Source of the DNA: Streptomyces sp. WZ-12
Lineage (GTDB): Bacteria > Actinomycetota > Actinomycetes > Streptomycetales > Streptomycetaceae
DNA: 64,000 nt
Direction: 5' to 3'
Assembly: GCF_028898845.1 (NCBI RefSeq)
Contig: NZ_CP118574.1
Location: forward strand, 5,181,001 to 5,245,000
Position 1 is the first letter of the stretch, and each line of letters begins with the position of its first letter. A program made the position numbers and the translations under genes. This document shows positions 1 through 64,000 of this stretch, piece by piece. The notes beneath the pieces are model-generated. The model was not told where the DNA came from and ran no database searches. It worked only from the letters and a program-made list of their open reading frames with translations.

Positions 1-1
1 C

Positions 2-2284
2 GTGGTCGACGCCGATCCCCGGGCGGCGGTGCCCTGGTTGGCGACGGCGTACGTCCCCGCGCCCTCCCTGGAGGAGATAGTCAATGAGTGCGGACCGCTG
101 CCCGTCCAGGCGGTGCGCTGGTTGGCGGCCGGCATCGCGGAGGCGCTCCAGTCCATCCACGGCGCCGGCCTGGTCCACCGCGACCTGAAGCCGTCGAACG
201 TCCTGGTGGTCGAGGACGGCCCCCGGGTCATCGACTTCGGCATCGCCTCCGGGGTGTCCAACACCCGGCTGACGATGACCAATGTGGCCGTCGGCACTCC
301 GGCCTACATGTCGCCGGAGCAGGCCCGCGACTCCCGCAGCGTCACCGGCGCCAGCGACGTCTTCTCGCTCGGCTCCACCCTGGTCTTCGCCGCCACCGGG
401 CACGCGCCCTTCCACGGCGCCAACCCGGTCGAGACGGTCTTCATGCTGCTCCGCGAGGGCCCCGATCTGGTCGGGTTGCCGGACGAGCTGCGGCCGTTGA
501 TGGAGTCCTGCATGCAGATGGAGGCGGCCCACCGGCCGTCCCCGGCCGATCTCCAGTCCGAGTTGGCGCCGCACCTGTTCAGCTCCGGCGGGGACGACAG
601 CGGCACCGCGTCGGCCTGGTTGCCGCCCGGTGCCGTGGCGCTCATCGAGCGGCGCCGCGGCGGCGGCCGGGGCGCGGTCGCGCCGAGCACCCCGCGGGCC
701 GTCGCCGTGCCCCGCGGCTCCGGCCCCCAGGAGCCCGCGTTCCCGCCCCTGCCCAGGACCCCGCCGCAGCACGCCGAGGCCGGCCGGCCCGCCGACGGCT
801 GGCCCGGCCGGATCGGTGCCGGCCCCGGGTGCGCACCGCGCCGCCGACCCCCGCGGCGCCGCCCCGGTCCCGCAGCCCGCGCACGGGGTCGCGCCGGCCC
901 CGATGGCCGCCCCGCCCGCCCCCGACGGCGCGGCGGCCCCGTACGACTCGGTGGCTCGCACGCCCCGATAGGGCCCGGGCCCCGCGCCGCCGAGGCCCCG
1001 CAGCCGCGCGGGCAGGCCGCCGCCGGGACGAACTGGGTCCGGCCCCCGTCCGGTGCCCCCGGCGTACCGCAGCAGGGCGCGGCCCCGGCCAGCGGCGCCG
1101 GCCAGGGCGACGCCACGCACTCCGCCCCGCCGGAGGCCCCGCCCGCCGAGCCGGGCCGCTGGCGCCCCTGGCGGTTCCGGATGTCCAACGACGTCTGGGG
1201 CACCCCGGTCGTCGCCGACGAGCTGCTCTACGTCACCTCGTTCGAGGTGCACGCCCTCGATGTGGCCAGCGGGCGGCGGAAGTTCAAGACCCGCGACGTC
1301 GCCTGGGCGATGACGGTCGCCGACGGCCGGATCCACGCCTCCGACGGCCCCACCCTCTACGCCCTGGACGCCGCGGACGGCGGCGAACGCTGGCGGCTGA
1401 GCAGCGAGGCGTGGATCTACGCCCTCGCCGCCGACCGCGGCACCGTCGTCACCAGCACCCGCGGCGGCGGCGTCCAGGCGCGGGAGGCCGCCAGCGGCGA
1501 GCTGCTGTGGGAACTGACCGGCGTCCAGACCGACTTCGAGAATCCCGAGACCGCGCCGGTGGTGCACGACGGCACGGTCTACGTCTGGGCCGACGCCCGG
1601 CTGAAGGCGCTCCAGGTGCGCACCGGCGCCGAACTCTGGTCGTATCCGGTGGGGGACGTGGCGTCCTGCAGCGGCGTCCCGATGCGGGTGCTGCCCGCGC
1701 CGGACGGCTCGGTGTACGTCGTCGCCGGCACCCGGGTGCTCGCCTTCGACGCCGCCCGCGGCGACGTCCGTTGGCACTTCGAGGCGCCCGCGGTCTTCCT
1801 GAGCCCGCCGGCCTTCGCGCCCGGACCGGCCGTCGCCGGCGGCGGGATCTATCTGGCCGACTACCTCGGCACGGTCTACGCCCTCGACGCGGCGGACGGC
1901 CGGGACCGCTGGCGGATCGCCACCGAGGCCCGCCAGTCCGCGGCCCCCGTCCTGGTTGCGCAGGGCGCCGTCCACCTGGGCAGCGGCAAGGCCCTCTACA
2001 CCCTCGACGCGGTGACCGGCACCCCGCGCTGGCGCTTCCAGGCGGGCGCCGACATCGTGGGCTCCCCGGTCGTCGCCGAGGGCCGGGTGCACTTCGGGTC
2101 GGCCGACCACTGCCTCTACACCCTCGACGCGATGGGCGGGCAGTTGCGCTGGAAGCTGGCCACCGGCGGCGAGATCACCGGTTCGCCGGTGGCGGTCGGC
2201 GGGGTGGTCTACGCGTGCAGCAAGGACCGTTGCGTGTACGCGCTGGACGCCGCGAAGGGGACGGGGCAGGCGCGGCGCCCGTAG
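2..2284 (+). CDS. afsK: AfsK-like Ser/Thr protein kinase with C-terminal PQQ beta-propeller (5' partial)
   Basis: The gene runs in from the left edge; glycine loop and N-lobe lysine lie outside the window. Visible are the catalytic HRDLKPSN (about residues 59-66), the DFG (78-80) and the [10 protein letters not shown] activation segment. A Pro/Gly/Arg-rich linker of about 200 residues follows, then PQQ-type propeller blades with repeated [10 protein letters not shown] signatures to the C-terminus. Known: AfsK of S. coelicolor has this architecture and phosphorylates AfsR to switch on secondary metabolism. An afsR and afsS pair lies 9-12 kb downstream, which supports the assignment, although other PQQ kinases exist in the genus. 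It would act at the membrane or in the cytoplasm. Oddity: within the linker, positions about 810-965, the reading frame is Arg-rich while the next frame gives the usual Ala/Pro composition, as if two compensating frameshifts were present. Confidence 0.8.
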
Positions 2285-2309
2285 GACGGGGCGGGCGCCC
2301 AGGGCGCGT

Positions 2310-2981
2310 TCACCGGGGCTCGTCCGGCGGCGGTTGCGGCGGCCCGTGCGGTGGTGGGCCCTGCGGTGCCCCGGTGGGGCCGTGTTCCGCGTGGTCCGGC
2401 GGGAGTTGGCGGCCCCACTCCACGGGCGGGGTCGGTGGCTGCGGCCTGAGGGGCTGGGTGGTGGACCGCGGATCGTGCGGTGCCGGGTGCCACTCCTGGG
2501 CGGCCGGGCGGCCCGGGTCCCAGGGCTCGGGCGGTGGCGGGCGCAGGGGCTCGTCCTCGTAGCGGGGCACCCGTCGGGCGCGCCCGCGCATGATCAGGGC
2601 GCCCAGGATCAGCAGTGCGCCGCCGCCCAGGGCGTTGGCGACGCCGACGCCCAGTCCGTGCGTGCCGGCGGTGAGTTCGCCCGCGCGCTGGCCCTGGCGG
2701 ACCATCCACAAGATGGTGAAACCCAGGACCACCAGCCCGGCGAGGGCGAGGAGCAACCGGGAGCGCAGCGCCACGCCGATCAGGGTCAGCAGCCCGGCGA
2801 AGACCATCGGGAGCACCAGGGAGCCGAAGAGCGTGGCGCCGTTGTCCGTGAGGCCGTTGAAGAGGTCCTCGATGCGGACGTCGCTGCCGTGACGGCCGTC
2901 GTACCAGGGACGGAAGGGGCTCCAGACGGCGGCCGTCGCTCCGATGAGGGCGATCAGGGAGCCGAGAACGTTGCGCACCAC
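2310..2981 (-). CDS. Small multi-span membrane protein with proline-rich tail
   Basis: A 223-residue protein with about four hydrophobic segments (residues roughly 3-22, 50-70, 75-95 and 110-135). A cytosolic tail of about 80 residues follows, dominated by Pro, Arg and Gln. No catalytic motif is visible and I do not recognise a characterised family. It is transcribed convergently with the AfsK-like gene, only 25 bases away. The divergent neighbour is a lipoprotein. Function unknown; a membrane scaffold or stress protein is possible. Confidence that it is a real gene is high because the hydrophobic pattern and codon bias fit. Confidence 0.7.
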   Translation of the reverse strand: MVRNVLGSLIALIGATAAVWSPFRPWYDGRHGSDVRIEDLFNGLTDNGATLFGSLVLPMVFAGLLTLIGVALRSRLLLALAGLVVLGFTILWMVRQGQRAGELTAGTHGLGVGVANALGGGALLILGALIMRGRARRVPRYEDEPLRPPPPEPWDPGRPAAQEWHPAPHDPRSTTQPLRPQPPTPPVEWGRQLPPDHAEHGPTGAPQGPPPHGPPQPPPDEPR

Positions 2982-3197
2982 CGGCGTCGCCTCGCTTCGA
3001 CTCGTCCCGTCGTCTCGCCCTCGTGACCGACGCTACGCCTGCCCGTCGACCCCCGCTAGACAAGCGGGCCCGCCTCCGGGCCGGCTCCGCTCAGGGGCCC
3101 GCACGGGCCGTCACCGGCACTTGCTAGGGTGCCGTGCACGCGTCAACCCCTTGGGGTGGCGCGGTGGGAACGTGACAACGGGGGATGGGCGAAGGAC

Positions 3198-3767
3198 ATG
3201 GCGCAGGGCACGCGTATGCGTACGGGCGGGACCATCGGGGGCCGGGTCGGCAAGGGGGTCAGGGCGGGTGTCGTCGCCGCGGTGGTGGCGGTCACGCTCG
3301 CCGGCGCCAGCGGCTGTGCGTTCAGCCGGCCCAAGCCGGCGCCGCTGCCGGACTGGGCGACGGCGTCGCCGTCCGCCAGTTACGACCCGGCGAACCCGAC
3401 GCCCTCGTACACCCCGCCCGGCTACGACAGCTACTCGCCGTCGCCGACCCAGGAGACCTTCGACCCGGACGGGCGGTCCGACATCCGCGGCAGCGGCTGC
3501 GACTTCTCCGCCTCGACGCGCCAGTTCAGCTACACGGTCTCGATCACCAACCCGTCGAAGACCAGCACGTTCTCCTACGACATGCGGGTCGACTGGATGA
3601 AGGACCGGCCGGCGGACGGCTCGTCCTACGGGGTGCACCAGCGCAGCGTCGTGGTGGCGCCCGGTGCGACCGAGACGTACACCGCCAAGTACACGCTGAA
3701 CCAGTCCTCTTGGCAGGCGTTCTGGTACACCTGCCAGATCACCCGGGCGCACAAGACCAAGATGTGA
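3198..3767 (+). CDS. Secreted lipoprotein of unknown function
   Basis: I start this at the ATG at 3198, five bases after a GAAGG ribosome site, rather than at an upstream in-frame start at 3129. From there the protein has 189 residues. It opens with a basic N-region, a hydrophobic core (about residues 23-36) and a lipobox ending in ASGC (Cys40), so it should be lipid-anchored outside the membrane. A Ser/Pro/Tyr-rich linker leads to a C-terminal domain of about 95 residues with two cysteines, resembling small beta-sandwich domains of secreted actinobacterial proteins. No enzyme motif is seen. It is a single gene, convergent with the crotonase gene across a 30-base gap. Confidence 0.7.
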   Translation: MAQGTRMRTGGTIGGRVGKGVRAGVVAAVVAVTLAGASGCAFSRPKPAPLPDWATASPSASYDPANPTPSYTPPGYDSYSPSPTQETFDPDGRSDIRGSGCDFSASTRQFSYTVSITNPSKTSTFSYDMRVDWMKDRPADGSSYGVHQRSVVVAPGATETYTAKYTLNQSSWQAFWYTCQITRAHKTKM

Positions 3768-3797
3768 GGCCGGTGGCGGCCGGGCGCGGCCGGCGGC

Positions 3798-4586
3798 TCA
3801 TCTGACGGGCGGCGGGTCGTCCCCGGTGGTGCGGGGGCGGGCGGTGAACAGGGCGCGTTGGCGCTCCGGCGGCAGGTTGCCGAGCGCGATCAGGTGCGGG
3901 GCGTGCGCCAACGCCCGGGAGCGGGTGGCCTCTTGGGCCGCCCACAGGGCCCGGACGGTGCCCTGGACGGCCTCGGTGGGCTGGGCGGCCAGCACCGCGG
4001 CGCGGCGCAGCGCGGTCTCGACCGCCGAGCCCGGCGCGGTCAGTTCGGAGACCAGCCCGACGGCGTGGGCGCGCCGGGCGCCGAGCCGTTCGGCGGTGCC
4101 CATCAGGGCGAGTCGGGCGATCTCCCCGTAGGGCATCCGCTGCGCCATGAGGACGGACTCGTAGGCGCTGACCATCCCGTAGGTGGTGTGCGGGTCGAAG
4201 AAGGTGGCGTCCTCGGCGGCGACGATGAACTCCGCCTCGCCGAGCAGGTAGAACGCGCCGCCGCAGGCCATGCCCTCGACCGCGGCGAGCACAGGTTTCC
4301 ACAGGTCGTTGGATTTCGGGCCGATGGTGCGCAGCGGGTCGTCGAGGGAGAACGGGGAGGCGGGCTGGGGCACTTCGGCGGAGCGGTCGATGCCGGTGCA
4401 GAAGGCGCGGCCGCCGGCGCCGGTGAGCACGGCCGCCCGGACGGTGTCGTCGAAGCGGAACTCCCGCCAGGTGGCGACCAGTTCGGCGGCGGTGGCGAGG
4501 TCGAGGGCGTTGTGGCGGGCGGGTCGGTCCAGGGTGACCAGGGCGACCCCGCCGGTGATCTCCGTGCGGAGCCCGGTGGACGTCAT
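3798..4586 (-). CDS. Enoyl-CoA hydratase/isomerase (crotonase) family protein
   Basis: 262 residues, normal for a crotonase. The oxyanion-hole segments are present (the AVLTGAGGRAFCTGID and EGMACGGAFYLLGEAEF regions), as is the C-terminal helical trimerisation part. It should bind an acyl-CoA thioester in the cytoplasm. Hydratase, isomerase or hydrolase activity cannot be told apart from the motifs, since the usual second catalytic Glu segment is divergent (FFDPHTTYGMV). The start codon overlaps the stop of the DUF35 gene (ATGA), so it is the last gene of a three-gene operon, thiolase-DUF35-crotonase. That operon is controlled from the palindrome at 6431. Confidence 0.85.
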   Translation of the reverse strand: MTSTGLRTEITGGVALVTLDRPARHNALDLATAAELVATWREFRFDDTVRAAVLTGAGGRAFCTGIDRSAEVPQPASPFSLDDPLRTIGPKSNDLWKPVLAAVEGMACGGAFYLLGEAEFIVAAEDATFFDPHTTYGMVSAYESVLMAQRMPYGEIARLALMGTAERLGARRAHAVGLVSELTAPGSAVETALRRAAVLAAQPTEAVQGTVRALWAAQEATRSRALAHAPHLIALGNLPPERQRALFTARPRTTGDDPPPVR

Positions 4587-5218
4587 GGGCGCTCCAGGAC
4601 CCAGCGGGGGAGGGTGGGGCCACTGGGCGGGGTGTGGAAGACCGCCCGGACCGGGGCGCCGATCCGCAGCCGGGCCGGGTCGACGGAGTTCAGGGCGGCG
4701 TCCGGGGCGGTGACGAGGTTGCCCACCAGGCGGATCCGGGGGGCCTCGGCGAGCTCGACGACGATCGCGTTGTAGGGGGCCTGCGCGGCGTAGGCGGGCA
4801 GCAGCGGCGGGTGCGGCACGACGTAGGACCAGATCCGGCCGCGGCCGGACATCCGCTGCCAGTGGGCGGCGAACGACTGGCAGTGCGGGCAGCAGGGGCG
4901 GGGCGGGAAGCGCGGTTCGTCGCAGTCGGAGCAGGTCTGGACGCGGAGTTCGCCGCGGGCCGCGTACTCCCAGAACGGGGCGCCGTCGTCGTCGGGGACG
5001 GGATGCAGCAGGTCGGCGGTGGGGTCGGCGAGATCGGCGGGTCGATTGTCAGTGGCGGCTGGCACGCTTGTGTTCATGGGATCACGGACGGTGAGGGAAG
5101 CGGGGTCGGTCATGGAATCGCGGTCGGTTGCGGGGTCGTCGTTGGGCGCGGAATCGCGGGTGGTCGTGGGGTCGGTCCCGGCGGCGGTGGCGCCGCGCGG
5201 GGAGCGGTCTGCGCGCAT
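4583..5218 (-). CDS. DUF35 OB-fold protein with rubredoxin-like zinc ribbon
   Basis: About 211 residues. The middle holds a zinc ribbon (CSDC then CPHC, 12 residues apart), followed by the OB-fold, the standard DUF35 layout. Such proteins are obligate partners of thiolase-fold enzymes: in cholesterol side-chain breakdown the Ltp2 aldolase needs the DUF35 part of ChsH2. Here it sits 6 bases downstream of a thiolase-like gene and overlaps the crotonase, so a complex with the thiolase-like protein is likely. The first 60 or so residues are low-complexity, repetitive Asp/Thr sequence atypical of the family. A later Met (at 5113 or near the MNTSV segment) could be the real start. Confidence 0.82.
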   Translation of the reverse strand: MRADRSPRGATAAGTDPTTTRDSAPNDDPATDRDSMTDPASLTVRDPMNTSVPAATDNRPADLADPTADLLHPVPDDDGAPFWEYAARGELRVQTCSDCDEPRFPPRPCCPHCQSFAAHWQRMSGRGRIWSYVVPHPPLLPAYAAQAPYNAIVVELAEAPRIRLVGNLVTAPDAALNSVDPARLRIGAPVRAVFHTPPSGPTLPRWVLERP

Positions 5219-5224
5219 CAGGTC

Positions 5225-6382
5225 TCAACTCCTCAGCAGCAGCGCGGAGGTGGGCACGCCCTCGCCCGCGGTGACGAGGCAGGTGGCGGCGTCCGGGACC
5301 TGCGCGGTGCTGGTGCCGCGCAGTTGCCGGACGCCCTCGGTGATGAGGTTGAAGCCGTGGACGTATGCCTCGGAGAGGCCGCCGCCGGCGGTGTTGAGGG
5401 GCAGGCGGCCGCCGCTCTCCAGGGCGCCGCCCTCGGTGAAGGCCGCGCCCTCGCCGCGTCCGCAGAAGCCGTAGCCCTCCAGGGAGAGGGGTATCAGGGG
5501 GGTGAACGCGTCATAGATCTGCGCCACGTCGACGTCCTGCGGTCCCAGGTCGGCGCCCTTCCACAGGTGGCGGGCGGCGGTCCAGGCCGGGCCGGTGAGC
5601 GGGTCGTCGTTCCAGTAGTTGACCATGCCGTGGTGCTGGGCGGGCAGCCCCTGGGCGGCGGCGTGGACGTAGACGGGTCGCTGGCGGCAGTCGCGGGCGC
5701 GCTCGGCGGCGACCACGACGCAGGCCAACGCACCGTCGGTCTCCAGGCAGTTGTCGAAGAGGCAGAGCGGTTCGCTGATCCAGCGCGCGGTCATGTACAT
5801 CTCGCGGGTCAGCGGGCGGTCGTACATCATCGCGGCCGGGTTCTGGTTGGCGCGGTTGCGGCAGGCGAGCGCGACGTTGAAGAAGTGGTCGCGGGTGGCG
5901 CCGTATTCGTGCATATAGCGCCGGGCCAGCAGGCCGATCTCGTCGGCCGGGCGGAGCAGTCCGAAGGGGCGGGTCCACTGCCCCGGAGTGGGCAGTTGGG
6001 CGCGGGTGTTGGTCCACGGGCGCGGCCCCGAGCCGCGCTTGCGGGACCGCCAGGCGACGCCGACGCTGGCCTGCCCGGTGGCGATGGCGGCGGCCAGGTG
6101 CGCCACCGTCGCACAGGAACCGCCGCCGCCGTAGCCGACCTTGGAGAAGTGGGTGACGTCGCCGGCGCCGATGGACTTGGCGATCTCGACCTCGTCGGTC
6201 TCCTCCATGGTGTACGAGGCGAAGGCGTCCACCTCGGAGGGCGCGATGCCGGCGTCGTCCAGGGCGGCGACGATCGCCCGGCACGCCAAGCTCTTCTCGG
6301 ATTCCGGGAGCCGTTTGGCAAAGGGAGTCTGTCCGATACCGACGATCGCCGTAGCGTCCTTGAGGGTCGCCCCCATCGCCAC
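5225..6382 (-). CDS. Thiolase-like protein (SCP-x/Ltp type), probable partner of the DUF35 protein
   Basis: 385 residues in the lipid-transfer-protein/SCP-x branch of thiolases. Seen: VGIGQTPFAKR at the N-terminus, a Gly-rich loop with a Cys at residue 90 (GGGGSC), IYDAFT and the NTAGGGLSEAYVHG segment near the C-terminus. Family knowledge: members are either degradative thiolases or, when paired with DUF35 proteins, retro-aldolases cutting beta-hydroxyacyl-CoA side chains. The adjacent DUF35 gene makes an aldolase role attractive, but the retained Cys keeps thiolysis possible. First gene of the operon. It is transcribed divergently from the acyl-CoA ligase, with a CTGACGGGTAGTCAG operator 49 bases upstream of the start. 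Confidence 0.85.
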   Translation of the reverse strand: MAMGATLKDATAIVGIGQTPFAKRLPESEKSLACRAIVAALDDAGIAPSEVDAFASYTMEETDEVEIAKSIGAGDVTHFSKVGYGGGGSCATVAHLAAAIATGQASVGVAWRSRKRGSGPRPWTNTRAQLPTPGQWTRPFGLLRPADEIGLLARRYMHEYGATRDHFFNVALACRNRANQNPAAMMYDRPLTREMYMTARWISEPLCLFDNCLETDGALACVVVAAERARDCRQRPVYVHAAAQGLPAQHHGMVNYWNDDPLTGPAWTAARHLWKGADLGPQDVDVAQIYDAFTPLIPLSLEGYGFCGRGEGAAFTEGGALESGGRLPLNTAGGGLSEAYVHGFNLITEGVRQLRGTSTAQVPDAATCLVTAGEGVPTSALLLRS

Positions 6383-6430
6383 CTCCGTGGTCGGCGGTCA
6401 CTGCTGACAGCGGAGGAGGCTACCGCTAAT

Positions 6431-6445
6431 CTGACGGGTAGTCAG
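6431..6445. promoter_or_regulatory. Predicted TetR-type operator, divergent thiolase/ligase promoter
   Basis: CTGACGGGTAGTCAG, with 5-bp inverted arms CTGAC/GTCAG. It lies between the divergent starts at 6382 and 6491. The same 15-mer pattern recurs upstream of most catabolic genes in this window. Confidence 0.7.
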
Positions 6446-6490
6446 CTAGTGCGACGGTACGGGTCCTTGCGGCACACGGGAGGCAGTGCG

Positions 6491-8152
6491 ATGGACGAAC
6501 GGCTCGATGCGCGGGCGGACTTGGCGTACGGCTCGCTGGCCCATCTGGTGCGCGCCGCCGCCGACCGGTACGGCCCCCGGGAGGCCGTGGTCGAGGGCCG
6601 CACCCGGCTCTCCTACGCCGAGTTGGGCGCGCGGGCGGAGCGGGCCGCCGCGGCCTGCCTCGCGGCCGGCGTCACCCGCGGCGACCGGGTCGCGGTCTGG
6701 GCGCCCAACACCCTCGACTGGATCGTCGCCGCGCTCGGCGCGGTGACCTCCGGCGCCGTCCTGGTCCCGGTCAACACCCGCTTCAAGGGCGCCGAGGCCG
6801 CCGACATCCTGCGCCGCACCCGCGCCAGGCTGCTCTTCGTCACCGGCACCTTCCTCGGCACCTCCTACGTCGCCTCGCTGCGCCGGGCCGCCGAGCGGGG
6901 CGAGGGGCGCGGCCCGCTGCCCGGACTGCCGCACCTGGAGCGGGTGGTGGTGCTCGCCGACGACGCCCCCGCCGACTTCACCACCTGGCGCGCCTTCCTC
7001 GCCGAGGGCGCGGCGGTGCCGCCCGGTACGGTGCGGGCCCGGGCCGACGCCCTCGGCCCCGACGACCCGTCCGACATCATCTTCACCTCCGGCACCACCG
7101 GCCACCCCAAGGGCGCCGTGATCACCCACGGCCAGACCCTGCGCGCCTACGACGTATGGAGCGAACTGGCCGGCCTGGAGGAGGGCGACCGCTACCTCAT
7201 CGTCAACCCCTTCTTCCACACCTTCGGCTACAAGGCCGGCGCCCTCGCCTGTCTGCTGCGCGGCGCGACGATGGTCCCGCAGCCGGTCTTCAGCGTGGAG
7301 ACCGCGCTCGCCAACATCGCCGCCGAGCGGATCTCCGTCCTCCCCGGCCCACCCACCCTCCACCAGCAACTCCTGGACCACCCCGACCGCGCCCTGCACG
7401 ACCTCTCAGCGCTGCGCCTGGTCGTCACCGGCGCCGCCGTCGTCCCCCTGGAGCTGGTGGAACGGCTGCGCGGCGAGCTGAAGGTGGCCACCGTCCTGAC
7501 CGCCTACGGGCTCTCGGAGAGCACCGGAGTGGTCACCATGTGCCGCCGCGGCGACCCGCCCGGGGTGATCGCGGCGACCTCGGGCCGCGCGATACCGGAC
7601 ACCGAGGTCCGTATCGTCGACGCCGCCGACCGCCCGCGGCCGCCCGGCGAGCCCGGCGAGGTCCTGGTCCGCGGCTACCACGTGATGTCCGGCTACTTCG
7701 AGGACCCGGCCGCCACCGCCCGCGCCCTGACCCCCGACGGCTGGCTGCGCACCGGCGACGTCGGCGTCCTCGACGCGGACGGCAACCTCCGGATCACCGA
7801 CCGGCTCAAGGACATGTTCATCGTCGGCGGCTTCAACGCCTACCCCGCCGAGATAGAGCAACTCCTCGCCCGCCACCCGGACATCACCGAGGCCGCCGTC
7901 GTCGGCATCCCCGACCGCCGCCTCGGCGAAGTCGGCAAGGCGTACGCGGTCCGCCGCACCGGCTCCCGCCTCACCGCCGACGACCTGATCGCCTGGTCCC
8001 GCCGGGAGATGGCCAACTACAAGGTCCCCAGGGAGGTGGAGTTCGTCCCCGACCTCCCGCGCAACGCCAGCGGCAAGGTGGTGAAGGGGAAGCTGCGGGG
8101 GAGGGGGGACGGAGGCGGTGGGACGTGGCGCCGTGACGCGATGGCGCCGTGA
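6491..8152 (+). CDS. FadD3-like acyl-CoA synthetase
   Basis: The ATG at 6491 is preceded by GGGAGG at 6478-6483; the open frame extends far upstream but that part is antisense to the thiolase operon. 553 residues of an ANL-superfamily ligase: P-loop TSGTTGHPKGA, AYGLSEST, the hinge region GWLRTGDVG...DRLKDMFIVGGFN and the catalytic lysine in NASGKVVKGKL. The YPAEIEQ segment after GGFN is typical of FadD3-type ligases, which activate the propionate side chain of the steroid C/D-ring remnant. It forms acyl-AMP, then acyl-CoA, in the cytoplasm. Divergent from and probably co-regulated with the thiolase operon. The exact acid is not deducible. Confidence 0.85.
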   Translation: MDERLDARADLAYGSLAHLVRAAADRYGPREAVVEGRTRLSYAELGARAERAAAACLAAGVTRGDRVAVWAPNTLDWIVAALGAVTSGAVLVPVNTRFKGAEAADILRRTRARLLFVTGTFLGTSYVASLRRAAERGEGRGPLPGLPHLERVVVLADDAPADFTTWRAFLAEGAAVPPGTVRARADALGPDDPSDIIFTSGTTGHPKGAVITHGQTLRAYDVWSELAGLEEGDRYLIVNPFFHTFGYKAGALACLLRGATMVPQPVFSVETALANIAAERISVLPGPPTLHQQLLDHPDRALHDLSALRLVVTGAAVVPLELVERLRGELKVATVLTAYGLSESTGVVTMCRRGDPPGVIAATSGRAIPDTEVRIVDAADRPRPPGEPGEVLVRGYHVMSGYFEDPAATARALTPDGWLRTGDVGVLDADGNLRITDRLKDMFIVGGFNAYPAEIEQLLARHPDITEAAVVGIPDRRLGEVGKAYAVRRTGSRLTADDLIAWSRREMANYKVPREVEFVPDLPRNASGKVVKGKLRGRGDGGGGTWRRDAMAP

Positions 8153-8263
8153 CGCGATGACGCCCTGGCGTGCTGGTGCCGTGGCGCCGCGGTGTCGGGT
8201 GGCGTGAGGGGCCGGCGGCCGGGCCGGACCGGATGTCTCCCCTCCTGCGCCCTTACCCGGACG

Positions 8264-8926
8264 TCAGGGGCAAGCGGCGCGCGGGTTCCGCGGCGGCGTC
8301 CAGTCCGGGTGCCGGCCGCTGAGCGCCACCACCCGGTCCAGCAGCGGCGCGTCCGCCGAGACCGGGACCGCCGCGCCGAAGGGCGACCCGGACTCCGGGC
8401 CGGCGGCGGTGGCCGCGAGCAGCGCGTACGAGACGTCCAGGCTCGGGCCGTCGGGCGCGTAGTCCTGGCCGGTGGCGCGCGCCAAGTCCCAGCCGTGCAC
8501 GACCAGTTCGTTCAGCGCGAACCTGCCGGCGGCGGCCCCGGGCAGGGTGACGTCCCCCACCTGCGTCTCGCGCTTCCAGGCGGCCGGGGCGCGCCAGGCC
8601 GCCGCCAACGCGTCCAGGTTGCCCGCCAGCTCCGCGCGCCACCCGGGGGCGAGCTCCGGCAGCGCCGTGCCCGGAGGCGTGTCGGTGGTCGGCCCCAGCT
8701 CCTTGCGCGCGGCGTCCCGGAACGCGGCGGTCAGCCCGACCAGATGGCCGAGCAGATGGCGCACGGCATAGGCGCTGCACGGGGTGGGCGCGGCCAGTTG
8801 CTCCTCGGCCGTGCCCGCGGCGAGCCGGGCGACCTCCCGGGCCTGCGCCGCGAGGTCGACCAACGGGGCGCCCGCCGCGGGCCGTTGCTCCGGGTGCTGG
8901 GCCGCGTTCCGCTCCGCGTCCGTCAT
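8264..8926 (-). CDS. TIGR03086 family metal-binding protein (DinB / maleylpyruvate-isomerase-like)
   Basis: 220 residues. The four-helix DinB/MDMPI N-terminal fold is indicated by the TPCSAYAVRHLLGHLVG segment and the downstream NELVVHGWDLARATGQ segment. Their histidines plus the early acidic helix normally bind a divalent metal. Many such proteins in actinobacteria use mycothiol, but this subfamily has no assigned reaction. It is convergent with the FadD3-like gene and lies 200 bases downstream of another ligase on the same strand, separated from it by a very strong hairpin. Membership in the catabolic system is therefore uncertain. Confidence 0.75.
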   Translation of the reverse strand: MTDAERNAAQHPEQRPAAGAPLVDLAAQAREVARLAAGTAEEQLAAPTPCSAYAVRHLLGHLVGLTAAFRDAARKELGPTTDTPPGTALPELAPGWRAELAGNLDALAAAWRAPAAWKRETQVGDVTLPGAAAGRFALNELVVHGWDLARATGQDYAPDGPSLDVSYALLAATAAGPESGSPFGAAVPVSADAPLLDRVVALSGRHPDWTPPRNPRAACP

Positions 8927-9001
8927 CGTCCGGCTCCCTTCTCGCCCGGCTTCGCCGACCGTTGGCCGACTTCACCGGCTTCGCTGGTTTCACCGCAGTC
9001 A

Positions 9002-9057
9002 CGGTCTTCACTGGTGTGGGGCGGGCCATAGCGTTCGCCCCACACCAGTGAAGACCG
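9002..9057. terminator. Long perfect hairpin, probable terminator of the 9129-10736 gene
   Basis: Arms 9002-9023 and 9036-9057 are perfectly complementary over 22 bp with a 12-base loop. There is no T-run, as is common for Streptomyces terminators. Degenerate GGCTTCGCC/GACTTCACC repeats precede it. Confidence 0.6.
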
Positions 9058-9128
9058 CGGCGCCCCGGGAGACTCGTCGCCGCGCCGCCGACGGACAAGG
9101 GGGCCGCAGAGCCGAAGGGGAAGCCCGG

Positions 9129-10736
9129 CTACCCGCCGCTCCTGCCGTACCGCTCCCGCAGCGCCGTCTTCAACACCTTGTTCAGCGGCCCGCCGCGCGG
9201 CAGTTCCGTGGCGATCTCCAGTTGCTCCGGCAGCTTCTGCGCCATCAGTCCGGCCGCCCGCAGGTGCGCGGTGAGCCCCGCCAGGGTGAGCGCCGGTGCC
9301 CCGCCCGTACCGGTGCCGCCGGTCGCCTTGGGGACGTTCGCCGCCCCCTTGAGCGTCACCACCGCGCACACCCGCTCCCCCCGCTCCCGGTCCGGCAGCC
9401 CGATCACCGCCGCCTCCGCCACCGCCGGGTGGGTGTGCACCAGGTCCTCGACCTCCTGCGCGGAGATGTTCTCGCCCTTGCGGATGATGATGTCCTTCAG
9501 CCGCCCGGTGAGCACCAGATGCCCGTCGGCGCGCAGGTGGCCCAGGTCGCCGGTGCGGAACGCGCCGTCCGGGCCGAACGCCCCGGCCGTCAGCCCGGGA
9601 TCGGTGTACCGGCGGAAGAGCATCGGTCCGGCCACCGTCACCTCGCCGGTCTCCCCGGTCGCGGCCCCGCTCCCGTCGGGCCGGACGATCCGTATCCGGG
9701 CGCCCGTCACCGGTCGGCCGACGGTGTGCGCCAGTTGCTCGTCGCCGTCGTACGGCGTGCCCATCGCGATCATCGGGCACTCGGTCATCCCGTACCCGTG
9801 CACGATCGCGCACCCCAACTCCCGCCCGGCCGCCCGGTACAGCTCGGGCGGTAGCGGCGCCCCGCCGCCGGACAGCAGCCGCAGCGACGGGATCAGCGGC
9901 CCGGCGGCGCCCGGTTCGGCCGCCCGGCGGCGCCGCGACGCGTCGTGGAACGCCCGGTAGAACGCGGTGCTGCCGCCCGCCATGGTCACCCCGTGGCGCC
10001 GGTAGACCTCGGCCGCCCGGTCCGCGTCGAAGGTCTCCAGCACCACCGCAGGGAACCCACTGACCAGCATCGCCACGACGTAGTCCGGGCCGGCGATGTG
10101 CGCGTACGGGAACGCGATCGAGCCGATGTCGTCGGGGGCCATCCCCAGCGCGGTGGCCAGCCCCACCCCGCCGGCGATCAGCGAGGCGTCGGTGTGCTCG
10201 ACTCCCTTGGGTGCGGCGGTGGTTCCGGAGGTGTAGTAGATCCACCGGGTGCGGTCGTCGGCGGCGGCTGGCGGCTCCGGCAGCGTGTCCGGGTCCCCCA
10301 CGGGAAGCCCGTCCGCCACGGAGACCACCCGCGCCCCACCGCGCTCACCGACCGCCCCGCGCACCATCGCCGTGTGGTCGAACCCGCGCCACACCCCCGG
10401 TACGAGCGCGTACTCCGCCGCCGCGTCGCGCAGGATGAACCCGACCTCGCGGGCGCGGAGTTGTGGGATCACCGGCGTCTGCACGGCCCCGAGCCGGGCC
10501 AGCGCGAGCGAGGCGATCACGGTGTCGACGCGGGTGGGCAACTGCCACATCACCCGCGTCCCGGGCCCGACCCCCAGCGCCAGGAACCCGGCCGCCGCCC
10601 GCAGCGCCGCGTCCCGCACCGCCCCGAACGTCACGGCGCCGCCGCCCCCGTCGAAGAACATCGGCACCTCCCCGGAGGCCCGGGCCCGGTACTCGACCAG
10701 CTCCCACAACGTGCCTATACGGGCGACCTCGAACAC
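9129..10736 (-). CDS. AMP-dependent acyl-CoA synthetase
   Basis: 535-residue ANL ligase. Motifs in order: YYTSGTTAAPKGVEH (P-loop), HGYGMTECP, FRTGDLGHL, GRLKDIIIRKGENIS, and a C-terminal lysine in GGPLNKVLK. The IIIRKGENIS hinge is typical of the cyclohexanecarboxylate/benzoate-like group of CoA ligases rather than the FadD3 group, so this probably activates a different acid from the ligase at 6491. A proline/glycine-rich insertion (VPKATGGTGTGG) sits in the C-terminal domain. It is monocistronic, with a CTGACGAAGTGTCAG operator 54 bases upstream of its start. Confidence 0.83.
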   Translation of the reverse strand: MFEVARIGTLWELVEYRARASGEVPMFFDGGGGAVTFGAVRDAALRAAAGFLALGVGPGTRVMWQLPTRVDTVIASLALARLGAVQTPVIPQLRAREVGFILRDAAAEYALVPGVWRGFDHTAMVRGAVGERGGARVVSVADGLPVGDPDTLPEPPAAADDRTRWIYYTSGTTAAPKGVEHTDASLIAGGVGLATALGMAPDDIGSIAFPYAHIAGPDYVVAMLVSGFPAVVLETFDADRAAEVYRRHGVTMAGGSTAFYRAFHDASRRRRAAEPGAAGPLIPSLRLLSGGGAPLPPELYRAAGRELGCAIVHGYGMTECPMIAMGTPYDGDEQLAHTVGRPVTGARIRIVRPDGSGAATGETGEVTVAGPMLFRRYTDPGLTAGAFGPDGAFRTGDLGHLRADGHLVLTGRLKDIIIRKGENISAQEVEDLVHTHPAVAEAAVIGLPDRERGERVCAVVTLKGAANVPKATGGTGTGGAPALTLAGLTAHLRAAGLMAQKLPEQLEIATELPRGGPLNKVLKTALRERYGRSGG

Positions 10737-10790
10737 GGCGCGCCTCCTGGAGTGGTGGGCGGGGTGCGCCGCGCGACTCTAGCACCGTAA

Positions 10791-10805
10791 CTGACGAAGT
10801 GTCAG
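10791..10805. promoter_or_regulatory. Predicted TetR-type operator
   Basis: CTGACGAAGTGTCAG, upstream of the ligase at 9129-10736. Same 15-mer pattern as at 6431. Confidence 0.7.
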
Positions 10806-10991
10806 ATGGTGGCGGTGGGTTGGGGGCGGCGCTGTGCGCGCGGTGTGCGCCCGCGCGTTGTGCCTCGCCTGGTCCGCGCCGGCCGTTTCGGAATGGAAAC
10901 CCCGCCGCCTTCGGCAACGAGGACGGGGCCGGGCAATTGCCCGGCCCCGTCCGTGATGTCGCGACGCGAGATCTGTCGTGGCGACCTTCGA

Positions 10992-11213
10992 TCAGGGCAT
11001 GTGGTTGTCCATCGGCGTCACCTGCGCGTGGATCCGCTGAGAGGGCACCGGCATGTGATTGTCCTGCGGCGCCATGGGCGCGTGCGCGTCCTGGGCGGTG
11101 ACGACGGCCGGCGCACTGGGTATGTGGTTGTCGGCCATGGCGGGCACCGCGGCGGTGCCGAGCGCGGCCGCGGTGAGGGCGGCGACGGCCAGGAATTCTC
11201 TCGTACGGTTCAT
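10992..11213 (-). CDS. AfsS-like DNHxP-repeat protein with a signal peptide
   Basis: ATG at 11213, preceded by GAGGAG at a good distance; the longer open frame upstream has no support. 73 residues: a clear Sec signal (NRTR then a hydrophobic core, residues 6-22) with a cleavage site after AMA (residue 27). The mature part of 46 residues begins with DNHIP and ends with DNHMP. It contains another DNHMP at 51-55 and a degenerate DAHAP at 42-46. The motif is the repeat of AfsS, whose gene lies next to it, but AfsS is cytoplasmic. This looks like an exported paralogue, perhaps a peptide signal or metal-binding peptide; function unknown. Palindromes ACTAGCGGCTAGT (11259-11271) and TCTGCGCAGA (11271-11280) lie in its leader. 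Confidence 0.75.
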   Translation of the reverse strand: MNRTREFLAVAALTAAALGTAAVPAMADNHIPSAPAVVTAQDAHAPMAPQDNHMPVPSQRIHAQVTPMDNHMP

Positions 11214-11458
11214 TCCAACTCCTCGGAATAATAGGGGCGTTGCTGTTCCCGGAAACAAACTAGCGGCTAGTCTGCGCAGACGTTCGACGCTTGTGAGGGA
11301 AAGCGGTCGAATGTCGTGGGTTTTTACTATCCGGTCGGGAAACGCCGCAGGGGCCGAACTTCCATGGCTTCCCCTCCAAGCCACGGAAGACGACCCCTGC
11401 GATCCCCCGGATCCCCCCGGTTGTGCTCCCCCGTATTCCCCCGTCGGTTCAGTGGGTC

Positions 11459-11677
11459 TTACTTGGGCTCACCGAGCGGCTGGTGGTTGTCCTCGGTGGT
11501 GATACCCGTCGCGGCGATGGGCTGGTGGTTGTCCATCGGCTTGACGATGTCCCGCTCACCGGGCTTCTTCTTTTTCGCTCTCGGGGTCACACCCGGCGCG
11601 ATGATGGGCTGGTGGTTGTCCATCGGCCGGATGGCATCCCGTTCGGCGGTCACCTGGGCCTTGTTGTCGGTGCTCAC
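11459..11677 (-). CDS. afsS: AfsS, small sigma-like activator with three DNHQP repeats
   Basis: GTG at 11677 preceded by AGGAG nine bases away; an upstream start at 11770 is not supported. 72 residues, with three repeats centred on DNHQP at 20-24, 49-53 and 63-67. The first two are in longer units (ERDxIxPMDNHQPI). A lysine-rich spacer (KKKK) separates repeats one and two. Known: AfsS lies directly downstream of afsR in S. coelicolor, is a small protein with such repeats, and its induction by phosphorylated AfsR triggers antibiotic production; its biochemical mechanism is unsettled. The same gene order is seen here, with a direct-repeat site at 11847-11866 in the intergenic region. Confidence 0.85.
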   Translation of the reverse strand: MSTDNKAQVTAERDAIRPMDNHQPIIAPGVTPRAKKKKPGERDIVKPMDNHQPIAATGITTEDNHQPLGEPK

Positions 11678-11846
11678 AGAGATCAACTCCTGAATGGGCG
11701 CTTGAGCTTGTGCCAGCCCGCCCGGCGACTCCCCCGTTGGCCGCCGGACGGGCGTGGCGCGGCCGCTCACGATAACTGTGCGGCCTGGGCACCGAGCCGC
11801 TTGCCCCCCGAGGCGGCGGTTCGATGCTGTTAAGAGTGGCCCGCCG

Positions 11847-11866
11847 CGATGAACGATCGATAAACG
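11847..11866 (-). promoter_or_regulatory. Predicted AfsR (SARP) box of the afsS promoter
   Basis: Read on the minus strand: CGTTTATCG, two bases, CGTTCATCG, i.e. direct repeats with 11-bp spacing, the SARP arrangement. An AT-rich TCTTAACAG follows about 11 bases downstream. The second repeat also resembles a PHO-box unit, and AfsR and PhoP are known to overlap at the S. coelicolor afsS promoter. Confidence 0.65.
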
Positions 11867-11893
11867 ACGACGTTGGGGAGATGCGGCGGCGGT

Positions 11894-14833
11894 TTACGCG
11901 ACCGCGGCAGGGGTGAGAAGCGCCTGCACAGCGCCCCCTTCGGGGGATCCCAGGCGCTCGAAGATGGCCAGGGATTCCTGCCAGCACACCCGCGCCCGAC
12001 CGACGTGCCCGAGCGCGTGCAGGGCCCGGCCCAGGGCGGTCAGGAAGGTCGCCCGCCAGGAGTCGCCGCCGATGCCGCGCAGCGCCGTCAGGGCCTGCTC
12101 GGCGCGGTTGGCGGCACTGGCCGGCCGGCCGCCGGCCAGATCGACCTCGGCGAGCCGGAAGTTGGTCATCGCCTCCCAGAACCGCTGGCGGCTGTCCTTG
12201 AAGATGGCCAGCGCGTCGGTCAGTTGCTGGTTGGCCTCCTCCAACCGCATCGCCTCGGTGTACGCCAGGGCGAGCGCGTACATGCCGTTGGCGAGCCGGC
12301 GCCTGGCGCCCAACTCGCGGTAGATGGCGATGCCCTGTTGTGCCAGTTGGATGGCGCTGTCGACCCGCCCGGTGGCCAGGTGCACCCGGGAGAGGTTGCA
12401 CAGGGCGCTGGCTTCGGACTGCCGGTTGTCGTCGTCGTGGAAGGCGGCCAGGGCCTGCCGCAGGTACCCCTCGGCGTCGCTGTGCCGGCCCTGGGCGTTG
12501 GCGATGATGCCGCGGTCGTTCGGCGCGTACGAGCAGGTGAACGCGTCCTCGGTGGCGAGGCCCAACAGCATGGCGGACTTGGCGTTCTCGTCCGCCTCGT
12601 CCAGCCGGCCGGTCAGGGTGCGCACATAGGTCAGGGCGAGGTGGAGACGGGCCTCGGCGTGCTGGTTCCCGAGCTCCCGGGCGGCCTTCAGCAGGGCGAT
12701 GCTGGTCTGCTCGTACTGGAGGGCTTCGGCGCCGGACTCGGCGAGGTCCTTGACGAGCAACAGCAGGTCGGCCGCGCCCCGGATCGCGGCGGGGCCGCTG
12801 GACTGGCGGGCGCAGGAGAGCAGGCACCCCGCCTCGATGAACAGCCACTCCAGGGCCAGGGCCCGGTCCTGGAAGTCGAGTCCGGGGTAGTTGGTGCGCT
12901 CCATGTGCGCGATCAACCGGTCGCCGGGGCGCTCCAGCGCGTACATCCGGGCGGCCGTCGCCAAGTAGAAGTCCAGCAACCGCGTCAGCGCCGCGTCCCG
13001 TTCGGACGGCGGGTGTTCGTCGCGTTCGGCGCAGGCGCGGGCGTAGAGGCGGACCAGGTCGTGGAAGCGGTAGCGGCCCGGTGCGGCGGACTCCAGGAGG
13101 GAGGTGTCGACGAGCGATTCGAGGAGTTCCTCGGTGGCGTCCGCGTCCAGGTCGAGCACGGCGGCCGCCGCCATCAGGGAGATGTCCGGGCCGTCGGCCA
13201 GGCCCAGCAGGCGGAAGGCGCGGGCCTGGGCGGGCTCCAGTTGTTTGTAGCCCAGTTCGAAGGTGGCCTTCACCGCCAGGTCGCCGGCGCGGAGTTCGTC
13301 GAGCCGGCGGCGCTCGTCGGCCAGCTTGGTGGCGAGCGTCGAGACCGTCCAGGTGCGGCGGGCGGCCAGCCGGGAGGCGGCGATGCGGATGGCCAGCGGG
13401 AGGAAGCCGCAGGCGCCGACGACGGCCATGGCGGCCTGTCGTTCGGAGGTGACCCGCTCCTCGCCGACGATGCGGGTGAAGAGGGTCAGCGCCTCCTCCG
13501 GGCTCATCACGTCGAGGTCGACCAGATGGGCCGAGGCCAGGTCGATCATCCGCGAGCGGCTGGTGATCAGCGCCGCGCAGCCCGCGGTGCCCGGCAGCAG
13601 TGGCCGGACCTGCGCCGCGTCCCGGGCGTTGTCCAGCAGGGCCAGGACCCGCCGGCCGGCAAGCGTGGAGCGGAAGAGGGCGGAGCGCTCCTCCAGGCCG
13701 TCGGGGATGGCCGAGTCGGCCGTCCCCAGGGCGCGCAGGAACGCGCCGAGCACCGCCTCCGGTTCGGCCGGCGTGTGCCCGGCGCCCTGGAGGTCCACGT
13801 ACAACTGCCCGTCCGGGAAGTGCTCCCGCGCGGCGTGCGCGACGTGCACCGCGAGCGTGGTCTTGCCGACGCCGCCGATGCCGGCGACCGCCGAGACCGC
13901 CATCACGCTGCCGTCCGCCGTCGCCAACTGGTCGCTGAGCTCCCTGACGAACGCGGTGCGGCCGGTGAAGTCGGCGACGGTGGCCGGGAGCTGGCGCGGG
14001 CGGACCAGGGTGGCCTCCAGCGCGTCCGGGCCGCCGGTGGGCGCCGGGGCGTCGAGCTCGGTGTCGGCCTGCAGGATGCGTTGGTGGAGCTCGGAGAGCG
14101 AGGCGCGGGGGTCCACGCCCAGCTCGTCGGCGAGCAGTTTGCGGGTGTCGGCGTAGACCGCGAGCGCCTCGGCCTGCCGGCCACTGCGGTACAGCGCCAG
14201 CATCAGCAGCTCCCGCAGCCGCTCGCGCAGCGGGTGCGCGGCGGTCAGCGCGGTGAGTTCGGAGACCGCCTCGGCGTGGTAGCCGGCCTCCAGGTCGAGG
14301 TCGAGGCGGTGCTCGGTGAGCGAGAGCCGCCACTCCTGGAGGCGGGTGCGCTGGTTCTCGGCGTACGGGCCGGGGACGCCGGCGAGCGGTTCGCCGTCCC
14401 ACAAGTCCAGGGCGGCGTCGAGCAGTTCGCGGGCCCGGTCGCGGTCCCCGGCGGCCTTGGCCTTCTCGGCGTCGGCGGCGTACTGCTCGGCGGTGTCGTG
14501 GTCGAGGTCCAGGGGCGTGCCGTTCACCGGCCGCAGGGCGTAGCCGCCGGACTCGCTGGCCAGCGCCTCCGCGTCGTCGCCGAGCGCCTTGCGGAGCCGG
14601 GAGGCGTAGGTGCGCAGCGCGGCGAGCGCGGCGTGCGGCGGTTCGTCGCCCCACAGGGCGTCGACGAGCTCGGGCGCGGTGGCGGTCCGCCCGCCGCGCA
14701 GCAGCAGCGCGGCGAGCAGGGCGCGCTGCTGCGGCGAACCCACCGCGAGCGACGACCCGCCGCGCCAGGCCCGCACGGGACCGAGCACGGTGAAGCGGAG
14801 CCGCTCCCGCACCTGTCCCGGACCGTCGTCCAT
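11894..14833 (-). CDS. afsR: AfsR, SARP-family regulator with NB-ARC and TPR domains
   Basis: About 979 residues from the ATG at 14833 (GGGGG at a good distance); an ATG at 14872 would add 13 residues. Order: OmpR-type winged helix (FTVLGPVRAWRGG...SPQQRALLAALLL, about 10-95), bacterial transcriptional activator domain (about 100-245), NB-ARC ATPase with the Walker A GIGGVGKTT (about 300), then TPR helices to the C-terminus. Length and layout match AfsR of S. coelicolor (993 residues), the substrate of AfsK. It binds DNA in response to Ser/Thr phosphorylation and drives afsS. Its stop lies 28 bases from the putative AfsR box in front of afsS. Confidence 0.88.
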   Translation of the reverse strand: MDDGPGQVRERLRFTVLGPVRAWRGGSSLAVGSPQQRALLAALLLRGGRTATAPELVDALWGDEPPHAALAALRTYASRLRKALGDDAEALASESGGYALRPVNGTPLDLDHDTAEQYAADAEKAKAAGDRDRARELLDAALDLWDGEPLAGVPGPYAENQRTRLQEWRLSLTEHRLDLDLEAGYHAEAVSELTALTAAHPLRERLRELLMLALYRSGRQAEALAVYADTRKLLADELGVDPRASLSELHQRILQADTELDAPAPTGGPDALEATLVRPRQLPATVADFTGRTAFVRELSDQLATADGSVMAVSAVAGIGGVGKTTLAVHVAHAAREHFPDGQLYVDLQGAGHTPAEPEAVLGAFLRALGTADSAIPDGLEERSALFRSTLAGRRVLALLDNARDAAQVRPLLPGTAGCAALITSRSRMIDLASAHLVDLDVMSPEEALTLFTRIVGEERVTSERQAAMAVVGACGFLPLAIRIAASRLAARRTWTVSTLATKLADERRRLDELRAGDLAVKATFELGYKQLEPAQARAFRLLGLADGPDISLMAAAAVLDLDADATEELLESLVDTSLLESAAPGRYRFHDLVRLYARACAERDEHPPSERDAALTRLLDFYLATAARMYALERPGDRLIAHMERTNYPGLDFQDRALALEWLFIEAGCLLSCARQSSGPAAIRGAADLLLLVKDLAESGAEALQYEQTSIALLKAARELGNQHAEARLHLALTYVRTLTGRLDEADENAKSAMLLGLATEDAFTCSYAPNDRGIIANAQGRHSDAEGYLRQALAAFHDDDNRQSEASALCNLSRVHLATGRVDSAIQLAQQGIAIYRELGARRRLANGMYALALAYTEAMRLEEANQQLTDALAIFKDSRQRFWEAMTNFRLAEVDLAGGRPASAANRAEQALTALRGIGGDSWRATFLTALGRALHALGHVGRARVCWQESLAIFERLGSPEGGAVQALLTPAAVA

Positions 14834-15386
14834 GGTGTCCCCCTGCCGTGTCCCGTCCGTCCGCGTTGTCATGGCCCCTCGCGCCTTTACCTCGTGCGCA
14901 ACGGTCAGTCTGCCTTGTCGCGACCCGTTACGTCAGTAGGGGTCCGGAGCGTGCACAAAGCCTCCTCGTGCGGTTCCGCCGACGGGGCGCGGCCGCCCGG
15001 CGAAGCCTTGGAAGGAAACCCTCCGGTTTCTCCCGTCGCGCCCCTCCCGCGGCAATGTCCCAGCTCGGCGCCGGTGTTCGCAGTGGCTGCCACCCGTCCG
15101 TCCCCTCACCGCTCGGCCGCCCGGCCCGTGCCCCGCGCAACGCCCCACGGCCCGTGGCCCCTCTACCCCGGGCCCCGAGCCCCATCCCCGACTGGCTGGT
15201 TTGTTTCTCCCGGGGGCTCCCCTTCCCCCGCGGGTGGGCCGCGCCCCGCCGACGAGCCGCCCGGGTGCGTACACGCACGAGCGGGCCGGTTGGTTCTCGC
15301 GCGCGGGCCCCGGGTCGCCCTCCGCCGGCTCGCCCCCACCGGCCCCGAACCCCTGCCGCGCCCTCCGCATCCCCCTCCCCAGCTTA
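14834..15386. other. Intergenic region between afsR and the amidohydrolase
   Basis: About 550 bases between divergent genes. It is very GC-rich, with frames open only by composition. It holds the afsR promoter region and a small GAAACC-ctcc-GGTTTC hairpin near 15015. No gene, RNA or long repeat recognised. Confidence 0.5.
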
Positions 15387-15401
15387 CTGACGGGCCGTCA
15401 G
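15387..15401. promoter_or_regulatory. Predicted TetR-type operator
   Basis: CTGACGGGCCGTCAG, a 6-bp-arm perfect palindrome ending 21 bases before the amidohydrolase ATG, so it should overlap the promoter. Confidence 0.75.
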
Positions 15402-15422
15402 ATCGGCGCTACCGTAACGCCC

Positions 15423-16679
15423 ATGGAGACCAACCCGGTGGAGACCAACACCCCCATCCCCAGGATCATTTCGGTCGACGACCACACCGTGGAGCCCCCC
15501 GACGTCTGGCGGGACCGGCTCCCGTCGAAGTACCACGACACCGGCCCCCGCATCGTCCGCGCACCGCTGACCGAAGTGACCTTCGTCGGCGGCAAGTTCG
15601 CCCCCAAGATGGGCGCGCCGGGCGACGACGGCCCGATGACCGACTGGTGGATCTACGAGGACCTGCACCGCCCGCTGACCCGCCTGGACACCGCCGTCGG
15701 CTACTCCCGCGACGAGATCAAACTGGAGGGCATCACCTACGAGCAGATGCGCCCCGGCTCCTTCAGCGTCCCCGAACGGCTCGCCGACATGGACGTCAAC
15801 CACGTCCAGTCCGCCCTGTGCTTCCCCACCTTCCCCCGCTTCTGCGGCCAGACCTTCACCGAGGCCAAGGACCGCGAGCTGGCGCTGCTGGGGGTGCGCG
15901 CGTACAACGACTGGATGGTCCAGGAGTGGTGCGGCCCGCAGGCCGGCGGTCGGCTGATACCGCTCACCCTCATCCCCCTCTGGGACGCGGAACTGGCCGC
16001 CGAGGAGGTGCGCCGCAACGCCGCCCGCGGCGTCCGCGCCGTCTGCTTCAGCGAGATCCCGCCCCACCTGGGGCTGCCCAGCATCCACACCGACTACTGG
16101 GACCCGTTCCTGCGCGCCTGCGACGAGACCGGCACGGTCATCGCCATGCACATCGGCTCCTCGTCGAAGATGCCCTCCACCTCCGCCGACGCCCCGCCGG
16201 CCGTCGGCTCCACGATCACCTTCGCCAACTGCTGCTTCTCGATGGTCGACTGGCTGCTGAGCGGCACGTTCGACCGCTTCCCGAACCTGAGGATCATGTA
16301 CGCCGAGGGGCAGATCGGGTGGATCCCGTACATCCTGGAGCGCGCGGACGTCGTCTGGGAGGAGAACCGCGCCTGGGGCGGCGTCGCCGACAAAGTCCTC
16401 CGCCCGCCCTCCGAGCTCTTCGCCGACCACGTCTACGGCTGCTTCTTCGACGACGCCTTCGGCCTGCGGAACCTCGACGCCATCGGCGTCGGCAACGTCC
16501 TCTACGAGACCGACTACCCGCACTCCGACTCCACCTGGCCCAACTCCCGCCAGGTAGCCGAGACCCAGATGTCCCACCTGCCCCCCGACACCATCGACCG
16601 CATCGTCCGCGGCAACGCCATCGAACTGCTGGGACTGACGGGGGAGGGGCTGTGGGGGCCGGGGGTGGGCGGGAGCTGA
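15423..16679 (+). CDS. Amidohydrolase-2 family metal-dependent hydrolase or decarboxylase
   Basis: ATG at 15423, 418 residues. Features of the amidohydrolase_2 barrel: N-terminal SVDDHTVEPP metal region, an internal His (AMHIGSSS) and a C-terminal ETDYPHSDSTWPN segment with the active-site Asp. Family members such as LigW or ACMS decarboxylase cleave C-C bonds of aromatic or cyclic acids; actinobacteria carry many uncharacterised ones beside acyl-CoA genes. No ribosome site is visible: the predicted operator ends 21 bases upstream, so the mRNA may be nearly leaderless. It lies alone, between afsR and the small regulators, yet shares the regulon motif. Confidence 0.82.
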   Translation: METNPVETNTPIPRIISVDDHTVEPPDVWRDRLPSKYHDTGPRIVRAPLTEVTFVGGKFAPKMGAPGDDGPMTDWWIYEDLHRPLTRLDTAVGYSRDEIKLEGITYEQMRPGSFSVPERLADMDVNHVQSALCFPTFPRFCGQTFTEAKDRELALLGVRAYNDWMVQEWCGPQAGGRLIPLTLIPLWDAELAAEEVRRNAARGVRAVCFSEIPPHLGLPSIHTDYWDPFLRACDETGTVIAMHIGSSSKMPSTSADAPPAVGSTITFANCCFSMVDWLLSGTFDRFPNLRIMYAEGQIGWIPYILERADVVWEENRAWGGVADKVLRPPSELFADHVYGCFFDDAFGLRNLDAIGVGNVLYETDYPHSDSTWPNSRQVAETQMSHLPPDTIDRIVRGNAIELLGLTGEGLWGPGVGGS

Positions 16680-16736
16680 GCCGGCGTGGGGCCGGCCTCG
16701 ATGGCGTCGCCCCGCGGGTCGCGCGCCCGGGACGGG

Positions 16737-16777
16737 GGCCCCGTCCGCCGGTCATGGATGGATGCACGGACGGGGCC
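16737..16777. terminator. Probable terminator hairpin
   Basis: GGCCCCGTCCG (16737-16747) pairs perfectly with CGGACGGGGCC (16767-16777). It lies between the amidohydrolase and the convergent small gene at 16823. Confidence 0.5.
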
Positions 16778-16822
16778 GGTGCGGCCGGCCGTCAGCGTTC
16801 GCCAGCCAGAGCCGGGGCGGCG

Positions 16823-17017
16823 CTACTTGCCATCTCCACCTTGCGGTTGCGGCTGTGGGTCGCGCGGTGCCTCCGGGGGCATCGGGCCCCCGTCGTGCTT
16901 CCCGCCGTCGTCCTGTGCGACGGCCTCCAATTCCCGGGGGTGCCGGAACGGAATGCCGCGCCAGCCTTCGGCGTCGGGCGTGCGCGATGCGTACGTCTCA
17001 ACGGCTGCGACGCTCAT
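16823..17017 (-). CDS. Small hypothetical protein with a strong ribosome site
   Basis: 64 residues from the ATG at 17017, which has GGAGGTGG just upstream (inside AAGAGGAGGTGGGTGG). The N-terminal half is ordinary (SRTPDAEGWRGIPFRHPREL). The C-terminal half is Asp/Gly/Pro/Gln-rich (DDGGKHDGG, then PQPQPQGG). I do not recognise it. It is cut off from the XRE gene upstream by two hairpins (17041-17073 and 17080-17096), so it probably has its own promoter. A short peptide product or a natural-product precursor are both possible; nothing in the flanks looks like a modification enzyme. Confidence 0.5.
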   Translation of the reverse strand: MSVAAVETYASRTPDAEGWRGIPFRHPRELEAVAQDDGGKHDGGPMPPEAPRDPQPQPQGGDGK

Positions 17018-17040
17018 CCACCCACCTCCTCTTTCCTGAG

Positions 17041-17096
17041 GGGCCGTGCCGCCATACCGTCGAGGCACGGCCCGTGGATCCGCAGGGTTCCTGCGG
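17041..17096. terminator. Two consecutive hairpins downstream of the XRE gene
   Basis: GGGCCGTGCC/GGCACGGCCC at 17041-17050 and 17064-17073, then CCGCAGG-gtt-CCTGCGG at 17080-17096. Likely ends the 18746-17217 operon. Confidence 0.5.
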
Positions 17097-17216
17097 CTGG
17101 GTCACCCGCCCCGGGCGCTCGACCGTCCAGGATTCCGCGGCCGGGGTGGGGTCTTTCTCAATTGCCGTAGCAGCCATTTTCCTTGGAGAGGAGCCAGCCC
17201 CCTAGTTCGTTTCCCG

Positions 17217-18035
17217 TTACCTCAAGAATTCGTCCCGGATTTCTTGCGCCAGACCCTTCATGGCATCGCCGTACAGCGCGATTTGGGAGAACCGAGCAAA
17301 CGTCTCGCTATAGGTCTCCACGTCTTTGGGGTCGCGAGTGGTGTACTCGGCATGGAATGTCTCGGTGATCACTAGTCGATCGTCGTGAAGGCTGAAGCAG
17401 TTCATCGGGAAGTCCGGCAGGCGGCCGTTCTGGGGCACGATTCCGATGCGGACGTTGGGGAGCCGGGCAAAGGAAACCAGCCGATCGAGCTGGAGGGCCA
17501 TCACGGCGCGTTCACAGATCAGCCAGCGAAGGACGTGCTCGCAGATCAGGAAGTGGAAGCTCCGTTCAGCCTCGTAGAGCGTCGCCTGGCGTTCAAGCCG
17601 TGCCGCCACCGTTCGAGCCCGGGTCGGCTCGGGTAGTTCCGGGGGCAGGCCGAACACCGCGGATGCGTATTCGGGGGTCTGGAGCAACCCGGGAATCAAC
17701 TGCCCCTGAAAGAGCCTGAGATGCATGGTTGTGGCCTCAATGGCCTTGATCGTGTGTTGGTGCTTCCACGGCCCCATGCGGCGCAGCAGGCGCCACGCAG
17801 TCGCTTCGGTGACTTCCGCCCGGGCCGTGGCCAGGAATTCGCCCTTCACGGTTTCGGAGACGCCGATGGCGCTCAGGATCAGGTCCACGTCCTGGAGCGT
17901 GGGTAGCGTCCGCCCGTTCTCGACCTTGGACAGCTTTCCCGCTGACATGGAAGCCCTGCGGGCCACGGTGCTTCCGGTCAGTCCGGAGGCGATTCGCAGC
18001 GTCCGCAGGGCTCTGCCGATGGACTCCGTGCTCAG
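17217..18035 (-). CDS. Helix-turn-helix regulator, DUF5753 (Scr1) family, probable CTG start
   Basis: The conserved XRE N-terminus (IGRALRTLRIASGLTGSTVARRASMSAGKLSKVENG) is only complete if translation begins upstream of the GTG at 17966. The only in-frame candidate is a CTG at 18035 that overlaps the stop of the DUF6879 gene as CTGA, with GGGAG eight bases upstream. From there the product has 272 residues: HTH at about 5-60, then the DUF5753 domain (LIPGLLQTPEYASAVF to the C-terminus). Such regulators usually pair with small partner proteins in Streptomyces and are thought to bind and control them. It is the third gene of the 18746-17217 operon. Confidence 0.75.
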   Translation of the reverse strand: MSTESIGRALRTLRIASGLTGSTVARRASMSAGKLSKVENGRTLPTLQDVDLILSAIGVSETVKGEFLATARAEVTEATAWRLLRRMGPWKHQHTIKAIEATTMHLRLFQGQLIPGLLQTPEYASAVFGLPPELPEPTRARTVAARLERQATLYEAERSFHFLICEHVLRWLICERAVMALQLDRLVSFARLPNVRIGIVPQNGRLPDFPMNCFSLHDDRLVITETFHAEYTTRDPKDVETYSETFARFSQIALYGDAMKGLAQEIRDEFLR

Positions 18036-18541
18036 TGCTGCCGCTCCCAGTACTCCGCGAACGGCACGGCATGGCGCAATGCCACGTCCCGATAGCTCCG
18101 GTATGTGCTGAGCTTGTTCGGAGGCAGCAACTCGGCGCCGATGAACGCGCCCTTCTCGGTGTAGTGCATGCGGTACACCTGCCGGTCGTCGAACAGCCAG
18201 AAGTCATGGTCAGGCAGACCCGTCACGGCCTGCTCGGCGAGGTCGATGATCCCGATGGACTCCCCGGCCTGGATGTTGCCGGGGTACGCGGCCAGCTCGT
18301 ACCGCAGGTAGTCGGTCAACGGCGAGGTGAGGACGTGGACCCGGGACACCCGCTTGCCCTTGTCGGTCATCGACCGCACCCAAGGGTTGTCGGCCCAATC
18401 CGGGCCCATGTCCTGTCCGGCGAGGAACCGAGTGATCTCTTCGCGCTCCTCCTCCACGTCGTACTCGGACAGCGTTTCCAGCCGGAACCCCGTCCGCTCG
18501 AAGGCATCGAAGAGCCGACCGAACTGTTCACCGCTGAGCAC
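18032..18541 (-). CDS. DUF6879 family protein
   Basis: I start at the GTG at 18541 (GGAGG upstream), giving 169 residues beginning MLSGEQFGRLFDAF. The longer frame from 18604 overlaps the preceding gene by 77 bases and adds non-conserved residues. The family appears as a partner of DUF5753 HTH regulators, but its activity is not known. Visible: FRLETLSEYDVEEEREEITRFL at the N-terminus and a C-terminal YWERQH. It overlaps the preceding gene by 14 bases and the following HTH gene by 4, so the three are one translationally coupled unit. Confidence 0.72.
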   Translation of the reverse strand: MLSGEQFGRLFDAFERTGFRLETLSEYDVEEEREEITRFLAGQDMGPDWADNPWVRSMTDKGKRVSRVHVLTSPLTDYLRYELAAYPGNIQAGESIGIIDLAEQAVTGLPDHDFWLFDDRQVYRMHYTEKGAFIGAELLPPNKLSTYRSYRDVALRHAVPFAEYWERQH

Positions 18542-18746
18542 GGAAGTATCCCTCCAGGACCGCAGCGGGAATCCGTACGGCGGTTTCCCCTTCGGGTAGG
18601 TCAAGTTGGGCCAGTTCTTCCGGATCGCTGATTGCGTAGCCCTGAACCACGTAGTCGTTGGTGGTGGTCTTGGCCCACAAGGTCGGGCAGGTGCCGTTCT
18701 TGCAGTCTGGTGAACCGGACAGCTTCCGCAGCGGCTCGGTGGCCAT
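18528..18746 (-). CDS. Small conserved hypothetical protein, first gene of the DUF6879/HTH operon
   Basis: 72 residues from the ATG at 18746 (GAGGGGA upstream). It has a CxxxxC pair (DCKNGTCP) followed by LWAKTTTNDYVVQGYAI and a Leu/Pro-rich end; the overall look is a small beta-rich protein. It is of a type often found ahead of DUF6879 and HTH genes in Streptomyces. No function is known. A CCTTTCC-acaacg-GGAAAGG hairpin at 18825-18844 lies in the upstream region and could be an operator. Confidence 0.6.
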   Translation of the reverse strand: MATEPLRKLSGSPDCKNGTCPTLWAKTTTNDYVVQGYAISDPEELAQLDLPEGETAVRIPAAVLEGYFRAQR

Positions 18747-18869
18747 GCATTCCCCTCAGAGTCGCCGGTGGACCTCCGTCACGGTTGATGTTCCGACGCC
18801 GGTATGGGCTGGTCAAGGAGTGTCCCTTTCCACAACGGGAAAGGTCGCGTGCGGGTAACTGCGGGGACA

Positions 18870-19355
18870 TCACGTACGTTTCACGTTCACTGGCCGGGCT
18901 TTGAGCAGGACCTGTTCCTCCCGTGCCCCGGCGAGGAGCGCCTCGTGCATGCGCCGGGCCGCGCCGAGCCTGCGTCACGGTGCCCGCACGGCGAGCTCCA
19001 ACAGCCCGAACGACCGGTTGCCGTCCTCGCGTTGGAGGTCGTCGGACACAGGGGTGGCGAGGTGGGCCCACCAGCCGGTGGTGGGACCGAGGGGGTAGCC
19101 GTACGCGATGCCGACGGGCTCGCCGTCGGCGGTGCGGGCGAGGGCGGCGCGGAACGTGGCCTTGCGCACCTGGGAGCGGAAGCGGCGGAAGGTCGCCTCG
19201 ACGGAGTCGGGGGTCTCGTTGTAGGGCGGCTCGGCGAATGCTTCGGCGTAGACGAGCTGGAACGCGGGCTCGGCGTGTGCGGCGCTCGGGCCGTCCAACG
19301 TCAGTACCGTAAAGGCTACTTGAGAGGGCCCGGGGCCCTTGCTCTCGTCGTTCAC
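18870..19355 (-). pseudogene. GNAT acetyltransferase interrupted by an in-frame stop
   Basis: GTG at 19355 overlaps the stop of the XRE-TPR gene (GTGA). The reading frame gives a GNAT N-terminal half (FQLVYAEAFAEPPYN, then GEPVGIAYGYPLG, then FGLLELAVRAP) and hits TGA at 18975-18977. Continuing in the same frame, the next codons encode RRLGAARRMHEALLAG, the expected acetyl-CoA loop and helix, before a second stop at 18870. The stop therefore sits where a Trp or similar residue precedes the pyrophosphate-binding loop, and the usual C-terminal strands are missing. Without readthrough the 126-residue product cannot bind acetyl-CoA. Probably a decaying gene. Confidence 0.7.
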
Positions 19356-20578
19356 ACCACTCCCAGTCGAATGCCCAGCTCGACCAGCCGCCCGCGCTTC
19401 TGAGCGCGAAGCATCGTGCCCACGGTCTCGCGGACCCCGGCATGCATCCGGGTCGCCTGCGGGGCGAGGCGTTCGGCGTGGAGGAAAGCGTCCAGTGCCT
19501 GCTCGCGCTGCCCGTTGTAGAAGTGCGCGCGCCCTATGTCGATGTAGTGGTGCGAGCGTCGCTCGCGACTGTAGGTCTCCGGCAGCTTGACTTTCCTCGC
19601 CCGATCGACGGCCAGGCGCCCCTGCCCCAGCTCGACAGGGAGGCTCACGCCCCAGATCGCCACGTTCGTGGGGCCGAACTGGAGATGCCAATCGTCGCGG
19701 TCCCTACCGAGTTCGCCCGCTACCGCTTCCGCGCGGTGCCAATGGTGGTCGGCGGCGTTCTTTTCGGCCGCACGTGCGTGGTTCAGCGCGGCCTTCAGCT
19801 CGAACGCGCCACGGAGCGAGACTGCCTCGGGCGGCGGTGAAGACATGCGGGTGAGCGTCGTCAAGGCGTCATCGATGACGGCCCCCGCCTCGTCGTGCTC
19901 ACCGATGTTCAGGAACTCGCCGGCGTCGTACCACTGGGAGGCCAGCACGCGCAGCGGATCGCCGGTGGCCTCGGCGGACCACAGGACGCGCTCCGTCGCG
20001 AGGGTGGCGTCCGAGACGTGACCCAGCTTGTAGAGGTACTGCATCGCGCACTCGTAGGCGGTGGTCAGCATCGAGAACACCATGCGGCGCGGGCTGCCTG
20101 TGGAGACCTCGGCCGCGACCTGGAGATCGCGCAGCAGGGCGGGCAGGATCTCGCCGGCGCTCGCCAACTTGGCTGCTTGCCGGTCGGCGTTGGCCGCCCG
20201 GACCCGCGCTCGTAGCTCGACAAGGTCCACGTTCGCGACCTCTTCCTCGGACGGGCGCGTAGGCCGCCCATGCCGGAGGACAGCGCGACGGACAGCGGCC
20301 ACCCCGGCGACCGCTGCCTGCCCGGCGAGGTCGGACTGCGGCGGGGTGACGGGGCCTCCGGTGATCTCGGTGGGATGGCAGTCCAGGACGCGGCACAGGG
20401 AGAGGATCACCGCGGGTCGGTCCAGCGCTCTGCGTCCCTGCTCGAATGCCTTCACCGCCGAGAGGCTGTAACCGGACTCGGTGGCAAGACGCTGTTGAGT
20501 CCATCGGCGGCGCATGCGGATGCGCGCGAGCCGCTGGCCGTTGCCGTCGGCCTCTTGCATGTCAGGGAAGTGGGCCAT
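19352..20578 (-). CDS. XRE-family regulator with C-terminal TPR-like repeats
   Basis: 408 residues. HTH at about 15-70 (RLARIRMRRRWTQQRLATESGYSLSAVKAFEQG), then helical TPR-like repeats to the end (ERVLWSAEATGDPLRVLASQWYD, HHYIDIGRAHFYNGQREQALDAFLHAE). Similar single-HTH/TPR proteins in Streptomyces are transcription factors whose TPR part senses a peptide or protein partner. It is followed, with a 4-base overlap, by the broken GNAT gene. It is divergent from two small coupled genes, with a perfect inverted repeat at 20588-20612 immediately upstream of its start, so self-regulation is likely. Confidence 0.78.
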   Translation of the reverse strand: MAHFPDMQEADGNGQRLARIRMRRRWTQQRLATESGYSLSAVKAFEQGRRALDRPAVILSLCRVLDCHPTEITGGPVTPPQSDLAGQAAVAGVAAVRRAVLRHGRPTRPSEEEVANVDLVELRARVRAANADRQAAKLASAGEILPALLRDLQVAAEVSTGSPRRMVFSMLTTAYECAMQYLYKLGHVSDATLATERVLWSAEATGDPLRVLASQWYDAGEFLNIGEHDEAGAVIDDALTTLTRMSSPPPEAVSLRGAFELKAALNHARAAEKNAADHHWHRAEAVAGELGRDRDDWHLQFGPTNVAIWGVSLPVELGQGRLAVDRARKVKLPETYSRERRSHHYIDIGRAHFYNGQREQALDAFLHAERLAPQATRMHAGVRETVGTMLRAQKRGRLVELGIRLGVV

Positions 20579-20587
20579 GGCGGGCTC

Positions 20588-20612
20588 CGTTCTGACGTCG
20601 TCACTCAGAACG
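20588..20612. promoter_or_regulatory. Perfect 8-bp inverted repeat upstream of the XRE-TPR gene
   Basis: CGTTCTGA (20588-20595) and TCAGAACG (20605-20612) separated by 9 bases, ten bases from the start codon at 20578. Candidate operator of the adjacent XRE protein. Confidence 0.55.
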
Positions 20613-20864
20613 GTACGCCTAGGCAGCCCAGCATGCAGCGATCAGCCTTTCGCCGCCCAATCGGTTGATTGAGGGGCGGCCCAGGCGGCGCGAACTAACC
20701 GGCAGGCAAGGATGGTTATGGCACGCGCCGAGGGCTACGAACTGTGTCCCTTGGCGGTTGTCACGAGCCATACGGTCGGTCAGTACAAGGCGGCCACCCA
20801 AGACCCCCGCGGCCGACGCAACCGGCCCGGGGGCGTGGCCATCAACCACCAGGAGGTTGACGAC

Positions 20865-20957
20865 ATGCGCCAACATAGCGCTTGGCTCTTCGAGCCGCTG
20901 CTGCGGTTGTCACTGCCCGCGTCCGGGCGGCGCCGACGGGAGGCGGTCGCACGATGA
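20865..20957 (+). CDS. 30-residue small protein coupled to the next gene
   Basis: ATG at 20865 with AGGAGG eight bases upstream. The peptide starts MRQHSAWLFEPLLRLSLPAS and ends in a basic run (GRRRREAVAR). Its stop overlaps the next start (ATGA), so it is translationally coupled. I recall the same short MRQH...EPLLRL pattern ahead of the same downstream family in other Streptomyces, but could not check. The short amphipathic/hydrophobic centre could attach to a membrane. It is divergent from the XRE-TPR regulator. A longer frame starting at 20712 lacks a ribosome site. Confidence 0.6.
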   Translation: MRQHSAWLFEPLLRLSLPASGRRRREAVAR

Positions 20958-21253
20958 GCGAGTCGCCGGAGCCCCGGTTGCTTCCGTGGGGGACGCCCGA
21001 GGGGAAGACCTGTTTCCTTCTGGGGGACGGGACGGGCTATGTCTCCCGGGTCGCGAACCGCATTGAGGCCGTTCAGCTCGACATGGCTGACAAGCTGGCC
21101 GCCCACGCGGACGGGATGCTCGGCGAGCCGAAGCTCTCGGAGCGTGAACTCCGCTCTCTGGCAGGCCATTTGACGCGCGCGCTGCGAGATGTCCGCCGGG
21201 TGGCGGTCAGTCGCGGTGCCCGGCTGGGCGAGCCGGGTGACGTCCCCGGCTAG
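20954..21253 (+). CDS. Small conserved hypothetical protein
   Basis: 99 residues from the ATG at 20954, overlapping the preceding 30-residue gene by four bases. N-terminal half: RLLPWGTPEGKTCFLLGDGTGYVSRVAN. C-terminal half: a helical segment (LSERELRSLAGHLTRALRDVRRVA). No catalytic motif. I recognise the pattern as one of the small proteins frequent next to XRE regulators in Streptomyces but know of no function. The likely terminator is the hairpin at 21361-21400. Confidence 0.65.
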   Translation: MSESPEPRLLPWGTPEGKTCFLLGDGTGYVSRVANRIEAVQLDMADKLAAHADGMLGEPKLSERELRSLAGHLTRALRDVRRVAVSRGARLGEPGDVPG

Positions 21254-21360
21254 GAACTCCCCCGACGGGGCCCAGCAGGGGCCCGGTCCGTCCTGCGGGG
21301 AGCGTCCCGGGCGCCTCCCCTGAAGGAAGCCGCACCGCGGAGGCGCGGTGTGGGAGCAAC

Positions 21361-21400
21361 GGGGCCTGTCTTCCTCGAAGTGTCGGGGAAGGCAGGCCCC
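21361..21400 (+). terminator. Strong terminator hairpin
   Basis: GGGGCCTGTCTTCC (21361-21374) pairs with GGAAGGCAGGCCCC (21387-21400) with one G-T pair, followed by TTCAT. The rest of 21254-21556 holds no gene I can support. Confidence 0.65.
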
Positions 21401-21556
21401 TTCATCGGCCCCTGTGTTGCTCGACGCGAGGTGGTCACCGCGGTCGAGGCGGCGTACGGATGGTGGGTTGGGCAAGGGCGGCCCGGCGTCGGGCGCTTCG
21501 GGCTGACCGTGGACCGAGAAGGGCAATGCCCGTGGTGGGTGCTCCGGACCTCTTGC

Positions 21557-21571
21557 CTGACGGGGTGTCAG
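21557..21571. promoter_or_regulatory. Predicted TetR-type operator
   Basis: CTGACGGGGTGTCAG, 61 bases upstream of the LLM oxidoreductase start at 21633. Confidence 0.72.
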
Positions 21572-21632
21572 CTATCACCATGACCGGACTCGGTCGCGGG
21601 ACGGCGACTCGTCAGCGGGAGGGGTTCGGGTC

Positions 21633-22583
21633 ATGGTGCAAGTGCTGCCGCCAGACAGGCTGTCGTACGGGATGCAACTGCCGGTGCAGGCGCAGAGCGT
21701 GGTGTTCGCGGAGGGGTGGGAGGCGGGGGCCGGGCCGGAGGACCTGGTGGCGGTGGCGCGGGCGGCGGATCGGGCCGGGTTCGCGTACGTGGCGTGCTGT
21801 GAGCACGTGGCGATCCCGCGGCGGCTGGCCGGGACGATGGGGACGGTCTGGTACGACCCGGTGGCGACGCTGTCGTATCTGGCGGCGGTGACGGAGCGGG
21901 TGCGGTTGCTCAGCCATGTGGCGGTGGTCGGGCTGAGGCATCCGCTGATCAGCGCGAAGCAGTACGCGACGGTGGACCGGTTGTCCGGGGGGCGGTTGAT
22001 CCTCGGGGTGGGGGCCGGGCACGTGGCGGAGGAGTTCGCGGCGGTCGGGGTGGACTTCGCGCGGCGGGGGGCGCTGCTGGACGAGGCGGTCGACGCGTTG
22101 AAGGTGGCGCTGGGGGAGGAGGAGTTCCCGGAGTTCGCGGGGGACCGGTTCGCGTTCGGGGGGTTGGGCCAGGCGCCGCGGCCGGTGCAGCGGCCGCGGC
22201 CGCCGGTGTGGGTGGGGGGCTCGTCCCCGGCGGCGGTGCGGCGGGCCGCGGTGCGGGGGGACGGCTGGCTGCCGCAGGGGGACCGTCGGGAGCAACTTCC
22301 CCGGCAGATCGCGACGTTGCGGCGGTTGCGGGAGGCGGCGGGGGTGGTCGAGCCGGTCGAGGTCGGGGCGATCGCGGAGCCGGTGTACGTGGGGAAGCCC
22401 GGGTGGGACGTGGGGCGGCGGACGCTGGTCGGGCCGCCGGAGCGGATCGCCCAGTCGCTGCGGGAGTACGGGGCGATGGGGGTGCGGCAGGTCCAGGTGC
22501 GGTTCCGGAGTCGGGGACGGGCCGAACTGGTCGAGCAGGTCGGGGTCTTCGGGGCCGAGGTGGGGCCGCTGCTGAACGGTTGA
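21633..22583 (+). CDS. LLM-class (luciferase-like) F420-dependent oxidoreductase
   Basis: 316 residues from the ATG at 21633 (GGGAGGGG upstream). Luciferase-like TIM barrel: YVACCEHVAIP near the N-terminus, then LSHVAVVGLRHPLISAKQYATVDRLSGGRLILGVGAGHVAEEF, and PPVWVGGSSPAAVRRA towards the C-terminus. This layout is common to F420-dependent dehydrogenases and reductases of actinobacteria. Cofactor F420 rather than FMN is inferred from the family and from fbiC in the window. It is followed after 56 bases by a collapsed SDR gene, probably in the same transcript. Confidence 0.8.
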   Translation: MVQVLPPDRLSYGMQLPVQAQSVVFAEGWEAGAGPEDLVAVARAADRAGFAYVACCEHVAIPRRLAGTMGTVWYDPVATLSYLAAVTERVRLLSHVAVVGLRHPLISAKQYATVDRLSGGRLILGVGAGHVAEEFAAVGVDFARRGALLDEAVDALKVALGEEEFPEFAGDRFAFGGLGQAPRPVQRPRPPVWVGGSSPAAVRRAAVRGDGWLPQGDRREQLPRQIATLRRLREAAGVVEPVEVGAIAEPVYVGKPGWDVGRRTLVGPPERIAQSLREYGAMGVRQVQVRFRSRGRAELVEQVGVFGAEVGPLLNG

Positions 22584-22639
22584 GGCGGCGGTGGGGGCGC
22601 GGGGGCCGCTGTCCGTACGTACACCACAGGAGGTCCGGG

Positions 22640-22867
22640 ATGGGGAAGTTGGACGGCAGGGTGATCGTTATCACCGGGGCGGCGCGGGGGCAGGGGGAGC
22701 AGGAGGCACGGCTGTTCGTGGCGGAGGGCGCGCGGGTGGTGCTGGGTGACGTGCTGGAGGAGGTGGCCCGGCTGGCGCTCTTCCTGTCCTCGGAGGACTC
22801 GTCGTACATCACGGGGCAGCCGTTCGTGATCGACGGGGGGTGGATGGCCGGGGTGAGCCCGTTCTGA
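22640..22867 (+). pseudogene. SDR oxidoreductase with the core deleted
   Basis: 75 codons from the ATG at 22640 (AGGAGG upstream). The first 38 or so residues are the SDR nucleotide-binding start (VIVITGAARGQG, then ARVVLGDVL). The remainder is the SDR C-terminus (EEVARLALFLSSEDSSYITGQPFVIDGGW). About 170 residues between them, including the catalytic Ser and YxxxK, are missing, yet the frame is kept. I infer an internal in-frame deletion of a normal gene of about 250 codons. The product could still dimerise or be inert. It sits between two LLM genes in the regulon. Confidence 0.75.
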
Positions 22868-22887
22868 CGCCGCCCCGGCGCGCCGTG

Positions 22888-22902
22888 CTGATGGTGCGTC
22901 AG
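22888..22902. promoter_or_regulatory. Imperfect copy of the TetR-type operator
   Basis: CTGATGGTGCGTCAG, one mismatch in the left arm, 66 bases before a perfect copy; together they may bind cooperatively. Confidence 0.45.
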
Positions 22903-22967
22903 GTTTGCCCGTTGGGGGTATTGACGGGTCCCGGTGCCGCTGGAACAGTCGGTCCCGTCGCGTGAAT

Positions 22968-22982
22968 CTGACGGTACGTCAG
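22968..22982. promoter_or_regulatory. Predicted TetR-type operator of the LLM-amidohydrolase-ALDH operon
   Basis: CTGACGGTACGTCAG, a perfect 6-bp-arm palindrome about 120 bases upstream of the TTG start at 23106. Confidence 0.75.
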
Positions 22983-23105
22983 AAATGGCGGCGGGAACGA
23001 GTGCCGCCAGCGTCGGAGTTAATCAGCGCCGGAGTCGATCAGCGCCGGAAATGCCAACGTCGGAAACGGGCTGCCGCGGCAGCGGGTAAGGGACGGTGAA
23101 CCCCC

Positions 23106-24242
23106 TTGGAATTCGGGCTCTTTGTGCAGGGCTATGTGCCCGCCGCGCGGGCGCAGGCCGATCCGGAGGCCGAGCACCACGCACTGATGGAGGAGACCGA
23201 GTACGTCATCCAGGCGGACAGGTCCGGCTTCAAGTACGCCTGGGCGTCCGAGCACCACTTCCTGGAGGAGTACTCCCACCTCTCCGCCAACGACGTCTAC
23301 CTCGGCTACCTCGCCCACGCGACCGAGCGGATCCACCTGGGCTCGGGCATCTTCAACCCGCTCGCCCCCGTCAACCACCCGGTGAAGGTCGCCGAGAAGG
23401 TCGCCATGCTCGACCATCTCTCCTCCGGCCGCTTCGAGTTCGGCTCCGGGCGGGGCGCCGGCAGCCACGAGATCCTGGGGTTCCTGCCGGGCATCACCGA
23501 CATGAACCACACCAAGGAGATCTGGGAGGAGACCATCGCGGAGTTCCCCCGGATGTGGCTCCAGGACGAGTACCAGGGGTTCACCGGCAAGCACTGGCAG
23601 CTCCCGCCGCGCAAGGTGCTGCCCAAGCCGTACGGGGGCTCCCACCCGGCGATGTGGTACGCCGCCGGGTCGCCGTCCTCGTACGCGATGGCCGGGAAGA
23701 AGGGGCTGGGCGTCCTCGGCTTCAGCGTGCAGAAGGTCGCCGACATGGAGTGGGTCGTCGACTCCTACAAGAACGCGGTCAAGGACGCCGAGCCGGTCGG
23801 GGACTTCGTCAACGACAACGTCATGGTGACGTCCACCGCCATCTGCGCGCCGACCCATCAGGAGGCGGTCCGGATCGCGGTCGGCGGCGGGCTCAACTAC
23901 CTCCAGTCGCTGCTCTTCCGCTACCACGACACCTTCCCGCGGCCGGACGGTATACCGCAGTGGCCCGAGCTGCTCCCCGAGTACACCGAGGAGCTCGTCG
24001 AGCTCCTGATCGCCGAGGAGTTGATGATCTGCGGAGACCCCGACGAGGTGCTGCGGCAGTGCAAGCGCTGGGAGCAGGCCGGCGCCGACCAGCTCTCCTT
24101 CGGGCTGCCGATCGGGATCTCCTACGAGGACACCATGAACACCATCAAGCTGATCGGCGAGCACGTCATCCCGAAGATCGACACCGATCCGGTGCACCGG
24201 ACGACCCGCTTCCGGCGGGCGGCGGTGGCGGCGGCCGGCTGA
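23106..24242 (+). CDS. LLM-class flavin/F420-dependent oxidoreductase (bacterial luciferase-like)
   Basis: TTG start at 23106 gives MEFGLFVQGYVP; no strong ribosome site, but the N-terminal strand EFGLF is needed for the fold. 378 residues, larger than the enzyme at 21633. It shows the AWASEHHFLEEYSHLSAN segment typical of the alkanal-monooxygenase-like branch, LGSGIFNPLAPVNHPVKVAEKVAMLDHLSSGRFEFGSGRGAGSHE and a long C-terminal helical part. This group includes FMN-dependent monooxygenases, so oxygenation of a cyclic substrate is as likely as an F420 reaction. It is the first gene of a three-gene operon with the deacylase-like amidohydrolase and the aldehyde dehydrogenase. Confidence 0.82.
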   Translation: MEFGLFVQGYVPAARAQADPEAEHHALMEETEYVIQADRSGFKYAWASEHHFLEEYSHLSANDVYLGYLAHATERIHLGSGIFNPLAPVNHPVKVAEKVAMLDHLSSGRFEFGSGRGAGSHEILGFLPGITDMNHTKEIWEETIAEFPRMWLQDEYQGFTGKHWQLPPRKVLPKPYGGSHPAMWYAAGSPSSYAMAGKKGLGVLGFSVQKVADMEWVVDSYKNAVKDAEPVGDFVNDNVMVTSTAICAPTHQEAVRIAVGGGLNYLQSLLFRYHDTFPRPDGIPQWPELLPEYTEELVELLIAEELMICGDPDEVLRQCKRWEQAGADQLSFGLPIGISYEDTMNTIKLIGEHVIPKIDTDPVHRTTRFRRAAVAAAG

Positions 24243-24303
24243 ACCCGCCCCGCGCGCCACCCGCCCGTCCCACCCGCCCCGCACCCCAGAAGGGACGCAC
24301 GCC

Positions 24304-26043
24304 ATGCTCGACCACCTCATCCAGGCCGCGACCGTCGTGGACGGCACGGGCGCGCCGGCCTTCGCCGCCGATGTCGGCATCCGGGACGGGCGGATCGCGG
24401 CGGTCGGCCGGCCCGGCACCGTCACCGAGGAGGCCCGGACGAGCGAGGACGCGCGGGGACTGGTCCTCGCCCCCGGGTTCATCGACCCACACACCCACTA
24501 CGACGCCCAACTGTTCTGGGACCCCTACGCCACCCCGTCCCTCAACCACGGCGTGACCACCGTCGCCGGCGGCAACTGCGGCTTCACCCTCGCCCCGCTC
24601 CACCCCGACCGGCCGGCGGACGCCGACTACACCCGGCGGATGATGAGCCGGGTCGAGGGGATGTCGCTGGTCGCGCTGGAACAGGGCGCGCCCTGGAACT
24701 GGCACACGTTCGGGGAGTACCTGGACGCGCTGGAGGGGCGGATCGCGGTCAACGCCGGCTTCATGGTCGGCCACTGCGCGCTGCGCCGGCACGTCATGGG
24801 CCCGGACGCGATCGGCGGACAGCCCTCGCCGGCCCAACTCGACGCCATGTTGCGGCTGTTCCACGACGCGATGGACGCCGGGGCGTGGGGGCTGTCCACC
24901 ACCCAGTCGTCCAGCCACTCCGACGGCGACGGCGCACCGGTCGCCTCCCGGCACGCCCGCCCCGACGAACTGCTCGCGCTCTCCCGGGCGGTCGCCGACC
25001 ACGAGGGCACCCAGATCGAGGCGATCGTCGCCGGCTGCCTGGACCAGTTCGCCGACGACGAGATCGACCTGCTGGTGGAGATGTCCGCGGCGGCCGGCCG
25101 CCCGCTCAACTGGAACGTGCTGACCATCGACGCCGCCGTCCCCGAACGGGTGCCCCGCCAGCTCGTCGCCAGCGAGCGCGCCCGCAAGGCCGGCGGCCGG
25201 ATCGTGGCGCTCACCATGCCGATCCTCACCCCGATGAACATGTCGCTGGGCACCTTCTGCGCCCTCAACCTCATACCGGGCTGGGGCGAGGTCCTCGGCC
25301 TGCCGGTGCCCGAGCGGATCGCCCGGCTGCGCGACCCCGACGTCCGCGCCGAACTGCTGCGCCGCGCGCACGGCAGGGAGGCCGGGGTCTTCCGCCGGCT
25401 CACCGACTTCGCCCGCTACGTCATCGGGGACACCTACGCGGCGGCCAACGAGGGCCTGACCGGGCGGGTGGTGCGGGACATCGCCGCCGAACGCGGCCAG
25501 GAGCCGTTCCACTGCCTGACCGAGATCTGCGCCAACGACCAACTCCGCACCGTGCTCTGGCCGATGCCGACCGACAACGACCCGGCCAGTTGGGCGCTGC
25601 GGCAGCAGACCTGGCAGCACGAGGACGTCCTGCTGGGCGGCTCGGACGCCGGCGCGCACCTGGACCGGATGTGCGGCGCCCCCTACACCACCCGCTTCCT
25701 CGGCGACTGTCTGCGCGGCCGGAAGCTGGCCGGGCTGGAGCGGGCGGTGCGGATGCTGACGGACGACCCGGCGCAGCTCTTCGGGCTGCGCGACCGGGGC
25801 CGGATCGCCGTGGGGTACCACGCCGACCTGGTGCTCTTCGACCCGGAACGGATCGACGCGGGCGCCGCGACGCTGGTGCACGACCTGCCGGGGGACAGCC
25901 CGCGGCTGGACTCCAAGGCGATCGGCGTGGTCAGCGTGCGGGTCAACGGGGTGGAGACGATCCGGGACGACGCGGTGACCGGCGCGGTGCCCGGGACCGT
26001 ACTGCGCTCGGGACGGGACACGAGGACGGTGAGCACGCGGTGA
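24304..26043 (+). CDS. Amidohydrolase family protein (N-acyl-D-amino-acid deacylase/dihydroorotase-like)
   Basis: 579 residues. N-terminal beta-sandwich half with a DGTG turn, the HxH metal pair in GFIDPHTHYDAQLFWDP, GGNCGF shortly after, and a late metal Asp in GGSDAGAHLD. A C-terminal second beta-sandwich strand (RDRGRIAVGYHADLVLFDP) closes the fold. Relatives hydrolyse C-N bonds of N-acyl amino acids or cyclic imides, but many are uncharacterised members of catabolic clusters. Given its place between an LLM oxygenase-type gene and an aldehyde dehydrogenase, hydrolysis of a ring-opened or lactam-type intermediate is a guess. The stop overlaps the next start (GTGA). Confidence 0.82.
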   Translation: MLDHLIQAATVVDGTGAPAFAADVGIRDGRIAAVGRPGTVTEEARTSEDARGLVLAPGFIDPHTHYDAQLFWDPYATPSLNHGVTTVAGGNCGFTLAPLHPDRPADADYTRRMMSRVEGMSLVALEQGAPWNWHTFGEYLDALEGRIAVNAGFMVGHCALRRHVMGPDAIGGQPSPAQLDAMLRLFHDAMDAGAWGLSTTQSSSHSDGDGAPVASRHARPDELLALSRAVADHEGTQIEAIVAGCLDQFADDEIDLLVEMSAAAGRPLNWNVLTIDAAVPERVPRQLVASERARKAGGRIVALTMPILTPMNMSLGTFCALNLIPGWGEVLGLPVPERIARLRDPDVRAELLRRAHGREAGVFRRLTDFARYVIGDTYAAANEGLTGRVVRDIAAERGQEPFHCLTEICANDQLRTVLWPMPTDNDPASWALRQQTWQHEDVLLGGSDAGAHLDRMCGAPYTTRFLGDCLRGRKLAGLERAVRMLTDDPAQLFGLRDRGRIAVGYHADLVLFDPERIDAGAATLVHDLPGDSPRLDSKAIGVVSVRVNGVETIRDDAVTGAVPGTVLRSGRDTRTVSTR

Positions 26044-27542
26044 GCGGAACCGGAGCCGGGGGCGGGGGAGTTGGCGCCGGCGGGCGGCCGTTGGTCCAGC
26101 CGCTGTTCATCGGCGGGGAGTGGGTGGAGCCCGACGGCGGGCACTACGCCGTGCTCGACCCGGCGACCGAGGAGGTCGTCGGGTACGCCCCGGAGGCCGG
26201 CCGGGCGCAGGTCGCGGCGGCGGTGGACGCGGCCCGGGCCGCCTTCGACGGCTGGTCGCGGACCGCGCCCGAGGAGCGCGCGGCCGTCCTCTCCCGGGCC
26301 GCGCGGGTGATCCGCCGGGAGTCCGCCCGCTACGCGGAGCTGGCGCAGGCGGAGAGCGGTGCGACGACCGGGACGGCGCGCGCCCTCCAGGTCGGGGTCT
26401 CCGCGGCCCGCTTCGCCCGGTACGCGCGCGGCGCGCTGGAACCGGTGGAGACCGCGGTGCCGCCGCAGATCAACGAGGCCGGGCCGATGGGCGGCGGGGG
26501 CGTCTTCGGCGCGGTCGCGGTGCGCCGCCCGGTGGGCGTGGTCACCTGCATCACCTCCTACAACAACCCGTGGGCCAACGCGGCGGGGAAGGTCGCGCCG
26601 GCGCTGGCGATGGGCAACACGGTGGTGGTCAAGCCGGCCCCGCAGGACCCGCTGTCGGTGTACCGGATGGCCGAGGCGCTGGCGGAGGCCGGTGTTCCGC
26701 CCGGGGTGGTCAACGTCGTCAGCGGGTCGCGGCCGGAGGTCGGCGAGGCCGCGGTGGCCGCGGACGGCGTGGACATGGTCAGCTTCACCGGCTCCACCGC
26801 GGTCGGGCGGCGGATCGCCGAGGAGTGCGGCCGCGGGATGAAGCGGCAGCTCATGGAGTTGGGCGGCAAGGGCGCGGCGCTGGTCTTCGACGACGCCGAC
26901 CTGGCCTTGGCGGTGTCCGGCATCGGCACCACCTTCTCCTTCTACAGCGGCCAGATCTGCACCGCGCCGACCCGGGTGCTGGCCCAACGCGGCATCTACG
27001 AACGGCTGGTGGCGGGGCTGGCCCGGTACGCGGAGCGGCTGACCGTCGGCGATCCGCGCCGGCCGGGCACGGTCGTCGGGCCGGTGATCTCCGCCGCGCA
27101 CCGGGACCGCGTCGAGGGGTACCTCGCGCTCGCGGTGAAGGAGGGGGCGCGCCTGGTCACCGGCGGCGAACGGCCGGATCCGGCGCGCGGCTTCTACGTG
27201 GCGCCGACGCTCTTCGCGGACTGCACGGCCGCCATGCGGGCGGTCCGCGAGGAGATCTTCGGGCCGGTGGTGACGGTGGTCCCCTTCGACGACGAGGAGG
27301 AGGGCATCGATCTGGCCAACGACAGCGACTACGGGCTGCTGGACTACGTCTGGTCCGGCGATGTGGCCCGCGCCTTCCGGGTGGCGGGGCGGCTGCGGGC
27401 CGGCGGGGTCGGCGTCAACACCGTCGGCCGGAACATGGAGGCGCCGTTCGGCGGCTTCAAGCGCAGCGGGGTCGGGCGGGACGTCGGCTCCTACGCGCTG
27501 CACGCGTACAGCGAGCTCCAGGCGATCGTGTGGCCGGGGTGA
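26040..27542 (+). CDS. Aldehyde dehydrogenase (NAD(P)-dependent)
   Basis: GTG at 26040, overlapping the amidohydrolase stop by four bases; the open frame extends upstream but antisense or shadow only. 500 residues, normal for the family. Catalytic pair: Glu at about 273 (MELGGKGA) and Cys at about 307 (SGQICTAP), 34 residues apart as expected. Cofactor region: VVKPAPQDPLS and FTGSTAVGRRI. A Gly-rich N-terminal stretch (GTGAGGGGVGAGG) is unusual and may be dispensable. It probably oxidises an aldehyde released by the two upstream enzymes to an acid that a CoA ligase then activates. Confidence 0.87.
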   Translation: MSGTGAGGGGVGAGGRPLVQPLFIGGEWVEPDGGHYAVLDPATEEVVGYAPEAGRAQVAAAVDAARAAFDGWSRTAPEERAAVLSRAARVIRRESARYAELAQAESGATTGTARALQVGVSAARFARYARGALEPVETAVPPQINEAGPMGGGGVFGAVAVRRPVGVVTCITSYNNPWANAAGKVAPALAMGNTVVVKPAPQDPLSVYRMAEALAEAGVPPGVVNVVSGSRPEVGEAAVAADGVDMVSFTGSTAVGRRIAEECGRGMKRQLMELGGKGAALVFDDADLALAVSGIGTTFSFYSGQICTAPTRVLAQRGIYERLVAGLARYAERLTVGDPRRPGTVVGPVISAAHRDRVEGYLALAVKEGARLVTGGERPDPARGFYVAPTLFADCTAAMRAVREEIFGPVVTVVPFDDEEEGIDLANDSDYGLLDYVWSGDVARAFRVAGRLRAGGVGVNTVGRNMEAPFGGFKRSGVGRDVGSYALHAYSELQAIVWPG

Positions 27543-27860
27543 GGGACGCGGGGCGAGGGGCGCGGGCCCGGCCGGTCGTGGCCGAGGGCCCGACCGGGGC
27601 AGGCCGACCCCATGGCCGCAACATGGCCGGATGGTGACGTTCGGAATCCGGACGGGAAATTTTAGAACCCGGTCAAAACGGACAGTGCTGCGGTTCTCGC
27701 AATGCGGAAAGCTTCAGGTGTGGTCATAAAGTCCAAGGTCCAATTCAACTTCCCCTTGGGATTGAGTGGTTGATGCGCCGGGTTCTCCTGTGGAGTGAAG
27801 TTGAGATCTCCGGAAGGCGATCTTCCGGATGCGGAAACAGCAGCATTTAACGTCCTGTTC
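27543..27860 (+). other. Leader of the permease gene with hairpin, less GC-rich
   Basis: About 320 bases without a gene. The stretch from 27640 is clearly richer in A/T than its neighbours. A perfect hairpin TCCGGAAG-gcgat-CTTCCGGA lies at 27809-27829, inside what would be coding if the permease began at 27795. I read it as leader or regulatory sequence. Confidence 0.5.
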
Positions 27861-29447
27861 ATGGTTCAGGTTGACCCCCGGCCCCAGACCGGAGACACGG
27901 TAACGAGCGTCGCCGCTACCGGCAGTAGCGCCCGCGGCGGCTCCGGCGACACCCGGAACAAGGGCCTCAGCGGCAACTCCGTCGGCCTGCTCGGCAGCGC
28001 GGTCATCGGCGTCTCCACCGTCGCCCCCGTCTACTGCCTCACCTCGACCCTCGGCCCCACGGTCGGCGAGGTCGGCGTGCAGATGCCCGCCGTCTTCCTG
28101 GCCGGATTCCTGCCGATGCTGCTGGTCGCCTTCGCCTACCGCGAGTTGAACAAGGCCGTCCCGGACTGCGGAACCTCCTTCACCTGGACCGTCAAGGCGT
28201 TCGGGCCGCGGGTCGGCTGGATGTGCGGCTGGGGCCTGGTGATCGCCACCATCATCGTGCTCTCCAACCTGGCCGGCATCGCCACCTCCTTCTTCTACCT
28301 CCTGCTCGGCGAACTCACCGGCAGCCCCGCGATCGCCGCCCTGGACCACAACCGGATCGCGCACGTCCTGACCTGCCTGGCCTTCATCGCCCTCGCCACC
28401 GCCATCAGCTACCGCGGAATGACCGCCACCAAGGGCGTGCAGTACACCCTTGTCGGCCTCCAACTCGCCGTGCTCGCCGTGTTCGTGGCGCTGGCCGTGG
28501 TCAAGGCCCGCTCCGGGGACTTCGCCGGCTCCCTGCACTTCTCCTGGACCTGGCTCGACCCCTTCGCGGTGCAGTCCTTCTCCGCCTTCACCGCCGGACT
28601 CTCCCTCTCGATCTTCATGTTCTGGGGCTGGGACACCTGTCTGACGGTGAACGAGGAGACCGCCGGCAGCGCGAAGACCCCAGGCCGCGCCGCCCTGTTG
28701 GCCATGGTCGTGCTGATCGGCTCCTACCTGCTCACCGCCGTCGCCGCGCAGATGTTCGCCGGCGTCGGCGGCAAGGGCCTCGGGCTGGGCAACCCGCAGA
28801 CCGCTGACAACGTCTTCGCCGCCCTCGCCAACCCCGTCATGGGCACCGTGCTCGGCGTGCTGCTCTTCGTCGCCGTCCTCGCCTCGGCCGCCGCCAGCCT
28901 CCAGACCACCTTCATCCCCGTCGCCCGCACCGTGTTGGCGATGAGCACCTACGAGGCGCTGCCGGCGTCCTTCGCCAAGATCCACCCACGCTTCCGCTCG
29001 CCGGGCAAGGCCACCATCGCCGCCGGCGTCGCCACCGGCGTCTTCTACGCCGTGATGAGCTTCATCAGCCAGAACGTGCTGATCGACACCATCTACGCGC
29101 TGGGCCTCATGATCTGCTTCTACTACTCGATCACCGCCTTCGCCTGTGCCTGGTTCTTCCGGCGTGCCCTGCTGGGCTCCGCCCGCGACCTCTTCTTCAA
29201 GGGCGTCTTCCCGTTGCTGGGCGGGCTCCTGTTGGCCGCGGTCTTCGGCAAGACCCTGATCGACATGTGGAACCCGGCCTACGGATCGGGCAGTTCGGTC
29301 CTCGGCATCGGCTCGGTCTTCCTCATCGGCGTCGGCCTGCTCCTCCTCGGCGCCGTCCTCATGCTGATCATGCAACGCCGCAGCCCCGCCTTCTTCCGCG
29401 GCGAAATCCTCACCACGGCCACGCCGGCGTTGGCGGCGGAGGAGTAG
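27861..29447 (+). CDS. APC-superfamily amino acid permease
   Basis: 528 residues from the ATG at 27861. An earlier GTG at 27795 would include a hairpin-forming leader, so I prefer the later start although neither has a good ribosome site. Twelve or more hydrophobic segments. Family hallmarks: the first-helix Gly-rich segment (GLLGSAVIGVSTVAPVYCLT) and helix six with FMFWGWDTCLTVNEET. It should import an amino acid, amine or related compound across the cytoplasmic membrane using the proton gradient. The gene is alone; lacking the regulon operator, its link to the upstream catabolic operon is only positional. Confidence 0.82.
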   Translation: MVQVDPRPQTGDTVTSVAATGSSARGGSGDTRNKGLSGNSVGLLGSAVIGVSTVAPVYCLTSTLGPTVGEVGVQMPAVFLAGFLPMLLVAFAYRELNKAVPDCGTSFTWTVKAFGPRVGWMCGWGLVIATIIVLSNLAGIATSFFYLLLGELTGSPAIAALDHNRIAHVLTCLAFIALATAISYRGMTATKGVQYTLVGLQLAVLAVFVALAVVKARSGDFAGSLHFSWTWLDPFAVQSFSAFTAGLSLSIFMFWGWDTCLTVNEETAGSAKTPGRAALLAMVVLIGSYLLTAVAAQMFAGVGGKGLGLGNPQTADNVFAALANPVMGTVLGVLLFVAVLASAAASLQTTFIPVARTVLAMSTYEALPASFAKIHPRFRSPGKATIAAGVATGVFYAVMSFISQNVLIDTIYALGLMICFYYSITAFACAWFFRRALLGSARDLFFKGVFPLLGGLLLAAVFGKTLIDMWNPAYGSGSSVLGIGSVFLIGVGLLLLGAVLMLIMQRRSPAFFRGEILTTATPALAAEE

Positions 29448-29640
29448 CGGAGGGGGAGGGCGGGGCTGCAGCAGGCCGCAACTCACCATCCGCACACGGC
29501 AGTCAGCGGCCGGCACCCACGCGGGTCACGTAGGTCACGCGGGCCCAGCGGGCCACGCGCCGACGTACCGGGCACCGCCTCGCCAGCGGCCACCTCACCG
29601 CCTCGCCACCGCACGAGTGGCCGGCTCGACAGCGGCCACC

Positions 29641-31176
29641 TCACCAGTCGCCCAGGAAGATCGGGTTCGTCAGGGCGGCCATGGGGCCCGGGAGGGCCGT
29701 CGTGGTGGAGGGGTGGCGGAGCTCGGTGCGTATGTAGGCGGCGTTGTCGGGGGTGGTGGACCAGGTGACCGTGCCGGCTCCGGACGGGGGCAGCGGGGCG
29801 GTGTGCCGGACGCCCTGGTCGGTGACGAAGGAGACCGCGCAGCCCGGTGCGCCGGAGACCGTCAGACGGGCGGTGACCCGGGCCCCGCCCGGCAGTTCCA
29901 GGCGTTGGCCGATCCCGGCGTGCTCGCCGCGCTCGCCGGTGACGGCGAACGACAGGTCGACCGCGGAGGATTCGGCGATCCAGACCCGGCCCGCCCGGAT
30001 GCCGTCCTGTAGGGCGGGGCGCGAGAGGTCGTCGGCCAGGACCACGGTCTGCGGGAGCCCGACCACGTCCGGATCGCGGTGGGCGTCGCTGTGCCCGACG
30101 GCCGGCAACCACGGGCCGCGGCCGCCCCGGACATGGGCGACCAGGGTGTTGTCCCATTCCGCGAGGGTGATCTCGTCGTCGGGGCCGTACGGGCCGTTCC
30201 ACACCTCCACCGCATCCGCCTCGTTCAGCCCGAACTTCCAGTTGCAGCCGACGCACGTGGCGTGTGGATGCGCCGGGATGACCAGGCCGCCGGCCCGGCG
30301 GATGGCGCGCGCGTACCGGCCGAAGGCGTTGTCCCGCGCGCGGTAGCGCCAGTCGATGAAGACACCGGGGTCGGTGCCCATCGCCACCACGTGCCCGTTG
30401 CGGGTGGTCACCTCCTCACCGGTCAGGATCAGCAGGTCGTCGCCCCACAGGCCCTCCCAAGCGCCGTGGCTGGCGGTGGTGTTGTGCTCGGTGGTGGTGA
30501 GGAAGTCCAGCCGGGCGGCCCTGGCCAGGGCCGCGATCTGGGCCGGGGTGCGCTTGCCGTCGGAGTAGACGGAGTGCAGGTGGTTGTCCCCGCGGTACCA
30601 GGCGCGGCCGCGGCCCCGGGCCCGCTCGGGCGGATGGACGGGCGTCGGGGTCTTCCCCGGGGGACCGTGTCGCAGGGTGACGGTGACCTCGTAGTTCAGC
30701 CCCTGCGGGGCGACCGTGTACGGGCCGAGGGCGAGGTGCCAGGTGCCGGCGTTGATCGGGCCCGGGAGGTAGCCCGGGGTGGCGTCGTCGGCGCGCACGA
30801 AGAACTCCGACCGCGCCCCGCCCGACCAGCCGCGGAAGCCGGCACCGCCCAGCTCCGTGCCGCGCTCGTCGAAGATGCCGATGTCGCAGGCGTTCCCCGC
30901 GGTGCCGTCGGGCACGCTCGGCCTGTCGTAGCGGTAGGCGACCGCGATCTCCTTTACGCCGCGCGGGACGTCGACCGGTACGTAGACGAAGTCCGGTGCG
31001 CCGGGCGGCAGATGGCCCCGGACCGTGCGGGTCCGCTCGGCCGGCCCTCTTCCGCCCGGCCCGCCTCCGCCCTGCCCGGCGGCCGGCGCCGCCTCGGCGA
31101 AGCTCACCCGCCCCAGCGTCAGCGCCCCCGCCGCACCGGCGCCCGCCGACAGTTTCAGTACCTCGCGTCGCTCCAT
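29641..31176 (-). CDS. Tat-exported PHP-domain metallophosphoesterase-like protein
   Basis: I start at the ATG at 31176, giving 511 residues with a twin-arginine signal (MERREVLKLSAGAGAAGALTLG). After a Gly/Pro linker and a beta-sandwich region (residues about 55-230), a PHP domain begins with GDNHLHSVYSDGKRTPAQI. It continues through TTTEHN and VIPAHPHATC to VGHSDAHRDP, with the four sets of His/Asp ligands of the fold. PHP enzymes hydrolyse phosphoesters using a trinuclear metal site, and exported ones probably act outside the membrane. The C-terminal part is another beta-sandwich. The annotated frame extends upstream through a 13-bp tandem repeat, which is unlikely to be coding. Confidence 0.78.
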   Translation of the reverse strand: MERREVLKLSAGAGAAGALTLGRVSFAEAAPAAGQGGGGPGGRGPAERTRTVRGHLPPGAPDFVYVPVDVPRGVKEIAVAYRYDRPSVPDGTAGNACDIGIFDERGTELGGAGFRGWSGGARSEFFVRADDATPGYLPGPINAGTWHLALGPYTVAPQGLNYEVTVTLRHGPPGKTPTPVHPPERARGRGRAWYRGDNHLHSVYSDGKRTPAQIAALARAARLDFLTTTEHNTTASHGAWEGLWGDDLLILTGEEVTTRNGHVVAMGTDPGVFIDWRYRARDNAFGRYARAIRRAGGLVIPAHPHATCVGCNWKFGLNEADAVEVWNGPYGPDDEITLAEWDNTLVAHVRGGRGPWLPAVGHSDAHRDPDVVGLPQTVVLADDLSRPALQDGIRAGRVWIAESSAVDLSFAVTGERGEHAGIGQRLELPGGARVTARLTVSGAPGCAVSFVTDQGVRHTAPLPPSGAGTVTWSTTPDNAAYIRTELRHPSTTTALPGPMAALTNPIFLGDW

Positions 31177-31186
31177 CTCCGCCCCC

Positions 31187-31264
31187 GGTCGTCGTCCTTG
31201 GTCGTCGTGCTCGGTCGTTGTCCTCGATCGTTCTGCTCGGTCGTCGTGCTCGGTCGTCGTGCTC
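31187..31264. repeat. 13-bp tandem repeat (minisatellite) upstream of the PHP gene
   Basis: Six adjacent 13-base units of GGTCGTCGTGCTC with minor changes, and a degenerate seventh at 31265-31277. It lies just upstream of the PHP-protein start, so it would be in its leader or promoter. Confidence 0.85.
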
Positions 31265-31474
31265 GGTCGTTCGGTCACCGTCGTCGTTCGCCAGCCATGG
31301 GCCGCGCGTCGCCGGTCGCTGACCACCAGCCACCACGGTCGCCAGCCGCCCGCCGCACCAGCGACATGTCCCGCACGTCCCACGGCCCCACGCCCACGCG
31401 CACACCCAGCTTCATTTCGCCGTGTGAAAACCGTTGTACGCGCGTGTGACACGCCGGAAAAGCCCTGTGGATAA

Positions 31475-31489
31475 CTCACGGTCGGTGAG
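31475..31489. promoter_or_regulatory. Operator-like palindrome of altered sequence
   Basis: CTCACGGTCGGTGAG, same geometry as the CTGACGnnnYGTCAG sites but with C in place of G at position three and a matching change in the other arm. It overlaps a DnaA-box-like CCTGTGGATAACTC (31464-31477) and lies 76 bases before the LLM gene at 31565. Confidence 0.4.
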
Positions 31490-31564
31490 GCACCATGCGG
31501 TCACCCCACCCGCCTGACCCCACGCCCAACGCCCCACCCCACCCCGACGCGGAGGACGCCCAGG

Positions 31565-32389
31565 ATGCGGATCGCGACCACGATCTTCCTGACCGACGAG
31601 ACGATCCAGCCGGTCCGGCTGGCACAGGAGTTGGAACAGCGCGGCTTCGACGGGCTGTATCTGCCCGAGCACACCCACATCCCGGCCTCCCGGGACACCC
31701 CGGCCCCCATGGGCGAGCCGCTGCCCCGCGAGTACGGCCGCACCCTGGACGCGTTCCTCGCCCTCGGCCAGGCCGCCGCGGTCACCGAGCGGCTCCGCCT
31801 GGGCACCGGCATCACCCTCGTCGCCCAGCACGACCCGATCGACCTCGCCAAGCAGATCGCGACCCTGGACCACCTCTCCAACGGGCGGTTCACCCTCGGC
31901 GTCGGCTACGGCTGGAACGTGGAGGAGGCGGCCGACCACGGTGTGCGGTGGGCGACCCGGCGCGCCCTGGTACGCGACCGGCTGGCGCTGATGCGCGCCC
32001 TGTGGGCCGACGAACCCACCGGCTACGAGGGCCGGTTCGGCTCCGTCCGCGCCTCCCTCGCCCACCCCAAGCCGGCCGGCGGCGCGCCGCGCGTCCTGCT
32101 GGGCGGCGCGGCCGGCCCCAAGCTGTTCGCGGGGATCGCGGCCGACGCGGACGGCTGGCTGCCGATCGGCGGCCGCGGCCTCGCCCAGGCCCTCCCGGCG
32201 CTGCGGCGGGCCTGGGCGGACGCCGGCCGCGCGGGCCAGCCGGACGTGGTGCCGTACGCGGTGCGGCCCACCCCGGGGAAGTTGGCGCACTACCGGGAGC
32301 TGGGGGTGGCGGAGGTGGTCCTCCAACTGCCGCCGGCCGGCGAGGCGGAGGTCCTGCGGACCCTGGACGACTACGCGCAGTACTTGTGA
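31565..32389 (+). CDS. LLM-class F420-dependent oxidoreductase (TIGR03619-like)
   Basis: 274 residues from the ATG at 31565 with GGAGGA upstream. Short LLM barrel: FDGLYLPEHTHIPASRDTP, then RLRLGTGITLVAQHDPIDLAKQIATLDHLSNGRFTLGVGYGWNVEE, the signature of the F420-dependent TIGR03619 type, and GAPRVLLGGAAGPKLFAGIAADADGW. It is a third LLM enzyme here; the exact reaction cannot be given. The upstream palindrome at 31475 differs from the common regulon operator, so it may answer to a related regulator. Confidence 0.82.
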   Translation: MRIATTIFLTDETIQPVRLAQELEQRGFDGLYLPEHTHIPASRDTPAPMGEPLPREYGRTLDAFLALGQAAAVTERLRLGTGITLVAQHDPIDLAKQIATLDHLSNGRFTLGVGYGWNVEEAADHGVRWATRRALVRDRLALMRALWADEPTGYEGRFGSVRASLAHPKPAGGAPRVLLGGAAGPKLFAGIAADADGWLPIGGRGLAQALPALRRAWADAGRAGQPDVVPYAVRPTPGKLAHYRELGVAEVVLQLPPAGEAEVLRTLDDYAQYL

Positions 32390-32593
32390 GGCGGCGAGCG
32401 GTACCGGCGAGACGGCGAGGGGGCGCCGCTCGTCCCACTCCGCCCTAGGACCAGCGGCGTACGGCGGCCCTCCGGGGATCGGTACCGCAGACCGATCCGC
32501 GGTGGCGCCGGGCGGGCGTAGCGTCGGTGGTGAAGGCAGTGGAACGCCTCGTCGGAGGGTTCCGCCGAGCTCCGGGAGACCTAGGGAGACACC

Positions 32594-32995
32594 ATGCCCC
32601 GCCTCGACCACACGATCGTGCACAGCACGGACCGGTTCGCCTCGGCCCGCTTCCTCGCCGAGTTGCTGGACGCCCCCGAACCCAAGGCGTACGGGCCGTT
32701 CGCGGCGCTCAAGATGGACAACGGGGTGACCCTCGATTACGCCGAGCACGTCGCCGGCGGCCGGGAGTTCGTCGCCACGCACTACGCATTCCTGGTGACG
32801 GAGGAGGAGTTCGACGGGATCCTGGGGCGCATACAGAAGCGCGACCTGCCCTACTGGGCGGACCCGATGCACGCCAAGCCCCAGGAGATCAACCACCACG
32901 ACGGCGGCCGGGGCCTGTACCTGAACGACCCCGACGGCCACAACATGGAGTTCCTGACCCGGACCTACTCCGAGCAACTGCTGAACTCCATCTGA
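32594..32995 (+). CDS. VOC-family (glyoxalase/dioxygenase-fold) protein
   Basis: 133 residues, one VOC module pair. Metal-ligand candidates are His in LDHTIVH at the start, His in ATHYAFLV in the middle and Glu in GHNMEFLTR near the end, the standard pattern for a His-His-Glu site. Proteins of this size include glyoxalases, fosfomycin-resistance enzymes and uncharacterised isomerases; the short sequence does not decide. A GGGAGA-type ribosome site precedes the ATG. It stands alone between the LLM gene and fbiC on the same strand. Confidence 0.75.
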   Translation: MPRLDHTIVHSTDRFASARFLAELLDAPEPKAYGPFAALKMDNGVTLDYAEHVAGGREFVATHYAFLVTEEEFDGILGRIQKRDLPYWADPMHAKPQEINHHDGGRGLYLNDPDGHNMEFLTRTYSEQLLNSI

Positions 32996-33204
32996 TCCGC
33001 GGCGGGTTCACCGGGCCCGCGCGCCGCCGGGCGCGCGCCCCTCTGCGGCGGTCGGTGCCGTCGGCCGGGGCGCCCGCCACCGCCCCGGCCCCGTCCGTCG
33101 TGCCCAACTCCCCGGAGGAAACCTCCGTTTAACGTGATCAGTGGCACATCGATCCGACCGACTCCGGCGGCGGAGATGTCAGTCCTCGCTCGTATGCTCG
33201 GGGC

Positions 33205-35865
33205 ATGACTTCCAGCGCGCAGGGATCTGACCAGGGCCTTCGCCAGGGATCTGAGCAGGGCTCGGACCAGGCAGCGGACGGGGCCGTCAAGGGCGGGGCG
33301 GCCCCGCGGCCGACGGCCAACGCGATGCGCCGGGCGCTCAAGCGGGCCCGGGACGGCGTGGCGTTGGACGTCGCGGAGGCCGCGGTGCTCCTCCAGGCCC
33401 GCGGTGCGGACCTGGAGGACCTGTGCGCCTCGGCGGCCCGGGTGCGCGACGCCGGCCTGGAGGCCGCCGGCCGCCCCGGTGTCATCACGTATTCCAAGAG
33501 CGTCTTCATCCCCCTGACGCGCCTGTGCCGCGACAAGTGCCACTACTGCACCTTCGCCACCGTCCCCGGCAAGCTGCGCCGGGCCGGCGAGGGGATGTTC
33601 ATGTCGCCGGACGAGGTCCTGGCCATCGCCCGCCGCGGCGCCGAACTGGGCTGCAAGGAAGCCCTGATCACGCTCGGCGACAAGCCCGAGGACCGCTGGC
33701 CCGAGGCCCGCGAGTGGCTCGACGCGCACGGCTACGACGACACCATCGCCTACGTCCGCGCCATCTCCATCCGCATCCTGGAAGAGACCGGCCTGCTGCC
33801 GCACCTCAACCCCGGCGTCATGTCGTGGACGGACTTCCAGCGCCTCAAGCCCGTCTCGCCGTCCATGGGGCTGATGTTGGAGACCACCGCCCAGCGGCTG
33901 TGGAGCGAGCCGGGCATGCCGCACCACGGCTCGCCCGACAAGGAACCGGCCGTCCGCCTGCGGCACTTGGAGGACGCCGGCCGCAGCTCCGTCCCGCTCA
34001 CCAGCGGGTTGCTGATCGGCATCGGCGAGACGGCGGAGGAGCGCGCCGAGTCGCTGTTCGCGCTGCGCCGGGTCGCCCGTGCCTACCACGGCATCCAGGA
34101 ACTGATCATCCAGAACTTCCGCGCCAAGTCGGACACCGCCATGCGCCGCATGCCGGACGCCACCCTGGACGACCTGGTCGCCACCGTGGCTGTCGCCCGG
34201 CACATCATGGGCCCCTCCGGCTGCCTCCAGGCGCCGCCCAATCTGGTGGACGACGAGTACGGCCGCCTCATCGGCGCCGGCATCGACGACTGGGGCGGCG
34301 TCTCCCCGCTCACCGTGGACCACGTCAACCCCGAGCGCCCCTGGCCCCAGATCGACGAGCTGGCCGAGCGCTCCGCCGCCGCCGGCTTCGAGCTGCGCGA
34401 ACGGCTCGCCGTCTACCCGGAGTTCGTCCAGCGCGGCGAGCCCTGGCTGGACCCCCGGCTGCGGCCGCACGTCGCCGCCCTCGCCGATCCGGAGACCGGG
34501 CTGGCCCGGGAGGACGCCGTGGTCGAGGGCCACCCCTGGCAGGAGCCCGACGAGGGGTTCGTCCCCTCCGGCCGCACGGACCTGCACCGCACCATCGACA
34601 CCGAGGGCCGCACCACGGACCGCCGGGACGACTTCGACGAGGTCTACGGCGACTGGGAGGCGCTGCGCGAGGCCGCCGCGCCCGGCATGGTGCCCTCCCG
34701 CATCGACGCCGACGTCCGGGGGGCCCTCTCCCAGGCCGCCGACGACCCGACGAAGCTCACCGACGCCGAGGCGCTCGCCCTGTTGCACGCCGACGGCCCG
34801 GCCCTGGACGCGCTCTGCCGGATCGCCGACGACCTGCGTCGCGCCACCGTGGGCGACACCGTCACCTACATCGTCACCAGGAACATCAACTTCACCAACG
34901 TCTGCTACACCGGCTGCCGGTTCTGCGCCTTCGCCCAGCGCCGCACCGACGCCGACGCCTACACGCTCTCCCTCTCCCAGGTCGCCGACCGCGCCCAACA
35001 GGCGTGGGACGTGGGCGCGGTGGAGGTCTGCATGCAGGGCGGCATCCACCCCGACCTGCCCGGCACCGCATACTTCGACATCGCCCGCGCCGTCAAGGAA
35101 CGGGTCCCGGGCATGCATGTGCACGCCTTCTCGCCGATGGAGGTGGTCAACGGGGCGACCCGCACCGGCCTGTCCATCCGGGAGTGGCTGAGCGAGGCCA
35201 AGGCCGCCGGCCTGGACTCCATCCCCGGCACCGCCGCCGAGATCCTCGACGACGAGGTCCGCTGGGTCCTCACCAAGGGCAAACTCCCCACCGCCACCTG
35301 GGTCGAGGTCATCAAGACCGCCCACGAGCTGGGCATCGGCTCCTCGTCGACGATGATGTACGGGCACGTCGACCAGCCCCGGCACTGGCTCGGCCACCTC
35401 CGGCTGCTGGCCGAGATCCAGCAAGAGACCGGCGGCTTCACGGAGTTCGTCACGCTGCCGTTCATCCACACCAACGCCCCCGTCTATCTGGCCGGCATCG
35501 CCCGCCCCGGCCCCACCACCCGCGACAACCGCGCGGTGACGGCGATGGCCCGCATCCTGCTCCACCCGCACATCACCAACATCCAGACGAGCTGGGTGAA
35601 GCTGGGCGCCGAGGGCGCCGCGGAGATGCTCCGCTCCGGTGCCAACGACCTCGGCGGCACGCTGATGGAGGAGACCATCTCCCGTATGGCCGGGTCGAGT
35701 TACGGCTCCTACCGCTCCCTCCAGGACCTGGTCGCCATCGCCGAGCTCGCCGGCCGCCCGGCCCGCCCCCGGACGACCTCCTACGGCCAGGTCCCCGCGG
35801 AGCGCCAGGCCGCCGCGCTGGCGTCGGACGGCCATCTGCCGGAGCTGCTGCCGGTGGTGGAGTAG
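33205..35865 (+). CDS. fbiC: 7,8-didemethyl-8-hydroxy-5-deazariboflavin (FO) synthase
   Basis: 886 residues, the full-length bifunctional FbiC of actinobacteria. Two radical-SAM modules are visible: CRDKCHYC at about residues 108-115 and CYTGCRFC at about 567-574, i.e. the CofG- and CofH-type halves. Together they make FO, the chromophore of coenzyme F420, from tyrosine and a flavin precursor. The first 40 residues are Gln/Ser/Gly-rich low-complexity sequence and the start may be later (the MRRALKR Met). Its presence suits the LLM enzymes nearby. No other F420 gene is in the window. Confidence 0.95.
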
Positions 35866-36084
35866 CGGCGGCGCGCGGACGGCCGGGCGGGGGCACCTCC
35901 CGTCCGGCCGCCGGCGGCCGTCAGGGCGCGTCCGGCGGATCTCCGCGGCGGCGCGGCGTCTGGCGCACCCGCTCGCGGCGTTGCCGACACGCCCCCATAG
36001 CTCCGCTAGGAAGACATCCCGGCGCCTCGCGATCGCACCCGCCAGACGCCGCTCCTTCCGCCACGGAGACCCGTCAGAAGCGCC

Positions 36085-36339
36085 CTAGCCCTCGTCGTAC
36101 TCCGCCTCGTGCTGGAGGATGCACTGCTGCCACTGCGACAGCGCCTCCTCGCGGTCGCCGCCGGCGTCCTGGGCGGCGACGATCAGCGCGTCGGCGGCCA
36201 TCGCGGCCAGCCGCACCGCGACATGGCACACATCGCGTTGGGGGAGCGGCCGGAGGAGTTCCACCGCACCGTCACTGTCCCCGGACAGGGCCGAGGCCAC
36301 GACGGCCATGGTGGTGCGGTCCCACTCGTACTCGGACAT
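36085..36339 (-). CDS. Small conserved hypothetical protein
   Basis: About 84 residues from the ATG at 36339 (MSEYEWDRTTMAVVASAL); an earlier start at 36375 would add 12 residues. Mostly helical, with a Cys pair (DVCHVAVRLAAMAADALIVAAQDAG and ILQHEAEYDEG at the end). I recognise no domain. It is found downstream of fbiC on the opposite strand. The preceding 219 bases (35866-36084) hold only GC-rich sequence. Confidence 0.6.
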   Translation of the reverse strand: MSEYEWDRTTMAVVASALSGDSDGAVELLRPLPQRDVCHVAVRLAAMAADALIVAAQDAGGDREEALSQWQQCILQHEAEYDEG

Positions 36340-36463
36340 GGGGAGAGCATGCCCAGTGGGTGGCGCGGCCATCATCGAACGCCCGGGCGGGGGGAGAACC
36401 CGCCAGGTGGAACCGCTCCCTCCGCACCCGCCCCTCGTGCCTCAGCCGCCCCCGGCCGGCCCG

Positions 36464-37444
36464 TCATGCCAACCGGCGGACCGGCTCCCCCGCCAGATGG
36501 GCCGCGATGTTCTCCACGGCCTGGTGGAAGTACCCCTCGTAGTTGCGGCGGGTGACATAGCCGAGGTGGGGGAGGGCCAGCACGTTCGGCAGGGTGCGCA
36601 GCGCGGCGTCGGCGGGCAGCGGCTCCTGCGCGTAGACGTCCAGTCCGGCGCCGGCGATCCAGCGCTCGCGCACCGCCGTGAGCAGGGCGTCCTGGTCGAC
36701 GATCGCGGCGCGGGCGGTGTTGACGAGATAGGCCGTGGGGCGCATCCGGCGGAGTTCGGCCGCGCCGAGCAGTCCCCGGGTGGCGTCGTTGAGGCCGAGG
36801 TGCACCGAGACGAAGTCGCCGCCCTCCAGGACCTCTTCCTTGCTGGCGGCGGCCCGGATGCCCAACTCCGCGGCCCGCTGCGGGGTCAGGCTCCGGCTCC
36901 AGCCCACCACGTCCATCCCGAAGGCCAGCCCGACCCGGGCCACCAGGCCGCCGATCCGGCCCACGCCGAGCAGTCCCAACGTCCGGCCGTGCAGATCGGC
37001 GCCGACCGTGCTCTGCCAGGGGCCGCCGGCCGCCATCGCGGTGCTCTCGGCGACCACGTTGCGGGCCAGGCCCAGGATGAGCGCCCAGGTCAGCTCGACG
37101 GGCGGTTCGCCGTTGCTGGCGGTGCCGCAGACCGTGACGCCCTGCCGGGCGGCCGCCGCCAGGTCGATGGCGGCGTTGCGCATCCCGGAGGTGACCAGCA
37201 GCCGCAGCCGCGGCAACCGGGCCAGCAGCGGGGCCGGGAACGGCGTCCGCTCGCGCATCGCGACCACGATCTCGCAGTCGCCGACCGCCGCCACCACCTC
37301 GTCCGCCGTGCGCAGCGGCTCCCGCAGCACGCGAACGTCCACGGCGCCGGCCAGCGGCGACCAGTCGGCCATGGTCAGGGCGACGCCCTGGTAGTCGTCC
37401 AGCACTGCGCAGCGCGGCAGGGCGGCGGAGGTGGGCGGGGTCAT
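36464..37444 (-). CDS. D-2-hydroxyacid dehydrogenase family protein
   Basis: 326 residues, normal length for this family. The NAD-binding motif GLLGVGRIGGLVARVG is at about 155-170. The catalytic triad is Arg in NTARAAIVD, Glu in LDVYAQEPLP and His in LPHLGYVT, all in place. It should reduce a 2-keto acid to a D-2-hydroxy acid, or the reverse, using NAD(P)H. It is close to glyoxylate/hydroxypyruvate reductases, but substrate specificity is not evident. Single gene, divergent from the ADP-ribosylglycohydrolase gene. Confidence 0.87.
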   Translation of the reverse strand: MTPPTSAALPRCAVLDDYQGVALTMADWSPLAGAVDVRVLREPLRTADEVVAAVGDCEIVVAMRERTPFPAPLLARLPRLRLLVTSGMRNAAIDLAAAARQGVTVCGTASNGEPPVELTWALILGLARNVVAESTAMAAGGPWQSTVGADLHGRTLGLLGVGRIGGLVARVGLAFGMDVVGWSRSLTPQRAAELGIRAAASKEEVLEGGDFVSVHLGLNDATRGLLGAAELRRMRPTAYLVNTARAAIVDQDALLTAVRERWIAGAGLDVYAQEPLPADAALRTLPNVLALPHLGYVTRRNYEGYFHQAVENIAAHLAGEPVRRLA

Positions 37445-37636
37445 GGGGGCCTCCGGGTTTATGCGGGCAGTGGGCCGCCCCGCCCGGTCAGATCACGATG
37501 CGAACCTGAAACAAACCCGGCCCAGTTCCGATCATTCCCGGTCGATACAGTGCTTCGCCAGGGGCGTCCCACGCCCTAAGACACGGGTGTGCGAGCCCCG
37601 GGAGGGCGCAGTGAGCGAGCACGACGGGGGTCCGGC

Positions 37637-38758
37637 ATGAGCGCGGCAGGGGGCGGCACCGCGATCTGGGGCCGCGCCGAGCAGCAGGACTTCCGCAGCC
37701 GGGTGCGCGGCTGCCTGCTGGGCGGTGCCATCGGGGACGCGCTCGGCGCCGGCATCGAGTTCGACTCCCTGGACGCGATCCGCGAGGCGCACGGCCAGGA
37801 GGGCGTGACCGACCTGGTGCCCGCCTTCGGGCGGCGCGGCGCGGTCACCGACGACACCCAGCTGACCCTCTTCACCGTCGACGGCCTGATCCGCGCCCAG
37901 GTCCGCCGGGACACCGGCGCCTGGCACCCGCCCACCGACGTGCACCGCGCCTATCTGCGCTGGGCCGCCACCCAGCGCGACTGGGGCCCCGACGAGCGCC
38001 GGGACGACGACGGCTGGCTGGCCCGCGAGGAGTGGCTCTACGCCCGCCGGGCCCCCGGCCGCGCCTGCCTCAGCGGCCTCGGCGACGAGGTGATGGGCAC
38101 CCTGGAGGCGCCCAAGAACCCGGACTCCAAGGGCTGCGGCGCGGTGATGCGCTCCGCGCCGTTCGGCCTGCTCGTCGGCTGGGAACCGCAACTGGTCTTC
38201 CAACTCGCCGTCGAATGCGCCGCGCAGACCCACGGCCACCCCACCGGCTACCTCGCCGCCGGCGCGTTCGCCGTGATCAGCCACGGCCTGGCCCGCGGCG
38301 ACGACCTCGACGGCGCCGTCCAGAAGGCCCTGGCGCACCTCGCCACCCGCCCCGACCACGAGGAGACCACCGACGCCCTCAAGGGCGCGCTGGGCGCCGT
38401 CCGGCAGGGCATGCCGACGGCCGCCCGGGTCGCGTCGCTGGGCGAGGGCTGGACCGCCGAGGAGGCGCTGGCCATCGGCGTGTACTGCGCCCTGGTCGCC
38501 GAGGACGTCCGGCACGGCCTGCTGCTCGCCGTCAACCACGGTGGCGACAGCGACTCCACCGGCGCCATCTGCGGCAACCTCCTGGGCATCCTGCACGGCG
38601 AGACGGCGCTGCCCGCCAACTGGCTGGTCGAGCTGGAGGGTCGGGCCACCATCCTCCAACTCGCCGACGACTTCGCCATGGAGATGACCCAGGGCCCCAC
38701 CCTCCACGGCCCCGCCGGCTCCGCCCCCGGCTGGCTGACCCGCTACCCCCGCGCCTAA
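37637..38758 (+). CDS. ADP-ribosylglycohydrolase family protein
   Basis: 373 residues from the ATG at 37637; a frame from 37589 is open but lacks support. The ARH fold is marked by RGCLLGGAIGDALGAGIEF, AVTDDTQLTLFTVDGLIRA and the C-terminal NHGGDSDSTGAICGNLLG, whose acidic and Thr residues bind two magnesium ions. Relatives cleave ADP-ribose from Arg, Ser or DraG-type targets, or act on free ADP-ribose derivatives. No partner ADP-ribosyltransferase is nearby, so I cannot name the target. Convergent with the symporter gene. Confidence 0.85.
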   Translation: MSAAGGGTAIWGRAEQQDFRSRVRGCLLGGAIGDALGAGIEFDSLDAIREAHGQEGVTDLVPAFGRRGAVTDDTQLTLFTVDGLIRAQVRRDTGAWHPPTDVHRAYLRWAATQRDWGPDERRDDDGWLAREEWLYARRAPGRACLSGLGDEVMGTLEAPKNPDSKGCGAVMRSAPFGLLVGWEPQLVFQLAVECAAQTHGHPTGYLAAGAFAVISHGLARGDDLDGAVQKALAHLATRPDHEETTDALKGALGAVRQGMPTAARVASLGEGWTAEEALAIGVYCALVAEDVRHGLLLAVNHGGDSDSTGAICGNLLGILHGETALPANWLVELEGRATILQLADDFAMEMTQGPTLHGPAGSAPGWLTRYPRA

Positions 38759-38810
38759 CGGGCCACGAGGCGGCACCACTCCACAACGGGCGGCGGCCCG
38801 CGCCGCCCGG

Positions 38811-40337
38811 TCACTCCCCGCTCGACGCCACCGCCTCCCGGGCCGCCTCCTCCCCGCCCTCCCCGGGGCCGTTGATCCGGGCCAGCAGGGCGTCCCGCGC
38901 GTCGCTGCTCTCCGGGCGGACGAGGCCGAGCAGCGTGAACAGCACCAGCGAGGTCGCCACCGGCGTCGCGATCTGGAGCTGCAACTCCACTCCGGACAGC
39001 CCGAAGTTGGTCAGCCAGAACGCCACCAGTCCGGCCGCCCAGGACACCAGCGCCGCCACCGGCCCCGACCTGCGGAACGCCGGCACCATCCCCAGCAGGA
39101 ACGGGATCGACACCGGCCCGACCAGCCCCGCCACCCACTTGATGACGACGGTGATGATGTCCTTGAACGCCGGGGAGTTGACCTGCGTCGCGATCGCCAT
39201 CGACAGCGCCAGGAAGCACACCGTCGACACCCGGGCCGCCAGCAGCCCGGCCCGGTGCGACCAGCCCCGGGCCCGCGCCGACAGCGCCGGCGCGATGTCC
39301 CGGGTGAACACCGCGGCGATCGCATTGGCGTCGGAGGAGCACATCGCCATCGAGTGCGAGAAGAAGCCGACCACCACCAGCCCCAACAGGCCGTGCGGCA
39401 ACAGCCGTTCGGTCAGCAGCGCATACGCGTCCGAGGCGTCCGGCTTCTCCGCCGTCACCAGGAGCGGCGCCGCCCACATCGGGAAGAACAGGACGGCCGG
39501 CCACACCAGCCACAGTCCCGCCGACAGCAGCGCCGAGCGCCGCGCCTCCCGGGCGGAGCGGGTGGCCATGTAGCGCTGCGCCTGGCTCCACATCCCGCCG
39601 CTGTACTCGAAGGTCTTGATGAAGAGGTAGGCGAGCAGGAACGTCAGGGTGTACGGGCCGGCGGTCGGGTGGGCGTGCCCGTCCGGCAGCCGGTCCCAGA
39701 CCGTCCCCAGCCCGCCGATGCCGCCCAGTTCGCCCAGCACCGTCACCAGCATCGCGACCCCGGCCACCAACTGGATGACGAACTGCCCCAGTTCGGTCAG
39801 CGCGTCCGCCCACAGCCCGCCGACCGTGCAGTAGACGCCGGTGATCACCCCGGTGAGCAGGATGCCCTGGTTGAGCGAGAGCCCGGTGAAGACCGACAAC
39901 AGGGTCGCGATCGCCGCCCACTTGGCGCCCACGTCCACCACCTTCAGCAGCACCCCCGACCAGGCGAGCGCCTGCTGCGTGCGCAGGTCGTAGCGGTTCT
40001 TGAGGTACTCCAGCGGCGAGGCGACGCCGAGCCGGGACCGCAGCCGGTTCAGCCGACCGGCGAACAGCCGGGCCCCGATGGCGATCCCGACGGCGATGGG
40101 GAAGGACCAGGTGACGTAGGAGGTGATGCCGTACTGGTAGGCGATGCCCGCGTAGCCGGTGAACATCACGGCGCTGTAGCCGGACATGTGGTGCGAGATG
40201 CCGGACAGCCACCACGGCATCCGGCCGCCGGCGGTGAAGAAGTCGCCGACGTCGTCCACCCGCCGGTGCGACCACATCCCGATCGCGACCATGACGCCGA
40301 AGTAGCCGATGAGCACGGCCCAGTCGAGACTGTTCAT
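38811..40337 (-). CDS. Sodium:solute symporter family protein
   Basis: 508 residues from the ATG at 40337 (GGAGGGGG upstream); an open frame 45 codons longer lacks a ribosome site. About 13 hydrophobic segments. Recognisable SSS features: DDFFTAG-type helix start (DDVGDFFTAGGRMPWWLSGISHHMSGY), GGLWADALTELGQF, KTFEYSGGMWSQAQRYMA and CSSDANAIAAVFTRDI. It imports a small solute such as a carboxylate, amino acid or sugar with Na+; the substrate is not evident. The upstream region holds a short inverted repeat TTCCA-gatg-TGGAA (40367-40380). Confidence 0.85.
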   Translation of the reverse strand: MNSLDWAVLIGYFGVMVAIGMWSHRRVDDVGDFFTAGGRMPWWLSGISHHMSGYSAVMFTGYAGIAYQYGITSYVTWSFPIAVGIAIGARLFAGRLNRLRSRLGVASPLEYLKNRYDLRTQQALAWSGVLLKVVDVGAKWAAIATLLSVFTGLSLNQGILLTGVITGVYCTVGGLWADALTELGQFVIQLVAGVAMLVTVLGELGGIGGLGTVWDRLPDGHAHPTAGPYTLTFLLAYLFIKTFEYSGGMWSQAQRYMATRSAREARRSALLSAGLWLVWPAVLFFPMWAAPLLVTAEKPDASDAYALLTERLLPHGLLGLVVVGFFSHSMAMCSSDANAIAAVFTRDIAPALSARARGWSHRAGLLAARVSTVCFLALSMAIATQVNSPAFKDIITVVIKWVAGLVGPVSIPFLLGMVPAFRRSGPVAALVSWAAGLVAFWLTNFGLSGVELQLQIATPVATSLVLFTLLGLVRPESSDARDALLARINGPGEGGEEAAREAVASSGE

Positions 40338-40542
40338 GCCCCCTCCAGGGGTCCGCCTTGTGAACGTTCCAGATGTGGAATCACTTCGCCGTGCTGCGGT
40401 CCTGCGGTGCCAAGTCCCCGTTCGGGAGCGGGAACTTTGGGGATTGAACCGTTCGCCGAGCGCGCCGGTCAAGGGTCTGGACGGTCATGGGTGTGAACGG
40501 GGGTCAGTGAAGCGAACGAGGGTGGCACGCCGGCACAAGGAG

Positions 40543-40576
40543 AACGGCCGCACGGGCCCTGCCCCGTACGGCCGTT
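40543..40576 (-). terminator. Terminator downstream of the SDR gene
   Basis: AACGGCCG (40543-40550) pairs with CGGCCGTT (40569-40576), extended by ACGGG/CCCGT after one mismatch. Located just past the SDR stop. Confidence 0.6.
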
Positions 40577-40624
40577 GGTCCCCGTCCCGTGGCGCGGTCC
40601 GGGCCCGTCCCGCGCCGCCGTCCG

Positions 40625-41410
40625 CTAGCGCATCAGCTCGCCCGCGTTCACCAGCAGCGACTGGCCGGTGATGGCCCGCGCCCGGTCCGAGGCCAGGAAG
40701 ACCGCCGCCTCCGCCACGTCCGCGTCGGACGCCAGCTCCGGCAGCGCCATCCGCCCGGCCAGGTGCCCCAGCACCGCGGACCCCGGCACCCCCTCGGCCG
40801 CCGCGGTCCGCCGCACGAACGCCGCCACCTGCGGGCCCCACATCCAGCCCGGCTGCACGGTGTTGACCCGGATCCGGTCCGGCCCGACCTCCCGCGCCAA
40901 CGAGTACATCGCCGACACCAGCCCGCCCTTGGACGCCGCGTAGGCCGCCTGCTGCACCTGCGAGGGCGCGGCCACCGACGACTGGGTGCCGATCAGCACC
41001 ACCGAGCCGCCGCCGCCCGCCGTCATCGCCGGCAGGCAGGCGCGGGTCATCCGCAGCGTGCCGAAGAGGTTGACGTCGACCACCCGCCGCCAGGCGTCGA
41101 AGTCGGCGTCCCGCACCCCACCGAACTGGTCGTCCAGCGCCGCGACATGGATCACCGCGTCGATTCCGCCGAACCGTTCCACGGCCACCTCGGCCAGCGC
41201 CGCGCACTGCGCCTCGTCGCCGATGTCGGTCGCCCGCCAGGCCGTGCGCCCGCCGGACGCGTCGATCCGGGCCGCGGTGTCCGCGAGGTTCCGGCCGGTG
41301 CGCGCGCCCAGCACGACGCGGGCGCCGTCCCGTACGCACGCCGCCGCGACCCGGTGGCCGAGCCCGGCGCCGACCCCGGAGACGATGACGGTCTTGTCGC
41401 GGAGCAGCAT
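40625..41410 (-). CDS. Short-chain dehydrogenase/reductase
   Basis: 261 residues, complete unlike the SDR remnant at 22640. NAD(P) loop VSGVGAGLG, Asp in ARVVLGARTG region, Asn in VNLFG, catalytic Ser in IGTQSSVAA and YAASK with the catalytic Tyr and Lys, and the PQVAAFVRR-type substrate lid. The C-terminus DRARAITGQSLLVNAG is typical. It oxidises or reduces an alcohol or ketone; substrate unknown. A perfect copy of the regulon operator sits 38 bases upstream of the start, so I place it in the same catabolic regulon. Confidence 0.88.
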   Translation of the reverse strand: MLLRDKTVIVSGVGAGLGHRVAAACVRDGARVVLGARTGRNLADTAARIDASGGRTAWRATDIGDEAQCAALAEVAVERFGGIDAVIHVAALDDQFGGVRDADFDAWRRVVDVNLFGTLRMTRACLPAMTAGGGGSVVLIGTQSSVAAPSQVQQAAYAASKGGLVSAMYSLAREVGPDRIRVNTVQPGWMWGPQVAAFVRRTAAAEGVPGSAVLGHLAGRMALPELASDADVAEAAVFLASDRARAITGQSLLVNAGELMR

Positions 41411-41447
41411 GCGCGGGCCTCCTGCCGGTCGGCCACGGGTCGAGCAT

Positions 41448-41462
41448 CTGACGTAGCGTCAG
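41448..41462. promoter_or_regulatory. Predicted TetR-type operator
   Basis: CTGACGTAGCGTCAG, perfect 6-bp arms, upstream of the SDR gene. Confidence 0.75.
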
Positions 41463-41532
41463 TTATGTGGCGGGGGAACAGGGTAGGCGCGCGGTGCCGC
41501 GAAGAGAAGGCCGGCGCCCCGCCCCGCCGCGC

Positions 41533-42138
41533 TCACTCCCAGGTCGACGCCTGCGTCGCCTCGAAGCAGTACTTGACCCAGGAGCCGGACCGGTCGGGGC
41601 TGTTCGTCGGCACCGCGCAGAACCGCGCCCGGAAGGTGTCGCCCACCGACGCCATCGGCGTGTAGACGTCGTGGTAGGTGGCGATGAAGGCGCTGCGGGA
41701 CGAGCCGCCAATCACGCTCACCGTCACCTCGTCGCCGACCCCGCCCGCCACGATCCGCCCCCAGACGGCGCCGCAGCGCTTGCTGTACCGCAGGTGGAGG
41801 CGGACCGGATTGCCCACCGCCGGCTCGAAGGTCACCGCGTCCACCCCGCACCCGGTGGCGTTCGGGTCCTTGCCGTCGCAGCCGGCCCCGGGGCAGCCGG
41901 GCGGCGGCTTCTCGTACAGCTTGGGAAGCTGGCTGACGGCGAACGTGGCGAGCGCGCCGACGACCGAGGTGACCACGCCCACCACCAGCGCGTGCCGGGC
42001 GTGCGCGCGCAGCCAGCGCCCGGCGCCGCGGCACCGCGATCCGAGGTCCCGCAGTGCGGTCCGCAGGCGGCGCCTCAGGGACGGGGACGGGCGGGTCGGG
42101 GGATCTTCGGGGTCCCTCAGGTCGGGGCCACTGCTCAT
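41533..42138 (-). CDS. DUF2690 family membrane-anchored protein
   Basis: 201 residues from the ATG at 42138 (GGAGG four bases away); an earlier start at 42195 is less likely. A basic N-terminal region of about 60 residues is followed by one transmembrane helix (about 70-90: LVVGVVTSVVGALATFAV). An exterior DUF2690 domain comes next: GCPGAGCDGKDPNATGC, then LRYSKRCGAVWGRI. The domain's Cys residues probably form disulphides. DUF2690 proteins in streptomycetes are common and uncharacterised, some fused to HTH domains. Confidence 0.8.
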   Translation of the reverse strand: MSSGPDLRDPEDPPTRPSPSLRRRLRTALRDLGSRCRGAGRWLRAHARHALVVGVVTSVVGALATFAVSQLPKLYEKPPPGCPGAGCDGKDPNATGCGVDAVTFEPAVGNPVRLHLRYSKRCGAVWGRIVAGGVGDEVTVSVIGGSSRSAFIATYHDVYTPMASVGDTFRARFCAVPTNSPDRSGSWVKYCFEATQASTWE

Positions 42139-42309
42139 CCGGCCTCCAGGGAGGACACCTCTCAACGTCCGGCGGGGCGTGGGTGGTTGGCGCACCCGTC
42201 GGTCGGCCGCGCCGCGGGGCGTGCGCCGTGGACCCTCCAGTCTCCGCCCGCACCGGGCCCGCCGGTAAGCGGTTTTTCCGCCACCCGACGCGCCTGACCG
42301 GCGGGGCCG

Positions 42310-43527
42310 TTACGCGACCCGCCGGGACTCGGCCAGCGCCGTGCGCAGCCGCCGCAGCCCCTCGCCGATCTCCTCCGGCCCGTGCGTCACGAACGACAGT
42401 CGCATCGCCGCCGGGTCCGGCCGCCCGGCGAAGAACGGCGCCCCCGGCACATACGCCACGTCATGGCGCACCACCTGAGGCAGCAGCGCCGCCGCGTCGT
42501 ACCCCGTCGGCAGCGTCGCCCAGACGAACATCCCGCCCTCCGGGCGGTTCCACCGCGAGCCCTCCGGGAGCGCCGCCGGCAGCCCCGCCACCAGGGCGTC
42601 CCGCCGCTCCCGATAGGCGCCCCGGACCCGCGCCAGATGCGCGTCCAGGTCCGATGCCGCCAAGTACCGCGCCGCGGCGGCCTGGTCGACGGTCGAGGTG
42701 TGCAGATCGGCGGCCTGCTTGGCGATCACGCAGGCCCGGCGCAGCGCCGCCGGCGCCCGCAGTGTGCCCAGCCGCAGCCCCGGTGCCATCACCTTGGAGA
42801 ACGAGCCGAGCAGCGCCGTGCGGTCCTCCGCCCCGGGCAGCGCGGCGATCCAGGGCTGCGGCTCGCCCTCGAACCGCAGCTCCCCGTACGGGTCGTCCTC
42901 GGCGATCCACAGCCCGCGCCGGGCGGCGACCCGGGCGACCGCGGCGCGCCGCTCCGCGGTCAGCGTCCGCCCGGTGGGGTTCTGGAACGTCGGGATGACA
43001 TAGAGGAGTTTGGGGCGCTCGCGGGCGGCGATCTCGTCCAACGCCACCGGGTCCAGCCCCTCGTCGTCGGTGGGCACCGCCACCACCCGGGCGCCCGCGA
43101 GGGAGAAGATCTGCAGCGCCGCCAGATAGCAGGGGTCCTCCACCAACACCACGTCGCCCGGCTCCAACAGCGCGCTGGCCAGCAGCGTCAGCCCCTGCTG
43201 GGAGCCGGTGGTGACCAGCAGGTCGTCGGGGTCGGTGGGCAGCCCGCGGGCGGTGGTGCGGGCCGCGACGGCCGCCCGCAGCGCCGGGTCGCCCTCCGTG
43301 GTCGAGTACTGCAACACCCGCTCCGGCGCCCGGGCCAGCACCTCGGAGAAGGCCGCGGATATCCCCTCGGCGTCGAAGAGTTCGGGCGCCGGCAGCCCGC
43401 CGGCGAACGAGATCACCTCGGGGCGCGCGGTGAGCGCCAGGATCTCGCGCACGGGCGAGGAACCGGTCCGCTTCGCCCGGGCGGCGAACTCGGGGGCGGG
43501 GGCGGCGGTGTGGACCTGATCCGTCAT
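42310..43527 (-). CDS. PLP-dependent aminotransferase class I/II (2-aminoadipate/LysN-like)
   Basis: 405 residues. The PLP lysine is in LLGSFSKVMAPGLRLG. Upstream signatures are ISFAGGLPAPELFD, YSTTEGDPALRAAVAARTTARGL, TTGSQQGLTLLASALLEPGD and IPTFQNPTGRT. This is the 2-aminoadipate/kynurenine transaminase-like branch, which includes MocR-related enzymes without the HTH. It probably transfers amino groups of amino acids or 2-oxo acids; exact substrate unclear. The upstream region (43550-43570) has a CGTTA-direct-repeat pattern that may bind a regulator. Confidence 0.87.
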   Translation of the reverse strand: MTDQVHTAAPAPEFAARAKRTGSSPVREILALTARPEVISFAGGLPAPELFDAEGISAAFSEVLARAPERVLQYSTTEGDPALRAAVAARTTARGLPTDPDDLLVTTGSQQGLTLLASALLEPGDVVLVEDPCYLAALQIFSLAGARVVAVPTDDEGLDPVALDEIAARERPKLLYVIPTFQNPTGRTLTAERRAAVARVAARRGLWIAEDDPYGELRFEGEPQPWIAALPGAEDRTALLGSFSKVMAPGLRLGTLRAPAALRRACVIAKQAADLHTSTVDQAAAARYLAASDLDAHLARVRGAYRERRDALVAGLPAALPEGSRWNRPEGGMFVWATLPTGYDAAALLPQVVRHDVAYVPGAPFFAGRPDPAAMRLSFVTHGPEEIGEGLRRLRTALAESRRVA

Positions 43528-43675
43528 GTCGACTCTCCTCGCTCGGACGCTGCGTTAACCACCGTTATCCGCAGGTGTCGGGCAGCCTAGGAAGACTCCG
43601 GCCGCCCGCGCAGGACTGCCCACATGGTGAACCACCGCTCAGCCGCCGGGATTCCTCGTCCACACCCCTCCACTT

Positions 43676-43690
43676 CTGATGATGCGTCAG
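43676..43690. promoter_or_regulatory. Predicted TetR-type operator, one mismatch
   Basis: CTGATGATGCGTCAG, ending 14 bases before the ATG at 43705, so it overlaps the likely promoter. Confidence 0.6.
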
Positions 43691-43704
43691 TTACACCTGC
43701 CGCC

Positions 43705-44574
43705 ATGACGACCGACGACCACCGCACCGCCCCCGCCGCCACCCCCGACGAACTCGCCGCCTACGCCGCCCTGCCCGCCACCGGCCCGTACGCCGCCCGC
43801 CCCGGCCACGCCCTGATCACCCTGGTCGAACCGCACCCCGGCCACGAACGCGCCTACAACCGCTGGTACGAGGACGACCACTACATCGCCGGCGCGATGG
43901 CCATGCCCTGGATCTTCGCCGGCCGCCGCTGGGTCGCCACCCGCGACCTCCAACTCCTGCGCTACCCACGGCACTCCGCCGTCGCCCGCCCCGTCACCGC
44001 CGGCTGCTACCTCGCCACCTACTGGCTCACCGCGGGCCGCTACGACGCCCATATGCGGTGGACCGTCGCCACCAACCAGCGCCTGCACCGCGACGGCCGG
44101 ATCCTCCAGGACCGCACCCACGTCCTCACCGCCTTCCACGACCACGCGACCACCGTCTACCGGGACGGCGCTGCCGGCCCCCGCGACACCCACGCCCTCG
44201 ACCACCCCTACGCCGGACTCGTCCTGGAGGTCATCGACACCGACGGCCCGGAACACCGCGCCGCCCTGCTGGCCTGGCTGCGCGACCACCATCTCCCCCG
44301 CCGGTTGGCGGGTTCGCCGGCGGCGCTGGTCACCGTCCTCCGGCCGACGCCGCTGCCCGCCGACCGGATGCCCTACGTCCAACAGGTCGCGGGCGTCGAC
44401 ACCCGGCTGACCCTGCTGTGGTTCCTGGAACAGGACCCGCGCCGCGCCTTCCCGGAACACCTCACCGGCCTGGACGCGGAGGTGGCCGCCGCCGGCCTGG
44501 GCCGGGTGGAACTGGTCGCCCCGTTCCTCCCGACCGTCCCCGGCACCGACCGGTACGTGGACGAACTCCGGTGA
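43705..44574 (+). CDS. Conserved hypothetical protein, possibly EthD-like alpha/beta-barrel
   Basis: I start at the ATG at 43705, giving 289 residues; the frame is open from 43624 but the operator at 43676-43690 would then be inside it. Two halves of similar look: RPGHALITLVEPHPGHERAYNRWYEDDHYIAGAMAMPWIF and, later, VLEVIDTDGPEHRAALLAWLRDHHLPRRL. RWYEDDHY-like segments occur in EthD/dimeric barrel proteins, some of which process catabolic intermediates. I am not sure of the fold. It stands alone and shares the regulon operator. Confidence 0.6.
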   Translation: MTTDDHRTAPAATPDELAAYAALPATGPYAARPGHALITLVEPHPGHERAYNRWYEDDHYIAGAMAMPWIFAGRRWVATRDLQLLRYPRHSAVARPVTAGCYLATYWLTAGRYDAHMRWTVATNQRLHRDGRILQDRTHVLTAFHDHATTVYRDGAAGPRDTHALDHPYAGLVLEVIDTDGPEHRAALLAWLRDHHLPRRLAGSPAALVTVLRPTPLPADRMPYVQQVAGVDTRLTLLWFLEQDPRRAFPEHLTGLDAEVAAAGLGRVELVAPFLPTVPGTDRYVDELR

Positions 44575-44706
44575 ACGCGGCGGCCGGTGCGCCGCGCGCG
44601 CCGGCACGCGGACATGGCCGAGCCCCCTCGGCCGGGACGGCGATCCAGTCGAGAGGGCTCGTTTCCGTGCCTGGGATCACACGGAATGTGGTTGCTGCGG
44701 CGCGGG

Positions 44707-44913
44707 TCAGGAGAGGTCGAACGCGCCCGCGGAGAGGTCCGAAACGAAGCTGTGCCAGGAGGAGTTGTCGAACGTGAGGCGCGGCCCCTCGGGGTCCTTG
44801 GAGTCACGGACCGCGATGGCCACGGCGGTCGGCACGGCGATCTCCACACAGGCGTTGGCGCCGGAGTACGAGGACTTGGTCCAGGAGAACGCGGAATTGG
44901 GCTGAACGGCCAT
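44707..44913 (-). CDS. DUF397 family protein
   Basis: 68 residues from the ATG at 44913, five bases after GGAG. The family signature is clear: FSWTKSSYSGANACVEIAVP, AIAVRDSKDPEGPRLTF and SWHSFVSD. DUF397 proteins are the small partners of DUF5753 HTH regulators; here the regulator gene (45126-45992) is 212 bases upstream on the same strand. It is thought to act as an effector or antagonist of the regulator, as with WhiJ-type pairs affecting development. Confidence 0.9.
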   Translation of the reverse strand: MAVQPNSAFSWTKSSYSGANACVEIAVPTAVAIAVRDSKDPEGPRLTFDNSSWHSFVSDLSAGAFDLS

Positions 44914-45125
44914 TTTCACTCCAACTTACTCTGAGTTACCGGGGATTCGGTGAGACCGACGCTACGCGCCAACATCACCGGCCGGAGAGGGCCGTTCACC
45001 CGTCCGCATGGCATATTCAATGATCGCTTCTCAGGCGCGCTGGCGCGGGTGTACCTTGCGGCCTCGTTCACCGGAATTCAACATTCCGGGCCGATCGCGG
45101 CCGTCGACACCCGGCCAGCCCGCCC

Positions 45126-45992
45126 TCAACTCAGCGCATCCGCATGGCGCTTGGCGGCCTCCGCGATGAACTCCCGGCTCGCCTCCGCGCTCAACGCCTG
45201 TGCCCGCAGGTGCTCGTACATGATCGTGTACTTGTGCACGTCGTTGGTCTTCTCCAGGTACAGGTCGCTGGTGACGCCCTCGATGTAGACCACGCTGGAA
45301 TCCGCCGCGTCGTCGAACTCCAGGATCGAGAACGTGCCGGACATCCCGGCGTGCGCCCCGGCGCCGTACGGCAGCACCTGCACCGTCACGTGCGGCAGCC
45401 TGCTCACCTCGACGAGGTGCTCCAACTGCTCCCGCATGATCAGGTGGCTGCCGACCACCCTCCGTAGCGCGCTCTCGTCCAGGACGACCCACAGCCGCAG
45501 CGGGCGATCGGGGTCGTTGACCCGCTCCTGCCGCCGCATCCGCACCTGGATGCGCTTCTCCAGGTCCTCCGGCGCCAGCTCCGGGATCGTGCCGGGGATG
45601 ACCGCCTCGGCATAGCCGGGCGTCTGCAACAGACCCGGCACCAGCAGGGACTCGTACGTCCGCAGCGACGCCGCCTCGGTCTCCAGACCGATGTAGACGC
45701 TGTACGGGATGTCGCCGAAGGCGTGCCACCAGCCTTGCTGGCGCGAATCCTTGGCCATCTGCATCAGCGAATCCACTATCCGGCGGTCCTCGACCTCGTA
45801 GACCCCGCACAGGTCGCGGACGTCGCGCTGGCTGATGCTGCGCCGGCCGTTCTCCAGTCGGCTGATCTTCGACTGGGAGACCAGCAGCCGCTCGGCCACC
45901 TGCTCCGCCGTCAGGCCCTTGTCCTCCCGGAGCCTGCGCAGCTCCTGGCCCAATCGGCGTCGCCTCACGGTGGGGTTGACGTTGGACGCCAC
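45126..45992 (-). CDS. Helix-turn-helix regulator, DUF5753 (Scr1/WhiJ-like) family
   Basis: 288 residues. The N-terminal XRE domain is LGQELRRLREDKGLTAEQVAERLLVSQSKISRLENGRRSISQRD (about 14-60). The DUF5753 domain fills the rest (YESLLVPGLLQTPGYAEAV, QVLPYGAGAHAGMSGTFSILEF). It is the regulator of the DUF397 pair at 44707. Such pairs tend to repress developmental or antibiotic genes; target DNA is unknown. This is the second DUF5753 regulator in the window, but here the start is a normal ATG at 45992. Confidence 0.87.
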   Translation of the reverse strand: MASNVNPTVRRRRLGQELRRLREDKGLTAEQVAERLLVSQSKISRLENGRRSISQRDVRDLCGVYEVEDRRIVDSLMQMAKDSRQQGWWHAFGDIPYSVYIGLETEAASLRTYESLLVPGLLQTPGYAEAVIPGTIPELAPEDLEKRIQVRMRRQERVNDPDRPLRLWVVLDESALRRVVGSHLIMREQLEHLVEVSRLPHVTVQVLPYGAGAHAGMSGTFSILEFDDAADSSVVYIEGVTSDLYLEKTNDVHKYTIMYEHLRAQALSAEASREFIAEAAKRHADALS

Positions 45993-46240
45993 GGTACGTG
46001 CACCTCCGGCTCCGTACTGCTGTCATTTCCTCTTGAGCAGACTGCCACTTCATGTGGACGCCGCGCAGTCGAATGACCACAGAAGGCGAGCACGTACAGG
46101 TGCGCGGGGTGGCGGGCCGGCCGTCGTCCGAACGGCTCGGTCCGCCACCCCGCGCCTCTCACTGCGGCTCCCGAACGGGTCCGGGAAGGGGGTGGTGCGG
46201 GTGCTGCGCAAGAGCGCCCGGTGGTGCGCGCCGGCGGCCG

Positions 46241-47014
46241 TTAGCGGGCGCCGACCCGGGCCATGCTGCCGTGTCCGTGCCCGTGTCCGTGCCGCCGGGA
46301 CTGGCCCGGCACTCCGGTCGCGTCGGTCGCCCGGCCCGTGGACTTCCGGCCGGCCGGGCCGCTTTGACCCGAGCCCCGCCGCGGCTGCGCCGCGACGCCG
46401 TTCTGCACGTCCATGACGGCGTGCGCGACCAGGCCGCCCATGGGGTCGTGCCGGATCAGGTCCCGCAGACGGGAGCGCGATGAGCGCCCCTCGTTCCCCG
46501 GGTAGAGGTGCTTGCCGAGGCCGACCGCATGGGCCAGCGCGGCGAGCGCCGCGGTCCGCGGGTCCGGTGGGACGCCGGTGCGGATCGCGTTGTCGAGCCG
46601 GGCCCTGATCTCCCGACTGATCGCCGTCTCCGTCGCTTGGTAGCGCGTCGTCGGCAGCACCCCGCACATCTGTCCCGCCACGGCATGGACCATGCCGCAC
46701 CGTTCGAGATGCGTGAGGTAGGTCTGGCGCAGCCCCAGCCGGGGCCCGCCGATCCAGTGGACCGCGCGTACCGGACTGCCGCGCCTGCGCAGCAGTTCGA
46801 GTGCGGAGTCCAGAGTCGGATCTCCTGTCGGCCGTGCCATCACCACGGCGATACGATCCCCATCTGGGGCTATCCGTCCTGCCAGGGCCAGCTCCACTAG
46901 CTGGGCCCCTGCCAGGCCGAGGTCGAGCGACTGCGGCTGCGCTGTGGTGCCCGTGGCCGGGTCCAAAGCCAGCAGCAGAAGCTCCTCCGGAATTGTTCTG
47001 CGGCTCCTGCCCAT
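46241..47014 (-). CDS. GPP34 (GOLPH3-like) family protein
   Basis: 257 residues. The GPP34 signature is at the N-terminus: TIPEELLLLALDP, then SLDLGLAGAQLVELALAGRI. It is followed by a helical middle (TYLTHLERCGMVHAVAGQMCG). The C-terminus is a low-complexity tail with HGHGHGHG. The eukaryotic homologue binds phosphatidylinositol-4-phosphate; the bacterial role is not known. Divergent from the carboxypeptidase gene. Confidence 0.85.
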   Translation of the reverse strand: MGRSRRTIPEELLLLALDPATGTTAQPQSLDLGLAGAQLVELALAGRIAPDGDRIAVVMARPTGDPTLDSALELLRRRGSPVRAVHWIGGPRLGLRQTYLTHLERCGMVHAVAGQMCGVLPTTRYQATETAISREIRARLDNAIRTGVPPDPRTAALAALAHAVGLGKHLYPGNEGRSSRSRLRDLIRHDPMGGLVAHAVMDVQNGVAAQPRRGSGQSGPAGRKSTGRATDATGVPGQSRRHGHGHGHGSMARVGAR

Positions 47015-47274
47015 CCAAGCCTCCCCGCGTGGATGAATGACAGGGTGACCCCTCTCACATTCATCTGTCGAGAGTGCGTGGGTGGTTCGGTAGGGAACCG
47101 GTAGGTATGTCGTTCTCGTCTAGCACGTCGGCGACATCTTCCGAGGGGCGCGGCCTGTACCGGTTCGCGTGGCGGTGGGAACCGGCCGCTCGGACACAGG
47201 ACACTTGGGAACACTGGTTCCGTTCGGGCCAGGTAGCACAGGCAGGGCAGTGCGACGTAGTGAAGGAGACATCG

Positions 47275-50031
47275 GTGGCGGGCGAGTCCCCCGACAAGTC
47301 GGACAAGAAGTCGGACACGGAGCAGTCGTCGGGGAAGACGGCGCGCACCGAACGGGATCCGCGGCTGACGGTCCGCCGCGACGAGAAGCCGTCCGCCGAC
47401 GGGCCGGACGCGTCTGAGTCCGGCGCGAAGGTTGCTGACGGCAAGACCTCTGACGGCGAGACCTCTGACGGCGAGACCTCTGGCGGCAAGAGCGAGGGCT
47501 CCGGTGCCGGCAAGGCTTCCGGCGCGGCGGACGGGTCGAAGCCGAAGTGGGCCGCGAAGGGGGCCGTGAAGGCGTCTGGGGCGGCCCAGGGCGGCGCGAC
47601 GGGCGATGCTGAGGGTGAAACCGGGGCCAAGGGTGACGAGGGCGCCCGGCGGGCCGACGCGCCCTCGGGTGCGAAGCCCGAGCCGGCGAAGAAGCCCGAG
47701 CCCGCGAAGAAGCCCGAGCCGGCGAAGAAGCCCGAGCCGGCGAAGAAGGCCGAAGCGGCCGACAAGGCTGAGCCGGCGAAGAAGTCCGAGGCCGCGAAGA
47801 AGCCCGAGGCCGCGGAGAAGGCTGAGTCTGCGGAGAAGGCCGTTGATCAGGCGACCGCCGTTTTCACGACGGTCGGGGCGAAGAAGGTCGGCGCGCAGAA
47901 GGGCAAGGGCGAGAGCCCCGACGAGGCGCCGGCCGACGACGCGACGCGCGTGTTTGCCATAGCGAAGGCCGGGAAGTCGGAGTCGTCCGGCGAGGGGGAG
48001 AAGGCGGAGGGGGAGACGGAGCAGGAACGTCCCGCCGATCAGCCGACCACCACCTTCAAGCTGGGCGACAACGGCAAGAACGGCAAGAACGGGTCGCGGG
48101 ACGCCGGGAAGGACGCCGGCAAGGGCACGGGTAAGGGTGCCGCCGCGAGCGCTGCCGGGGGCGATGCGCCCAAGGCCGATGACCCCAAGTCCGGTGGTGC
48201 GAAGGCCAATTCCGACGACGCCGAGCCGGCTGACGCCAAGCCCGCCGACGCCAAGGCCAAGGCGGTCGACGTCGAGGAGCAGGACGCCGAGCGGACCAGT
48301 CAGTTCGTGGCGTTGAAGCCGGCGGACGACGGCTCGGCGGAGCGGTCGATCGGCAAGACCGCGCCGAAGACCCCGCTCGGCAAGCCCGGCAGTGCCTCGG
48401 ACGCGGACGACGCGGACGACGCGAAGGACCAGGACAAGGAAGCGGGCACGCCCTCCGACGGGAAGGACGCGAAGAAGGCCGCGCCGAAGGACGCGAAGAA
48501 GGCCGCCGGCACGGCAGTTGGCGCCGGCGCCGGCGCCGAGAAGAAGTCCGCGTCGGCGTCCGCCGAGAAGCCCGCTGGCAAGGCCGCCGACAAGGCCGAG
48601 CCCGCCGGCAAGGCGTCCGGCGCGATGCCGCCCGCCGCCGCGCCGGACAAGCCGGCCGCGAAGCCCGACGCCGCGAAGCCCGACGCCGCGGACGCCGAGT
48701 CCGAGCGGACCCGGCAGGAACCGCTGCCGCCGCTCGACCTGTTGGCGAAGCTCACCAACACCCCGCCGCCGCCCGAGACGCCGATGCGCACCATCGTCCG
48801 GCGGATCAAGGTCTGGACGCCGATCGTGGTGCTGCTCGGCATTATCTTCGTGGTCGTCCAGTCGGTCCGACCGTTGCCGAACCCCAAGCTTGCGCTCACT
48901 GCGGACGCGAAGCATTCGTTCGGCGGCTCCAGTGCGTCGCTGCCCTGGCCCGGTGAGGGACAGTCAGTGGTGGACATCGATGGACTCGGCCGCATGGGGT
49001 CGCACGGTGAGATGAAGCCGCTCCCCATCGGGAGTGTGGCCAAAGTGATGACCACCTACCTGATCCTCAAGGATCACCCGCTGAAGAAGGGGGAAGACGG
49101 CCCGTCCATCGACGTGGACCAGAAGGCCGAGGACGACTACGTCAACGGCAAGCGGGAGAACGAGTCGGTCGTCGAGATGAAGAAGGGGCAGAAGCTCTCC
49201 GAGCGGGAGGCCCTGGAAGCCGTCATGCTGCCGTCCGCGAACAATGCGGCGCGTCTGCTGGCCCGCTGGGACGCGGGGGACGAGGAGGCGTTCATCAAGA
49301 AGATGAACGACACCGCCAAGGAACTCGGCATGACGAACACCACGTACACCGACGCGAGTGGGTTGAAAGAGTCCACGGTCAGCACGGCCGAGGATCAGGT
49401 GAAGCTGGCGAAGAAGGCCATGGCGGACCCGACCTTCCGGGCGATGGCGAGAATGCCGAGTTACCACGCCACGACGACTTCGGGTGGCGCTCCGCTGAGC
49501 CCGGAGGCGAAGGAACAGAAGAACTTCAACAAGCTCGTGCCGATGTACGGCGTGGTCGGCATCAAGACCGGTTCCACGACCAAGGCGGGCGGCAACCTGC
49601 TCTTCGCCGCCGAGAAGAAGGTTGGTGACACTACACAGCTGATAATCGGCGCGGTCTTCGGGCAGCACAAGAATCCGCCGATCGACACTGCCATGTGGGC
49701 CAGTCGAGACCTCATTCTCGCGGCAGGCAAGCAACTTGAGACCCAGCAGGTCGTAAAGAAGGGGCAGGTTGTCGGCCAGGTCGACGACGGGCTTGGCGGG
49801 ACGACCCCGGTCGTCGCGACCAAGGACATGGCCGTGATCGGCTGGCCCGGAGCGGCGGTGGAGCTGAAACTGGACGGCAACGGAAAGCCGGTTCCGCACG
49901 AGGCGAAGGCTGGAACCGAAGTCGGCGTGCTGACCGCGGGAAGCGGTCTCGGCGAGATCGAGGTGCCGGTGGCGCTGCAGAGCGATCTGGCTAAGCCGTC
50001 CTTTGGCGCAAAGGTGACACGTATCAGCTGA
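47275..50031 (+). CDS. D-alanyl-D-alanine carboxypeptidase with long acidic/lysine-rich N-terminal region
   Basis: GTG at 47275 with AAGGAG six bases upstream; an open frame from 47074 has no support. 918 residues. The first 500 residues are Lys/Glu/Ala/Asp-rich, with (KPEPAK)4 around residues 134-157. A single transmembrane helix is at about 511-530 (IVVLLGIIFVVVQSV). The extracellular penicillin-binding transpeptidase/carboxypeptidase domain follows: S587-V-A-K (SxxK), S654-A-N (SxN) and K764-T-G. It trims peptidoglycan side chains. I recall the same fusion in S. coelicolor (SCO4439 region), which fits the fbiC neighbourhood. The N-terminal region presumably stays in the cytoplasm and may bind a division or growth partner. 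Confidence 0.9.
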   Translation: MAGESPDKSDKKSDTEQSSGKTARTERDPRLTVRRDEKPSADGPDASESGAKVADGKTSDGETSDGETSGGKSEGSGAGKASGAADGSKPKWAAKGAVKASGAAQGGATGDAEGETGAKGDEGARRADAPSGAKPEPAKKPEPAKKPEPAKKPEPAKKAEAADKAEPAKKSEAAKKPEAAEKAESAEKAVDQATAVFTTVGAKKVGAQKGKGESPDEAPADDATRVFAIAKAGKSESSGEGEKAEGETEQERPADQPTTTFKLGDNGKNGKNGSRDAGKDAGKGTGKGAAASAAGGDAPKADDPKSGGAKANSDDAEPADAKPADAKAKAVDVEEQDAERTSQFVALKPADDGSAERSIGKTAPKTPLGKPGSASDADDADDAKDQDKEAGTPSDGKDAKKAAPKDAKKAAGTAVGAGAGAEKKSASASAEKPAGKAADKAEPAGKASGAMPPAAAPDKPAAKPDAAKPDAADAESERTRQEPLPPLDLLAKLTNTPPPPETPMRTIVRRIKVWTPIVVLLGIIFVVVQSVRPLPNPKLALTADAKHSFGGSSASLPWPGEGQSVVDIDGLGRMGSHGEMKPLPIGSVAKVMTTYLILKDHPLKKGEDGPSIDVDQKAEDDYVNGKRENESVVEMKKGQKLSEREALEAVMLPSANNAARLLARWDAGDEEAFIKKMNDTAKELGMTNTTYTDASGLKESTVSTAEDQVKLAKKAMADPTFRAMARMPSYHATTTSGGAPLSPEAKEQKNFNKLVPMYGVVGIKTGSTTKAGGNLLFAAEKKVGDTTQLIIGAVFGQHKNPPIDTAMWASRDLILAAGKQLETQQVVKKGQVVGQVDDGLGGTTPVVATKDMAVIGWPGAAVELKLDGNGKPVPHEAKAGTEVGVLTAGSGLGEIEVPVALQSDLAKPSFGAKVTRIS
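47674..47745 (+). repeat. 18-bp tandem repeat encoding KPEPAK
   Basis: Four copies of AAGCCCGAGCCGGCGAAG, with one or two changes, inside the carboxypeptidase gene. Length variation here would change the protein by whole units. Confidence 0.85.
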
Positions 50032-50044
50032 GTCCCAGAATGCG

Positions 50045-50090
50045 ACTGCGGCTCGGGTGCACAGATGTGCGCCCGAGCCGCAGTTTATTT
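50045..50090 (+). terminator. Intrinsic terminator of the carboxypeptidase gene
   Basis: Arms 50045-50061 and 50068-50084 form a 17-bp stem (one G-T pair), followed by TTTATTT. The best-formed terminator in the window. Confidence 0.85.
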
Positions 50091-50122
50091 ACCGGCTGGA
50101 TAACCGCCCGAGAGGGTTAGGG

Positions 50123-50452
50123 TTAGAGTCGGCAATAAGGGATGCCGCTCAGCGGCCCCACGTACTGTATGTAAGACCATCCACTCACACCCGTGGTGTG
50201 GTCCTTTATTTTCATGAAGGTCGCATCTCCGATTGCGTCCATGCAGTACCCGGTGACGGAGTGGCTTTTGTATCCGATGCCTACAACGGTCGCGTGGACG
50301 TCGGGCTTCGCGCGTATGTTGACCCCGTCGATGGAGAAGTGCACCTTCGTGGGCTTCTCTGCTGCACTTGCTGCTGGAGTCGAGCCAATAAACGCGGCGA
50401 CGGCCATGACGCCTGAAGCGGCGACGGCCCACTTGGACTTGAGGGACTTCAC
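50123..50452 (-). CDS. Small secreted protein, possibly SH3-like
   Basis: 109 residues from the GTG at 50452 with GAGAGG upstream. Sec signal peptide: MKSLKSKWAVAASGVMAVAAFIGSTPAASA then a mature part of about 79 residues. The mature sequence (VNIRAKPDVHATVVGIGYKSHSVTGYC, then GWSYIQYVGPLSG) has the spacing of bacterial SH3b domains, which often bind cell wall. A Cys pair could form a disulphide. A secreted wall-binding or bacteriocin-type protein are both possible. It is flanked on its 5' side by the AT-rich region 50453-50733. Confidence 0.75.
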   Translation of the reverse strand: MKSLKSKWAVAASGVMAVAAFIGSTPAASAAEKPTKVHFSIDGVNIRAKPDVHATVVGIGYKSHSVTGYCMDAIGDATFMKIKDHTTGVSGWSYIQYVGPLSGIPYCRL

Positions 50453-50733
50453 GTGAAACCTCTCTCGATATCTTTCGTGATCTTGCTGGATGCTATGCGG
50501 GATATAGGGGGGCGTCGAGTGTAAAAGGCTGCCCTTCTGGGGGAATATGTCTGGATGTGTCCTATCAATTTAAGTCCTTCATGGGGCTTATGGTGCATTT
50601 AGTTCGTTTTGCGTGTGTAGATTTGTCGTGAAAGTGCTCTTCTCGAAGATTGACAGTTGCCCTACCGGCTGGCGAGAAATCGGTCATGTGACCTAATAAC
50701 GCAGTGCGCTGTTGCGCATGATCTCTGTGCTGC
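50453..50733. other. AT-rich intergenic island
   Basis: About 280 bases visibly poorer in GC than anything else in the window, between the divergent secreted-protein and glycosyltransferase genes. It has T/A-rich runs (CAATTTAAG, TAGTTCG, TAATAACG) and no open frame I can support. Probably promoters, or transferred DNA carrying the secreted-protein gene. Confidence 0.55.
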
Positions 50734-52497
50734 GTGCCTCATCGCCCCTACTCGCCTGGTCACCGCTGGAGGGTTTGGCGGCTAGGGTCTGACGGCCCTC
50801 ACGACGAACCGGAGTCCGTCATCAGTACGGTCCAGAAGGCTCGGGCGGCGCCCGCCCGCACACGCCTACGCCTCGTTCACGCCCTGCGCGCCTCGCCTCA
50901 GCGCACGGCCGTTCTGGTGCCGCTGGCTCTGGCCCTCGCTCTGGGGCTGTGGGGGACAGGGCGGGCCGTCGCCTTCGCTGCCGCCCGCCCCGTATGGGCG
51001 GTGCGAAGCGCGGTGGTGCTGGTGCCCGCGGGGTTGATGTTGTTCCTGGGCGCCTGGGGGATCCGCCGCGGCGACGCCGTCTGGCGGGACGAGGCGGTCA
51101 CCTACGACATGGCGCACCGCAGCCTGCCCGACCTCTGGGCGACCCTCCAGCACATCGACGTCGTGCACGGCCTGTACTACGCGCTGATGCACTGCTGGTT
51201 CGCGGTCTACGACGCCACGCTCGGCGACGCCCTCGGCGCGGTGATCGGCCTGCGGCTGCCGTCCGTCGTGGCCATGACGGCGGCCGCCGCCGGGGTGGCG
51301 CTGCTGGGGTGGCGCCTGGTCGGCCGGCGGGCCGGGCTGTGCGCGGGGCTGACCTTCGCGCTGGTCCCGGTCGTCCAGCAGTACGCGCAGGAGGGCCGCT
51401 CCTACGCGACGGTCTGCGCGCTGGTGGTCTGGGCGTCGTACCTGCTGGTGCTGGCCGTCGAGCACGCCGCGGCGCCGGCGCGCGCCACCGCGCGTCCCGG
51501 TCCGCACCGCGCCCTCTGGCCCGGTTACACCGCGCTGATGCTGCTGGCCTGTCTGCTGCACGAGTTCGCGTCGCTGGCGTTGCCGGCGCACGGCGCCGCG
51601 GTCGTCCTGGCCCGGCTGCCGCATCGCGTGCGGCGCACCTGGGCGCTCGCCGCCGGCACCGTCGTCGCGGGGCTGGCCCCGCTCGCCGTCTTCAGCACCC
51701 GCCAGGCGGCCCAGACCAGTTGGCTGACCTGGCCGGACCCGATCCAGTTGCTGACCTTCGCCGTGCTCGCCACCTTCGGTGCCCTCTGCGCCCGCGTCCC
51801 GATCCGCTCCCGCGGCCCCGTCGGCCTGCGCGCCCTCGGCCTCGCGCTGCTGCTCCTCCCCACGTTCCTGCTGCTGCTCCTGTCCAACGTCGAGCCCGCC
51901 TACGTGGACCGCTACGTCCTCTACTACGTCGTCGGGTTTGCGTTGCTCGCCGGCGCCGCGCTGGCCCAACTGCTGCGGCCGGCCGACGAGGGCGGCCAGA
52001 CCCGCGGCCGGCGGCTGCGGCGCCTGGCGGGGGCGGCGGCGGTGCTGCTCGCACTGCTCCCCGTTGACGTGCATCTGCGCAGCCCGGACAGCCGGGTCGA
52101 CGACGTCACCGCGGTCGCCGAGTCCGTCCGGCGGTTGTCCGAGCCGGGCGACGGGCTGCTCTTCGCCCCGGCCCGCCGCCGGGTCTGGGCGGCGACCCGG
52201 CCGCGCGACTTCCGCGGGCTGCGCGATCTCGCCCTGCACCAGAGCCCGGTGGCGTCCCGCACCCTCTACGGCACGGAGGTCTCCGGCGACGCGATCCGCG
52301 ACCGGATGCTGGCCAGCCGCCGCATCGTGGTCGCCGCCGACCCGGCCGGGCAGCCCCTCGACGACAGCGACCAGGAACTCGCCAAACGGGCCACGCTGCG
52401 CGGGTCGTTCGTGGTGTGCCGGAGCACCCGGGTACGGGGAGCGCGGATCACGCTGTATGCGCGGGTGGGCGGTCCCGGGGGCGCGGGGCGTTGTTGA
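50734..52497 (+). CDS. GT-C-type membrane glycosyltransferase (mannosyltransferase-like)
   Basis: 587 residues with about ten hydrophobic segments. After the first segments there is WRDEAVTYDMAHRS, an extracytoplasmic loop with the Asp-Glu of GT-C dolichol/polyprenyl-phosphate-dependent transferases. A hydrophilic C-terminal domain follows (from about 480). It should transfer a sugar from a polyprenyl phosphate carrier outside the membrane. The start is uncertain: a GTG at 50734 without a clear ribosome site; later starts would drop 20-60 residues. Single gene. Confidence 0.7.
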   Translation: MPHRPYSPGHRWRVWRLGSDGPHDEPESVISTVQKARAAPARTRLRLVHALRASPQRTAVLVPLALALALGLWGTGRAVAFAAARPVWAVRSAVVLVPAGLMLFLGAWGIRRGDAVWRDEAVTYDMAHRSLPDLWATLQHIDVVHGLYYALMHCWFAVYDATLGDALGAVIGLRLPSVVAMTAAAAGVALLGWRLVGRRAGLCAGLTFALVPVVQQYAQEGRSYATVCALVVWASYLLVLAVEHAAAPARATARPGPHRALWPGYTALMLLACLLHEFASLALPAHGAAVVLARLPHRVRRTWALAAGTVVAGLAPLAVFSTRQAAQTSWLTWPDPIQLLTFAVLATFGALCARVPIRSRGPVGLRALGLALLLLPTFLLLLLSNVEPAYVDRYVLYYVVGFALLAGAALAQLLRPADEGGQTRGRRLRRLAGAAAVLLALLPVDVHLRSPDSRVDDVTAVAESVRRLSEPGDGLLFAPARRRVWAATRPRDFRGLRDLALHQSPVASRTLYGTEVSGDAIRDRMLASRRIVVAADPAGQPLDDSDQELAKRATLRGSFVVCRSTRVRGARITLYARVGGPGGAGRC

Positions 52498-52613
52498 GCG
52501 TTCCGTAGGGGCGGCGGCGCGGACGCCGGCCATTGTTGGGCGTCCCGTGTGCCCAACGGGCCACGCCCCGTGGCCCGTTATGGCGCCATGGCCGGTTACG
52601 GATCGGTGGCCCG

Positions 52614-53423
52614 TTACGCCAGCCCCGCCGTCGCCCCGTCGATCCCCAGCAACTCCCGTAGCGCGTCCGTGCCCTCCGGGGTGAGGCGGACCGCCCGGCC
52701 GGTGCCGATGCGGCGGATCCAGTGCCGCTCCAGCAGCCGTTCGCAGAGCCGGGCACCGGCCGCGCCGGCCAGGTGCTGACGGCGCTCGGTCCAGTCCAGG
52801 CAGCCCCGGGCCGGCGGGCGGCGGCCGCCGCGCAGCGCGTCGGCCGGCACCCCGAGGGCGTCGGTGAACCACTCCCGCCCGGTGTCGGTGAGCGCGAACC
52901 CGCCGTCCTGGTCCAGCAGTCCGCGGGCGGTCATGGCGTCGGTGAGGGCGACGCCGAGCCGGCCGGCCAGGTGGTCGTAACAGGTCCGGCCGCGGGCCAG
53001 CGCCGCCGACGCGTTGACCGCCCGCAGCCCGCGCGGCGGCGCCGACGGCGGGTCGAGGTGCGCGGTCACCGACTCCAGCAGCTCGGCGACGCGCACCCCG
53101 GCGAGCTGGACGTAGCGGTGCCGGCCCTGCCGCCGCTCGACGAGCAACCCGCCGTCGGTCAGCCGGGACAGGTGCTCGCTCGCGGTGGACGGCGCCACGC
53201 CCGCGTACGCGGCCAGCTCGCCGGCGGTCCAGGCCCGCCCGTCGAGCAGGGCCAGGCAGAACGCGGCCCGGGTGCGATCGGCCAGCAGCGCGGCCAACCG
53301 GGCCAGCTCGTGGCTCTGGTCGGGGGCCGGCGCGGAGCCCGGGCGCCCGGAGGCCCCGGAGGCCCCGGTGTCGGTCGGAGATTCCGGTATCCCGTGCCCG
53401 TGTATCCCGTTGGACGACGTCAT
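52614..53423 (-). CDS. ArsR-type winged-helix regulator with C-terminal effector domain
   Basis: 269 residues from the ATG at 53423. The wHTH at about 40-105 reads LARLAALLADRTRAAFCLALLDGRAWTAGELAAYAGVAPSTASEHLSRL, the ArsR/MarR pattern, followed by the wing LLVERRQGRHRYVQLAG. A C-terminal region resembles ligand-binding tails of similar actinobacterial regulators. It is divergent from an isocitrate-lyase-like gene, whose start is 63 bases away. A small palindrome GACGT-cat-ACGTC spans its own start codon (53416-53428), suggesting self-regulation and control of the neighbour. Confidence 0.78.
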   Translation of the reverse strand: MTSSNGIHGHGIPESPTDTGASGASGRPGSAPAPDQSHELARLAALLADRTRAAFCLALLDGRAWTAGELAAYAGVAPSTASEHLSRLTDGGLLVERRQGRHRYVQLAGVRVAELLESVTAHLDPPSAPPRGLRAVNASAALARGRTCYDHLAGRLGVALTDAMTARGLLDQDGGFALTDTGREWFTDALGVPADALRGGRRPPARGCLDWTERRQHLAGAAGARLCERLLERHWIRRIGTGRAVRLTPEGTDALRELLGIDGATAGLA

Positions 53424-53486
53424 ACGTCCATTGTCCGCCGCCACGTTTCGGCGACCACCGATGCGTCGTCGCCCTACGGTGCCCGC

Positions 53487-54344
53487 ATGACCACCCACGC
53501 CGACCCCGCGCGCACCCCGGGCCCCGCCCCGCGGTCCGCTGCCTTCCACGCCCTGCACCAGGCCCCCGGCCGCCCGCTGCTGCTCCCCAACGCCTGGGAC
53601 AGCGCCTCGGCCGCCGCCCTCGCCGACGCCGGACACCCGGCGATCGGCACCACCAGCCTGGGCATCGCCGCCGCCCACGGCCGTCCGGACGGCCTGGGCC
53701 TGGCCGAGGTCCGCGACGCCACCCTCGCCCTGGCCCGCCGCCTCGCCGGCCGGCTGCCCTGCCCGTACACCGTCGACATCGAGGGCGGCTACGGCGGCGG
53801 GCCGGCACACGTCGCCGACCTCGCGGCGGAGTTGGCCTCCTACGGGGCGGCCGGGATCAACGTGGAGGACGGGCTCCCCGGTGGTGGGGGACTACAAGAG
53901 GCCGCCCGGCAGGCCGAGTTGATCGCCGCGGTGAAGGAACGCACCCCGGGCCTCTTCGTCAACGCCCGGGTCGACACCCACTGGTTGGTGGACGCCCCGC
54001 CGCCGCTGTCGGTGGCCCTGGCCCGGGCCGAGACCTATCTGGCGGCCGGCGCGGACGGCGTCTTCGTCCCGGGCGTCACCGCGGCGGCGGACATCGCGAC
54101 GCTCGTCGACGGCATCCCCGCGCCCCTGAACATCCTCTTCGCACCGGGCCGGCACACCGTTCGCGAGCTGGCAGACCTCGGCGTCCGCCGCATCAGCACC
54201 GGCTCGCTGCTGTTCCGCACGGCCCTGGGGGCGGCCTGCGCGGCGGCCGACGCGATCCGCGCGGGCACCGCACCCGCCGGGGACGCCCTGGGGTACGCGC
54301 AGGTCCAGCGCCTGGCGACGGAACGGGACGGCGGGGACGCCTGA
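53487..54344 (+). CDS. Isocitrate lyase/PEP-mutase superfamily protein
   Basis: 285 residues from the ATG at 53487. The barrel motifs are LLLPNAWDSASAAALADAGHPAIGTTSLGIA, DIEGGYGGGPAHVADLAAELASYGAAGINVEDG (with the metal-binding Asp and Glu) and LFVNARVDTHWL. Relatives include 2-methylisocitrate and oxaloacetate-type lyases and PEP phosphonomutase. A KKCGH-type lyase Cys segment is not seen, so a carboxy-lyase of unknown substrate is the safest call. Divergent from the ArsR-type regulator. Confidence 0.82.
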   Translation: MTTHADPARTPGPAPRSAAFHALHQAPGRPLLLPNAWDSASAAALADAGHPAIGTTSLGIAAAHGRPDGLGLAEVRDATLALARRLAGRLPCPYTVDIEGGYGGGPAHVADLAAELASYGAAGINVEDGLPGGGGLQEAARQAELIAAVKERTPGLFVNARVDTHWLVDAPPPLSVALARAETYLAAGADGVFVPGVTAAADIATLVDGIPAPLNILFAPGRHTVRELADLGVRRISTGSLLFRTALGAACAAADAIRAGTAPAGDALGYAQVQRLATERDGGDA

Positions 54345-54446
54345 GGCGCCGGGGGAGGGCGTGACCGGGACTGGTTACCGGAACCGGGCCGTCTACCGGG
54401 ACCGGGTCGTCTACCGCGACCCGGTCGTTCATCAGGCCCCGATCGC

Positions 54447-54731
54447 CTACCGGGACCGGTCCGACGGCTCCTGGCGCCGGCGCTGCACCGCGATGCCCAC
54501 GCTGACCGCGCCCAGCGCGGCCGCGCCGCCGAGGACGCCCGCCTTCGGCAGGTGCCCGGCCTTCTCGGCGAGGCCGGCCAGCCCGTCGTCCGGGAGCATG
54601 ATCGACGCCCGGCTCTCCGTCGGCGCCATGGAACTGGCGGCGAACGCGGCGCCCGTAGGGAGCGCGAAGGCGGCCAGCGCACCGGCGGCGACGATGGCGG
54701 TACGGATCACGGAGCGGCGCTGAGCACGCAT
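54447..54731 (-). CDS. Small exported or membrane protein
   Basis: 94 residues from the ATG at 54731 with GAGGAG upstream. Two hydrophobic stretches: an N-terminal signal-like one (TAIVAAGALAAFALPTGAAFAA) and a second near the C-terminus (GVLGGAAALGAVSVGIAV) followed by QRRRQEPS. It resembles small Streptomyces membrane proteins with a signal and one C-terminal anchor. Function unknown. Downstream (54345-54446) there are short repeats of TACCGGGACCGGG. Confidence 0.65.
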   Translation of the reverse strand: MRAQRRSVIRTAIVAAGALAAFALPTGAAFAASSMAPTESRASIMLPDDGLAGLAEKAGHLPKAGVLGGAAALGAVSVGIAVQRRRQEPSDRSR

Positions 54732-55049
54732 GGGGGCTCCTCGACATGGGCGGCCGGCGGCCGCCCTAGGGGTGCGGTTCGTGTGAGCACGCTACGGAGG
54801 GTCCATAACGGCGATCCGTACGTTGTGTAACAGTCAGCCCGACCTCTGCGGTCAGTCCTGTGACGGAGGGGGCATGTCCCGAGGCCCGGAGCGGGCGGGG
54901 GCGGGCCAGAGCCGTCGCCGTCGTCGTGCCACCACCCGCCCCGCCGCGGTCGTCTCCGTACCACCGGTCCGGCCGGCCGTCCCGCCCGCCGCCGGAACGG
55001 CCGTTCCAAAGATTCCCCCGGCGCGCACCTTGGGTAGCTTGATCACGCT
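54732..55049. other. Intergenic region with divergent promoters
   Basis: About 318 bases between the small membrane gene and the lipoprotein gene. I see only promoter-like stretches (TAACAGT near 54832) and GC-rich sequence; no supported gene. Confidence 0.4.
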
Positions 55050-55757
55050 ATGCCCGCATTCCGCCCCGTGGAGAGCGCCCCGAACGCCGGCCCGCACGCC
55101 CCGGCGCCCGGCCCTCGTGCCCGCGCCGGCTCGCTCGCCCTGGCTGCCCTCTGCCTGCCCCTGGCCCTGTCCCTGCTCGCCGGCTGCGCCAGCCCCGAGG
55201 GCCTCAAGGACGAGGGCCGGGCGCGCCGCGTCACCGCCCCGCTGGAGCTCTGGCCGCAGTATTCGCCCGCCCCGCTGCGCGAGAACGAGAACCCGGCCGC
55301 CCTCAAACCGCTCACCGCCCTCCCGCGCGTCCCGAGCGGCGACCTGACCCACGTCGACCCGCTCACCATCCTCGACGCCGACTTCGCCGCCTCCGGTGCC
55401 GCCCCGCCCCCACCCGGTTCGGTGCGCCGCCCGGTACTGCACGACCTGACCGACGACGGCAAGCCCGACCTGATCGCCGTCGTCGACCTCGACCGCCGCA
55501 CCAGCGAACTGCGCGTCTACACCGTCCGGGACGCGGTGGTCACCCGGATCCTCGCGCTGCGCGCGGTGCTCGCCGGCGTCGAACTCGCCGCCGGCCACCT
55601 CGCGGTCCGCGAACCCACCAAGGACCCGCGCTACGTCAGCGTCACCGACTACGTCTGGGACGGCCACGCGATGGGCCTGTGGGACCTCACCCTCGACGTG
55701 GCCCACAAGCCCAAGCCCTCCTCGCCGCCCCCCACTCCGGCGGGGCGCGCGGCATGA
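55050..55757 (+). CDS. Lipoprotein coupled to a sensor kinase
   Basis: 235 residues with a lipobox LLAGC at residues 42-46, so it should be attached to the outer face of the membrane. The mature part contains HDLTDDGKPDLIAVVDL, which resembles a calcium- or repeat-binding (FG-GAP-like) segment. No enzyme motif. The stop overlaps the start of the histidine kinase (ATGA), implying that the lipoprotein modulates the kinase, as CseA does for the CseB/CseC system. No response regulator is adjacent. Confidence 0.75.
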   Translation: MPAFRPVESAPNAGPHAPAPGPRARAGSLALAALCLPLALSLLAGCASPEGLKDEGRARRVTAPLELWPQYSPAPLRENENPAALKPLTALPRVPSGDLTHVDPLTILDADFAASGAAPPPPGSVRRPVLHDLTDDGKPDLIAVVDLDRRTSELRVYTVRDAVVTRILALRAVLAGVELAAGHLAVREPTKDPRYVSVTDYVWDGHAMGLWDLTLDVAHKPKPSSPPPTPAGRAA

Positions 55758-57046
55758 GGCGCCGCCGGCCCGCCGTCTCCCTCCGCTGGAAGATCGCGCT
55801 GACCGTGACCGCGGTGTGCTGCGCGGTCGCCGCCGTCCTCGGGGTGCTGGTGCACAACGCGGTGGCCCGCCAGACCGTCGGCCAGGTCCGCAAGCAGACC
55901 CACGCCGACCTCGACGTCGCGCTGGACCTCTTCGAGTACGGCACCTCGCGCGAGGGCATCAACTCCGTCCTCGACCCGCCCGAACTCCCCGGCGAGTTGC
56001 GGGCGTTGGTGCGCAAGGGGCGGCGCGGCAGCATGGTCGGCAGCTATCGCGGCCAGCCCGTGATGTGGGCGGCGGCGCCGGCCGGCAGCCAGATCATGGC
56101 CGTCTGGTCGCCGTATGGGAACACCCGCTGGACGCTGGACAAGTTCGACACCGCCATCCTCGGCTCGGCCGTCCTCGCCGCCGCGGCCGTCGCCCTCGCC
56201 GGCCTCTTCCTGGCCCGGCGCATCAGCCGCCGGCTGACCACCACCGCGGCCGTCGCCCGCCGGATCAGCGCCGGCGACCTCGACGCCAGGGTCGGCGAGG
56301 CCGCGGGGCAACGCCCCCGCGGCGGGCCCGCGGCGGGCGACGAGGTGACGGCCGTGGCGGCCGCCCTGGACTCCATGGCCGCCACCCTCCAGGGCCGCCT
56401 GGAGGCCGAACAGCGCTTCACCGCCGACGTCGCCCACGAGCTGCGCACCCCGCTCACCGGCATCCTCGCCTCCGCCGCCCTGCTCCCGGAGGGCCGCCCC
56501 AAGGAGATGATCAACGACCGGTTGCGGGCCCTGCACCGGCTCACCGAGGACCTGTTGGAGATCTCCCGGCTGGACACCGGCACCGAGCACGCCGACCTCG
56601 CCGCCTACGAACTCGGCCCGCTGGTCGTCCGCTCCGTGCGCGCCACCGGCCTCGACACCGAGGTGCGCATCCTCGCCGACACGGTCGTCGAAACGGACCG
56701 CCGCCGCCTGGACCGCATCCTCGCCAACCTCGTCCTCAACGCCCACCGGCACGGCCGGCCCCCGGTCGTCGTCACCGTCGTCGCGCCGCCCGGCGGCACC
56801 CCCACCATCGAGGTGCGCGACCACGGCCCCGGCTACCCCGACGCGCTGCTCCGCCACGGCCCGCAACGCTTCCGCACCGACGCCCCGGGCCGCGGCAAGG
56901 GCCACGGCCTCGGCCTGACCATCGCCGTCGGCCAGGCCGCCGTCCTCGGCCTCGGCCTGCACTTCGGCAACGGCCCCGACGGCGGCGCCAGCGCGATCCT
57001 CACCTTCCCGCAGCATCCCCCGACGGACGCCGCGGCCGGCCCATGA
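55754..57046 (+). CDS. Sensor histidine kinase (orphan)
   Basis: 430 residues. First transmembrane helix about 13-35, an outer sensor loop, second helix about 133-155, then a HAMP-like linker (ISRRLTTTAAVARRISAGDLDARV). The HisKA box FTADVAHELRTPLTG has its phosphorylated His at 228. The HATPase motifs are NLVLNAHRH (N box), DHGPGYP (G1) and GHGLGLTIA (G2). It senses an envelope signal, probably with the coupled lipoprotein. No response regulator gene is in the 3 kb on either side, so it is an orphan or signals to a distant regulator. Confidence 0.85.
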   Translation: MRRRRPAVSLRWKIALTVTAVCCAVAAVLGVLVHNAVARQTVGQVRKQTHADLDVALDLFEYGTSREGINSVLDPPELPGELRALVRKGRRGSMVGSYRGQPVMWAAAPAGSQIMAVWSPYGNTRWTLDKFDTAILGSAVLAAAAVALAGLFLARRISRRLTTTAAVARRISAGDLDARVGEAAGQRPRGGPAAGDEVTAVAAALDSMAATLQGRLEAEQRFTADVAHELRTPLTGILASAALLPEGRPKEMINDRLRALHRLTEDLLEISRLDTGTEHADLAAYELGPLVVRSVRATGLDTEVRILADTVVETDRRRLDRILANLVLNAHRHGRPPVVVTVVAPPGGTPTIEVRDHGPGYPDALLRHGPQRFRTDAPGRGKGHGLGLTIAVGQAAVLGLGLHFGNGPDGGASAILTFPQHPPTDAAAGP

Positions 57047-58428
57047 GCGCCACGCGCCGTACCTGACGCGGGAGTTGACCGCGCCCCCTCCGGCCTCGCG
57101 CACTCCTCACCAGTCGATGTCATCCGGCGGCTCCGGCAGCACCTCCTCGTCCTCGGCCGGGGCCGGTGCCGCCGCCGGGGTCTTCCGGGGCGTCGGCGCA
57201 GCCGCCGCAGCCGCAGCAGTGGTCCCGGCCGCACCGGGCGTCACATCGCCCCCGGCCGTCTCGTCTCCCCGTCCCTCCAGCACCTGGAGGATCTGCTCGC
57301 CGTACTTGGCGAGCTTGTTCTCGCCCACCCCGTTGAGCGCGCCCAGCTCGGCGATGCTCGCCGGGCCCGTCACCGCGATCTCCCGCAGCGTCGCGTCATG
57401 GAAGATCACATACGCGGGGACGCCCTGCTCCTTGGCCGTGCGGCCGCGCCAGGCGCGCAGCGCCTCGAAGACCGGCAGCGCCTCCGCCGGCAGATCCACC
57501 GGCGCCCGCTTGCCCTTGGCCTTCGCCTTGGCCGCCCGGGCCGGCTTCTCCGGCTCCCGCCGCATCGGCACCTGCCGCTGCCCGCGCAGCACCGCGCCGC
57601 TCTCCCCGGTGAGGACCAGCGTCCCGTAGTCCCCCTCCACGGCCAGCATCCCCTGGGCCAGCAACTGCCGCACCACGCCCCGCCATTCGGCCTCGCGCAG
57701 GTCCTCCCCGATCCCGAAGACGCTCAGCGCGTCGTGATCGAACTGGATGACCTTGGCGGTCTTCCGGCCCAGCAGGATGTCGATGATCTGCCCCGCGCCG
57801 AACTTCTGCCCCCGCTCGCGCTGCAACCGCACCACCGTCGACAGCAGCTTCTGCGCGGACACCGTCCCGTCCCAGGTCTGCGGCGGCGTCAGGCAGGTGT
57901 CGCAGTTGCCGCACGGGCCGCTCTCCTGGTCGAAGTAGGCCAGCAGCCGCACCCGCCGGCACTCCACCGTCTCGCACAGCGCCAACATCGCGTCCAGATG
58001 GGCGGACAACCGGCGCCGGTGCGCGTCGTCCCCCTCCGACCCGTCGATCATCTTCCGCTGCTGCACCACGTCCTGGAGCCCGTACGCCAGCCAGGCCGTG
58101 GACGGTTGGCCGTCCCGTCCCGCGCGCCCGGTCTCCTGGTAGTACCCCTCCACCGACTTCGGCAGGTCCAGATGGGCCACGAACCGCACATCGGGCTTGT
58201 CGATGCCCATCCCGAACGCGATGGTGGCGACCACGACCAGCCCGTCCTCCCGCAGGAACCGCGCCTGGTTCGCCGCCCGCACCCGGGCGTCCAGCCCCGC
58301 GTGGTATGGCACGGCTTCGATGCCGTTGTCCACCAGGAACTGCGCGGTCTTCTCCACCGAGGCCCGGGACAGGCAGTACACGATCCCCGCGTCGCCCGCG
58401 TGCTCGCTGCGCAGCAGCTCCAGCAACT

Positions 58429-59330
58429 GAGCCTTTGCCAACCTGCTGGGCTTGATGGGGTGTTGGGGTGGGGCCCAGGTGCGTGACATGACGAAGCTCC
58501 TGGTAGACGAGTTCACGACCAAGATCGCTCGTCTGCTCCAGGAGCTTCGCGTGCTTGTCTACCCGTCCGCGCTCGACCTGTCCACTTCCCACCTGCGGTT
58601 TCTGACGGCTCAACTGGCTGCACACCGGGCCGGGCGGGGTACGCGCTGGCGCCGGCTGCCCGCTGGCCGACAGGCCCTGCTGGTGTTGGCGCACCTGCGC
58701 TGTGGGCACACGTATGCGCAGCTCGCAGCCGGGTTCAAGGTTGGTCTCAGCACCGTCTACCGATATGTCGCCGAAGCCGTGGAACTGCTGGCCGCCCTGG
58801 CGCCGGAGCTCGCGGCGGCGGTGAAGGCGGCACAGGGCAAGGCGTTCGTCATCTTGGACGGGACCCTGCTGCCGATCGACCGGATCGCCGCCGACCGACC
58901 CTTCTATTCGGGCAAGCATCGCAAGCACGGGATGAACGTGCAGGTCCTCACCGACCCGCACGGCCGACTGTTGTGGGCATCGCCCGCCCTGCCCGGCGCC
59001 GTCCACGACATCAAGGCCGCCCGCACTCACGGCATCATCAACGCCCTGTCTGATGCCGACCTGGCCTGCTGGGCGGACAAGGGATACCAGGGCGCCGGCG
59101 GGAGTGTCCGGGTGCCCTTCCGCGGCCGGCACAACAACCTCTCCGCAGGTCAGCAAGCTGTTAACGTCGCACATGCGCGCATTCGGGCTCTCGGAGAGCA
59201 GGCGATGGCCACGCTCAAAACGTGGCGCCTCCTGCGCAAACTCCGCTGCAGCACCACCCGCATCACCGGCGTCGTTCAAGCAGTGCTGACGCTTCACCTG
59301 AACTGCTCAAAGTGAGGTTGGCAAAGGCTC
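58429..59330 (+). mobile_element. IS5-like insertion sequence, 902 bp, inside recQ
   Basis: Perfect 16-bp terminal inverted repeats GAGCCTTTGCCAACCT at 58429-58444 and its complement at 59315-59330. The 3-bp direct repeats ACT flank it at 58426-58428 and 59331-59333. One transposase gene (58488-59315) fills the inside. Intact ends, intact duplication and intact gene suggest a recent insertion. Confidence 0.92.
58488..59315 (+). CDS. IS5-family DDE transposase
   Basis: 275 residues from the ATG at 58488, the sole gene of the IS. The DDE_Tnp_4 pattern is visible: HTH part ([22 protein letters not shown]), first Asp in [13 protein letters not shown], second in [10 protein letters not shown] and the Glu-containing helix [20 protein letters not shown]. 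The final codons lie in the right inverted repeat. No frameshift is seen. It moves the element by cut-and-paste. Confidence 0.9.
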
Positions 59331-60256
59331 ACTGCCGCTTGGGCTCGCTCTTCGCCGCGATCCGGTACTGGATGTTGGGCCGGTCGAAGCTGGCGACGAA
59401 GTGCCGGGCGCCGTCCAGCCGCAGCCGGGAGGTGATCTCCTCGTGCGTCGCCTTCGTCGCCGTCGCGGTCAGCGCGATCCGCGGCACGTCCGGCCAGCGC
59501 TCGTGCAGCATCGACAGCGCCAGGTAGTCCGGCCGGAAGTCGTGGCCCCACTGGGCCACGCAGTGCGCCTCGTCGATCGCGAAGAGCGAGATCTTCCCGC
59601 GCTCCAGCAACTGCACCGTCTGCTCGACCCGCAGCCGCTCCGGCGCCAGATACAGCACGTCCAACTCGCCGGCCAGGAACTCGGCCTCGACCAGCCGCCG
59701 CTCCTCAAGATCCTGCGTGGAGTTCAGGAAGCCGGCCCGCACGCCCAGCGCTCGCAGCGCATCGACCTGGTCCTGCATCAGCGCGATCAGCGGCGAGATG
59801 ACCACCCCGACGCCCGGCCGCACCAGCGCGGGAATCTGGTAGCACAGCGACTTCCCGCCGCCCGTGGGCATCAGGACGACCGCGTCCCCGCCCCCGACGA
59901 CATGCTCGATGATCTCGCGCTGATCCCCGCGGAACGCGTCGTACCCGAACACCCGGCGCAGCACCTGCACCGCCTCGTCCGCCAGCACACCGCCTTCGGG
60001 CGCACCCACCACGCCCGCCGCGCTCTGCACGTCTTCCTCCACGCCCACGACCACTCCCACGTCCGCCGGAACCACCCCGAAAGCCTACGAGCTCCACCCC
60101 ACCGCTCGCCGAGCCTGTGGATAACTCCACCCCTGCCGCCCCACGACCGACCGGACCGCAACATCACCACCCCACCCCACCCCGACGCCAGCCACCCCCG
60201 AACGGCCCGCTGAACCGGGCCTCCCGCCGCCCCCGCCGCCTGCCACACTGACCGCC

Positions 60257-62707
60257 ATGACGGGTGCGACGAGGGGTGCCGACGAGATCCACAACAACGC
60301 GACCGGCACGGTCAGCGACATCCTGGTACAGATCGGCCGGAACGACGGCGAGATCCACCTCAACCACCCCCGCCGCGCGCCGGCGGTGCCGCGCCAGCTC
60401 CCGCCCGCGCCCGACCGCTTCATCGGCAGGGAGGGCGAGACCGCGCAGCTCACCGCCGCACACGACGCCGCCGACCGGGGCGCCACGCTGATCATCGCGG
60501 CGATCGGCGGGACCGGCGGGATCGGCAAGACCTGGCTCGCCCTGCACTGGGCGCACCGGCACGCGGACCGCTTCCCGGACGGCCAGCTCTTCGTCGACCT
60601 CCGGGGCTTCCACCCGAGCCAGCGCCCGATGACCCCGCAGGAGGCGATCCGCGGCTTCCTGGATGCCCTGGGCGTCCCGCCCACGGAGATCCCGGCCGAG
60701 CCGGCCGCCCAACTGGGGCTCTACCGCAGCCTGGTGGCCGACCGCCGGCTGCTGATCGTCCTGGACAACGCCCACGACTCGGCCCAGGTGGACGCCCTGC
60801 TGCCCGGCACGCCGACCTGCACGGTGCTGGTCACCAGCCGCTACCACATGGCCGGCCTGATCACCGCGCACAGCGCCCGGTCGGTCACCGTCCACACGCT
60901 TGACGACCAGGGCGCGCGGGCGCTCCTGACCCGCCACCTCGGCGAACGGCGGGTGACCGACGAGCCCGCTGCGGTCGCGGAGATCCTCACCTGGTGCGCG
61001 GGGCTCCCGCTGGCCCTGAGCATCGTCACCGCCCGCGCCCGACTGAACCCCACGATCCCGCTCGCGGCACTGGCCGAGGAGCTGCGGGACGCCTCGTCAC
61101 GGCTCGACGCGCTGGCCGAGGAGCCCCCGATGGCGTGCCTGGAGACGGTGCTGTCCTGGTCGTACGAGCAGTTGACGGACGAACAGGCCACGGTGTTCGG
61201 CCTGTTGGGGACGGCCCCGGGCTCCGACATCAGCCTGCCGGCCGCCACCAGTCTCGTCGGCCGACCGGCGTCGGAGGTGCGCCGCGTGCTGCGCCACCTG
61301 GAACGCGTCTCCCTGGTGCAGCAGCAGGGGGCGGGCCGTTACTGGATGCACGACCTGGTCCGCCTGTGCGCCGCCACCTTCGCCCGCTGCACACAGGAGC
61401 CCGCCGCCCTCGAAGAGGCCCTGCGGCGCCTGGCGGAGTGCGCCGCCCACACCGCGCATACCGCCGACCGCCTCATCGCCCCGCACCACGCCCCCATCGA
61501 ACTCGGCACCCCCGGCCCCGGTTGCCGGCCTCAGTCGCTCGCCGACGCCACCGAGGCATGGGCCTGGTTCGCCGCCGAACGCGTCAACCTCATGGCCGTC
61601 CAACACGCGGCCGCGGAGCGCTCCTGGCACCCGCAGGTGTGGCAACTGGCCTGGACGCTCACCACGTTCCAACTGCGCCAGGGGCACCTCCAGGACAACC
61701 TCACCGCCTGGAAGGCCGGCGCCGCCGCGTCGAACCACCTGGACGACCCGCGCTCCCGTACGCGCTCGTACCGCCACCTCGGCCGGGCCCACGCCCAACT
61801 CGGCCAGCACGAGGCGGCGCTGGTCCACCTCCAGGACGGTCTCGCCGGCGCGGAGCGCGACGGCGACCGGCTCGGCCAGGCCCACACCCATCGGGCCATC
61901 GCCATCGCCTGGGAGCAACAGGGCCAATACCAACGGGCGTTGGACCACGTCCGCCGCGCCCTGCACCTCTACGAGGACCTCGACGTCAAGGTCAGCGGCT
62001 CCCACGCCCGCAACGAGGTCGGCTGGTACCTGGCCAAGCTGGGCCACTACGAGGAGGCCCGCCGCCACTGCGACCAGGCGCTCCAGCAATGCCGCGCCGC
62101 CGAAGACCGCAGCGGCCAGGCCAGGACCCTGCTCAGCCTCGGCTACCTCGCCCACCACACCGGCCACCACGACGAGGCCGCCGACCGCTACCGCCAGGCC
62201 CTCGCCCTCTACCGCGACCTCGGTGACACCTCAGCCCAGGCGGACACCCTCGACCACCTGGGCCACACCCTCGCCCCCCACAACAAACCCGAGGCCCACG
62301 CCGCCTGGCACCAGGCCCTCACCCTCTACACGTCCCAACACCGCCCCACCGAAACCCACCGCCTCCACCCACAGCTCACCACCCTCGCCTCCGAGGACTC
62401 CCCCAATCCCCCACAAAGGGCCCGGAGTGCGCCCCCAAACCAACCCTCTACCGGGAAGCCGAGCCGCCGCCCGTGCCATGAACTGCGCACCACGGCCCAA
62501 GAGTTCACCCGCCTCCCACCCCACCCCACCGGCCCGAGCCGATCGCCCCCAGGCGCGTTCAACCGCCCAGAACCCAAGCCCCCGACCGCCAGCGGCCGCC
62601 CCGATGACACCAGCAAACACAGACGCCAAAGGCCACCCAGGAACGTTCCTAGGTGGCCTTCACGCTGGTGCCCCCGGGCAGATTCGAACTGCCGACACCC
62701 GCTTTAG
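60257..62707 (+). CDS. NB-ARC/TPR signal-transduction protein
   Basis: 816 residues. An N-terminal short segment with repeated GTVSDILVQIG (an effector-like tag) precedes an NB-ARC ATPase: FIGREGE, Walker A GTGGIGKTW (about 91-99) and VLDNAHDSAQV. TPR repeats follow from about 470 to 700 (HLGRAHAQLGQHEAALVHLQ, LAHHTGHHDEAADRYRQALALYRDLG). The last 100 or so residues are Pro/Arg-rich without pattern. The frame closes only inside a tRNA remnant (62666-62710), so the true end may have been lost or a frameshift passed. Such proteins act as STAND-type switches, sometimes in phage defence or regulation. Confidence 0.72.
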   Translation: MTGATRGADEIHNNATGTVSDILVQIGRNDGEIHLNHPRRAPAVPRQLPPAPDRFIGREGETAQLTAAHDAADRGATLIIAAIGGTGGIGKTWLALHWAHRHADRFPDGQLFVDLRGFHPSQRPMTPQEAIRGFLDALGVPPTEIPAEPAAQLGLYRSLVADRRLLIVLDNAHDSAQVDALLPGTPTCTVLVTSRYHMAGLITAHSARSVTVHTLDDQGARALLTRHLGERRVTDEPAAVAEILTWCAGLPLALSIVTARARLNPTIPLAALAEELRDASSRLDALAEEPPMACLETVLSWSYEQLTDEQATVFGLLGTAPGSDISLPAATSLVGRPASEVRRVLRHLERVSLVQQQGAGRYWMHDLVRLCAATFARCTQEPAALEEALRRLAECAAHTAHTADRLIAPHHAPIELGTPGPGCRPQSLADATEAWAWFAAERVNLMAVQHAAAERSWHPQVWQLAWTLTTFQLRQGHLQDNLTAWKAGAAASNHLDDPRSRTRSYRHLGRAHAQLGQHEAALVHLQDGLAGAERDGDRLGQAHTHRAIAIAWEQQGQYQRALDHVRRALHLYEDLDVKVSGSHARNEVGWYLAKLGHYEEARRHCDQALQQCRAAEDRSGQARTLLSLGYLAHHTGHHDEAADRYRQALALYRDLGDTSAQADTLDHLGHTLAPHNKPEAHAAWHQALTLYTSQHRPTETHRLHPQLTTLASEDSPNPPQRARSAPPNQPSTGKPSRRPCHELRTTAQEFTRLPPHPTGPSRSPPGAFNRPEPKPPTASGRPDDTSKHRRQRPPRNVPRWPSRWCPRADSNCRHPL
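62629..62660 (-). terminator. Terminator of the tRNA remnant
   Basis: AAGGCCACC and GGTGGCCTT flank the inner palindrome AGGAACGTTCCT. It sits at the 3' side of the tRNA half, as expected for the original tRNA terminator. Confidence 0.6.
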
Positions 62708-62710
62708 GAG
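62666..62710 (-). other. tRNA-Arg(CCT) 3'-half remnant, probable attachment site (attR)
   Basis: On the minus strand the sequence reads from an anticodon loop CTCCTAA through AGCGGGTGTC, a T-arm GGCAG-TTCGAAT-CTGCC, then CGGGGGC-A-CCA. The 5' half of a tRNA is missing: no GCCCCCG partner of the acceptor stem lies on the other side, and the bases before the loop do not pair. A cut exactly at the anticodon loop is where tyrosine-type integrases cross over. The side with the terminator is the old chromosome, so an element extends to the right. Confidence 0.8.
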
Positions 62711-63331
62711 TGGGGTCGAATCCTTGATCGAGGGTGTTCGGTCCTGCCGGGGAGTGGTGCTGTTATCGCAGGTCAGCGCCACCCGGCCTGATGTTTGATC
62801 CGGCCTTCGGCGCCTCGTGTTCCACCGTCCGCTCACGCATCGCTCATGCATAGCGGACGGCCGGCAAGGGGTGCGACATGCAGAACTACGCGCAATGCAT
62901 GTCCTATTGAGTGCGTGTGAGCGTCCCTCCGTCGGCACTCACCGTACGGCGCGTCGGGGCCTGACGCCCGGCCACCCTCTTGTCGGTGACGCGCAGTCGA
63001 ATGCGTACCTCTTGATGGCCTGGACAGCACCGATACCGCCCAATCGCGGCGAGTCTCACCTCGTGGGTATTTTTCGGCCAGATCACCCCTGGCTCGCCAG
63101 TTGAACGGCCTCCCCCGGCCAGGCAGCCCGAACGGGACACGAACGAGGTGGAGTTCGGAAATAGGTGCCTTCCCTCCTTGATGTCGCGAGGTACGCACGC
63201 AAGTGGCACTTCTAGCCAGTAAGTGACCTGTTACGTCGGTCTGTCCGTAAAGAAAACATCAAGATCATTTAGTGTCGGAAGCACCGGGGGGGTGGCGATG
63301 GGCCACGCCTCCGCCCAAGGAGGAGATGAAC
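62711..63331. other. Gene-poor stretch just inside the predicted element
   Basis: About 620 bases with only open frames of shadow type and no ribosome site or motif that I trust. No integrase or excisionase is seen; these would lie further right. Confidence 0.5.
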
Positions 63332-63679
63332 ATGAAGAAGGCAACCGCTCGGGGCCTGGCTGGTCTTGCCATCGGTGGGCTTGCGCTGGTGGGCGCATCG
63401 CCGGCGTTCGCGATGGAGGCGTACTCGCCGAGCGCGCACGCACACGCTTGGACGACGACTTCCGATCGGGTCGTCAAGTTGCAGCAGAACGATCTCGGCA
63501 AGTCGCACGCCGACTACTACCGCACCACGGACCCGAACGAGCCGTACCACCTGTGGAACAAGTCCGGCATCATGGGCTCGACCGCGACGAGCGGCAACGG
63601 CAACCGCGTCGTCAAGATGCGTGCTTGCAACTGGGTCAAGGACAACGACGACGAGTGCGGCAAGTACGTGAACCACTGA
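63332..63679 (+). CDS. Small secreted bacteriocin-like precursor (lactococcin 972-like?)
   Basis: 115 residues from the ATG at 63332 with AAGGAGG eight bases upstream. Sec signal peptide (MKKATARGLAGLAIGGLALVGASPAFA), giving a mature peptide of about 88 residues: DYYRTTDP, GSTATSGNGNRVVKMRACNW and DECGKYV. The two cysteines could pair. A short secreted peptide followed by an ABC ATPase gene (63836) is the arrangement of lactococcin-972-type bacteriocins with their self-protection transporter, and the GNGNRVV core fits that family loosely. Gene and terminator (63735-63771) lie inside the predicted element. Confidence 0.65.
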   Translation: MKKATARGLAGLAIGGLALVGASPAFAMEAYSPSAHAHAWTTTSDRVVKLQQNDLGKSHADYYRTTDPNEPYHLWNKSGIMGSTATSGNGNRVVKMRACNWVKDNDDECGKYVNH

Positions 63680-63734
63680 CCGGTTCACGGCGTGATCGCT
63701 GAGCTGTGAAACGCGCTCGGCGAACCGCGAACTC

Positions 63735-63771
63735 CAGCGGGAGGAACGGCATGTTGCCGTTCCTCCCGCTG
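63735..63771. terminator. Perfect hairpin terminator after the bacteriocin-like gene
   Basis: CAGCGGGAGGAACGGCA (63735-63751) and its exact complement (63755-63771) with loop TGT. Confidence 0.8.
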
Positions 63772-63835
63772 CGCGTCTGCACAACACAAATGATCAAGAG
63801 GTGCCGACTGTGGATCGGAATCGGGAAGGACGGGC

Positions 63836-64000
63836 GTGAGGGACAGGCCGCTGGCAGTGCGGGGACTCGGATACGAGATCGCCGGCCGGACGCTGTTGAA
63901 GGACATCGACATGCAGGTGGAGGCGGGCCAGTCCGTTGCCGTGGTGGGGCCGAGCGGCAGTGGCAAGAGCACGCTGCTCGGCTGCATCCTCGGTCTGGTG
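63836..64000 (+). CDS. ABC transporter ATP-binding protein (3' partial)
   Basis: 55 codons to the window edge from the GTG at 63836 (GAAGGA upstream). RGLGYEIAGRTLLKDIDMQVEAGQSVAVV leads into the Walker A GPSGSGKST at about 41-49. This is a one-domain LolD/MacB-like ATPase type, as seen next to bacteriocin genes for self-immunity or export. The rest, including any membrane partner, is outside the window. Confidence 0.85.
   Translation, partial: MRDRPLAVRGLGYEIAGRTLLKDIDMQVEAGQSVAVVGPSGSGKSTLLGCILGLV

Follow-up and report, generated by a model that had tools for sequence, protein, structure and literature searches.

An Exported AfsS-Like Peptide Gene Next to afsS, and Co-Variation Suggesting That the AfsR Sensor Reads the AfsS Motif

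Introduction

Why would a Streptomyces genome that encodes AfsS beside afsR also encode, directly after it, an exported protein bearing almost the same repeat? Both AfsR and AfsS have long been known as global switches of antibiotic production. In the sections of PMC10936776 at hand, the input of the AfsR sensor and the function of AfsS are presented as open questions and inducer binding to the sensor as unsettled, while AfsR is kept inactive by its C-terminal domains and requires ATP. The accessible part of PMC2267785 describes AfsS as a protein of 63 residues with three repeats believed to be crucial to its activity, and an extract of a review (PMC6988585) has it work by DNA binding 5' of the act and red regulators.

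The locus lies in a window (the whole 64,000-nucleotide stretch of DNA from Streptomyces sp. WZ-12 that was analyzed) on which an earlier note had proposed that the exported protein might tie the AfsK/AfsR switch to the outside. Our data point to the AfsR sensor domain for such a link.

Results

A Second Gene with an AfsS-Type Repeat and an Export Signal

On the (-) strand of the window, afsR is followed by an afsS-type gene and then by the exported gene (Table 1). The claims of the earlier note about this arrangement were borne out: the ORF, its translation and a signal-only HMM all identify a second gene with an AfsS-type repeat and an AxA signal beside afsS, and afsS (72 aa) and the exported gene (73 aa) stand in tandem on the same strand 3' of afsR. 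The translation reads MNRTREFLAVAALTAAALGTAAVPAMA followed, after a cut behind AMA, by DNHIPSAPAVVTAQDAHAPMAPQDNHMPVPSQRIHAQVTPMDNHMP and the stop; as the note had said, the mature part of 46 residues begins and ends with the motif (first DNHIP, last DNHMP). The signal call was based on the basic n-region, the hydrophobic core and the AxA site, combined with a signal-peptide HMM from whose seed the motif was excluded; the window's signal peptide scores 39.2 bits against this HMM, being itself one of its 21 seed rows. Residues P24, A25 and A27 of the signal are invariant across 18 aligned members. From these features, the exported protein was judged to have a Sec-type signal with a predicted cleavage between AVPAMA and D.

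Table 1. Features of the afsR-afsS locus in the window (positions are those of the window)
Feature	Position	Strand	Basis
Exported AfsS-like peptide gene, 73 aa	10992..11213	(-)	ORF and translation, relatives, family in other genomes
Signal peptide, residues 1-27 (MNRTRE... AVPAMA)	11133..11213	(-)	Sequence features and signal-only HMM
Motif copy DNHIP, mature N-terminus	11118..11132	(-)	Sequence
Degenerate motif copy DAHAP	11076..11090	(-)	Sequence
Motif copy DNHMP	11049..11063	(-)	Sequence
Motif copy DNHMP, C-terminal	10995..11009	(-)	Sequence
TCGAAC element, 5' of exported gene	11282..11287	(-)	Found in 18 of 51 upstream regions; function putative
TAGTTT, -10-like hexamer 3' of TCGAAC element	11257-11262	(-)	Sequence
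afsS-type gene, GTG start, 72 aa	11459..11677	(-)	ORF and translation; below NF053616 cut-off
afsS DNHQP copies, three	11606-11620, 11519-11533, 11477-11491	(-)	Sequence
11-bp direct repeat GTCGTTTATCG/ATCGTTCATCG, afs-box-like, 5' of afsS	11847..11868	(-)	Direct-repeat scan
afsR, SARP-NOD-arm-TPR, 992 aa	11894..14872	(-)	Genome matches and PDB match
AfsR arm and TPR sensor, residues 620-992, candidate motif receptor	11897..13015	(-)	Co-variation, model, fold neighbors

The exported gene starts 245 bp past the afsS stop codon and has its own ribosome-binding site, GAGGAGTTGGAATG. Across exported-gene upstream regions, TCGAAC is present in 18 of 51, compared to a mean of 1.4 and a maximum of 5 after shuffling. 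An AfsR-type direct repeat 5' of the exported gene was sought, with a null result, in 12 loci (exported start listed for 10); three of these ten gave a candidate, and the three were rejected as resembling GC-rich noise. The 11-bp direct repeat 5' of afsS, compared with the afs box architecture given in the available portion of PMC10936776, is a putative AfsR site.

AfsR itself is readily recognized, with full-length matches in 101 of 101 Streptomyces genomes (E <= 1e-180). Its N-terminus aligns with SARP-NOD AfsR and its C-terminal part matches PDB entries of AfsR (8k60/8jke, E about 5e-114), so that all the domains of a STAND SARP (SARP, NOD, arm and TPR) are found in the window's protein; their borders follow the excerpt of PMC10936776. 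Recognition of the two small proteins is less direct. Pfam returned no family for either, with one weak match (E 0.044) under the cut-off. NF053616, the NCBI model of AfsS, scores the window's afsS product at 25.1 bits and matches the repeat of the exported protein at 30.5 bits, half its 60-bit cut-off. We use the name AfsS for the window's gene on the strength of position and repeat, because the score in the curated model lies far under the cut-off. As a detector of AfsS in the window's clade, NF053616 was discarded, having matched in five of 21 genomes and exceeded the cut-off in two of them.

Exported AfsS Twins Are Genus-Wide but Patchy

Among about 5.8 billion proteins searched, five relatives were found, with 93, 84, 70, 58 and 46% identity; they come from S. 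noursei, S. albospinus, S. sioyaensis and two further Streptomyces. The earlier note had proposed looking for such genes beside afsR/afsS in other Streptomyces, and they were found there: of 100 Streptomyces genomes sampled evenly, 28 have a comparable gene, with signal peptide and motif copies, 3' of afsS, as do 37 of 80 named loci, giving 62 distinct genomes after removal of three duplicates. The set of 100 consists of the DNA 3' of afsR from 99 genomes plus the window; G028, whose AfsR is cut at a contig end, was left out, six of the 99 stretches are shortened by contig ends (149 to 2561 bases), and several of the 80 named loci stop soon after afsS. Exported genes were accepted through a signal-peptide rule or the signal-only HMM. 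One acceptance pass additionally required the signal to be followed by H or N; G021 was accepted only through another, looser pattern that likewise required H or N.

In the remaining 72 of the 100 genomes, afsS is present with no exported gene in the stretch read; among them, G007, G020, G049, G063 and G067 have AfsS proteins of the NNAMP, NNSMP or DNAMP type. Because it is missing from the searched stretch in these 72 genomes, the exported gene is not essential to AfsR/AfsS. The family is thus a genus-wide but patchy set of exported AfsS twins.

The exported-family profile, of which the window's protein is itself a member, gives this protein an E value of 1.6e-25 and a protein from another species 3.7e-22; the former is the single strong copy in the window's own genome, where the next match is at 1.4e-3. 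These values, the distribution over loci and a ribosome-binding context conserved among the exported genes make it hardly credible that the repeat arose by chance in some other kind of secreted protein or that the ORF is spurious, even though four clade members display no clear third-position excess (e.g., 19/10/19) and purifying selection is not clearly shown. For counting, the profile was rejected, as several members found by the signal rule (e.g., G006 and G018) escaped it and matches to the signal alone came in. When 101 genomes were searched with a single sequence at E <= 1, 98 gave matches, mostly by chance, and only the strongest served as leads.

Several loci depart from the usual arrangement. 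Two exported relatives lie away from the afsR found in their genomes: G081:C468:51657-51821(-) (locus L003), with DNHQT- and ERHQT-like copies, between helicase-like and Fpg-like genes, and G097:C408:5598-5771(-) (locus L004). In L072 (G051), two consecutive exported genes follow one afsS, at about 800-1070 and 1740-2056 after afsR, with the words DDHGG/DDHSG and DDHST. A second AfsR-like gene occurs within a few kb of afsR in G058, G069, G096, G055, G047 and G050. Finally, G091:C1:4084718-4084879(+) is an exported-family match with an internal stop, possibly decayed, and was excluded from the counts.

The Exported Motif Tracks the AfsS Motif of the Same Genome

The earlier note had taken DNHxP as the fixed repeat of AfsS, a view that did not survive comparison of genomes, which show, e.g., DNHAS, DQHAT, NVHAT, NNAMP and DSNRP. 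The AfsS repeat is instead a lineage-variable five-residue word, mostly identical among the copies within one protein; DNHQP, DSHMP, EGHTP, DDHVT, DNYGT and many others were also seen. The exported protein follows these changes. AfsS/exported pairs include DDHVT/DDHST, NAHVT/NGHVT, DVHAT/DIHAT, DGHTT/DGHTY, NRHGT/NRHGA, DHYAS/DHYSS and DNYGT/DNWGT, and in 50 of 58 pairs at least 4 of the 5 residues agree in the best own-genome match. The observed mean match was not reached in any of 100,000 permutations, whichever of three levels of thinning was applied; the repeat is related to that of AfsS beyond chance, as the note had supposed. The eight other pairs (L231, G031, G040, G070, G021, L196, L204 and L215) match at just 2 or 3 of 5. 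The 58 pairs and some of the AfsS motifs were curated by hand, and G090, L178, L209 and L214, which have a single AfsS motif copy, were left out of the 62 genomes; by reading, their best matches are 3, 3, 3 and 4 of 5, respectively. We regard a real family with motif tracking as practically certain.

Tracking might reflect history rather than function, if the exported gene were a duplicated AfsS repeat joined to a signal peptide, with the match maintained by ancestry or gene conversion and no common receptor. Similar text precedes the motif in both proteins (TPMD, KPMD, TPQD), and cross-genome matches rise with AfsR identity, from 0.47 of pairs at 80-90% to 0.82 above 90%, both of which would fit such an origin. 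Among 16 distant lineages (AfsR <74% identical), however, 15 own pairs match at 4 or 5 of 5 residues, compared to 0.5 expected. Moreover, the two genes change in parallel while keeping a difference. AfsS and exported words are DSNRP/DNNRP in S. rimosus and DSHRP/DNHRP in S. monomycini, position 3 being N in both genes of the former and H in both genes of the latter, with S/N retained at position 2. Likewise, in S. natalensis (DKHMP/DRHMP), S. sioyaensis (DKHRP/DRHRP) and Streptomyces sp. CB02959 (DKHAP/DRHAP), position 4 shifts in both genes and K/R is kept at position 2. Conversion tracts would hardly spare a difference at position 2 when both genes change at position 3 or 4, and this pattern argues for a common reader of the word and against gene conversion. 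We consider duplication or conversion without a common receptor quite unlikely.

Exact identity to the AfsS word was found for one of 147 exported copies, which are usually one residue apart from it. Identity is equally rare when the AfsS words come from different genomes (13 of 334 close matches; Fisher p 1.0), and an obligatory one-residue difference as a rule for own pairs is therefore not supported.

An N-terminal x-x-His (ATCUN) arrangement can bind copper or nickel. In the window the mature peptide starts with DNH, and many members have x-x-H there, in line with a secreted metal-binding peptide, one of two roles that the earlier note had offered. Yet the exported motifs of S. rimosus, Streptomyces sp. 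CB02923, G036 (DNNRP) and S. hainanensis (DNWGT) track AfsS without His, and cytoplasmic AfsS carries the motif internally. As tracking persists after loss of His (S. rimosus, S. hainanensis), a metal-binding role is very improbable, and the other role, that of a signal, is the favored reading.

AfsS Words Co-Vary with the AfsR Sensor

A common reader of the word might be AfsR. Across 119 genomes, the AfsS word tends to change where the AfsR arm and TPR sensor change, and shows hardly any such link with SARP and NOD. In a distance-matched test on 1,367 related pairs, the 40 columns scoring highest for word changes of any kind included none in residues 1-620, and in a branch-based test on an N-terminal tree, mean z was about 0.1-0.5 over AfsR residues 1-620 compared to 1.4-3.3 over residues 621-992. 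Position 3 of the word showed no difference between domains (p 0.29).

Such co-variation could also arise from physical linkage, if recombination exchanged, as one block, the 3' end of afsR, afsS and the exported gene. We therefore ran a second test with tree and clock built from the C-terminal part of AfsR alone, which absorbs linkage and bursts. Most of the general excess disappeared, as linkage would have it, and the sensor excess for position 5 nearly vanished (p 0.1). Nevertheless, single columns on A-type TPR helices persisted at z 5.3-6.4, namely K708 (z 5.5) and D786 (5.3), assigned to position 2, and M902 (6.4), assigned with N792 to position 5. The top columns for position 4 were weak under the C-terminal tree and included one NOD residue. 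In addition, co-variation steps up near the NOD/arm boundary and peaks at residues 745-806, with no rise to the 3' end, and co-varying columns favor A- over B-type TPR helices (19 to 11, background 83 to 103; one-sided p 0.02). Linkage as the source of the association is accordingly improbable.

The residue combinations are specific, with the caveat that the counts include relatives and are not independent. Residue 708 is K or R in 63 of 64 cases with N, S or D at position 2, L or I in 10 of 10 with Q and L in six of six with K; residue 786 is D in six of six cases with K at position 2, and with D it is N or I in six of six and acidic in none of six. At position 5, T accompanies M902 in 44 of 47 cases and S accompanies V in 16 of 18, and Q at position 4 accompanies N792 in 15 of 16.

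For a held-out test, 40 further AfsR proteins were used, of which G032 was dropped (AfsS motif not resolved), leaving 39 genomes. Rules derived from the first set were applied to these. From position 2, residue 786 was predicted correctly in 30 of 39 (majority guess 15); from position 5, residue 902 was correct in 29 (22) and residue 928 in 38 (30). The exact residue at 708 was correct in 24 (18) and its class in 29 (18), and residue 792 in 28 (27). AfsR 833, tried as the partner of position 4, failed, with 18 right compared to a majority guess of 20, and was rejected. Of 20,000 shuffles, which ignore relatedness, the observed value was reached by none for 786, 902, 928 and 708, by one for 792 and by 6740 for 833; by this measure, five of the six chosen column pairs beat shuffling. 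The co-variation is statistical evidence, at the level of sequence, for a candidate ligand motif of AfsR, and we consider it likely that the AfsR sensor reads the AfsS motif. A DNA-binding AfsS and AfsS as an AfsR ligand could both hold.

Where the exported peptide differs from AfsS, its fit to the sensor of its own AfsR is mixed. The position 2 residue fits better than random (174 and 49 of 5,000), the position 4 residue is neutral (1452 of 5,000) and the position 5 residue fits AfsR 902 worse than random (4915 of 5,000). Given this mixed fit, the exported form may be a ligand that is weaker than AfsS or counteracts it. The misfit at position 5 to the AfsR pocket seen by AfsS can alternatively be taken to mean that the exported peptide stays outside the cell and acts there on a different receptor, such as a membrane kinase, AfsK, another sensor or a cell-envelope protein, with tracking arising from a related ligand pocket or from AfsS binding that receptor too. 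Its export signal would suit such a receptor, re-entry into the cell being a presumed step. On the other hand, the AfsS motif, which the exported peptide tracks, co-varies with columns of the AfsR sensor, and we consider action on another receptor unlikely.

The AfsR Sensor Resembles Peptide-Binding and Other TPR Domains

An AlphaFold model of AfsR residues 600-992 (pLDDT 92.3) superposes on Rap, NprR, AimR, PlcR and MalT, the first four being among the 50 best in VIA-align, as are the TPRs of LGN and APC/C; the TPRs of LGN, APC/C and APPBP2 superpose about as well as Rap. A sequence match of AfsR to RapJ has an E value of 7.8e-5. Compared with the RRNPP pairs RapF-PhrF, RapJ-PhrC, phi3T Rap with RGHTS, NprR-NprX, PlcR-PapR and AimR, the AfsR system shares a sensor that the model predicts to be a TPR domain of the peptide-binding type and, in the 28 genomes and 37 loci above, an adjacent gene for an exported pre-peptide. 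RRNPP proteins are defined by an HTH or Rap-type effector domain at the N-terminus. AfsR has SARP and NOD in place of such domains, and its system also includes a cytoplasmic protein, AfsS, with a motif of identical type. Because the effector domains differ, we do not file the system under RRNPP, although it may work like Rap-Phr pairs, with short mature peptides and their import as presumed parts of the analogy. MalT, as portrayed in the available extracts on STAND regulators, senses maltotriose, whereas a peptide is proposed here for AfsR.

As for the exported protein, its nearest known likeness is AfsS (AfsR2), with which it shares the short repeated motif, the afsR neighbor and the repeat match to NF053616, and from which it differs by the export signal, by a motif usually one residue off and by a score below that model's cut-off. 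RiPP precursors are likewise small and repeat-bearing, but the Sec-type signal sets the exported protein apart from them. The open-access literature, which did not contradict the note's statement that it knew of no described secreted AfsS-like protein, yielded nothing on such a protein or on AfsR as a peptide receptor; subscription journals were mostly outside this search.

Discussion

Based on these results, we suggest that AfsR is a peptide-sensing STAND regulator, with AfsS as its internal ligand and an exported near-identical version beside it. The motif would be the ligand of the arm/TPR sensor, and AfsS, produced under AfsR control, would offer several copies of it within the cell. The exported pre-peptide carries the pentapeptide motif of the neighboring AfsS, one residue off; it would be cleaved from its signal and probably trimmed to short motif peptides. 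As a self-secreted signal, it might return most simply via an oligopeptide permease and bind the same groove of AfsR as the AfsS motif. AfsR, a STAND switch holding itself off by its C-terminal domains, would then integrate internal and external copies of the ligand, the exported form playing either an activating or an antagonizing role. We regard this explanation as a whole as evenly poised between right and wrong. Action of the exported peptide on AfsR as a pheromone is a serious possibility, though a shade short of even, and we put forward tentatively the broader picture of AfsR as a receptor with two neighbor-made ligands, the exported near-copy being a fast-diversifying, strain-specific pheromone through which antibiotics answer to kin.

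The co-variation names a candidate ligand motif and single pocket residues, so that synthetic pentapeptides can be used to test both the input of the AfsR sensor and the function of AfsS. If AfsR does have two ligands, each Streptomyces lineage would have its own five-residue word. And if the exported copy is a pheromone, secondary metabolism in Streptomyces would be under peptide-based, strain-specific control, and synthetic motif peptides could serve as simple probes of silent antibiotic clusters.
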